Positions 1 through 32,416 of a stretch of DNA of 32,416 bases are shown in pieces. The notes under the pieces were generated by a model. It was not told the origin of the DNA and did not search any database. It saw nothing but the letters and a program-made list of their open reading frames with translations. Positions within the stretch are counted from its first letter, which is position 1. Each line of letters opens with the position of its first letter. The position numbers were made by a program, and so were the translations under genes. This DNA comes from an uncultured Paraprevotella sp. (GTDB taxonomy: Bacteria; Bacteroidota; Bacteroidia; Bacteroidales; Bacteroidaceae), in the NCBI GenBank assembly GCA_944319925.1, contig CALUFQ010000036.1, positions 1 to 32,416 on the forward strand, read 5' to 3'.

Positions 1-451
1 GAAGTTCCAAATCGTTGATGGGGCTTCGCTCCATGGCTTGCAGATAAAGGTCTTTGTCAACGGTTTGCCAGTCCACAACTTTGCCAAGTTGCTTTTTTAG
101 CATCATATCCAGCCAGATGCGGGTGGCACGTCCGTTCCCCTCCATAAACGGATGGGCGATGTTCATTTCCACGTATTTGGCAATGATTTCTTCGAAGGAA
201 TTTTCCGGCATCTTCTCAATGACAGGCAGGATGGCTTCCAGGTACAGGCAGTTGGCAAAACGGAATCCGCCTTTGGCTATATTCTGGCTGCGTATCTTGC
301 CCGCGAAGTCATAAAGCCCGTCGAAAAGATATCGGTGGATGTCGCACAATCCTTTTGTGGTCCCGACTTCCATCTTGTCGATGTCGCCCGTCTCGAACAA
401 TTTTTGGGCTTTTTGAAGGCTCTGTCCGTCTATTTGATATGTCTTATTCAT
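1..451 (-). CDS. Fic/DOC family protein (adenylyltransferase-like), 3' end cut by window edge
   Basis: The gene reads from ATG at 451 down through the window start without a stop, so about 150 N-terminal residues are visible and the C-terminus is missing. Residues 100-108 read HPFMEGNGR, the Fic active-site motif (HxFx(D/E)GNGRxxR). In Fic enzymes the His is catalytic and the loop binds the phosphates of ATP, usually for AMP transfer to a hydroxyl side chain of a target protein. Residues around 34-60 ([11 protein letters not shown], then YDFAGKIR) match the conserved stretch ahead of the motif in stand-alone Fic/'cell filamentation' proteins. No antitoxin gene is visible upstream, where 270 bases without a recognisable gene separate it from the TPR gene. 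Any C-terminal inhibitory helix would lie outside the window. The Fic assignment is firm; target and physiological role are unknown. Confidence 0.93.
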
Positions 452-721
452 TTTTCTATAGAATTTGGCGGTTCAGATTCATCTTTTTAACAGCCCATTT
501 CCCGCTTTTTCCCCATTCTCCTTTCTGTGCTATCTGTTTGAGGGTGTTTATGGTAATGCACCTTCTATATGCCTATCGGGTTCGCTTTGCCGGATGTATT
601 TGTCGAAGTCAGCCATATTATTCTGCTATGTTGTTATTTGACGGTTTGCTTGAGCATTTGGTACGGTCGCCTCAATTTTGCATCCCCTTCCCATATATAT
701 AAAGTAGAAGGCAATGCGAGG

Positions 722-2926
722 TTATTCTGCCGGGGCGGGCTGCAACAGGTCGTGCATGAGGTCAATGTCGAGGGAGGGGATGCCGTGTTGAAGCAGTTCT
801 TCCCGATCGTCATCGAAAGGCTTGAGCGGGGACGCGCCTTCCGTGTTCTTTTTCAGCCGGTAGCGTTCGATGTATTGCCGGTAGAGCGCGACGGCTTCGG
901 GTGTTTGCTTGCGGCACCACGCCGTGTGCCCCGCGTTGAGGTAGTCTTCCCATGTGGCCTTTTCGTGTTGCAGGATTTTCCGGTAGTATTTGTCGGCTTG
1001 TTCCAGCCTGCCCATCTTGAAGTTGCACCATGCGATGGCTCGCCATGACGGGAGCACACGTTCTCCTTTGTATTCCAGTTCGTAGAAACGGTTGGCAGCT
1101 TCTTCGTAACGTCCGAGCTGCATCAGGCACAGGCCGGTTTCCGAAATCAGGCGGGCATCCCCGGGATTGATTATTACGAGCTTCTCCAAACAGCCTAGTT
1201 CCAGTTCGTGGCGGCCGAGGGCGGCATGGCACAGGTACATCTGTTTCAGTATCCATTCGTTGTCCGGGTTCAGCAGGTCGGCTTGCTGGTAATAGTAAAT
1301 CGCCTTGCTGGGATTGCCCGTGTGTTGGTAGCAGAACGCCACTTTCTGCAGTGTTTCTGCGTCGGCTGTTTCGTGGCGCAACACCTCTTCGAGGTATTCG
1401 ATGGCATCCTGGTGGCACTCCCGTCGGATGAGGAACGAAGCCATGTCGGCCAGGTAGCGGCTATCTTTCAGCATCGTGCCCAGCACGTCATGGCGTGTGA
1501 AGAGCAGGTCGTGGCGGAATGGGTCGTTGAATTGGTTGCGGCTCGGAAAAAGTTTATAGAAGCGGTACAGGTCTTGCAGACAGCTGCGATAAATGTGCAC
1601 GGTGTCCAGGCTTTCCTTGGCCGCGTCTTTCAGTGTCTCTTCGTGGCCGCCGATCTGTGTCCCGATTTGGGACATCATCATCTCTTTTTGCGAGGCCGGT
1701 ATTTGGTTGAACATCATGCAAAGCGAATATTTGTCCGAATCGCAGAAAGCACCGGTGTCCATGAGCAGGCGGACGGGATTGTTGTTGCTGCCTTGCGGGA
1801 AGATGCTTGCCACTTCGGGGCGGTGCTCGTCGAAAGGCGCGAACCAATGGGCCGGCTTTTGGAAGAATGGGAATCCTTTGAGGGCGGAGAATGTGCCGAT
1901 GTTGATGTCCACGCCTTCCTGTCCCATGGCGATGATGGCTTTCATGTTGTCGGCCAGTTGCTTGTTTCCTTTCGACTTTTCCCATTCCGCGTTGGGTTCT
2001 CCTTGCAGGGCTTTGGCCAGGTCTTCTTCTATTTGTCCGAACCCCATTTTGTTGCGTTGGTAATTGCTGTGCTTGAGCAGGTCGGGGAATATTTCGTCTT
2101 GCAGTTTCTTTTTTGCCTTGTCGGTGTCGCGGCTGAGCAGCAGTTGGCGTTGCAACAGGATGAGCTCGTCCTTCAGCCGTTCGTCCTGTGCGAGCATGGC
2201 CAGCCCGTCGCACAGGTCGGGATAGTTGCGGAAGCGCGGGGCATATTGTATGTAGGCCAAGACGGCTGCCGTGAGTGCACGTGCCCGCACGGTGGCGTCT
2301 TCCGCGCGGCAGAAGTGGAGCAACAGGCGGAACTTCTGTGGGTCGAAGTATTGCTGCACACTTAGCATGACGGCTCCGATGAGCATGGCTTGTTGCATCG
2401 GGGCTTGGCGTTCGATGAACGAAGTCAGTTTCTCCGCCTCTTCCTTATTGGAAATGGGGGAGGTCCAGATGTAGTCGAACAGCAAGTCGTATGACTCATA
2501 GAATGCCTTTTCCCTGTCCTCGTCCGTTGGCATGCCTCCTTCCCAGCTCTCTCGCAGCAAGTCGGCTTTGGTGCTCAGGCTGTCAAAATCCCCGTCGGGC
2601 ATGCTTCCCAGGCGGCGGAGGGTTTCCGTATAGATGTCGTGTGCGGTTGAAATCCGGAAATTCCGGGCAGACTTGTCCAACAGTACGGACGCGCGGTTGA
2701 GCAGGCTGCGGTGGATGAGGTCGCGTTGCGGGTCGTCTCCGCCTTGGCGCATGAAAGCGAGCATCATGCCATAGTCCTGCCGGATGGATTCCAGTTCGTT
2801 TTTCAGTTCCATGCTGTCGGCATTGAACAAAAGACCGCGGATGCACGTGAGCGCGTCGGTCAGGTGGTTTTGGCCGAGGGCTTTCCCGGCATCTTTATAA
2901 AGGAGTTCGAAACTGTTCTTGTCCAT
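722..2926 (-). CDS. TPR-repeat protein, 734 aa, likely cytoplasmic
   Basis: A 734-residue protein with no signal peptide or membrane segment. The first two thirds are helical with no domain I can name. From about residue 500 onward there are TPR-like helical repeats (for example the stretches around AIEYLEEVLRHETADAETL and AIYYYQQADLLNPDNEWIL), the usual scaffold for protein-protein contacts. The C-terminal ~50 residues are polar. The ATG at 2926 is the only good start: the stop of the upstream substrate-binding lipoprotein gene lies 6 bases away, so the two genes are almost certainly co-transcribed. The function is unknown; pairing with a periplasmic binding lipoprotein gives no clear clue because one product is cytoplasmic and the other exported. 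Similar long TPR proteins of unknown role occur in Bacteroidales. Confidence 0.88.
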   Translation of the reverse strand: MDKNSFELLYKDAGKALGQNHLTDALTCIRGLLFNADSMELKNELESIRQDYGMMLAFMRQGGDDPQRDLIHRSLLNRASVLLDKSARNFRISTAHDIYTETLRRLGSMPDGDFDSLSTKADLLRESWEGGMPTDEDREKAFYESYDLLFDYIWTSPISNKEEAEKLTSFIERQAPMQQAMLIGAVMLSVQQYFDPQKFRLLLHFCRAEDATVRARALTAAVLAYIQYAPRFRNYPDLCDGLAMLAQDERLKDELILLQRQLLLSRDTDKAKKKLQDEIFPDLLKHSNYQRNKMGFGQIEEDLAKALQGEPNAEWEKSKGNKQLADNMKAIIAMGQEGVDINIGTFSALKGFPFFQKPAHWFAPFDEHRPEVASIFPQGSNNNPVRLLMDTGAFCDSDKYSLCMMFNQIPASQKEMMMSQIGTQIGGHEETLKDAAKESLDTVHIYRSCLQDLYRFYKLFPSRNQFNDPFRHDLLFTRHDVLGTMLKDSRYLADMASFLIRRECHQDAIEYLEEVLRHETADAETLQKVAFCYQHTGNPSKAIYYYQQADLLNPDNEWILKQMYLCHAALGRHELELGCLEKLVIINPGDARLISETGLCLMQLGRYEEAANRFYELEYKGERVLPSWRAIAWCNFKMGRLEQADKYYRKILQHEKATWEDYLNAGHTAWCRKQTPEAVALYRQYIERYRLKKNTEGASPLKPFDDDREELLQHGIPSLDIDLMHDLLQPAPAE

Positions 2927-2932
2927 GCTTTA

Positions 2933-3898
2933 TTATTGAATGATTTGGGTGTTGACGAGGGTGTCGCCTGTGTATTGCGGCGAGATGAGGTTGCGGTAGG
3001 TCAGGAAATGCAAGGCCATGTCCACACAGTCTCCATTGGGCTTTTCGTAAGGTTTATATTGGGGCAACTTCAGGGAGTCGGCCGTTTCCGCCTTCACGGG
3101 ATAGGAGAGCAGGATGCGGCGTATGCTGTCGGGGTTTTCCTTGCGGTTGATTTGCTCCACCGCCTTGTCGTAGCCCCGGAACAGGCGTTGCAGCTGTTCC
3201 TTTTTCCGCTTGTCTTGTGTGGCCTGGCTGGTGGCCATGAAGGCCATGAGACGGATGTGCTGGCGGCGGCTGTCGTAGATGCCGAGGTCGCCGTCCATGC
3301 GGGCTTGGGTGGCGTAGGGTTCGGGCAAGAAGGCTGCGTCGAGTGTGGCGTTCCGCAACATGTCGTAGCGGAGCACGATGTCGTTGATTTGGGGGTGATA
3401 TACGGTGGACGGGTCGAGACCGGACTGGGCCACCACGGTGTCCAGCAGCAGGTCGGTGACGGAATGGCGGGCGATGGCCACCATTTTCTCTTTCAGTTGC
3501 TTGGCATTGCGGACGCGCTTGCTTCTGGCTGTCAGCAATTCGTGGTAGCTATCCGTCTGCATGATGACATAAAGTCCCGTTCCTTGGCTCTGGAGCAAGG
3601 CGGCCCGAATCAGATCTGTGTAGGAAAAGTCCACATGCCCTCGGGCAAAAGCGGTGTCACAGTCCATTTGCGCGTTGAACGTGTGCAGGCGGACATCTAG
3701 TCCTAAGTCTTTGAATATGCCGCAACGGTCGGCGTAATAGAATGGCAGGCAGTCGAGCGTGGGCATCAGGGCCACTTTCAGGGCAAGGGAGTCTTGCCGC
3801 GCCGTTTCGGCCGGGTCTGCCGTTTCGGTGTGGGAACCGCAGGCACCGCACAAGCCTGCAAGGAAGAGAAAGAGATGGGGTAGGCGTAGTTTTTTCAT
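2933..3898 (-). CDS. ABC-transporter substrate-binding lipoprotein, NMT1/THI5-like
   Basis: The start is placed at ATG 3898 rather than the longer frame (to 3937), because the product then begins MKKLRLPH followed by a hydrophobic stretch and cysteines at residues 17 and 20, a lipoprotein signal peptide. The mature part has the periplasmic-binding pattern of NMT1/THI5 and SsuA-like proteins: KVALMPTLDCLPFYYADRCGIF at the N-terminus (the 'potential ligand, next to a protein that becomes active' layout), HVDFSYTDLI, then a lobe with LPEPYATQARMDG, where such proteins sense the closed form. Family members bind thiamine precursors, sulfonates, nitrate or taurine; the ligand here cannot be read. 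No permease or ATPase gene is adjacent, so it is an orphan binding protein or works with a transporter encoded elsewhere. It lies 6 bases upstream of the TPR gene. Confidence 0.85.
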   Translation of the reverse strand: MKKLRLPHLFLFLAGLCGACGSHTETADPAETARQDSLALKVALMPTLDCLPFYYADRCGIFKDLGLDVRLHTFNAQMDCDTAFARGHVDFSYTDLIRAALLQSQGTGLYVIMQTDSYHELLTARSKRVRNAKQLKEKMVAIARHSVTDLLLDTVVAQSGLDPSTVYHPQINDIVLRYDMLRNATLDAAFLPEPYATQARMDGDLGIYDSRRQHIRLMAFMATSQATQDKRKKEQLQRLFRGYDKAVEQINRKENPDSIRRILLSYPVKAETADSLKLPQYKPYEKPNGDCVDMALHFLTYRNLISPQYTGDTLVNTQIIQ

Positions 3899-3914
3899 GA
3901 AATGTCTTGGAATG

Positions 3915-3951
3915 AAGAAGGGCAACCCGTATTCCACAAGTCGCCCTTCTT
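3915..3951 (-). terminator. Hairpin between pgk and the binding-protein gene
   Basis: A 9-bp perfect stem (arm AGAAGGGC extended by one A-T pair, 3915-3923 with 3943-3951) lies just downstream of the pgk stop and 16 bases upstream of the next start codon. No run of T follows on the minus strand, so it may be a weak terminator, an mRNA-processing hairpin or an attenuator in a shared transcript rather than a classical intrinsic terminator. Confidence 0.4.
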
Positions 3952-3976
3952 GTCTTGTTATGTGTCCAAAAGAGGA

Positions 3977-5227
3977 TTAACCCTTGATGGCTGCAATACC
4001 CGGCAGGATTTTCCCTTCGATGGCTTCGAGCAAGGCACCGCCGCCGGTGGAGATGTAAGATACTTGGTCGGCCATGCCGAACTTGTTGATGCAAGCCACG
4101 GAGTCGCCGCCACCGATGAGGGAGAAGGCACCGTCCTTTGTGGCTTCGGCAATGGCTTCGGCAATGGCGCGCGAACCGGCTGTGAAGTTGTCGAACTCAA
4201 ACACGCCAGCGGGGCCGTTCCACAGGATGGTCTTCGCGCCCTTGATGGCTTCGGCAAACGCCTTTTGGGTCTCGGGACCAGCGTCCAAACCTTCCCAACC
4301 GTCGGGGATGTTGTTGGCCGGGACGATTTGCGTGTTGGCATCGTTGGAGAAGGCATCGGCTGCCACGCAGTCTGTGCCCAGTACCAGGTTCACGCCTTTG
4401 GCCTTGGCCTTGGCGATGATGTCGAGGGCCAAATCCAATTTGTCGTCTTCGCAGATGGAGTTACCGATTTTGCCACCTTGTGCTTTGGCGAAAGTGTAAG
4501 TCATGCCGCCGCAAAGAATCAGGTTGTCCACCTTGTCCATCAGGTTCTCGATGATGCCGATTTTAGTGGAAACCTTGGAACCACCCATGATGGCGGTGAA
4601 CGGACGTTTGATGTTGCTCAGCACGTTGTCCACGGCCTGCACTTCTTTCTCCATCAGGTAGCCCAACATCTTGTTGTCGGCGTCGAAATAGTCGGCGATG
4701 ACGGCGGTGGAAGCATGTTTGCGGTGGGCCGTGCCGAATGCGTCGTTCACATAGCAGTCGGCGTAAGAGGCCAATGTCTTGGCAAATTCTTTCTGTGATT
4801 CCTTCATGGCCTTCTTGGCTGCTTCGTAGGCCGGGTCTTCCTTGTCGATGCCCACGGGCTTGCCTTCTTCTTCAGGATAGAAACGGAGGTTTTCCAGCAG
4901 GAGCACTTCTCCCGGCTTCAGGGCTGCGGCTGCGTCGCCGGCCTTGGCGCAATCGGGAGCGAACTTCACGGCCACACCCAGCTTTTCGGATACGGCATCC
5001 ACGATTTGGCTCAGGGAGAATTTCGGGTTCACCTTGCCTTTGGGTTTGCCCATGTGGCTCATGATGATGAGTGCGCCGCCGTCGCCCAAGATTTTCTTCA
5101 GCGTGGGCAACGCGCCGCGAATGCGCGTGTCATCGGTGATTTTTCCGTTTTCATCCAAGGGGACATTGAAGTCCACACGTACGATTGCCTTTTTGCCGGC
5201 AAACTTGTAGTTGTCAATCGTCATCAT
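3977..5227 (-). CDS. pgk: Phosphoglycerate kinase
   Basis: A full-length 416-residue protein, normal for the family. It catalyses the reversible transfer of phosphate from 1,3-bisphosphoglycerate to ADP in glycolysis and gluconeogenesis, in the cytoplasm. The N-terminal signature [10 protein letters not shown] is at residues 17-26, the substrate-binding TRIRGALPT just after, HMGKPKGK follows, and the C-terminal nucleotide domain carries [18 protein letters not shown], a [10 protein letters not shown] segment and the phosphate-binding IGGGDSVAC and STGGGALLE loops. Two adjacent ATG codons (5227 and 5224) are possible starts; the first is used. A Bacteroidetes promoter lies 68-99 bases upstream of the start, separating it from nth. 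The gene is essential-type housekeeping with nothing unusual in its motifs. Confidence 0.98.
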
Positions 5228-5294
5228 TTCATTTTTTATTTAAAGGTCAATTTTCACTTTCCAATCATTAGGTAAGGACTACTTAAGTCCCTTG

Positions 5295-5326
5295 CAAAAT
5301 TAGTTCTTTTTGTCCGGATTTGCAAG
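5295..5326 (-). promoter_or_regulatory. pgk promoter (sigma-ABfr type)
   Basis: On the minus strand a -7 box TAATTTTG (5295-5302) is preceded, after 20 bases, by CTTG (5323-5326), close to the TTTG -33 box of the Bacteroidetes housekeeping sigma factor. Transcription would start near 5288 and give a leader of about 60 bases. The nth stop codon lies only 8 bases upstream of the -33 box. Confidence 0.7.
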
Positions 5327-5333
5327 CTTGTGC

Positions 5334-6056
5334 CTACTTATTTTCTTCTTGTTTTTCCATGCCCTCTCCGCCGGCTTCGGGGCTCGGGCGCAAAGTGCCG
5401 GCGGGCTTGGGGTTGCCATGGGTGTGGCGGTAATGCCGGCAGAGCATCTTCAGTCCGCACGTTTCGCATTTCGGAGTCCGTGCGGTACAGGTATAGCGTC
5501 CGTGCAGGATGAGCCAGTGGTGGGCTTTGGGGATGAGTGCTTCAGGGAAGTGGCGCACGAGCTGTTTCTCCACGCTGTAGGGCGTGGTGCAGGTGGACGG
5601 GACGAGGCCTATGCGGTGGCTCACGCGGAACACGTGGGTGTCCACGGCCATGGCGGCCTTGTCGAACACCACGGCCTGGATGACATTGGCTGTCTTCCGT
5701 CCCACGCCGGGCAGCTTGACCAGTTCGTCCAGTTCGGACGGCACTTGGCTGTGATAGTTTTCCACCAACATGCGCGCCATGCCCACGAGGTGTTTGGCTT
5801 TGTTGTTGGGGTAGCTCACGCTGCGGACGTATTCGAAGATGACTTCCGGCGAGGCGGCGGCCATGGCTTCGGGCGTGGGGTAGTCGCGGAAGAGTGGTGG
5901 CGTGATCATGTTGACCCGCTTGTCTGTGCATTGTGCGGAAAGGATGACGGCCACCAGCAGTTGGAATGGGCTGTTGTAGTGCAACTCGGTTTCGGCCACG
6001 GGCATGGCCTCTTCAAAATAGGCCGCGACGCGGTCGTATAGTTCTTGTTTTTTCAT
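5334..6056 (-). CDS. nth: Endonuclease III (DNA glycosylase/AP lyase)
   Basis: A 240-residue base-excision repair enzyme that removes oxidised pyrimidines and nicks the abasic site. The helix-hairpin-helix reads LPGVGRKTA at residues 115-123, with the catalytic lysine at 121; the catalytic aspartate is D139 in AVDTHVFR. The C-terminal iron-sulfur cluster has the exact C-x6-C-x2-C-x5-C spacing (C190, C197, C200, C206). A polar tail of about 30 residues after the cluster makes the protein a little longer than typical Nth (about 210-220 residues). The start at 6056 follows a 5' leader fed by two tandem promoter/palindrome modules (see 6117 and 6192). All catalytic residues are present. Confidence 0.97.
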   Translation of the reverse strand: MKKQELYDRVAAYFEEAMPVAETELHYNSPFQLLVAVILSAQCTDKRVNMITPPLFRDYPTPEAMAAASPEVIFEYVRSVSYPNNKAKHLVGMARMLVENYHSQVPSELDELVKLPGVGRKTANVIQAVVFDKAAMAVDTHVFRVSHRIGLVPSTCTTPYSVEKQLVRHFPEALIPKAHHWLILHGRYTCTARTPKCETCGLKMLCRHYRHTHGNPKPAGTLRPSPEAGGEGMEKQEENK

Positions 6057-6116
6057 GTTCGTCTTCGCGATTCAGTTTGTTTGCATTTTATGTCGTGATT
6101 TCTTTTGTCTGACGGG

Positions 6117-6163
6117 CAAAGATAATGCAAACCGAGCGCAGGACAAAACAAACTCGTTTGTTT
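6117..6163 (-). promoter_or_regulatory. Promoter with palindromic operator-like site, copy A (nth)
   Basis: Read on the minus strand: palindrome AAACAAAC-GA-GTTTGTTT (6146-6163), overlapping a -33 box TTTG (6144-6147), then exactly 19 bases to a perfect -7 box TATCTTTG (6117-6124). This drives nth, with a leader of about 55 bases. The module is part of a 57-bp unit repeated at 6192 and, in plus orientation, upstream of lepA. Confidence 0.75.
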
Positions 6164-6191
6164 TTCATGCCGAGGTGCAGCTTATCTTATG

Positions 6192-6238
6192 GAAAGATAA
6201 TGCAAACCGAGCGCAGGACAAAACAAATTCATTTGTTT
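6192..6238 (-). promoter_or_regulatory. Promoter/palindrome module, copy B (upstream of nth)
   Basis: A second copy of the module lies 75 bases further upstream, in the same orientation. Its palindrome is AAACAAAT-GA-ATTTGTTT (6221-6238), with the C-G pair of copy A changed to T-A on both arms. A TTTG -33 box (6219-6222) precedes a 19-base spacer and a -7 box TATCTTTC (6192-6199), one base off consensus, so it may be a weaker or decayed promoter. The repeated 57-bp units span 6118-6174 and 6193-6249 and differ at very few positions. Confidence 0.65.
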
Positions 6239-6337
6239 TTCATGCCGAGAGTCTTCCTGCGCGAGGTGCATGGTGTTTTTCTGCGGGAAAAAGCTTTTTG
6301 AATCGCCGGGAATGGCGATTCGGAGCCAGGCTTCAAA

Positions 6338-6443
6338 GTTTCAAAGCCCGGAACACCCAGTTTCAAAGCCCGAAACACCCAGTTTCAAAGCCTGGAACAC
6401 TCGGTTTCAAGTGCCTGAAACACCCAGTTTCAAGGCCTGAAAC
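6338..6443 (+). repeat. Tandem array of five ~22-bp imperfect palindromes
   Basis: Five imperfect direct repeats start at 6338, 6360, 6382, 6404 and 6427. The core is GTTTCAAAGCCCGGAACACC. Each unit can fold on itself (GTTTCA ... TGAAAC); the last, GTTTCAAGGCCTGAAAC, is nearly a perfect palindrome. A separate 8-bp hairpin (GAATCGCC / GGCGATTC, 6300-6321) precedes the array. No convincing reading frame or CRISPR spacer structure is present. It sits between the gdhA terminator and the nth promoters. Confidence 0.85.
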
Positions 6444-6446
6444 AGA

Positions 6447-6482
6447 CAAAAAAGAGGATATGCCCTTTTCGGGGCACATCCT
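6447..6482 (-). terminator. gdhA intrinsic terminator
   Basis: On the minus strand an 11-position stem (AGGATGTGCCC with GGGCATATCCT, one A-C mismatch; 6455-6465 and 6472-6482) is followed by a run of six T (6448-6453 as A on the plus strand). It begins about 30 bases after the gdhA stop and ends its transcript before the palindrome array. Confidence 0.8.
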
Positions 6483-6510
6483 TCTTACTTGTCATCCTAT
6501 TGGGGGTGGA

Positions 6511-7845
6511 CTATACGATGCCTTGTGCCATCATCGCTTTGGCCACTTTCATGAAGCCGGCCACGTTGGCGCCCTTTACGTAGTTGACGTAGCCATCGGG
6601 TTCCGTACCGTACTTCACGCAGTTTTGATGGATGTTCTCCATGATGGAGTGCAAGCGGTTGTCCACTTCTTCGGCTGTCCAAGACAGACGCTCTGAGTTT
6701 TGGCTCATTTCGAGGCCGGATACGGATACGCCGCCGGCATTGGCTGCCTTGCCCGGAGCGTAGAGAATCTTGGCTTCCTGGAACACGCGGATGGCTTCCG
6801 GAGTGGAAGGCATGTTGGCACCTTCGCTCACGGCCATCACGCCGTTGGCCACCAACTTGCGGGCATCGTCGCCGTTGATTTCGTTCTGCGTGGCAGACGG
6901 CAGCGCGATGTCGGCCTTTTCACCCCAAGGGCGTGCGCCTTCCACGTACTTGCAACCGTATTTCTCGGCATATTCGCGGATGCGTCCGCGATAGAGGTTC
7001 TTCAGCTCCATGATGTAGTCGAGCTTCTCGCGGTCGATGCCGTCCGGGTCATAGATATAACCGTTGGAGTCGGACATGGTGAGCACCTTGCCGCCCAATT
7101 GGAGCACTTTCTCAGCCGTGTATTGGGCCACGTTGCCCGAACCGGAGATAAGGACGGTCTTGCCCTTCAGGTCCGTGCCTTTGGTCTTCAGCATTTCCAT
7201 GAGGAAATACACGTTGCCATAGCCTGTGGCTTCGGGACGGATGAGTGAACCGCCAAACTCGATGCCTTTGCCCGTGAGGACGCCGCTGAATTCGCGGGTC
7301 AGTTTCTTGTACATGCCGAACATGTAGCCCACTTCGCGTCCGCCTACGCCGATGTCGCCGGCCGGTACGTCGATGTCCGGGCCGATGTGGCGTCCCAGTT
7401 CCAGCATGAAAGCCTGGCAGAAGCGCATCACTTCGGCGTTGCTCTTGCCGCGCGGGGAGAAGTCGGAACCGCCTTTGGCGCCGCCCATCGGAAGCGTCGT
7501 CAGGGAGTTTTTGAAGGTCTGCTCGAAAGCGAGGAACTTCAGGATGCTCAGGTTCACGGAGCTGTGGAAACGGATGCCGCCTTTGTACGGGCCAATGACG
7601 TTGTTGTGCTGCACACGGTAGCCCATGTTGGTTTGGATTTGGCCTTTGTCGTCCATCCAAGTCACGCGGAACTGATATACGCGGTCGGGGATGCAGAGGC
7701 GTTCGATGAGGTTGGCCTTCTCGAACTCCGGATGTTTGTTGTATTCTTCTTCGATGGTGCTGAGCACTTCTTCTACTGCCTGATGGTACTCAGGTTCGTT
7801 GGGGAAACGACGTTTCAAGTCTTCCAAAACTTTTTTTGCGTCCAT
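6511..7845 (-). CDS. gdhA: Glutamate dehydrogenase, NADP-type hexameric
   Basis: A 444-residue enzyme of the small hexameric GDH family; it aminates 2-oxoglutarate to glutamate with ammonium and is the main ammonium-assimilation route in many Bacteroidales. The substrate motif GPYKGGIRFH is at residues 85-94, the catalytic lysine at 124 in PMGGAKGGSDF and the catalytic aspartate at 164 in PAGDIGVG. The Rossmann nucleotide loop is SGSGNVAQ, about 234-241. The segment after the second strand, TMSDSNG, resembles the NADP-preferring enzymes, but cofactor choice is an inference. Length and all active-site residues are normal. It has its own promoter (7941-7971) and terminator (6447-6482), so it is monocistronic. 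Confidence 0.97.
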   Translation of the reverse strand: MDAKKVLEDLKRRFPNEPEYHQAVEEVLSTIEEEYNKHPEFEKANLIERLCIPDRVYQFRVTWMDDKGQIQTNMGYRVQHNNVIGPYKGGIRFHSSVNLSILKFLAFEQTFKNSLTTLPMGGAKGGSDFSPRGKSNAEVMRFCQAFMLELGRHIGPDIDVPAGDIGVGGREVGYMFGMYKKLTREFSGVLTGKGIEFGGSLIRPEATGYGNVYFLMEMLKTKGTDLKGKTVLISGSGNVAQYTAEKVLQLGGKVLTMSDSNGYIYDPDGIDREKLDYIMELKNLYRGRIREYAEKYGCKYVEGARPWGEKADIALPSATQNEINGDDARKLVANGVMAVSEGANMPSTPEAIRVFQEAKILYAPGKAANAGGVSVSGLEMSQNSERLSWTAEEVDNRLHSIMENIHQNCVKYGTEPDGYVNYVKGANVAGFMKVAKAMMAQGIV

Positions 7846-7940
7846 GTAATGAAACAGTTTAATTAATAATATTTGTTGGTTTTCGCTCTCTTTTTATCGC
7901 AGGCTTGGGCGTTTTCCCCTTTGCCTTTGTTTTCAGTCGC

Positions 7941-7971
7941 CAAAGTTAGGCATTTAATGTCAAACTGCCAA
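7941..7971 (-). promoter_or_regulatory. gdhA promoter (sigma-ABfr type)
   Basis: On the minus strand a perfect -7 box TAACTTTG (7941-7948) lies 19 bases after TTGG (7968-7971). The predicted leader is about 90 bases and T/A-rich close to the start codon. Between this promoter and the lepA promoter (7972-8125) I see only A/T-rich sequence and no gene. Confidence 0.7.
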
Positions 7972-8125
7972 TAAAAACGCGAAAAAAAAACTTTTTGCTA
8001 TGTTTTTTTGTCCAAAGGCGAACAAATGCTCTTTGGCGCGGTTGGCTCGGAAATATGCTTTATGATTTTGATTTTCCTTTGGATTACATGCTCTTTTGAT
8101 AAGAAAAGCTTTACTTTGGCATGAA

Positions 8126-8172
8126 AAATAAACGCGTTTATTTTGTCCTGCGCTCGGTTTGCATTATCTTTG
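8126..8172 (+). promoter_or_regulatory. lepA promoter with perfect palindrome over the -33 box
   Basis: A perfect 18-bp palindrome AAATAAACGCGTTTATTT (8126-8143) overlaps the -33 box TTTG (8142-8145). After 19 bases comes the -7 box TATCTTTG (8165-8172). The flanking bases (GGCATGAAAAA before, and the G+C-rich spacer CCTGCGCTCGGTTTGCAT) are nearly identical to the two modules upstream of nth. The transcript would start near 8179, fixing the lepA start at 8194 rather than the longer frame from 8143. Confidence 0.8.
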
Positions 8173-8193
8173 CATAGCATTTTTTGTTTTAAG

Positions 8194-9975
8194 ATGAAGA
8201 ACATCCGAAATTTTTGTATCATAGCGCATATTGACCACGGGAAGTCCACGTTGGCCGACCGTTTGCTTGAATATACAGATACCATAAAGATTACCGAAGG
8301 ACAAATGCTCGACGACATGGACTTGGAGCGGGAGCGCGGCATCACCATCAAGAGCCACGCCATCCAAATGGAGTACATGCACGGGGGCGAGAAGTACATA
8401 TTGAACTTGATAGACACGCCGGGACACGTGGATTTTTCCTACGAAGTGTCGCGTTCGATTGCGGCCTGCGAGGGAGCGTTGCTCGTGGTGGATGCCACAC
8501 AAGGGGTGCAGGCGCAGACGATTTCCAATCTGTATATGGCCATTGACCATGACTTGGAAATCATCCCGGTGATTAACAAGTGTGACATGGCCAACGCCAT
8601 GCCCGAGGAAGTGGAGGACGAGATTATCGACCTGTTAGGTTGCAAACGCGAGGAAATCATTCGTGCTTCCGGGCGCACGGGGCAGGGCGTGGACCAGATA
8701 TTAGAGGCCGTGGTGGAGCGCATCCCTTGCCCGAAGGGTGACGAAGACGCGCCGTTGCAGGCTTTGATTTTCGACTCCGTGTTCAACTCCTTCCGCGGCA
8801 TCATTGCCTATTTCAAAATCGTGAATGGCAGCATCCGTTCGGGCGACCGTGTGCAGTTCATCAACACGGGGAAAGAATACACGGCGGACGAAACCGGCGT
8901 GTTGAAGATGGACATGTCGCCACGCGAGGCTTTGCACTGCGGTGACGTGGGTTACATTGTCTCCGGCATCAAGACGGCCACGGAGGTGAAGGTGGGCGAC
9001 ACCATCACGCATGTGGCCCGCCCGTGCAGCGAGGCCATCGCAGGTTTCGAGGAAGTGAAGCCGATGGTGTTTGCAGGGCTTTACCCCATTGAGACCGAGG
9101 ATTTCGAAAACCTCCGTGCATCGTTGGAAAAGCTGCAGCTGAACGATGCCTCGCTCACGTTCCAGCCGGAGTCTTCCGTGGCCTTGGGTTTCGGCTTCCG
9201 GTGCGGGTTCCTGGGCTTGCTCCACATGGAAATCGTGCAGGAGCGTCTTGACCGTGAGTTCAACATGGATGTCATTACGACAGTGCCCAACGTGTCCTAC
9301 CTTGTTTATGACAAGCAGGGCGGGGTGAAGGAAGTCCACAACCCGGCGGGGATGCCCGACGTGACGTTGATAGACCACATTGAGGAGCCGTATATCCGGG
9401 CTTCCGTCATCACGACGGCCAACTTCATCGGCCCCATCATGACGCTGTGCCTGGGCAAGCGAGGGGAATTGGTGAAGCAGGAATACATCAGCGGCAACCG
9501 GGTGGAACTGATTTTCAACCTCCCGTTGGGCGAGATTGTCATAGACTTCTACGACAAGCTGAAAAGCATTTCCAAGGGGTATGCCTCTTTTGATTACCAC
9601 CAGGATGGTTTCCGGCCTTCCAAGCTGGTCAAGTTGGACATCCTGCTCAACGGCGAGCCGGTGGATGCACTGTCCACGCTGACTCATAACGACAATGCCG
9701 TGGATTTCGGGCGCAGGATGTGCGAGAAACTCAAGGAACTTTTGCCGCGCCAACAGTTCGACATTGCCATCCAGGCCGCCATCGGCGCAAAGATTATCGC
9801 CCGCGAGACGGTGAAACAGTTGCGCAAGGACGTGACGGCCAAGTGCTATGGCGGCGACGTGAGCCGCAAGCGCAAGTTGCTGGAAAAGCAGAAGCGGGGC
9901 AAGAAGCGGATGAAGCAAATCGGCAACGTGGAGGTGCCGCAGAAAGCATTCCTTGCCGTGCTGAAACTGGATTAA
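8194..9975 (+). CDS. lepA: Elongation factor 4 (ribosome back-translocase GTPase LepA)
   Basis: A 593-residue translational GTPase that binds the ribosome and is thought to act on mis-translocated or stalled complexes. The start at 8194 ([16 protein letters not shown]) matches the family and follows the promoter; the frame extends upstream to 8143, but that part contains the promoter. G1 is AHIDHGKST (residues 11-19), the G3 motif is DTPGHVDF and G4 is NKCD. The EF-G-like domains follow, then the LepA-specific C-terminal domain, rich in Lys and Arg ([20 protein letters not shown] is typical of the family) and ending [13 protein letters not shown]. All signatures are intact. The Crp-type gene starts 30 bases downstream and may share the transcript. 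Confidence 0.98.
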
Positions 9976-10005
9976 CCTATAATTAACCTTTATAAACAGC
10001 CTACT

Positions 10006-10641
10006 ATGGATTTGAGACGTGACGTGGCTCGTGAGATAGCCCGTATTTACTGCCGCCTTTCCCCGCCCGGGGTGGAAGCTTTGTCCGAGATTCTCGTGCC
10101 TTTCAAATACGCGAAAGGCGACGTGGTGTTGCCCGAGGGGGAGACGTGCAAGTACATGTATTTCGTGGAGCGCGGAATGGTGAGGCAATACTATTATAAA
10201 GGAGGCCGTGATGTGACGGAACATTTCTCCTACGAGGGCCGCATCGTGATTTGCATCGAAAGTTTCCTCAAGCAGGAACCGTCGAGGCTGATAGTGGAAG
10301 CGTTGGAGAACAGCCGTCTTTATGGCATCCCTTATGACGCGTTGCATGAATTGGCGGACGAAAACAAGGAGATAGAGCTCTTGTTCCGGAAAATCATGGA
10401 ACACGCACTCATCAGTTCGCAAGTGTATGCCGACAGCCAGCGTTTTGAGAACGCTACGGAGCGTTATTTGCGGCTGTTGAACACAAAACCCGAAATCTTG
10501 TTGCGCGCACCGATGTTGCACATCGCTTCCTACCTGCAAATGTCGCCCGAGACGTTGAGCAGGGTGCGTGCCGCGCATTTGGCGGAAGAAGCCAGGAAAG
10601 ACAAGACGGGTGAAAAAGAAGGGAACGTGCAGGAAGCGTGA
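10006..10641 (+). CDS. Crp/Fnr-family transcription regulator
   Basis: A 211-residue protein with a cyclic-nucleotide-binding-type beta-roll at about residues 20-115 (FKYAKGDVVLPEGETCKYMYFVERGMVRQ) and a C-terminal winged-helix at about 140-195, whose recognition region is HIASYLQMSPETLSRVR. No FNR cysteine cluster is visible and the cAMP-contacting Arg/Glu pattern is not obvious, so the ligand is unknown. Such Crp-like proteins are common in Bacteroidetes and usually control neighbouring metabolic or stress genes. The gene follows lepA by 30 bases without a recognisable promoter. The C-terminal tail is unusually charged (KDKTGEKEGNVQE). It ends 26 bases before the long hairpin at 10668. Confidence 0.88.
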   Translation: MDLRRDVAREIARIYCRLSPPGVEALSEILVPFKYAKGDVVLPEGETCKYMYFVERGMVRQYYYKGGRDVTEHFSYEGRIVICIESFLKQEPSRLIVEALENSRLYGIPYDALHELADENKEIELLFRKIMEHALISSQVYADSQRFENATERYLRLLNTKPEILLRAPMLHIASYLQMSPETLSRVRAAHLAEEARKDKTGEKEGNVQEA

Positions 10642-10667
10642 CCGCTTTGTGGATATATGGATTGGGA

Positions 10668-10712
10668 AATACCGGAAGTCGCAAGCCCGTCAGGCTTGCG
10701 ACTTCCGGTATT
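10668..10712. terminator. 20-bp perfect hairpin between convergent genes, overlapping the AraC 3' end
   Basis: The arms 10668-10687 and 10693-10712 are perfectly complementary over 20 bp, with a 5-base loop. The stem lies between the convergent crp-like and AraC genes and contains the last seven AraC codons, with the AraC stop (10690-10692) in the loop. No T-run follows on either side, so it may act as a bidirectional terminator or mRNA-end protector rather than a classical intrinsic terminator. Confidence 0.6.
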
Positions 10713-11589
10713 CGCGGGGAGTGCATCCCGCGTTTTTCTTGAACAGCCGGTTGAAGTGTTGTGAATACTGGAAGCCCAGTTCGTAGGCAATTTGGCTGAC
10801 CGTCATTTCTGTGCCTGCAATCAGGTCTTTGGCTGTGTCCATGATTTTGTTTTGGATGTGTTCTTGGGCTGTCTTCCCGGTTTCTTTTTTGACCAGGTCG
10901 CCGAAATAGTTGGGGGAGAGGCACACTTTGTTTGCGAAATACTTCACGGTGGGCAACCCGTTCGTTTCGCCCATGTTGTTGCGGAAGTATTCGTCGAGCA
11001 GGTCTTCGAAACGCACCAAGACATTCCTGTTGGCTTCCGAGCGGGTGGCGAATTGTCGTTCGTAGAACCGCATGCAGTAGTCCAACAGTAGTTCGATGTT
11101 CCGTGAGATGAGCCGCTTGCTGTGCTTGTCTGCCGGATGTCGTAGTTCGATGCTGATTTTGTCCAAACAGTCGGTGAAGATTCCTTTTTCTTCCTCAGAC
11201 AGGTGCAGGGCTTCGTTGGATTGGTAAGAGAAGAAGGAATATTGCTTGATGGCCTTCCCGAGCGATGTGCCCCGGATGAGGTCGGGATGGAAAATGATGC
11301 CTTTTGCCTGGGCTTTTGTGCCCGGGGGCAAATCCATTTGTGCCACTTGTCCCGGAGCGAAGCAGACCACGGTGCCTTCCTGGTAGTCGTAGGTGTTCCT
11401 GCCGTAGCGGATGTCCCCGCACTTGACTTGTTTCAGGAAAACGGCATATACACCGTAACTGAGGGTAAATCTTGTGGGGGATTTGGTCGCCTGGCTCAAA
11501 TCCACCACGCTGACCAACGGGTGCGGCGTTTCCAACCCGAACAGGTCATTGTATTGCCCCACGCTGTCTATTCTGATGACATCTTCCAT
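10690..11589 (-). CDS. AraC-family transcription regulator
   Basis: A 299-residue regulator with an N-terminal sensing domain of the AraC-type beta-barrel kind (about residues 20-130; GTVVCFAPGQVAQMDLPPGT resembles the cupin-like arm) and a C-terminal double helix-turn-helix at about 200-297: YFANKVCLSPNYFGDLVKK is the first and ISQ/VSQIAYELGFQYSQHFNRLFKK the second, followed by GCTPREYRKS, the normal AraC ending. The ligand is unknown. The gene is 33 bases downstream of the acyl-CoA ligase-like gene and has no clear promoter of its own, so the two may be co-transcribed. Its last codons form one arm of the hairpin at 10668-10712. Confidence 0.93.
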   Translation of the reverse strand: MEDVIRIDSVGQYNDLFGLETPHPLVSVVDLSQATKSPTRFTLSYGVYAVFLKQVKCGDIRYGRNTYDYQEGTVVCFAPGQVAQMDLPPGTKAQAKGIIFHPDLIRGTSLGKAIKQYSFFSYQSNEALHLSEEEKGIFTDCLDKISIELRHPADKHSKRLISRNIELLLDYCMRFYERQFATRSEANRNVLVRFEDLLDEYFRNNMGETNGLPTVKYFANKVCLSPNYFGDLVKKETGKTAQEHIQNKIMDTAKDLIAGTEMTVSQIAYELGFQYSQHFNRLFKKNAGCTPREYRKSQA

Positions 11590-11622
11590 CCTTGCCTTTT
11601 TGTAACTTTTTCGAGCCTTGGG

Positions 11623-13290
11623 CTATATTTCCACGTTGTCGTAGAGGTAACGCTTGATGCTCCGCTTGGGTGTCTTTTCGAACTCTTCGCGCATGATTTT
11701 GATGCCGGAGAGTTGCGAGTATTTCGGGAGCATGGCGTTCAATTCGGAGCGGTTATGCTCCATGACCTCGGTCAGGTCTTCTTCCTGCAGGCCGAGGTTG
11801 TGCGCTTCGTCGTAGTCCGGATGCACCAGCCCGTAGAGCTTTTCTCCCCGTTGGACGACGATGCATTCGGCCACCAGGCTGAGGTTGTTGAGCAAGTCCT
11901 CAATCTCTTCTGGATAAATGTTTTGCCCGCTGGCACCGAGGAGCATGTTTTTGCTTCGCCCTTTGATGAACAGGTTGCCCTCTTCGTCCATGATGCCGAG
12001 GTCTCCCGTGTGGTACCAGCCGTCGCGCAGTGTTTCGCGGGTGGCTTCCTCGTTCTTGTAATAGCCCAGCATCACGTTCATGCCTTTGGCCAGGATTTCG
12101 CCCACGACATTTTGCGGGTCGGGGCTGTCAATCTTGATTTCCATGCGCGGTGCGGGTCTTCCGCAAGAACCGGGCTTGAATGTAGTCCAATCGGCATAGG
12201 TGAGGATGGGGGCGCATTCGGTGGCACCGTAGCCCACGGTGTAGTTGAACCCGATGTCGTGGAGCAACATTTCTATTTCGCTGTTGAAGGCGGCTCCCCC
12301 GATGATGATTTCATGGAAATTGCTTCCGAAGGCGTTCTGCAGCTGTTCACATACCTTGTCTTTGATTTTTTGCCGCACGACGGGAATCTTCAGGAGCATT
12401 TTTACCGTGGTGCCTTGGATCTTGGGAAGCACGGCTTTGCGGATGATTTTCTCGATGATGAGCGGCACGGCGATGACGATGCGCGGTTTCAGGTCGGCAA
12501 AGGCGGCGAAGAGCACATTGGGTGACGGGTTCTTGGTGAGGAAGTTGATGTGGCATCCCGTGCAGAACTCGTATAAGAATTCAAAAGCCATGCCGTACAT
12601 GTGGGCCATGGGCAACATGGACAGCACGTTGTCGCCGGCTTTCAGGTAAGCTCCCAACGCTTCCTGGGCAAACGCCACGTTGGACCACAGGGCCCGGTAG
12701 GGAATCATCACGCCTTTGGAGCGGCTTGTCGTGCCCGAGGTGTAGTTGAGCACGGCCATTTCTTCAGGTGAATCCTTGTAGTAAGAGATGTGGTGCTTGC
12801 GGAAGTTCATGGGATAGCGTTCACCGAAAAGTTGGTTCAGGTGTTCGCGGGCGTAGGTCACTTTTTCCGTTCGTCCGACCAATAGGGCATAGTCGGCGAT
12901 GCCGATGATGCCTTCCAACCCGGGCATCTCGTTTGCATTGAGTTCCTTCCACACCGTGTCGCCCACGAAAAGCAGTTTGGCTTCGCTGTGGTTCACGATG
13001 TGGTGGATTTGTTCGGCCTTGAACTCATGCAGGATGGGGACGGCCACGGCACCGTAGGTCAGCGTGGCGAAAAACACGGCTCCCCAGTGTGCACTGTTCC
13101 GTCCGCAGATAGCTATCTTGTCGCCTCGTTGCACATTGCTGTATTCAAAGATGATATGGAGTTTTTCGATGAGGCGGGCGATGTCTTTGTATTGGAAGTT
13201 TTCTCCTTTATAGTCGGACAAAGCATCAAGATTCCAGTGTTCCTTGATGCTTTGTTCTACCATTTCGTTGAAGCTTGGGCTTTGTTGCAT
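11623..13290 (-). CDS. AMP-binding long-chain acyl-CoA synthetase-like enzyme
   Basis: A 555-residue ANL-superfamily adenylating enzyme, probably activating fatty acids to acyl-CoA in the cytoplasm or at the membrane. Motifs run in order: the phosphate loop YTSGTTSRSKG (183-193), the aromatic/Gly-rich VGYGATECAP, the hinge-side YHTGDLG with its invariant aspartate, GRSKNMLLGASGQNIYPEEIE near the C-terminal domain, and the catalytic lysine region TPKRSIKRYLY at the end. The overall pattern (ERYPMNFRKHHISYY, DNVLSMLPMAHMYGMAFEF) matches Bacteroidetes long-chain-fatty-acid ligases; the substrate is inferred from the family. It has its own promoter at 13314-13345. Confidence 0.9.
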   Translation of the reverse strand: MQQSPSFNEMVEQSIKEHWNLDALSDYKGENFQYKDIARLIEKLHIIFEYSNVQRGDKIAICGRNSAHWGAVFFATLTYGAVAVPILHEFKAEQIHHIVNHSEAKLLFVGDTVWKELNANEMPGLEGIIGIADYALLVGRTEKVTYAREHLNQLFGERYPMNFRKHHISYYKDSPEEMAVLNYTSGTTSRSKGVMIPYRALWSNVAFAQEALGAYLKAGDNVLSMLPMAHMYGMAFEFLYEFCTGCHINFLTKNPSPNVLFAAFADLKPRIVIAVPLIIEKIIRKAVLPKIQGTTVKMLLKIPVVRQKIKDKVCEQLQNAFGSNFHEIIIGGAAFNSEIEMLLHDIGFNYTVGYGATECAPILTYADWTTFKPGSCGRPAPRMEIKIDSPDPQNVVGEILAKGMNVMLGYYKNEEATRETLRDGWYHTGDLGIMDEEGNLFIKGRSKNMLLGASGQNIYPEEIEDLLNNLSLVAECIVVQRGEKLYGLVHPDYDEAHNLGLQEEDLTEVMEHNRSELNAMLPKYSQLSGIKIMREEFEKTPKRSIKRYLYDNVEI

Positions 13291-13313
13291 TGCACGTTTC
13301 TTTTATGATTGTG

Positions 13314-13345
13314 CAAAACTAGGGAAAAAAGGCGACACAGGCAAG
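13314..13345 (-). promoter_or_regulatory. Promoter of the acyl-CoA ligase-like gene
   Basis: On the minus strand a -7 box TAGTTTTG (13314-13321) is preceded after 20 bases by CTTG (13342-13345). The predicted transcript has a leader of about 20 bases. Confidence 0.6.
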
Positions 13346-13357
13346 TTTCTAGCCGTT

Positions 13358-14029
13358 TTAATACGCCCGTTCTCCAAATATCTTGCTGCCTACGCGGATA
13401 AGTGTGCTGCCTTCGGTGAGGGCGATGGGGTAGTCGTGGCTCATCCCCCAAGAACATTCCTTGAAATAAGGCGCGTCGGCAAAAACACCGGCTTTCAGTT
13501 CCAAGAAAAGTTGGTAGGCTTGGTGGAACTCCGCTTGCACCTGCTCCATGTCGTCGGTGTTGGAGGCCATGCACATGAGGCCGCACAACCTGACGTGTTC
13601 CAGCTTCCGCCATTCACCGGCTTCCGCCATGGCGCGGCATTCTTCGGGCGTGAAGCCGTATTTTGTGGCTTCACGGGCCACGTGGAGTTCCCACAGGCAC
13701 GGGATGACCCGTCCGCATTTGGCTGCCTGCTTATCAATCTCCTGCAGGAGTTTCATAGAGTCCACGGCATGAATCATGGACACGTAGGGGGCGATGTATT
13801 TCACCTTGTTGGTCTGCAGGTGGCCGATGAAGTGCCATTCGATGTCTTTGGGGAGCGAGGCCTGTTTGCGCTGCAGCTCCTGCACGTGGCTTTCCCCGAA
13901 AATCCGTTGTCCGGCGGCATAGGCTTCCTCGATGCTGCTTTCCGGATGGAATTTGGAAACGGCGACGAGCCTGACGCCTTGGGGAAGCGAAGAGGTGATG
14001 GTGCTGATTTCTTCTTGGATGTGTGTCAT
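13358..14029 (-). CDS. YggS/PLPBP-type pyridoxal-phosphate homeostasis protein
   Basis: A 223-residue PLP-binding protein of the alanine-racemase-like fold type III without racemase partners. The conserved lysine is K26 in LVAVSKFHP, followed by GQRIFGESHVQEL and WHFIGHLQTNK, then C-terminal SWGMSHDYPIALTEGSTLIRVGSKIFG, which contacts the cofactor phosphate. Family members buffer PLP and prevent its toxic accumulation. I place the start at ATG 14029 (MTHIQEEI), which matches related proteins; a GTG at 14062 overlapping the DUF4494 stop (GTGA) would add 11 residues and cannot be excluded. The gene is translationally close to DUF4494 upstream, and the two are neighbours in other Bacteroidales as far as I recall. 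Confidence 0.93.
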   Translation of the reverse strand: MTHIQEEISTITSSLPQGVRLVAVSKFHPESSIEEAYAAGQRIFGESHVQELQRKQASLPKDIEWHFIGHLQTNKVKYIAPYVSMIHAVDSMKLLQEIDKQAAKCGRVIPCLWELHVAREATKYGFTPEECRAMAEAGEWRKLEHVRLCGLMCMASNTDDMEQVQAEFHQAYQLFLELKAGVFADAPYFKECSWGMSHDYPIALTEGSTLIRVGSKIFGERAY

Positions 14030-14058
14030 GTTGCTGTTTGCTTTCCTTATTGGGGTGT

Positions 14059-14529
14059 TCACGCTTCAGGGAATTCCGGTTTCTCGGCTATTTCCGCTTT
14101 GTAGTGGAACACGTCCATGAGCGGTGTTTCCGCGATGGATGCGATTTCATAATCGGCCATGGTGTCCTCCATGCCTTTGTCCAGCCGTCGCACGGCATCG
14201 CGCAGGTCTGAAGCCTGGATGAGCATGTTTTGGTTGCTTTTCTTTTCGGCTCCGCTTTTTTCATCCAAGGTGATGAAGGCCACTTTGGCCTTGAACCACT
14301 TGTCGGCTGCGTCTTCCGTCGTTTCAAACAGTTCGGCGTATTTGGCCCGTTTGATGTCCGTCACTTGGAACTCGCCGGACATGAACGGGGTGATTTCCTC
14401 GATGAAGCGCCGTTCGGCTTCTGTGAAGCTCAAGGCATCCACGAGATAGGGTTCCGTCACCTTCTTGACCAGTCCGTTTTCCAAGGTCTTTTCGTATTTT
14501 ACTTTGCATTCAAACCATTCGTTCATCAT
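14059..14529 (-). CDS. DUF4494 domain protein
   Basis: A 156-residue soluble protein beginning with two possible starts (MMNEWFECKVKY). The length and the EWFECKVKYEKTLENG / TEPYLVDALSFTEAE / RAKYAELFET pattern match DUF4494, a small family of unknown function restricted mainly to Bacteroidetes. There is no signal peptide, membrane helix or metal motif. It has its own -7 box at 14568-14575 and lies directly upstream of the YggS-type gene. The product probably acts in the cytoplasm; the function is unknown. Confidence 0.85.
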   Translation of the reverse strand: MMNEWFECKVKYEKTLENGLVKKVTEPYLVDALSFTEAERRFIEEITPFMSGEFQVTDIKRAKYAELFETTEDAADKWFKAKVAFITLDEKSGAEKKSNQNMLIQASDLRDAVRRLDKGMEDTMADYEIASIAETPLMDVFHYKAEIAEKPEFPEA

Positions 14530-14567
14530 GATGTTCTATTTTATAGATTGTCGGATTAAAAACATCG

Positions 14568-14599
14568 CAAAGTTACACGATAATTCTCAAACGGACGAA
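14568..14599 (-). promoter_or_regulatory. Promoter of DUF4494-yggS unit
   Basis: On the minus strand a perfect -7 box TAACTTTG (14568-14575) lies 39 bases upstream of the start. At 20 bases spacing the -33 position carries TTCG (14596-14599), a partial match only. Confidence 0.55.
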
Positions 14600-15052
14600 C
14601 TCCTGTGGATAAAAATGGGAAATAACATGTCCTTTGTCGGGGTTCTTTCAGCATGGAGTTACCTACAAAAAGGGAACCGTTCGCGTTTTGGGGTGATTTA
14701 TGTCATGTGCGGAAGTCATGAAATGCTTGTGGAAACAGACAAATTGTGCCATTTTGTCAATGGAAGGATGTGCGCAGGAGGCGTTTTTTCTCCGCACCGG
14801 CAAGTGACGGGAAGCAGTGCATTTGATTACAAGCAGATATTCGTCAGTTGTTATACTTTAAGCGGCATCAAAATGTGCATTTTCTGGGCCTAGGATTTGA
14901 AAAATTAGTGCCAATAAGCTCTCCAGTTCATTTAGATGCTTACTTTTTTGTTTTGCACAAAATTATACCGCGCAAAGTATAAATCCCCAAGATTAGGAAC
15001 AGTTCCCATTTCTACTGCCTCCGTTCACGCTGCAGTCAGTGGCTTATGGGCA
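14600..15052. other. Gene-free stretch with a dispersed-repeat fragment
   Basis: About 450 bases without a supported gene. A plus-strand open frame (14465-14893) crosses it but has no family pattern, no suitable promoter and runs antisense into DUF4494. The segment 14714-14788 recurs in two separate pieces in the 24.6-25.2 kb zone (see findings). The rest (14789-15052) is A/T-rich and shows no structure I can support. Confidence 0.6.
14714..14788 (+). repeat. Dispersed repeat, full composite copy
   Basis: The left part (14714-14757; core CTTGTGGAAACAGACAAATT) recurs inverted at 25165-25208. The right part (14753-14786; core TCAATGGAAGGATGTGCGCA) recurs inverted at about 24600-24633. The two parts adjoin here but are about 530 bases apart at the other locus. 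Confidence 0.75.
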
Positions 15053-15085
15053 TAAAAAAAGGAAAGCATTGTTTCTTCTTTCCTT
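15053..15085 (-). terminator. Terminator of the YtxH/holin-like operon
   Basis: On the minus strand an 8-bp stem AAGGAAAG / CTTTCCTT (15078-15085 with 15059-15066) is followed by TTTTTTT. It lies 33 bases after the last stop codon of the small operon, a clear intrinsic terminator. Confidence 0.8.
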
Positions 15086-15117
15086 CCACGGTGATTCCCG
15101 GAGCGGCAAACGGCATA

Positions 15118-15384
15118 TTAACGCCTCCGGCTGAACAACCGGCGGATGTTGCGCGCGAACCTCATCCCCATCATCAGGCCGTCATAGACCATCACGCCTT
15201 GATCCATCATGTTCATCAGCGACTCCAGCTTGTTGCCGGCTTTAGGAGGGGTGAACATTTTCCGCGTGGTGGCTTTGATATACGCCACGCTTTCCTGCAT
15301 TTGTTTTTTCACTTCCGCCTTCCGCATCCTGATATCGGCCAATGCGTCTTGCGGGTTGATGCCGGGCTTGTTGTTAGTGTCCAT
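15118..15384 (-). CDS. Small conserved-type hypothetical protein, 88 aa
   Basis: An 88-residue charged, helical protein without a signal peptide. It begins MDTNNKPGINPQDALADIRM and ends in the basic run RRLFSRRR. A Met-rich amphipathic segment (LMNMMDQGVMVYDGLMMGMRF, about 56-75) could lie against a membrane. Its start overlaps the end of the holin-like gene by 11 bases, so it is translationally coupled and belongs to the same operon. I recognise no domain; the position suggests a partner of the membrane protein upstream. Confidence 0.8.
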   Translation of the reverse strand: MDTNNKPGINPQDALADIRMRKAEVKKQMQESVAYIKATTRKMFTPPKAGNKLESLMNMMDQGVMVYDGLMMGMRFARNIRRLFSRRR

Positions 15385-15739
15385 TTCCGTTGTCTAAAAA
15401 AAGCTTGGCCATGAAGCGCGCCAAAGGCCGCACGACCATGCGGTTGCGGTTAAAGTAAAAAATGACAGCCAAAAGCAGGACTACCATGGCGACGAAACTG
15501 AATCCCATCAGTTCGCTCCCGAAAGCTTCGCTGGCATAGTAGGCCATTGCAAAAGCGAGGAAGAGCAACACGATAGAACCCAGCAAAAGCAACACCGCAA
15601 CGGTGAAAACCGTGGTCAACATCACGGTGAGCTTTTCTGCCGCGTCCAATTTGACAAACTCTTTCTGAAGCTCAAGGTATTTTTTGAACTCCAAAAAGAG
15701 TTTGCCGATGCTTTCTATGTTTTTACTGCTGGAAAACAT
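15374..15739 (-). CDS. Phage-holin-like (DUF1469-type) inner-membrane protein
   Basis: A 121-residue protein with the start set at ATG 15739 (MFSSSKNIESIGKLFLEF), 7 bases after the stop of the YtxH gene; the longer frame to 15907 only overlaps that gene. An N-terminal amphipathic helix is followed by two hydrophobic segments (about 42-67 and 76-98) separated by the short AYYASEAFGS loop, then a basic tail (NRNRMVVRPLARFMAK). This layout matches the Holin-X/DUF1469 family, which despite its name is a common chromosomal membrane protein next to YtxH genes. A stress- or envelope-related role is inferred only from the neighbour. Confidence 0.85.
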   Translation of the reverse strand: MFSSSKNIESIGKLFLEFKKYLELQKEFVKLDAAEKLTVMLTTVFTVAVLLLLGSIVLLFLAFAMAYYASEAFGSELMGFSFVAMVVLLLAVIFYFNRNRMVVRPLARFMAKLFLDNGNGH

Positions 15740-15746
15740 AGCTGGC

Positions 15747-15956
15747 TTATACTTCTTCGGCCGATTTGATTTCGTCGGCGATTTCGTCCACCAGCGAGTC
15801 CATTTCTTTCCGGTTGAGCTTGATGCCGCGTTTGCGCAATGCTTCCGCGATTTTGTCACGAGTGTCAGCCCCCTTTTCCGGAGCGAATAAAATACCGATT
15901 GCCGCACCTACGGTTGCACCGCCTATGAATGCTGCCAAAAAACTTAATGCTTTCAT
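15747..15956 (-). CDS. YtxH-like protein, 69 aa
   Basis: A 69-residue protein with an N-terminal glycine-rich membrane segment (FLAAFIGGATVGAAIGILFAP) followed by EKGADTRDKI and a charged helical tail. This is the YtxH pattern: hydrophobic GxxxG-type helix, APxxG turn, then an amphipathic coil. YtxH proteins are general-stress-associated in other phyla; the role here is unknown. It is the first gene of a three-gene operon with a -7 box at 15988-15995. Confidence 0.88.
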   Translation of the reverse strand: MKALSFLAAFIGGATVGAAIGILFAPEKGADTRDKIAEALRKRGIKLNRKEMDSLVDEIADEIKSAEEV

Positions 15957-15987
15957 AATACTTTCCTTTAATTAGTCGTTTACATTA

Positions 15988-15995
15988 CAAAGATA
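15988..15995 (-). promoter_or_regulatory. -7 box of the YtxH operon
   Basis: On the minus strand a perfect TATCTTTG lies 31 bases upstream of the start codon. No good -33 box is visible at 19-21 bases spacing, so only the -7 element is claimed. Confidence 0.5.
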
Positions 15996-16064
15996 TAAAA
16001 TATCAGGAGAAAAACTGCATTTTTTCGCGTTTTTTTTTGATTGTTTTTTCCCCATGCTGATTTT

Positions 16065-16258
16065 GAGCCTGTTTAAGAAGCAGTTTTGAAATTCCGAGAA
16101 AGATTTTTCCCGCTAGATGCGTTCGTTTCCGTGCGGGTTTTGGGAGATTCGCCCTTGTTTTGGCGGGACTTTCCGTTCCCGGGTTCTACCGGAAGGGCTG
16201 GGAAAACATTCTCGAAAGCAATTCCTAAATCAAGGCCGGGCAAAATTTAAACAGGCTC
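16065..16258 (-). mobile_element. MITE-like element, divergent copy (194 bp)
   Basis: Bounded by inverted ends GAGCCTGTTTAA / TTAAACAGGCTC. The interior follows the other three copies base block by base block on the opposite orientation (for example CAGTTTTGAAATTCC, GATGCGTTCGTTTCCGTG, TCGAAAGCAATTCCTAAATCA against the same blocks at 25370-25561), but with many substitutions. The flanks are TTT (16062-16064) and TTA (16259-16261), a possible decayed 3-bp target duplication. It fills most of the 450-base gap between the YtxH and SPOR genes. It has no coding capacity. Confidence 0.75.
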
Positions 16259-16305
16259 TTAACCTTTTTTTTGTGCCTCGTTTTTCCTTATATATAAATA
16301 ATATG

Positions 16306-16313
16306 TAATTTTG
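16306..16313 (+). promoter_or_regulatory. -7 box of the SPOR lipoprotein gene
   Basis: TAATTTTG matches the Bacteroidetes -7 consensus, about 97 bases upstream of the start. No convincing -33 box is seen. The preceding 16264-16305 is strongly A/T-rich. Confidence 0.45.
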
Positions 16314-16410
16314 TCCCTTGTTGTGTCCGTATTTCCGTTTGCTTTCCGGGAACGGGAGGCTGTGGGATTCTGAGGCGAATTATTTAATCAAACATACAAG
16401 AAGAAGAATT

Positions 16411-16917
16411 ATGAAAAAGTGTTTTGTGTTGGTGATGGGATTGGGCGCGGTTTTTGCGATGACCTCTTGCAAGTCTTCTGAAAGTGCCTATAAAAAAGCT
16501 TATGAAAAGGCGAAACAGCAACAGGTCGTTGCGGCGGAACAGGAACCGGTGCAGGTGCAGCCGACCACGCAGGTGGAGGTGACGCCTACCGTGGCAACTA
16601 CTCCCACGACCACTCAAACTCCGGTTACCCCGGAAGTGAACACGGTGCAGGTGCAGACGGAAAGTGTGACGGTGGTGTCGGGAAACGGCTTGAAGGCTTA
16701 CAGCGTGGTGTGCGGTAGCTTCAGCCTGAAGGCGAATGCGGAGGGGTTGCAAAAGACCTTGGCGAACGCAGGATATAGCTCCCAAATTGCCTTCAACAGC
16801 GAGAAGAACATGTACCGTGTGGTGGCTTCCACGTTCGACGACAAGGCTGCGGCCGTGCAGTCGCGCAACACGCTTCGCGCCACTTATCCGGACGCTTGGT
16901 TGCTTTATGCAAAATAG
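16411..16917 (+). CDS. SPOR-domain lipoprotein
   Basis: 168 residues starting at ATG 16411, where a lipoprotein signal peptide begins (MKKCFVLVMGLGAVFAMTSC; lipobox MTSC). The frame is open to 16318, but the upstream part has no signal. After the acylated cysteine comes a Lys/Gln-rich helix (AYKKAYEKAKQQQ), then a long Thr/Val/Pro/Gln linker (about 45-95), then a SPOR domain from about residue 98 (YSVVCGSFSLKANAEGLQKT ... YRVVASTFDDKAAAV). SPOR domains bind denuded peptidoglycan glycan strands at the division site, so the protein probably tethers the envelope to septal murein. A terminator follows. Confidence 0.92.
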   Translation: MKKCFVLVMGLGAVFAMTSCKSSESAYKKAYEKAKQQQVVAAEQEPVQVQPTTQVEVTPTVATTPTTTQTPVTPEVNTVQVQTESVTVVSGNGLKAYSVVCGSFSLKANAEGLQKTLANAGYSSQIAFNSEKNMYRVVASTFDDKAAAVQSRNTLRATYPDAWLLYAK

Positions 16918-16946
16918 GAATCCGGAATATAGCGACAGGATGCAAG

Positions 16947-16985
16947 ACGGGGGCGGGCTGCATATAGCTCATTCCCCGTTTTTTT
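16947..16985 (+). terminator. Terminator after the SPOR lipoprotein gene
   Basis: A stem ACGGGG / CCCCGT (16947-16952 with 16974-16979) with a partly structured loop is followed by a run of seven T (16979-16985). It lies 30 bases after the stop. Confidence 0.65.
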
Positions 16986-17001
16986 CCTGTCCGTGGATTA
17001 A

Positions 17002-17199
17002 GGAACTGTTTTGAATATGTCGTGTGATGATTTGAAATGAGTTTTCAAGCCGGTTTTGCTTCCGTGATGAGGAAGATAGCGGGCTATCTGACGAAGAACA
17101 GAAGCGTATGTAACTGGCCGGAAAATCGCCCAAGGCACACACGAAAACGAGTACATCAAGCGAAGAAAAAAACTTTTTGTAGAAATTCAAAACAGTTTC
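17002..17199 (+). mobile_element. MITE-like element, copy 1 (198 bp)
   Basis: Terminal inverted repeat GGAACTGTTTTGAAT at the left and ATTTCTAC...-side GAAACTGTTTTGAATTT at the right (read inverted). It is flanked by TAA (16999-17001) and TAA (17200-17202), a 3-bp target duplication. It is closely related to the copy at 20593, with one 7-base insertion near 17105. The element ends 63 bases upstream of ruvX and so separates it from the SPOR gene. Confidence 0.88.
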
Positions 17200-17246
17200 T
17201 AAGATTTATTTTGTGGGACGGTGGCCTGTTTTCCCTCCCTTTTCAT

Positions 17247-17254
17247 TAATTTTG
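17247..17254 (+). promoter_or_regulatory. Possible -7 box of the ruvX operon
   Basis: TAATTTTG ends only 8 bases before the ruvX start. If used, the mRNA would be almost leaderless. No -33 box is seen at the right distance, so this may be chance, or the true promoter could lie further up, inside or beyond the MITE. Confidence 0.35.
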
Positions 17255-17262
17255 CAGCCGAT

Positions 17263-17703
17263 ATGGGACGAGTCTTGTCGATTGATTACGGAAAAAAGCG
17301 CACAGGGTTGGCGGTGACCGACCCCCTGCAGCTGATTGCCAACGGGCTGGCCACGGTGGCTACGCCCGACGTGCTGGATTTCGTCTTGGATTATGTGCGC
17401 AGGGAACGAGTGGAACGTATCGTGGTGGGACGGCCCCGCCAGACGGACGGGACAGACTCGGAAAACATGAAGCGGGTGGAGCCCTTCGTGAACCGCCTGC
17501 GCAAGTTGATGCCGGACGTGCCCGTGGTTTATTATGACGAGCGCTACACTTCCGTGCTGGCTCATCAGGCCATGCTGGACGGGGGATTGAAGAAAAAGGC
17601 AAGGCAAAACAAGGCTTTGGTGGATGAAATCAGTGCCACCATCATTTTACAGGGATGGATGGAGTCCCGCAGGATGGGAATGGATATAGAAACACAGAGA
17701 TAA
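17263..17703 (+). CDS. ruvX: RuvX/YqgF-type Holliday-junction resolvase-like nuclease
   Basis: A 146-residue RNase-H-fold protein; the start at 17263 ([15 protein letters not shown]) is preferred over 17221 because it matches the family start. The motifs are [13 protein letters not shown] with the first catalytic aspartate (D8), [23 protein letters not shown] with the conserved glutamate, and [14 protein letters not shown] carrying the last acidic pair. YqgF proteins process 16S rRNA 5' ends or resolve junctions; which one applies here cannot be read. The stop overlaps the def start (TAATG), so ruvX, def and the TPR gene form a tightly coupled operon. Confidence 0.93.
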
Positions 17704-18260
17704 TGATATTACCGATTTACACGTTCGGCCAGCCGGTGTTGAGAAAGGTGGCCGAGGATATTACGCCGGACTATCCGGAACTGAAAGAACTGATAGAGAA
17801 CATGTATGAGACGTTGGATGCTTCCGAAGGCATCGGGCTGGCGGCGCCACAGGTGGGCTTGCCCATCCGTGTGGTGGTCATCAACTTGGATTTGTTGTCA
17901 GACGACCTGCCTGAATACAAAGGATATGTCCATACGTTCATCAATCCGCATATTTTGGAGTATGACAACGCGAAGATGGAGTCCATGGAAGAAGGTTGCC
18001 TGAGCTTGCCCGGCATCCACGAGCCTGTGCGGCGTCCCACGCGTATCCGTGTGAGCTATATGGACGAGGACTTCCAGCCGCATGAGGAGTGGGTGGAAGG
18101 CTACTTGGCCCGCGTCATGCAACATGAGTTCGACCATTTGGAGGGCAAGATGTTCATCGACCGCTTGGCCATGTTGCGCAAGCAAATGATCAGGGGCAAG
18201 CTGTCGGACTTGCAGCGGGGGAAGTTCCGTTGCGATTACAAGGTCAAGGTGAAGAGATGA
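17703..18260 (+). CDS. def: Peptide deformylase
   Basis: A 185-residue metalloenzyme that removes the N-formyl group from new proteins on the ribosome. All three family motifs are present: GIGLAAPQ (43-50), EGCLSLP with metal ligand C99, and QHEFDHLEG with ligands H141 and H145 and catalytic E142. The start ATG at 17703 overlaps the ruvX stop by one base, and [14 protein letters not shown] is the normal N-terminus; the longer frame to 17655 is discarded. The stop overlaps the start of the next gene (ATGA). The length is normal and no key residue is missing. Confidence 0.97.
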
Positions 18261-20275
18261 TGAAACCCTTTTGGAAAGTTGTCCTTTTTTTGTGGCTGTT
18301 CCCGTGCGCGGCGTGGGCGCAAATCAACACCGATCGGGTGATGCTGATGGGGCGCAATGCGCTCTATTATGAGGACTACGTGCTTTCCATTCGGCGTTTC
18401 AACATGGTGATAGCGGCCAAGCCTTACCTGCCCGAACCCTATTTTTACAGGGGGCTGGCCAAGTTCTATTTGGAAGATTACGTAGGGGCGGAAGAGGATT
18501 GTGGGGCTGCGATAGACCGCAATCCTTTTTTGCCCCAAAATTACGAGTTGCGGGGGTTGTGCCGGATTAACTTGGAACGTTATGCCGAGGCCATCTCAGA
18601 CTACGAGAAACTGCTCCGTATTGAACCTCAGGAGGAAAACGGGTGGCACAACATGACGTTGTGCTACTTGGAACTGAAGGATTACGGGAAGGCCATAGCC
18701 TGTATCGACACCATGCTGGGTTTTTGGCCCAAGAAAGCCCAGCTCTATACGTTGCGGGCGCAGGTCTATCTGACGGAGAAGGACACGGTGGCCGCCATGG
18801 CCAGTGCCGACGAAGCCTTGGCCATCAATCCGTTCGATGGGCCGGCGTGGAACTTGCGGGCTGCGGTCTATGCCGGCCGCGGGCAATACAAGGAAGCGGA
18901 GGAGGCCTTGGACAAGACCATCCAGCAGTCGCCGCGCGAGGCAGGACATTACATCAACCGTGCCCTGATGCGTTACCACCAGCGCAACCTGCGCGGGGCC
19001 ATGGATGATTATGACGCCGCCCTCGAAATGGACACGGCCAACTATATAGGCCATTTCAACCGGGGCTTGCTCAGGGCGCAGGTCGGGGATGACAACCGGG
19101 CGATAGAGGACTTCAATTTTGTGTTGCGGCGCGAACCGGACAACATGATCGCGCTTTTCAACCGCGCCCTGATGCTGGACAATACGGGCGACTATAAGGG
19201 GGCCATCAGGGACATTGATGCCGTCATCAAGGAGTTTCCCAACTTCTGGACCGGTTACCAGTTCCGTGCCGAAGTGCGCCGCAAGATGGGCGACGTGAAA
19301 GGGGCGGAACGCGATGAGTTCAAGGTGCTGAAGGCGCAGATGGACATGCGTTACGGCGGGAAATCCCAACAGACGGACAAGCGGACGCGCAAGGTAAGCG
19401 ACCGTAACATGGAGGACTACAACAAGCTGGTGGAGGCCGACACGTCGGATGACGGAATGCCGGAATACGAAAGTGAATATAGGGGTAAGGTGCAGAACCG
19501 CAGGACGGAACTGGCTTTGGAACCCGCGTTGGCGTTGACTTATTATGTCGCTGGCGGAGGTTTTCAGCGCAGACAATACAGTCCGGTGGTTGAGCGTTTG
19601 AATAGCCTGCACGCCTTGCCCGAGGCTTTGCTCCTGACCAATGCCGAGGCATCGCTGGACGAGACGCGGATTCAAAGACATTTTGCTTCCATACAGTCTT
19701 TGACGGACAAGATTGCGGCGCAGCGCGGGAACGCCATGCTCTATTTTGCCCGTTCGTTGGATGAATACCTGGTGCAGGATTTCGAGAAAGCCCTCGCGGA
19801 TGCCGACCGTGCCGTGGCGTTGGACAGCACCTTCGCGTTGGCCTTCTATTTGCGGGCGCAAATCCGGATGAAAGCGCAGGGAGTGGAGGCGGAGAAGCCT
19901 GCAGTTGCGGAACAGGATGTTCCGGTTGCGGGTGGATGGGAGTATGACGCGGCCCGGGCGGGGTGGCAAACGGCCCTGGATGACTTGGACAAGGTCTTGG
20001 CACAAGAACCAGACTTTGCCGCCTGCTATTATAATAAAGGTAATATATATGTCCAACTGAAGATGTGGCCCGAGGCGATAGCGGCCTACACGAAAGCCGT
20101 GGAGCTGAACGCGGCTTTCGCCGAGGCGTATTACAACCGCGGGGTGGCCTATATCCTTTCCGGCGACTATGCGAAGGCCATAGCGGATTTGAGCCAGGCG
20201 GGCGAGATGGGGCTATACAAAGCTTATAACCTGATGAAACGGTATCGCGCGAAGGCTCTTTCGCAGAAAGACTGA
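18257..20275 (+). CDS. Exported TPR-repeat protein
   Basis: 672 residues starting at ATG 18257, overlapping the def stop; a second ATG at 18260 is equally possible. A signal peptide ([22 protein letters not shown]) predicts export to the periplasm or outer membrane. Most of the rest is TPR repeats: about nine between residues 30 and 350 ([52 protein letters not shown]), a polar, degenerate middle (about 370-480), and two to three more near the end ([35 protein letters not shown]). Such proteins scaffold envelope complexes; no partner is visible. In related genomes I recall this operon continuing into thrS and infC; here a group II intron relic follows instead. A 7-bp hairpin (20263-20285) overlaps the stop. 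Confidence 0.9.
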
Positions 20276-20335
20276 GTTTTTCTGCCTCATGGTGTGCGGG
20301 ATACGATGCAAAATAGCGAAAGGCATAAAGGATTC

Positions 20336-20870
20336 TGTCATGCTTAACGAATCGGACAAGGAACTGACCCGGCGAGGACACAAGTTTGTGCGTTATGCGG
20401 ATGACTGCATGATCCTCCAATCGACGGATGAGTAACTTCCTCGCCGGATACGCAGTTATGTCTGGAAAAGTTGGAAGAAGGTCGGCACCAAGTTCAAGAA
20501 CCTCATGAAGTGTGGCATAGACAGGTGTAGGGCATGGCAATGGGCCAATACCCGCGGTGGGTATTGGAACGTGGCAGGAAGCCCGATACTAAGAAACTGT
20601 TTTGAATTTGTCGCGCGATGATTTGGGATGAGTTTTCGAGTCTGTTTTGCTTCCGTGATGAGGAAGATAGCGAGCTATCTGACGAAGAACAGAAGTGAAA
20701 CTGGCCGGAAAATCGCCCAAAGCACACACGAAAACGAGTACATCAAGCAGGAAAAAACTTTTTGTAGAAATTCAAAACAGTTTCTAAATCGAGCCATGAA
20801 CAATGAGAGGCTGAAACGCCAAGGCTACCCTTGCCTTGCGGACTTGTATGTCAAATTGCATCAGCACTAA
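20336..20870 (+). pseudogene. Group II intron reverse transcriptase/maturase, 5'-truncated and MITE-interrupted
   Basis: Three fragments of one protein are readable. 20336-20434 gives VMLNESDKEL then KFVRYADDCMIL, containing the catalytic YADD of intron reverse transcriptases, and ends in a stop. In another frame, about 20437-20592, RIRSYVWKSWKKVGTKFKNL and WANTRGGYWNVAGSPIL match the C-terminal maturase (domain X) pattern. After the inserted MITE the frame resumes as NRAMNNERLKRQGYPCLADLY to a stop at 20868-20870. The N-terminal two thirds are absent and frames are broken between fragments, so the protein cannot be made. This is a relic of a retroelement lying downstream of the ruvX operon. 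Confidence 0.9.
20593..20784 (+). mobile_element. MITE-like element, copy 2 (192 bp), inserted in the RT relic
   Basis: Perfect 17-bp terminal inverted repeats GAAACTGTTTTGAATTT. It is flanked by TAA at 20590-20592 and TAA at 20785-20787; removing the element plus one TAA restores an in-frame SPI-L-N-R junction of the maturase. This proves insertion, its boundaries and the 3-bp duplication. There is no transposase gene. Confidence 0.93.
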
Positions 20871-20975
20871 GGAACCGCCGTATGCCGAACGGCACGTAAG
20901 GTGGTGTGAGAGGCCGGTAAATACGAAAGTAGGAGATAAATACCTATGATTAGTATTTACCTCCTACTCGATTAA
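20871..20975 (+). ncRNA. Group II intron 3' end: domain V-like and domain VI-like hairpins
   Basis: Immediately after the RT stop, ACCGCC (20874-20879) pairs with GGTGGT (20900-20905), enclosing GCC-GAAC-GGC and an AA bulge, the layout of catalytic domain V. Next comes GTGTGAGAGGCCGG, then a 15-bp hairpin, AGTAGGAG-A-TAAATAC with GTATTTA-C-CTCCTACT (20928-20943 and 20953-20968), ending in a domain-VI-like TCGATTAAC. Since the 5' intron half is missing, no splicing is expected. Confidence 0.7.
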
Positions 20976-20991
20976 CAAGGGAATAAGGACA

Positions 20992-23900
20992 CTAGCGGAC
21001 AATGAGCTTCTGTGTCTTTACAAATCCTTTCTGTTCCATCCTTATCAGATAGATGCCGCCATCCTGCAAACCGGTATCCGCCGCGCAGCCCGGTGTCACA
21101 AGCCCTTGCCACAAGACGCGTCCGTCCAAATTGTAGATGCACACGGCGACTCCTTCATTATGTGTGGACACGATGCTGACCCGGCCATTGTTCATCGCGG
21201 CAGACAAGGCCACCTCTTCCGAACGGGTATCAGCCACCGAAACCGGTGTTTCAGACAGGCGCACCATAATTTCGTCCGGACATTCCGCCCCTACCGTAAA
21301 TGCCCCATAATACTGTTTCCTCAAGTCCAACGTCAAACCATAATTGCCAACAGGCAGCGCATGGTAATTCAACTCCATCGTATAAGAAGGATAGGAAACC
21401 CCGTCTTTCGACAAAAGGAGGTCGTAGCCCCATGATTCGGAGTCCGTCCACTCGCTCCCGTCGGGCAGGATGAATCTCATCCTGAACATCCGGTATGAAG
21501 CCAAGTCCACTTCCACTTCTTTGTCTTCCTCCCCGACCTCGAAAGAACCTTCCAAAGGCCAGGTATTGACAAAATAATACCCGCCCTGGACATCCATGTA
21601 AGAAAGCACAAAGGAATGTTTCCCTTCACGCACCATCGTCCCCTGTTGGTCCTTGCTGTCGGCCCATCCATTCCCGTCGATGACGAAATAGACACCATCG
21701 GTTCCTTCCGGCTGGTTCTTCACCACGAACGTCACGGCATGGTAATCCTCTGGGTTGAATTGGAAGTCCACCACCATGTTCTCGTCCGTGATTTCAAAGT
21801 AAACCGTATCGGTGAAGTTATAAGAATAATTGTCATAAAGTGCGGCATATTTCCCCGGAGGCAGAAGACGGTCGTTTTCATAATTTCCGTCGAAGTCTTG
21901 TCCTTCCCTGAACAAACGCACATCTCCTTCAATAATATTTTCTCCGTTCACGGTGAAGTCCACCGTCCGGTAATGGCTGAAGTCCACCGTCTCCACCACA
22001 TCGCTTCCTGCAAGCTCCACGGTGAAGGTGGCCCGCCCGGAATGGTTACTCCCATCATGCACCTGGACTGTACCGCTATATGTGTCTTGCGGCATCCACA
22101 TGCTGCCTTCATATTCTATCGGGGTGACTTCCTTGTTTGCCGTCATATGGAAATATCCATACAACCCATCTATCTCCACCGTCGGCAAGGCTGTTGACCA
22201 CTCGGTATATGGCATCTCAATGCCGGTCACCCGCAAAGAAAATTTACGGTAATCTTCGAACGAAACAGTTTCCTCCGCCATCTCGGCGCCGACCGTGACA
22301 CTTCCGCGCAGGGGCAGATACCCTCCGTATTCACCATACATGACTCCTTGCCCGTATGCTACTTCGTAGGTATAATCGCCCGGCTCGGAAAGGAACACCG
22401 TGCAACGCCCGTCCTCATCCGTGTTGGCAGAAGAGACAATGGAAGAATTACGGCGGACTACCACACAAAAGCCCTCACCCGGATTTCCGTTCTCATCTTC
22501 CACGAAGAACCGGATTCCGCTGTAATCCTCCTCGTTAAACGCATACACGATGCGCTCGCCATCTTCCGACAACGTGAACGTCTGCTCTTTGCCGAAGGGA
22601 TAAGACTGCTGCCCATCCGCCAACTCAAGCTCTGCCTGCCAGCGGTGTTCGCCCGCCGGCATGAGGATTTCCTCCGACCAAGCATTCACGTCTATCCCGT
22701 CTATCATGTAGTGTCCCAAGGAGAAACCTTCCGGTGCGGCCAGATGGGCCGTAAGATAGGTGCCAAAGTCATATTCCAGTTTCACGTCCCCTCCGTTCAG
22801 TGCAATGCCCTGTTCCCGGATGCCGAGGATGTTTTTTATCGTTCCCTCGAAATACAGCTGCAAATTGGCCCGGGTATATTCCTTATCCGCCAATCTGCCC
22901 ACCAAGATGTCTTCGCCGTCTTCAACTTCACTCAAAGATGCGCCATAATAACTAATGTCTTCGTCATCTCCCAAGTCACACCCCGATTGGAAAGACAGGA
23001 TGCGGTCGTAGTAAGATTCGGAGTCCTTGAACTGTTTGGCGTTTTTCAACCTTACCTCCAACAGGGTAGCTCCCGTCCAGTCCACTGCTACCGTGACATC
23101 CTGGGATGAAACCGTGATGTTCTTCAAGGTATTGGAGGGATATAAAGGATTCTCATAAGAAGTCAAATAGTCATAGTAGCCCGGCATCGCATACGCCTCG
23201 CATACGCCCGAGGCATCCGTGACGACCACGGGGCTATCATAATCTCGTCCCAATTGAACGGACACATTTTCCATCGCCGTCCCGTCACGGTCTGTAAACT
23301 TGAACTTGACCACGTGGCTTTGGCTCATATCCACATCAACCGCCACATCCTTGTCCACGACCTGATAGCTGCAAGCATACGGGAAATAGCCCGGGGCGGA
23401 AACATTCAGCGAATAAGTGCCCGGACTGCGGTAAACAGTTGAGAAAGACTCGGCCGGCATCCCTTCAACCGTCACTCCTTCTATGGCCACTCCTCCATGT
23501 CCTTTGATACTGCCCAGGGACACTTTGTATTTCCCGTTCTTTGGTGCTATGGACACTACGCCCTTTTCTTCTTCCAAATCAACAGTCCCGCTGCAATCCC
23601 CGAACAAATCGGTGTTGAATCTCCAAGATATGGTTGGCTCGTCCCACCAGAAAGCCAAGACTCCCCCATCATCCATATACATTTCTTCTGAATAAGAACC
23701 GTCCGTAGTCGAAATGACAAAATAATCGTCCCGGACTTGTGTCAAATCCTCTTCTGTAAGGCCGACCAATCTGAAGACTACAAAATAGCCCTCCAAACTC
23801 ACATTGACGACAGAGGAAGTGCCGTCCCATGAAAAGCGGATTTGCTCATAGCCGTAACCCGTATTATAACTGAACGAATAGACACCGGAACTTCCCAAGC

Positions 23901-24072
23901 CTCGTATTTCAAAGTCACCGTTGGAATCCGTATAGAAATACTCATTGTCGAAAGTCACCGGCAATCCGCTGACCGCCGCCCCGCGCTGGTCGGTCACATG
24001 GACTGTAATATCCCGTGCGAAAGCAGTCAAAGACATCAGGAGCAACGTGCATATCAAATAAACTTGCTTCAT
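20992..24072 (-). CDS. Large type IX secretion cargo protein with repeated Ig-like/carboxypeptidase-regulatory-like modules
   Basis: 1026 residues. A Sec signal peptide (MKQVYLICTLLLMSLTAFA) is followed by many beta-sandwich modules that each open with a 'V.D..G....G..V.F' pattern: ITVHVTDQRGAAVSGLPVTF near 23, VKFKFTDRDGTAMENVSVQL near 255, IRFFVEDENGNPGEGFCVVV near 517, VTFVVKNQPEGTDGVYFVID near 780. They resemble carboxypeptidase regulatory-like or Big-type domains. The last ~75 residues form a type A T9SS sorting domain (RVSIVSTHNEGVAVCIYNLDG ... GIYLIRMEQKGFVKTQKLIVR), so the protein should cross the outer membrane and be attached or released. No enzyme or binding motif is seen; a surface-adhesin or structural role is inference. 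The gene is monocistronic, with a long structured leader (24073-24383). Confidence 0.9.
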   Translation of the reverse strand: MKQVYLICTLLLMSLTAFARDITVHVTDQRGAAVSGLPVTFDNEYFYTDSNGDFEIRGLGSSGVYSFSYNTGYGYEQIRFSWDGTSSVVNVSLEGYFVVFRLVGLTEEDLTQVRDDYFVISTTDGSYSEEMYMDDGGVLAFWWDEPTISWRFNTDLFGDCSGTVDLEEEKGVVSIAPKNGKYKVSLGSIKGHGGVAIEGVTVEGMPAESFSTVYRSPGTYSLNVSAPGYFPYACSYQVVDKDVAVDVDMSQSHVVKFKFTDRDGTAMENVSVQLGRDYDSPVVVTDASGVCEAYAMPGYYDYLTSYENPLYPSNTLKNITVSSQDVTVAVDWTGATLLEVRLKNAKQFKDSESYYDRILSFQSGCDLGDDEDISYYGASLSEVEDGEDILVGRLADKEYTRANLQLYFEGTIKNILGIREQGIALNGGDVKLEYDFGTYLTAHLAAPEGFSLGHYMIDGIDVNAWSEEILMPAGEHRWQAELELADGQQSYPFGKEQTFTLSEDGERIVYAFNEEDYSGIRFFVEDENGNPGEGFCVVVRRNSSIVSSANTDEDGRCTVFLSEPGDYTYEVAYGQGVMYGEYGGYLPLRGSVTVGAEMAEETVSFEDYRKFSLRVTGIEMPYTEWSTALPTVEIDGLYGYFHMTANKEVTPIEYEGSMWMPQDTYSGTVQVHDGSNHSGRATFTVELAGSDVVETVDFSHYRTVDFTVNGENIIEGDVRLFREGQDFDGNYENDRLLPPGKYAALYDNYSYNFTDTVYFEITDENMVVDFQFNPEDYHAVTFVVKNQPEGTDGVYFVIDGNGWADSKDQQGTMVREGKHSFVLSYMDVQGGYYFVNTWPLEGSFEVGEEDKEVEVDLASYRMFRMRFILPDGSEWTDSESWGYDLLLSKDGVSYPSYTMELNYHALPVGNYGLTLDLRKQYYGAFTVGAECPDEIMVRLSETPVSVADTRSEEVALSAAMNNGRVSIVSTHNEGVAVCIYNLDGRVLWQGLVTPGCAADTGLQDGGIYLIRMEQKGFVKTQKLIVR

Positions 24073-24202
24073 TTCTTTATGATTTAATTAATAATTGAAT
24101 AACTTACAAACACACTGACGCTCTATGGATAAGAGCCTGAGCCCTGTTCCGGGAAAGACAATAAGAAAGCGTGGACTCTTCACTTTGTCTGTCTTTTCAG
24201 GT

Positions 24203-24300
24203 ATCGCCAAACACCTTCGCTATCAAACAAGTAAAAGCCCACGCCGGAGGCGTGAGCATCAACTTTTACTCTTGATAGCTGTTTTCTAAAATTTGGCGAT
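24203..24300 (-). ncRNA. Four-helix structured RNA in the leader of the T9SS cargo gene
   Basis: Four nested, perfectly paired helices form one long hairpin: P1 ATCGCCAAA/TTTGGCGAT (9 bp; 24203-24211 with 24292-24300), P2 GCTATCAA/TTGATAGC (8 bp; 24219-24226 with 24272-24279), P3 AGTAAAAG/CTTTTACT (8 bp; 24230-24237 with 24263-24270), P4 CACGCC/GGCGTG (6 bp; 24240-24245 with 24249-24254, 3-base loop). Asymmetric internal loops separate them (12/7, 1/3 and 8/2 bases, minus-strand reading), like ligand- or protein-binding RNAs. It lies about 130 bases upstream of the start codon and downstream of the promoter at 24390. It could be a riboswitch, a protein-binding leader or a stability element; I do not recognise it. 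Confidence 0.65.
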
Positions 24301-24389
24301 TTTGAAAAAACAAGAATAAAGCTAACGCTTCTTATCTATATGTCTGTATTCTGTTTTGTTACATAGGCACAAGTATTTAGTTATGCTTG

Positions 24390-24419
24390 CAAAGTTAATA
24401 GTTTTTTTGCATCAACAAA
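24390..24419 (-). promoter_or_regulatory. Promoter of the T9SS cargo gene
   Basis: On the minus strand a perfect -7 box TAACTTTG (24390-24397) is preceded after 18 bases by TTTG (24416-24419). The transcript start near 24383 would leave a 310-base leader. Confidence 0.65.
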
Positions 24420-24436
24420 CTTTTGCATCAACAAAC
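24405..24436. repeat. Two tandem 16-bp direct repeats at the promoter
   Basis: TTTTGCATCAACAAAC occurs twice back to back (24405-24420 and 24421-24436), and the first copy contains the -33 box of the cargo gene promoter. The copies could be paired regulator sites or a simple slippage duplication. Confidence 0.7.
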
Positions 24437-24488
24437 TTTTGCGCCTAAAAAATCTGTCGAGACAAAAAGAACCAGCTGACGGGCATGC

Positions 24489-24600
24489 GGGAAAAGCCTG
24501 CATCGTGGCAAGGATGATGCAGGTAACCATTTCGCGCTGTTTCAGCGTCAATTCGCCCGTTTGGAACATCTCGCCGAAGATGAACTTCTGAAAGGGAATG
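24489..24600 (-). pseudogene. Remnant of a carboxymuconolactone-decarboxylase-family gene
   Basis: The minus-strand frame reads FQKFIFGEMFQTGELTLKQR followed by EMVTCIILATMQAFP, which matches the conserved 'FGE.F..G.LT..QRE..T...LA..Q.LP' helix pair of the CMD/AhpD-like family. The similarity stops abruptly on both sides: the upstream half lies in the dispersed repeat, and downstream the expected AH(V/T)..ALN.G motif is absent. Only about 37 residues survive, so it is a decayed fragment. Confidence 0.6.
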
Positions 24601-24956
24601 CGCCCCCTGCGCACATCCTTCCATTGACAGAATGAACTTCCGGGTGCGCGTTGACAATTTGCTCATTTTCGCCTTCTGAGATTCGCGTATCCGGTCGCCG
24701 GGGCGGGACGGCGCGGAAAGAACGCAGCCACACGCGCCTTGTGGAAATCAGAATGTCGCGGAATCCCCTCCAGACCTGTCCTTTTGACGGAACACGGGAC
24801 ACTCCCGGCGCGGAAAGCCGACCGGCGGGAAAGCCCGCCGGAGGATTCCGCCGACAAAATGACACGGGAAACGTGTCCGGGAAAAAGTTCCAACGGGAAG
24901 GAAAAACGGCCCCGGAGCCGCCGCGAAAACGTTTCTGTACCGGGATTTTTTCGTCC

Positions 24957-25037
24957 GAGCCCCGAAAAAAAAATTCCAAGCCCCGAAAAAAGAATTCCGG
25001 GGCTCGGAATTTCGCGTTCCGGCCCCGAAATTTCTCG
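24957..25037. repeat. Short array of ~21-bp repeats
   Basis: GCCCCGAAAAAA(A/G)AATTCC begins at 24959 and 24980; then a degenerate unit GGCTCGGAATTTCGCGTTCC (25001) and a partial GCCCCGAAATTTC (25022) follow. The period is about 21 bases. The unit differs from the array at 6338. Confidence 0.65.
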
Positions 25038-25164
25038 TCAAACTACCCCAAAAAGTGAATGACTCCGGCAAAACATTGCACAAAAGCTCCGCTTTGTGCA
25101 AAAAAAATCGCGCGGAAATCTGCTATTTGGGCCTAGTTGCACAAAAGTCGCGTCACGAAAATCA

Positions 25165-25208
25165 GGCAAAACGGCACAATTTGTCTGTTTTCACAAGTAT
25201 TTTATGAC
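25165..25208 (-). repeat. Dispersed repeat, left part only
   Basis: On the minus strand it matches 14714-14757 with only a few substitutions over 44 bases, including the identical core AAACAGACAAATTGTGCC. The right part of the composite is missing here and lies at 24600-24633. Confidence 0.75.
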
Positions 25209-25226
25209 ATTTTGATTTTATAGGAG

Positions 25227-25336
25227 GTGCAGCATTCTTGCTGCACAATCGCAAGATAAGTCTCTTTGCTGCGCCGAATTTGAAATCCGGCGCAATTGGG
25301 ACGCGGATTTCCGAATCCGCAAGCCCGCAAGGGCTT
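25227..25336. repeat. Cluster of four consecutive hairpins
   Basis: The four palindromes are GTGCAGCA-TTCT-TGCTGCAC (25227-25246); GCGCCG-AATTTGAAATC-CGGCGC (25271-25293, one mismatched pair inside); GCGGATT-TCCG-AATCCGC (25303-25320); and AAGCCC-GCAA-GGGCTT (25321-25336). Apart from that pair the stems are perfect. The spacing is 0-24 bases. There is no T-run, so simple termination is unlikely to explain all four. Confidence 0.8.
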
Positions 25337-25369
25337 TCCTATGACGCGAGTGAATGCAAATAGGATTTA

Positions 25370-25561
25370 GAAACTGTTTTGAATTTCTACAAAAAGTTTT
25401 TTCCGGCTTGATGTATTCGTTTTCGTGTGTGCTTTGGGCGATTTTCCGGCCAGTTTCGTTTCTGTTTTTCGTCAAATAGCCCGCTATCTTCCTTATCACG
25501 GAAGCAAAACTGACTCGAAAACTCATCCCAAATCATCGTGCGATAAATTCAAAACAGTTTC
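25370..25561 (-). mobile_element. MITE-like element, copy 3 (192 bp)
   Basis: Same length as copy 2 and by eye more than 90% identical to it, in opposite orientation. The ends are GAAACTGTTTTGAATTT and, inverted, GAAACTGTTTTGAATTT. It is flanked by TTA at 25367-25369 and TTA at 25562-25564, a 3-bp duplication of the TNA type. It directly follows the hairpin cluster. Confidence 0.92.
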
Positions 25562-25594
25562 TTATTTTTTCGGATTATATCCTGATACTCAATT

Positions 25595-25617
25595 GCGTGG
25601 GATTGCAAATCCCACGC
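25595..25617. terminator. 10-bp perfect hairpin after the kinase operon
   Basis: GCGTGGGATT (25595-25604) pairs with AATCCCACGC (25608-25617) around a 3-base loop, 43 bases after the kinase stop. It has the strength of a terminator stem but no T-run on the minus strand. Its centre resembles the GGATTT..AATCC hairpins at 25271-25320. Confidence 0.5.
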
Positions 25618-25660
25618 GGCAGGAGTTTCGCGGCTTGCTTCCCTTGGAGGCGGGGTTCTT

Positions 25661-26638
25661 TTATGGGGTTTGAGGCCATGAGGCATAGTCGGCCGCTTGA
25701 TTGCCGTCCGGTTGTATGTTGTGGACGGTTTCGGCTTCTTGGGCTTGGATTTGACGGTGTTGCCAAGCCCATGCGGCGCAGGCACCCGCCAATACGGCCA
25801 GCACGGAGAGTGTCGCGAGCAGCCGGGCCTGTGTGCGGGTTTGCCTTGCCAATGCTTTCAGCCGGGCCACGTTGGGCGGGCGTTTGGCTGCGTCGCGCCG
25901 CATGCAGGTGGCTGCGACGTGCCCCATTAGTCTGTCGCCCGTGGCACGGGACATGTCTTCCAGCACCTTGCCGAGCGAATAGATGTCGGCCCGCACGTCG
26001 GCTTTCGCGCCGGGTTGCAGTTGTTCCGGGGCGATGTATCCCGACGTGCCGGCCGGTTGTTTCAACACGTTGAAGGCATCGCCGTCGGCCAGGCTGAAGT
26101 CAATCAGTTTCACGTCGTGCCCGTTGTGGGTGACCATGATGTTCGACGGTTTCAGGTCGCGGTGGATGGTTTGCCGGCTGTGCAGGTAGCCCAAGGCATC
26201 GGCTACCTGTCCCGCCAGCTTGCGGGCCAGCGGTTTCGTGAGGGTGTGCCGTTCGATGAGTTCCTTTAATGTGCAGCCATCCACGCGTTCCATGATGATG
26301 GCGGGGCCGAGCAGCCCGATGTCTTCCATGCCGATGGTGCGACAGATGCAGGGATGATCCAATTGCAGCCCGATTTCGAACTCTTTGGCCAAGGCCTGCC
26401 GGTAGAGAGGCGTGTAGAGGTAGTCTGCCTTGAGGCATTTGAGGACATACTTTTTGCCATATCTTGAAGCATAGAACAGGCGCGTATGCCCGCCCGGCGA
26501 CGCGTAGAACTCCTGCAGGTCGCCGAATCCGTGCTGCACTTGCATGTCCGAAACCGCGTCCATTTCCTTGTCGAGTTGTTCCACGTAGCCCGACGTGCTT
26601 TCCGTTTGGGCATCCTCTTGGAGTTTTCCCGTTTTCAT
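25661..26638 (-). CDS. Membrane-anchored eukaryotic-like Ser/Thr protein kinase with DFS in place of DFG
   Basis: 325 residues from ATG 26638, which overlaps the stop of the upstream gene (TAATG). The kinase domain spans about 40-265: phosphate-anchoring lysine K67 in KKYVLKCL, helix-C glutamate near 86 (AKEFEIG), catalytic loop HRDLKPSN (159-166), metal-binding D180 in LIDFSLAD (DFS where most kinases have DFG), activation-segment GTSGYIAPEQ and DIYSLGKVL. A hydrophobic segment follows (about 272-292), then a ~33-residue polar tail that would lie in the periplasm. Catalytic residues are otherwise complete, so activity is likely. As the last gene of an envelope operon it could phosphorylate its cytoplasmic neighbour or relay a surface signal. 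Confidence 0.92.
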   Translation of the reverse strand: MKTGKLQEDAQTESTSGYVEQLDKEMDAVSDMQVQHGFGDLQEFYASPGGHTRLFYASRYGKKYVLKCLKADYLYTPLYRQALAKEFEIGLQLDHPCICRTIGMEDIGLLGPAIIMERVDGCTLKELIERHTLTKPLARKLAGQVADALGYLHSRQTIHRDLKPSNIMVTHNGHDVKLIDFSLADGDAFNVLKQPAGTSGYIAPEQLQPGAKADVRADIYSLGKVLEDMSRATGDRLMGHVAATCMRRDAAKRPPNVARLKALARQTRTQARLLATLSVLAVLAGACAAWAWQHRQIQAQEAETVHNIQPDGNQAADYASWPQTP

Positions 26639-27204
26639 TAGTTGATGACGTTGATGATGGTCAGGCCGCCGTTTCGTCCGGCCACGAACGGGGCGGTGCG
26701 CCTTCCCTCGCGTTCGATGTAGGGCAGGTAAAGGGGATATTCTTTGATAAAGCACCCCGCGACGAAGCGGTCTCCGCGCCGGATTTTGCTGTTTTCCGAA
26801 CTGGCCACTTCATACCGGCTTTGGCCGAGGTAATTGAGCCGCAGCATCCGGTTGGGGCTCCAGCCTATTTCAATCACCGTGCCTGGTGTCAGCTCGCTGC
26901 TGGTCACTTGTTTGGCATCGAAGAACGAAGAGTTGTATTTCACGCTGGTCTTCAACCAAGCTTTGAAGGCTGTGAAGTCTTTGTGTCCTATGTACTGCGC
27001 GAGGATGTCCAGGGTGCAGGTGCGTGGTTTGTGGCTGTCGCCCACGTATGCCCACAGGCGTTTCAACGTGGACGTGGACAAACGCAGCCCCGCTTGTTTG
27101 CTGAGGTGCAGCGAAAACACTTCAAAGTCGGTCGTGGTGTTCAGCACACGGCCGAATTTCTGTTCGACAAGCAGTTTGAGTTCTTCTGTTTCGGGTGTGT
27201 TCAT
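26638..27204 (-). CDS. Putative helix-turn-helix-type protein of the kinase operon, 188 aa
   Basis: The start is at ATG 27204 (MNTPETEELKLLVEQKFGR), 14 bases after the LRR gene's stop; the longer frame to 27357 overlaps that gene. The N-terminal half (about 8-90) contains FEVFSLHLSKQAGLRLSTSTLKRL then TLDILAQYIGHKDFTAFKAW, which looks like an XRE-like helical DNA-binding module common in Bacteroidetes. The C-terminal half (about 100-188) is beta-rich (GTVIEIGWSPNRMLRLNYLG, RRGDRFVAGCFIKEYP) and could be a small-molecule- or peptide-sensing barrel. No signal peptide is seen, so it is cytoplasmic. It is translationally coupled to the kinase and is the natural candidate for a kinase substrate, but that is inference. 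Confidence 0.75.
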   Translation of the reverse strand: MNTPETEELKLLVEQKFGRVLNTTTDFEVFSLHLSKQAGLRLSTSTLKRLWAYVGDSHKPRTCTLDILAQYIGHKDFTAFKAWLKTSVKYNSSFFDAKQVTSSELTPGTVIEIGWSPNRMLRLNYLGQSRYEVASSENSKIRRGDRFVAGCFIKEYPLYLPYIEREGRRTAPFVAGRNGGLTIINVIN

Positions 27205-27218
27205 ATTTGTTCGTTTGA

Positions 27219-29141
27219 TTATTCTATTTCCATGATATGTTCGAATTGTCCCCAACTTGGGTGTGCCTTGTATCTGTCCATACTGTTGGCGGGAACATGC
27301 AAGGTACATGTTCGGAACAAGTTGCCCTGTGACGTGCTGAATGCATCGGGATTGCACACCGGCGGATAGACGGCTTCGACGTAAAGGTGCTCAAGCGGGC
27401 AATTGCCGAAGGCGTAGTCGGAAACCAGTTCCGTGCCGCTGCCGAGCCTGACGGTCGTCAGCTGTCGGCATCCTTGAAAGGTGCCCGTGGGGATTGTCCG
27501 GAGCGAGGCCGGCGTGACGACTTCTTCGACCATGCTGCCGTAGAACACATTCTGTCCCAATTCCTTCAATCCTTCGGGGAGCGTGAATCTCGTGATGTGG
27601 CATCCTTGGAAGGCATAATCGCCTAGCGACGTGACGGAGGCGGGCATCGTGTAATCACCGCTTTTGCCGACAGGGAACCATACGATTTGTGACAGGTCGG
27701 CGGTGAACAGGACACCGTCTTCACTGCGGTAATGCGGGTTGGCGGCAGAGATATGGATTCCGGCCAGCCGTTCGCATCCGTCGGACGGCGTCACTTTCTC
27801 TACGTAGGGCGGGAGGTCCAGCCTCGTGAGCGAGCTGCATCCGAGGAAGGCATTTTTTTCAATCGTGGTGGCTGAATTGGGCAACGTCACCGATTCAAGC
27901 TTGTCGCAACCGGCGAACAGCCCTTGTCCCACGACGTCGGCTTTCGCGTAATGTGCGTTGTCGTAGCTTTCCCCGCCCTCCACGATGTCGGCATCGGCAA
28001 GGTTCACGCGAACCAGCTGGCCCGGTGTGGCGGAGCCGTCGGCCTCCCGCCCCATCATTTGGCGGAGCAGGCGCAGGTCGTCGCCGTTCATCGGTCCATC
28101 AAACGAGAGTGACGTGAAACGGTACAGGTCATCGCCCATCAATGCGGCCAGTCCGCCCGGTTCGTCCCATGTGGCGGCGTCGCTGGTCGTGATTTCCAGT
28201 GTTTCCCCTTTCGTTTCACCCGCTTTGCTGGTTGCATACGGTTGGATTTGGTAGGCGGAGTTTCGTTCAAGCCCGCTGATGTGCAATTGGCATGGGCCGG
28301 TGAAGGAAGTGGCGGAGGGGGCTTGCACTTTTGTGGCGTTGCCCGACGGGAGCTTGCGGACGTAGCATCCCGTTTCCGTGACCGGTTCGCTGCCTTCGCT
28401 CAGGATTTCATAGTTCACGATGGCACTTGCCGGGCCGAGGCTCACCAGCGTGGGGTGTCCCATGGCCGGTAATTCATCGGGGAGGGTAGTGAAGGACAAC
28501 GTGTCGCTGGCCAGGGGCGTGTTTTCGCCGTCATAATATCCTTTCAGGCAGAAGCTGTACGACGTGCCGGCCTCCAGCCCGGTGAGGCGCACCGACACGC
28601 GGCCTTCGTCGTCGGCTTCCACGCCGGGCGACGTGAGGGACATCTCGTCCTGCGGGCCATAGACGAACCTCAGTTCCGGCATGGGGAGGTCGTCCTGTAT
28701 CACGATGCTTCCCGCGAGGGTGGCTTCGGTGCGTGTGATGTCGGTGGCCGCGTCCGCGTAAAGCCGTGGTTTCTCGTTGGGCAGGGTGGTGAATGCCGCG
28801 GTGTCGCTGGCCAGGGTCACACGCCCGTTGCTGCATTGCAGGTAAAAGCTGTATGGTGTGTCCGCTTCCAGCCCGGTGAGGCGCACTGACACATGGCCTT
28901 GTCCGTCGGCTTCCACGGACTGGGAGACGAGGCTCATTTCATTTTGTTTCCCATAGACGAACCTCAGCTCCGGCATAGGGGTGCCGCCTTGTGTCACGAT
29001 GTTCCCCGCAAGGGTGGCTTCGGTGCGCGTGATGTCGGTGGCCGTGCCGATATAAAGCTGTGGTTCCAAATTGTCCGGCTTGTCTTCTTGGCATGAGGCA
29101 AACGCAAGTGTTGCGGCTAAAAAAACGAGGAACTTACGCAT
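27219..29141 (-). CDS. BspA-like LRR surface lipoprotein with two duplicated FN3-like modules
   Basis: 640 residues. The lipoprotein signal peptide ends FASC (cysteine at about 17). Two FN3-like modules (about 30-118 and 125-218) are near-duplicates: each contains DITRTEATLAG, MPELRFVYG and VSVRLTGLEA, and ends AFTTLP or SFTTLP. A third, more diverged beta module follows (about 225-320). The C-terminal third (about 400-620) carries LRR_5/BspA-type repeats (LFAGCDKLESVTLPNSATTI, AFLGCSSLTRLDLP, AFQGCHITRFTLPEGLKEL). BspA-like proteins sit on the cell surface and bind host or matrix proteins. The start at 29141 lies 3 bases from the stop of the barrel gene, so the genes are coupled. Confidence 0.93.
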   Translation of the reverse strand: MRKFLVFLAATLAFASCQEDKPDNLEPQLYIGTATDITRTEATLAGNIVTQGGTPMPELRFVYGKQNEMSLVSQSVEADGQGHVSVRLTGLEADTPYSFYLQCSNGRVTLASDTAAFTTLPNEKPRLYADAATDITRTEATLAGSIVIQDDLPMPELRFVYGPQDEMSLTSPGVEADDEGRVSVRLTGLEAGTSYSFCLKGYYDGENTPLASDTLSFTTLPDELPAMGHPTLVSLGPASAIVNYEILSEGSEPVTETGCYVRKLPSGNATKVQAPSATSFTGPCQLHISGLERNSAYQIQPYATSKAGETKGETLEITTSDAATWDEPGGLAALMGDDLYRFTSLSFDGPMNGDDLRLLRQMMGREADGSATPGQLVRVNLADADIVEGGESYDNAHYAKADVVGQGLFAGCDKLESVTLPNSATTIEKNAFLGCSSLTRLDLPPYVEKVTPSDGCERLAGIHISAANPHYRSEDGVLFTADLSQIVWFPVGKSGDYTMPASVTSLGDYAFQGCHITRFTLPEGLKELGQNVFYGSMVEEVVTPASLRTIPTGTFQGCRQLTTVRLGSGTELVSDYAFGNCPLEHLYVEAVYPPVCNPDAFSTSQGNLFRTCTLHVPANSMDRYKAHPSWGQFEHIMEIE

Positions 29142-29144
29142 GGT

Positions 29145-30176
29145 TTATTTCTTTGATTTCCAAATTCTGAATCCTACACCTATGCTTGCCTGCCATTGCT
29201 TGCCGGCGATGGTCAGCGTAGAGGCAGACAAGTTGAAGCGTTTGAACGAAAGCAGCAGGCCGGCTTCTGCGGCAATGCCCTTGCACGAAAGTCCGTCGTT
29301 GAGCGCATAGCCTCCACCTTCGCTGTCCGCGAGTTGCCATGCCAGCGAAGAACGTCCGTAACCAACGCCGTAGAACACGGCGAGCCATTGCCGCAGGTGG
29401 TGTGCCATTCCTGCCGTGAAGGCATGGGTGGCCCGTCGTGTCTCCCCCGTATAGTAGGGCTTTATTTCGCTTCCGGGCAGGAAACCTTCCCGGTCACAGG
29501 TGTGTGGCGTGGTGCCGAGGCGGCGCAGGTCACTTTGCGCATGGACGAAAAAGCCGTGTCGCCTGAGCATGGCGAACATGATGCCCCATGAAGGGCCTCT
29601 CTCGTGAAGCGAGACGGTCAGCAGCCCGTGCATGCGCCATGGCAATTGGGGGGTGTGCTTGTCCACGATTACCGTGTCGGTGACGGTGCGGGTGAAGAAC
29701 ACCGTGTCGCGCGTGTGGACTACGTCCGGCCGTGGCGTTTCTATCTTCAGTTCATAGGCCATGCGCCCTTCGAGCGGTTCGGAGAACCGGTAGTCGCGCA
29801 GGACACCCCAGCGGGGGTGTTTGATGGTGAGGAGTTTCGTGCCGTGCGGCAGGTAGAGCCATATCTCGCCGACCTCGTTTTTCCTTTTCACGATGCCCAA
29901 TGGCGAAGAAAAGGCAAATTCTTTCTGAGCCACCACCTTCACCAATGCACAGGCATCGCCGTTGAGGTCACGCACGGGGGTGATGAACGCGCTGATGTCG
30001 TTGGGCAACACCTTGAAGCCCGAGACTTTGAATCTCGTCGTGGTGCTGTCGGTTGAATGGGAGGCTTGGGCATTTGCGGCCAGGAGCGGCAGCCACGCCG
30101 CCAACAAGGCCATCAGCCAGTTTCTCCATGGATGCCACAAGGCGGCATGGTTGGGAAATAGGGTCTTTACTTTCAT
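29145..30176 (-). CDS. Exported protein with predicted outer-membrane-barrel C-terminus
   Basis: 343 residues with a signal peptide (hydrophobic to AANAQA, cleavage near 37). The first 110 mature residues form a beta-rich module (DISAFITPVRDLNGDACALV ... WLYLPHGTKLLTIKHP) that resembles PEGA-like envelope modules, and a short linker follows (DTVFFTRTVTDTVIV). The rest alternates amphipathic stretches and ends in an aromatic/basic tail, typical of small outer-membrane beta-barrels in Bacteroidetes. Start and stop are 3-10 bases from its neighbours. The barrel prediction is by eye, so the membrane location is moderately certain. It could display or export the neighbouring lipoproteins. Confidence 0.75.
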   Translation of the reverse strand: MKVKTLFPNHAALWHPWRNWLMALLAAWLPLLAANAQASHSTDSTTTRFKVSGFKVLPNDISAFITPVRDLNGDACALVKVVAQKEFAFSSPLGIVKRKNEVGEIWLYLPHGTKLLTIKHPRWGVLRDYRFSEPLEGRMAYELKIETPRPDVVHTRDTVFFTRTVTDTVIVDKHTPQLPWRMHGLLTVSLHERGPSWGIMFAMLRRHGFFVHAQSDLRRLGTTPHTCDREGFLPGSEIKPYYTGETRRATHAFTAGMAHHLRQWLAVFYGVGYGRSSLAWQLADSEGGGYALNDGLSCKGIAAEAGLLLSFKRFNLSASTLTIAGKQWQASIGVGFRIWKSKK

Positions 30177-30186
30177 GGCTTTCTCC

Positions 30187-31218
30187 TCATTTCAAGTTGA
30201 AGTCGCCGATGCTGATAACATCGTCCGTGTCATGCACGTCCGTGGCCGGTTGCCAGGTGCGGACATGGATGAGCGGCATGGTTTCGTCGCGGAAGTCCCA
30301 CAGCAGGAACAGCCAGCCGTCGTCCGAGTAGCGGTCGCTCGTGTAGCGTTGGCGCAGCCGGACACCGTAAATGCCATCCAGCGTGGGGTGGCGCAGGATG
30401 CGGAAGTCGGAAAACTTCACGTCGATTTCCCGGTTGGCGGCGAATGCGCGGGACAGGCGCGAGAGGTATTCGCCCTTCGTGCGCAGGTAGTATTCCACGC
30501 GCTTGCCGGCCACAACCCCGTCGTGGTTGTCCGGGGCGGCCTTTACCATGTTGCCCACGATGATCAGGGCTTGTTCGCTGAATACTTGGCGCAGGAAGTC
30601 GAGGTCTTTCGTGGTGTATGCCGTGCGGAAATGTTCGCAATAGTCCAGGATGACACGTCGCCTTTCGCTGTCGTCCACGTCCAGCTTGCCGGACAGGACT
30701 TTGGCGGCTTCGCGGAAGAACGGATGGCCGGCCTTGATGCGGCGCAGGGCTTCGTCGTCCAGCTTGCGGGGTGCGGAGTCCCTTTTGCGTGGCTGGCTTT
30801 TCGTGCGCGGACGGGATTCCGGGGTGTCTGCGGCAGTTTGGATCTCCGTGCTTTCACGGGTGAATTTCTCGTGGTTGACGGGCAGGGACGCAGTCGGGAT
30901 GGTGACGATGCCGTCGGGGTCGATATAGCCTGTCCGTCCCGTGGCGTTCTCGCGGAAATGCAATTGGCCGTCGCGGAAACGCACGTCAAGCAGGCAATTG
31001 CGCACAGGGACATGGAACAGCTTGCGTCCCAAGCTGTCTTCCACGACGTAGCGCGTCCGCCCTTGCCGGTCGGTCTGCCTCACCAGCTCGCGGCCTTCGT
31101 GCAGCCCGTAGCGCGTTTCATGCCATCCGACACCGGGGGCGGGTGTCAGCCATAAGGCTGCCGCCACGCCCCCGAGTACCAGTATCAATACGGATAAGAC
31201 GTATATTGCCGTTTTCAT
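30187..31218 (-). CDS. Membrane-anchored NTF2-like protein
   Basis: 343 residues. The N-terminal segment IYVLSVLILVLGGVAAALWL is an uncleaved anchor. A beta-rich region follows (about 30-110), with WG-type turns (VVEDSLGRKLFHVPVRN, GRTGYIDPDGIVTIP), then a Ser/Pro/Arg-rich linker (about 118-150), then an NTF2-like domain from about 165 (VILDYCEHFRTAYTTKDLDF ... RYTSDRYSDDGWLFLLWDFR). I recall proteins with this ending (LWDF..E..P.IHVRTWQP) next to envelope operons in other Bacteroidales. The domain probably faces the periplasm and binds a ligand or peptide; no catalytic residues are recognised. It is separated from its neighbours by 9-10 bases. Confidence 0.75.
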   Translation of the reverse strand: MKTAIYVLSVLILVLGGVAAALWLTPAPGVGWHETRYGLHEGRELVRQTDRQGRTRYVVEDSLGRKLFHVPVRNCLLDVRFRDGQLHFRENATGRTGYIDPDGIVTIPTASLPVNHEKFTRESTEIQTAADTPESRPRTKSQPRKRDSAPRKLDDEALRRIKAGHPFFREAAKVLSGKLDVDDSERRRVILDYCEHFRTAYTTKDLDFLRQVFSEQALIIVGNMVKAAPDNHDGVVAGKRVEYYLRTKGEYLSRLSRAFAANREIDVKFSDFRILRHPTLDGIYGVRLRQRYTSDRYSDDGWLFLLWDFRDETMPLIHVRTWQPATDVHDTDDVISIGDFNLK

Positions 31219-31227
31219 CCTTTTGTT

Positions 31228-32130
31228 TTATTGCCAGTCCTGTATCTCGCCTCCCACTTCTATCTTCACTTGGTCCGGGTTGTCTGAGATGACCATGTTC
31301 ACCAGGTGCTCCACGCCGGGCTTGAACTGGAACGTGCTCTCGAACACGTAGGACACCCCTTTCATGATGACTTCGATTAGCGGCATGCGGTTTTCCACGC
31401 GCTGGGGCACGACGATGGCTGAGAACACGAAGTCGCTCTCCTGCCGGGCCGTGAGGGTGGCGCGGTTGCCGCGCACATAGCGTGTGGCGACACCCGCGCT
31501 GAGGTCGATGGTGGCCTCGGGCACGGTGTTGTGTACATAGACTTCCGCGTCGGTGGGCATGTCGCCCTCGAAGTCCTCGCCCTTGATGAGGCGTATCGTG
31601 AGCTTGCTCATGATGTGGCGGAACGTCAGGGTGACGGGCGCGTCGGACGCGCTCACGCCTTCCGTCCGGGCATAGAGGAAGTCACTGGCCTCATAGCCGT
31701 CCATCTCCCCGTCGGCCGCATTCTGGTCTGTGCTGACGCTGAAAGGCAGGTCTTCGATGGAGCTGACCGGTGTCGTGTAGGGATAGTAGGCGCAGGCGTT
31801 GAACGTGCCGTCGTCCCAATACAGGGTGCGCGAGGCCGTCCATGTCCCGTCGCCGCCGCACGTGAGCGGCTCGTTGTTCGCCAGGTTGCCCCCGATTTCC
31901 AGCGGCTCGTTTGCGGCGTGGACAAAGAGTCCCACCCGGTCGCCGTTTTCAAAAGCGTCGCCCGTTACCCGTTTGCGCTGCGCCGGGTGCACGACGTTGA
32001 ACGTCATGGGCGTGTGCCGCGCGTCGGCCGGTGCCGCAGGCGTGGCCGGCATGTCGTTTTCCTGGTCGCATGCCGGAAATCCCATGATGATTAACGCAAA
32101 AGTTGCGCAGGTTATTATCTGTTTTTTCAT
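31228..32130 (-). CDS. Fimbrillin-family (Mfa-like) lipoprotein
   Basis: 300 residues. The lipoprotein signal peptide ends GFPAC. The N-terminal domain carries the fimbrillin pattern: MTFNVVHPAQRKRVTGDAF, ENGDRVGLFVHA (the GDxxGxF motif of Mfa-like_1 proteins), LYWDDGTFNACAYYPY. The C-terminal domain (about 160-300) contains VTLTFRHIMSKLTIRLIKGE and EVIMKGVSYVFESTFQFKPG and ends in a DWQ tail. Such proteins form minor or tip subunits of surface fimbriae, matured by an arginine-specific protease. No major fimbrillin or FimC/D/E set is nearby, so it may instead be a surface-exposed lipoprotein of this operon. Confidence 0.88.
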   Translation of the reverse strand: MKKQIITCATFALIIMGFPACDQENDMPATPAAPADARHTPMTFNVVHPAQRKRVTGDAFENGDRVGLFVHAANEPLEIGGNLANNEPLTCGGDGTWTASRTLYWDDGTFNACAYYPYTTPVSSIEDLPFSVSTDQNAADGEMDGYEASDFLYARTEGVSASDAPVTLTFRHIMSKLTIRLIKGEDFEGDMPTDAEVYVHNTVPEATIDLSAGVATRYVRGNRATLTARQESDFVFSAIVVPQRVENRMPLIEVIMKGVSYVFESTFQFKPGVEHLVNMVISDNPDQVKIEVGGEIQDWQ

Positions 32131-32173
32131 CTTTTTTATGTTTTAGAGGTTGTCCGACCTTGTTTGTTCCAAC

Positions 32174-32404
32174 TCACCGCCTTTTCCCTTTCAACGGGCT
32201 GCCCTTGTGGATTTGCGGCGGCATCTGGTAGTTGTGGATGCTTCGTCCGCTGATGTCCACGTAGCTGCGCGTCATGACGCCGGCCTCGCGCTTGTCGTTG
32301 GCCACGAACTCCTCGAAGGAGTAGGTCTCGCCGGCGTAACGCTTGATGCGCTTCACGATGCTCTCGCGGCTGATGGTGCTGTAATACGGAATGTCGTTGT
32401 TCAT
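32174..32404 (-). CDS. Small unknown protein at the head of the operon (start may lie beyond the window)
   Basis: 76 residues from ATG 32404, but the frame is open to the window end (QNSC before the Met), so the true start may lie further upstream and the visible part may be the C-terminus of a longer protein. It is basic, with SRESIVKRIKRYAGETYSFE and a C-terminal PLKGKRR, and has no hydrophobic segment. I do not recognise the family. The stop lies 43 bases before the fimbrillin-like start on the same strand, so it is likely in the operon. Confidence 0.6.
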   Translation of the reverse strand: MNNDIPYYSTISRESIVKRIKRYAGETYSFEEFVANDKREAGVMTRSYVDISGRSIHNYQMPPQIHKGSPLKGKRR

Positions 32405-32416
32405 GCAGGAGTTCTG

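Follow-up and report, generated by a model that had tools for sequence, protein, structure and literature searches.

Orphan riboswitch-like leaders, of the kind of the c-di-GMP (GEMM) riboswitch, are the class with which the RNA element described here is compared. Another system used for comparison is the tetQ leader, which has a three-codon leader peptide. It is poorly understood by what means Bacteroides and bacteria like them coordinate their numerous surface proteins after transcription. According to the available part of one report, Bacteroides generally lack Hfq, ProQ and CsrA (PMC12119571), and in the available text of another the tetQ leader of Bacteroides CTnDOT is listed as a translation attenuator (PMC5418344). 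In addition, the FopS RNAs are described, in the accessible part of the report on them, as trans-acting sRNAs of about 65–70 nt, 9 of 14 of them intergenic, which bind RbpB, an RRM protein and global RNA binder of B. thetaiotaomicron (PMC11697453). Bacteroidales-1, Bacteroides-1, Bacteroides-2, Bacteroid-trp, 6S-flavo, Flavo-1 and GUCCY-hairpin are given as candidate structured RNAs of Bacteroidetes in the available text of a further study (PMC2864571), and the HMP2 human-microbiome set, as its available text has it, comprises 3161 candidate RNAs, several of them in Bacteroidetes and 508 directly upstream of genes (PMC8040213).

The locus analysed here lies in a stretch of 32,416 nt (the window; contig CALUFQ010000036.1) from an uncultured Paraprevotella sp. 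Like leaders of the GEMM kind, it is a structured and conserved leader that occurs in many copies per genome, before diverse genes including many for surface proteins, and also on viral contigs. Unlike them, it combines one long irregular hairpin with a candidate downstream pseudoknot strand and a 5' micro-ORF, has no Rfam match, and was seen only in the Bacteroidota, the sole phylum searched as whole genomes. Like the tetQ leader, as far as that leader is described, it has a hairpin preceding the gene and, upstream, a very short ORF, but the tetQ leader is a single drug-response leader, and here the genes are varied and the micro-ORF has mostly 0–2 codons after the AUG. FopS is likewise a multicopy RNA family of Bacteroidaceae, for which the available text names a sigma-ABfr promoter, phage sequence and outer-membrane targets (PMC11697453), but the present element is about 175 nt long, is part of leaders, and is also found in genomes without an RRM_1 match. 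It differs from the motifs of PMC2864571, so far as the available text lists them, in that no Rfam family reached its gathering threshold here; Bacteroides-2 and GUCCY-hairpin, for which the available text shows no Rfam number, lie outside this comparison. Going by the text description in the available part of PMC8040213, none of the HMP2 candidates is named as lying upstream of varied surface genes, and the leader may overlap with one of the unnamed candidates of that set. No description of the leader was found in the mainly open-access literature searched. A structured cis-acting leader is a known kind of element; the family, its reach and the combination of its parts appear to be new.

Fold and parts of the leader

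The hairpin belongs to the minus strand and is part of the leader of a gene with a T9SS tail (20992–24072). An initial annotation of this DNA had described four nested helices of 9, 8, 8 and 6 bp, and all of them are present on that strand, namely AUCGCCAAA/UUUGGCGAU (9 bp), GCUAUCAA/UUGAUAGC (8 bp), AGUAAAAG/CUUUUACU (8 bp) and CACGCC/GGCGUG (6 bp, or 9 bp if GCU/GGC is added, an extension in competition with the third helix for its last G-C). It had also held such pairing to be difficult to obtain by chance, and the fold agrees: the core (24157–24345) has a folding energy of -67.6 kcal/mol against -40.75 ± 4.44 kcal/mol in shuffled sequences (z = -6.05), a value equalled by 0 of 200 shuffles, and the full leader has a z of -4.68. 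By this score and the covariation given below, chance pairing was ruled out as the origin of the hairpin. Plus-strand RNA as the folded species was ruled out as well, since the core folds less stably in antisense (-57.6 kcal/mol). The conserved element is longer than the 98 bases first assigned to it: the covariance model R1, of which the window copy is a part, matches 24163–24335 on the minus strand, about 173 nt (8.1e-39, 170.5 bits). In the sense direction the leader runs from the promoter through GCCUAUGUAAC with the micro-ORF and the element (24335–24163) to a stretch of 90 nt and the ATG of the gene (24072–24070), which is 131 nt from 24203. The hairpin therefore lies, as had been proposed, between a predicted promoter of Bacteroidetes type and the start codon.

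All parts of the element are on the minus strand. The closing helix P1 pairs UAAGAAGCGU (24325–24334) with ACGCUUUCUUA (24162–24172), with 89.4% of the cells paired in 100 aligned sequences and both-sided changes at 5 of 8 pairs. The region 24319–24330, formerly read as a second hairpin, does take part in the structure, but by holding the 5' strand of P1, the partner of which is 24162–24172. Likewise, the pairing once suggested between 24152–24159 and 24189–24197 is replaced by helix P2a, in which 24303–24310 pairs with 24192–24199 (both-sided changes at 9 of 9 pairs, 96.1% of cells paired). Further inward are P2b (UCGCCAAA at 24292–24299 with UUUGGCGA at 24204–24211; 7 of 8 pairs, 94.5%) and P3 (GCUAUCAA at 24272–24279 with UUGAUAGC at 24219–24226; 6 of 6 modelled pairs, 90.3%), the sequence of which is almost unconstrained while the pairing is retained. 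P4a pairs AGUAAAA (24264–24270) with UUUUACU (24230–24236), helices 5 and 6 of the alignment being paired in 90.6% and 90.4% of cells. It is followed by a one-sided bulge GUUGAU (24258–24263), of which GAU is well conserved by column conservation, and by P4b (GCUCACGCC at 24249–24257 with GGCGUGGGC at 24237–24245; 8 of 9 pairs, 97.1%), where one pair is a conserved U-G wobble in 81 of 97 cells. Around the P2b 3' strand there is a near-invariant GGY ... RCC, in the window GGU (24213–24215) and ACC (24200–24202). By our own reading it is GGU/ACC in 95 and GGC/GCC in 4 of 100 copies (90 and 3 as aligned, six copies being shifted by one or two bases and one copy lacking it). From its sequence, GGY/RCC could close a small alternative hairpin of 3 bp that is incompatible with full P2b.

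Two sites in this structure resemble the end of a transcript. P4b with UUUUACUUGU scored as terminator-like, and the P1 3' strand includes a conserved U-run (consensus CACGTTTTTTT), as would be expected of a transcription attenuator in which P4b with UUUUAC, or P1–P4 with the U-run, ends transcription early and a signal picks the short RNA or the mRNA. However, the single terminator-like site compares with 0.8 expected in shuffles. Some diverged copies have an interrupted U-tract behind P4b (GGGCUGUUCUUAUUUG in L008), and part of the U-run that follows P1 is base-paired within P1; we consider attenuation unlikely.

The predicted promoter (24390–24419, minus strand) consists of TTTG (24416–24419), 18 nt and TAACTTTG (24390–24397), and was assigned by the Bacteroidetes-type consensus, TTTG / TAnnTTTG; promoters of this type are outside the coverage of the sigma-70 promoter scan. 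Its predicted -7 box sits upstream of the element, which would place the transcription start before rather than behind 24203. Among 108 copies, TAnnTTTG occurs within 160 nt upstream in 79, in 61 of these at 35–70 nt. As controls, the reverse strand has the motif in 10 of 108 and an interval farther upstream likewise in 10 of 108, and shuffled sequences gave 9.0.

Close to where the transcript is expected to begin, the window has a start-stop micro-ORF, ATG TAA (24364–24359, minus strand), a short upstream ORF of the sort that leader-peptide attenuators have. In a survey that took in 18 extra copies from two genomes (G062 and G052; of 22 read), 86 copies had a -7 box 20–130 nt upstream, 52 of them with an ATG before P1 and 34 without, and in 44 of the 52 an in-frame stop follows within three codons. 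Counted over all 85 ATGs between the -7 box and P1, an early stop is found for 55 in frame and for 10 and 27 in the other frames, where overlapping ATGs can share one stop. The forms include ATGTAA, ATGTAG, ATGATATAA, ATGGGCTAA and ATGAAGCATTGA. The micro-ORF is not universal, as it is missing in many distant and phage-type copies, and L044, L049 and L013 have AUA where its AUG would be. By eye, several distant copies without it carry a small 5' hairpin in its place; such a hairpin upstream of P1, with a loop like GGAGAAAUCC, replaces it in L098, L134, L060, L232, L237 and L205, and UCUUUCGGGAC-type hairpins lie upstream of P1 in L061, L083 and L202. In the window the micro-ORF starts about 30 nt before P1, so it is doubtful that a stalled ribosome overlaps the P1 core; ribosome feedback via the micro-ORF is plausible.

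The location at the expected 5' end, with the micro-ORF as a possible ribosome seat, would also suit a 5' stabiliser, a structure that only shields the mRNA from decay and senses nothing. Many unpaired positions are conserved too (column conservation), and neither these nor the near-invariant GGY/RCC would be needed by a plain stabiliser, which we therefore hold to be decidedly unlikely.

Spread of the family and selection on its RNA

A BLASTN search with 111 hairpin bases gave matches in 16 of 61 genomes, including the source genome. In the oriented copies the order of the helices is constant, the P3 sequence is free and the P2b sequence is swapped. RNAalifold on the raw MAFFT alignment gave only 18 pairs because the variable helices were misaligned. 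R1 was therefore built on a structure assigned manually to 12 copies, in which between 32 and 46 of the 48 pairs are formed per sequence. Homologous leaders, on whose existence the initial annotation had made its proposal depend, are numerous: R1 has matches in 146 of the 201 genomes searched from the same family (E ≤ 0.01), in 80 of 198 genomes of the order (E ≤ 1e-4) and in 16 of 148 genomes of a phylum sample, two of them outside the class (E ≤ 1e-4). There are up to 12 matches per genome in the 201-genome family search. A fuller search of 12 genomes gave a maximum of 29 in G052, two of which are antisense of listed places, leaving 27 sense copies, and the source genome has six sense copies. 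When an exact 16-mer scan was followed by R1, the carriers named among the 80 of 119 stretches listed were Paraprevotella clara, Hoylesella, Bacteroides timonensis, Barnesiella, Coprobacter, Butyricimonas, Dysgonomonas, Muribaculaceae, Rikenella and Alistipes MAGs, and Maribellus, and R1 was absent from the listed 16-mer stretches of other phyla, for example those of Streptococcus, Caballeronia, Stutzerimonas and Pantoea. Cultured organisms among the carriers are Paraprevotella clara YIT 11840, Bacteroides timonensis, Coprobacter secundus and Butyricimonas synergistica. In IMG/VR the element is present in 19 of 72 stretches sharing a 15-mer. Carriage of close copies by plasmids or named phages was rejected, the window copy having no blastn match in the plasmid and phage collections. 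In Rfam 15 there was no match at the gathering threshold in the window, nor did any fall on the element in 18 related loci (two tRNAs lie elsewhere in these loci), and a search at E up to 10 gave only 8 matches, all below threshold. The covariance search that had been recommended thus found no known Rfam family, yet the element's own model finds many relatives; it is apparently an undescribed RNA family of Bacteroidota.

For the survey of copies, 53 of 75 matches were kept from the 16-mer stretches (8 antisense matches were left out, as were 14 that were weak, second or end-lying) and 50 of 77 from a second set of R1 matches (21 antisense, one second copy and 5 whose place was already covered under a different locus were left out). 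The total of 122, including all 19 viral copies, was reduced by 9 repeats or near-identical copies to 113. Counts made on this set use 103–110 of the 113, as a flank, an anchor or a clear ORF is lacking in the rest, and they are not independent because the copies are mutually related. Two loci have tandem leader matches on the same strand, L060 (3134–3301 and 3433–3644) and L042 (1501–1679 and 1810–1941), the upstream match being weak in each.

In 100 aligned copies, 93.3% of 4656 cells are paired and 43 of 48 pairs have both-sided changes with the pairing kept, in an alignment fitted to the model and so biased in favour of structure; paired substitutions in P1–P4, which the initial annotation had named as support, were accordingly found. 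The covariation score is 0.506, compared with 0.188 ± 0.005 in shuffled and 0.069–0.093 in slid alignments. In unfitted sequences P2b becomes UUGGGGA/UCCCCAA in L002 and L010, and L022 is a further raw example of a P2b change. The covariation gap and these raw examples do not come from model fitting alone. Furthermore, there are 427 G-U cells versus 66 A-C cells, and this excess, with the conserved U-G wobble, indicates that sense RNA is selected and not a DNA hairpin. When the source genome is compared with P. clara (G013), identity is 96% in the element, 73% in the ATG spacer, 69% in the first 900 coding bases and 54% in the upstream 400 bases.

The genes behind the leader

In 82 of 104 copies an ATG frame of at least 130 codons begins no more than 130 nt downstream, versus 5 of 104 on the antisense side, and the median distance to the ORF start is 56.5 nt (104 of the 113 copies, with a laxer length limit). 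The 103 downstream proteins fall into 73 BLASTP clusters, the largest of 15. By a rule of our own, based on hydrophobicity and a lipobox and not on SignalP, 71 of the 103 look secreted, versus 85 of 425 neighbouring ORFs, and 32 do not. Family scans of 94 of the 103 proteins gave BspA-type LRR in 14, dockerin in 4, DNA methylase in 3 and the T9SS tail in 2 with Pfam, where many families occur only once among the first 25 of 50 families listed, and the T9SS tail in 5 of 94 with NCBIfam. The leader also precedes genes for cytosolic proteins, for DNA methylases and for a protein with a restriction-type N-terminal domain. The link to secreted or surface proteins that had been suspected thus holds statistically, but not as an exclusive one. 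The gene in the window (20992–24072, minus strand) encodes 1026 aa with a signal-peptide-like start, a CarboxypepD_reg domain and a T9SS type A sorting domain; its assignment as T9SS cargo is confirmed by TIGR04183 (26.1 bits, cut-off 23), and Pfam PF18962 scores 14 bits, below its cut-off of 27.

Of 76 cases, 62 have a nearest leader whose gene is unrelated, and so do 21 of the 28 with a leader identity of at least 80%. L061 and L083 are 94% identical from the promoter box to ATGAAAAA and divergent after it, while L011 and L019, from one genome, are 96% identical over 348 nt, the end of the upstream gene included. Within a given genome, leader and gene are both shared by some copies and the leader alone by others. 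The shared stretches have no common ends among the best 70 pairs, which gives no indication of a fixed-length transposon. The occurrence of almost the same leader before unrelated genes, as in these two pairs, and the presence of the element in the viral stretches could also mean that it is a DNA element, a gene-capturing hairpin site for recombination or mobility that is folded only as single-stranded DNA. Against this, the 427:66 ratio and the conserved wobble pick out the RNA of one strand, the promoter motif and the gene lie on matching sides far above control, and common ends are absent, and we regard a DNA element as highly improbable. What the sequences present is a promoter motif, a selected sense RNA, a place before the start codon and near-identical leaders before unrelated genes; the best reading is a portable leader for cis-acting post-transcriptional control, in which the regulation itself is what we infer.

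Several repeats were also observed. L132 (1–8000 of CALUUA010000015.1) has two leaders 3.1 kb apart with unrelated small genes behind them, and the second is accompanied by a duplicated 3' end of the gene preceding the first, which suggests that genes may have been exchanged there via recombination at the leader. In the window, a 201-nt repeat is present at 20590–20790, 25364–25564 (inverted) and 16999–17202, 91–95% identical, with 48 matches in the source genome, some partial or split; two of its copies, inverted to each other, lie on both sides of the T9SS gene with its leader. At 6116–6249 and 8066–8176 there are further repeats, direct and inverted, which are about 57–108 nt long and 81–96% alike.

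The P5 pairing and a possible mode of action

Immediately 5' of the P1 3' strand lies GAGUCC (24173–24178, minus strand), which can pair with GGGCUC (24139–24144) as helix P5. In 109 copies (3 were left out for want of an anchor) the mean duplex energy is -7.88 kcal/mol with the own partner and -6.46 ± 0.16 kcal/mol with exchanged partners, the lowest of 200 runs being -6.91. An energy of -10 kcal/mol or less is reached by 34 of the 109 (exchanged, mean 9.2 and at most 17), -8 by 54 (mean 27.3, highest of 200 runs 39) and -6 by 73 (at most 70 in 200 exchanged runs). P5 is weak or absent, above -6 kcal/mol, in 36 of the 109, for example in L038, L040 and L049. At this position the P. clara copy (L003) carries GAGTCC/GGACTC, and variants elsewhere are AGUUCCC/GGGAACU (L120), AAGUCUC/GAGACUU (L126) and ACAAGCCUC/GAGGCUUGU (L205). 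In the window there are 0 nt from the P5 5' strand to the P1 3' strand and 17 nt from there to the P5 3' strand; with these spacings, P1 and P5 are predicted to fit together and can form an H-type pseudoknot.

P5 also bears on a stand-alone, trans-acting sRNA with its own promoter and an end at the P1 U-run, for which the proximity to genes would be secondary. The element does have its own promoter motif and the U-run, and multicopy sRNAs are known in Bacteroides from the available text on FopS (PMC11697453), but P5 pairs across the would-be 3' end, and the link to the gene is tight and orientation-specific at a median of 56.5 nt, which makes an independent sRNA very unlikely.

A general switch by strand exchange through a second, downstream P2b 5' strand was rejected, since only 4 of 110 copies reach 8 pairs (shuffles 0.72, highest 3), namely L184, L013 (inside the coding part), L099 and L017, with shorter ones in L061 and L083. 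An extra P2b 5' strand (AATCGCCAAAC or shorter) lies upstream of or near the start codon in L184 (1277–1426, minus strand), L061, L083 and L017, and local strand exchange is possible in this subgroup. Pairing around the start codon of the window gene is incomplete (mean 0.43), which leaves simple start masking unsupported. An RRM protein like RbpB was rejected as an obligate partner, as RRM_1 is absent (E 1e-5) in 28 of 80 leader-positive genomes, including the source genome, versus 30 of 118 leader-negative ones, so that the share of genomes lacking it is no lower in the positives. As in riboswitches, a structured RNA stands directly before genes, but the genes are unrelated, unlike in most riboswitch classes.

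With somewhat better than even confidence, we favour a family of cis-acting mRNA leaders before unrelated accessory genes, most of them secreted-looking, in which a factor or ligand would set translation or mRNA fate via P1/P5. The leader would then probably mark varied genes for common control. In this model the transcript would start about 20 nt upstream of the start-stop micro-ORF, and the RNA would fold into the one long hairpin P1–P4. The 3' side of P1 adjoins the 5' strand of P5, and the two could stack to give an H-type pseudoknot before the start codon. Most likely a factor or ligand common to the carriers, other than an RRM protein, would read the GUUGAU bulge and GGY-P2b-RCC. P1/P5 would thereby be favoured or opened, which would set translation and hence the fate of the downstream mRNA, and ribosome loading at the 5' micro-ORF may feed into this decision. 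Going further, we tentatively raise the possibility, to which we give clearly less than even weight, of a phylum-wide and horizontally exchanged RNA switch, in which the micro-ORF would report the ribosome or second-messenger state and the P1/P5 pseudoknot would relay it to the start codon of the particular surface or accessory gene that had captured the leader. If that is true, the leader would serve as a plug-in module by which the variable surface of Bacteroidota is controlled.

A leader at up to about 27 places per genome, also in cultured strains, would amount to a new regulon under post-transcriptional control, and such a regulon would make the signal and the partner directly searchable. 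The portable promoter-plus-leader is a possible expression part. If it is a sensing RNA, the leader would represent a very widespread undescribed class.
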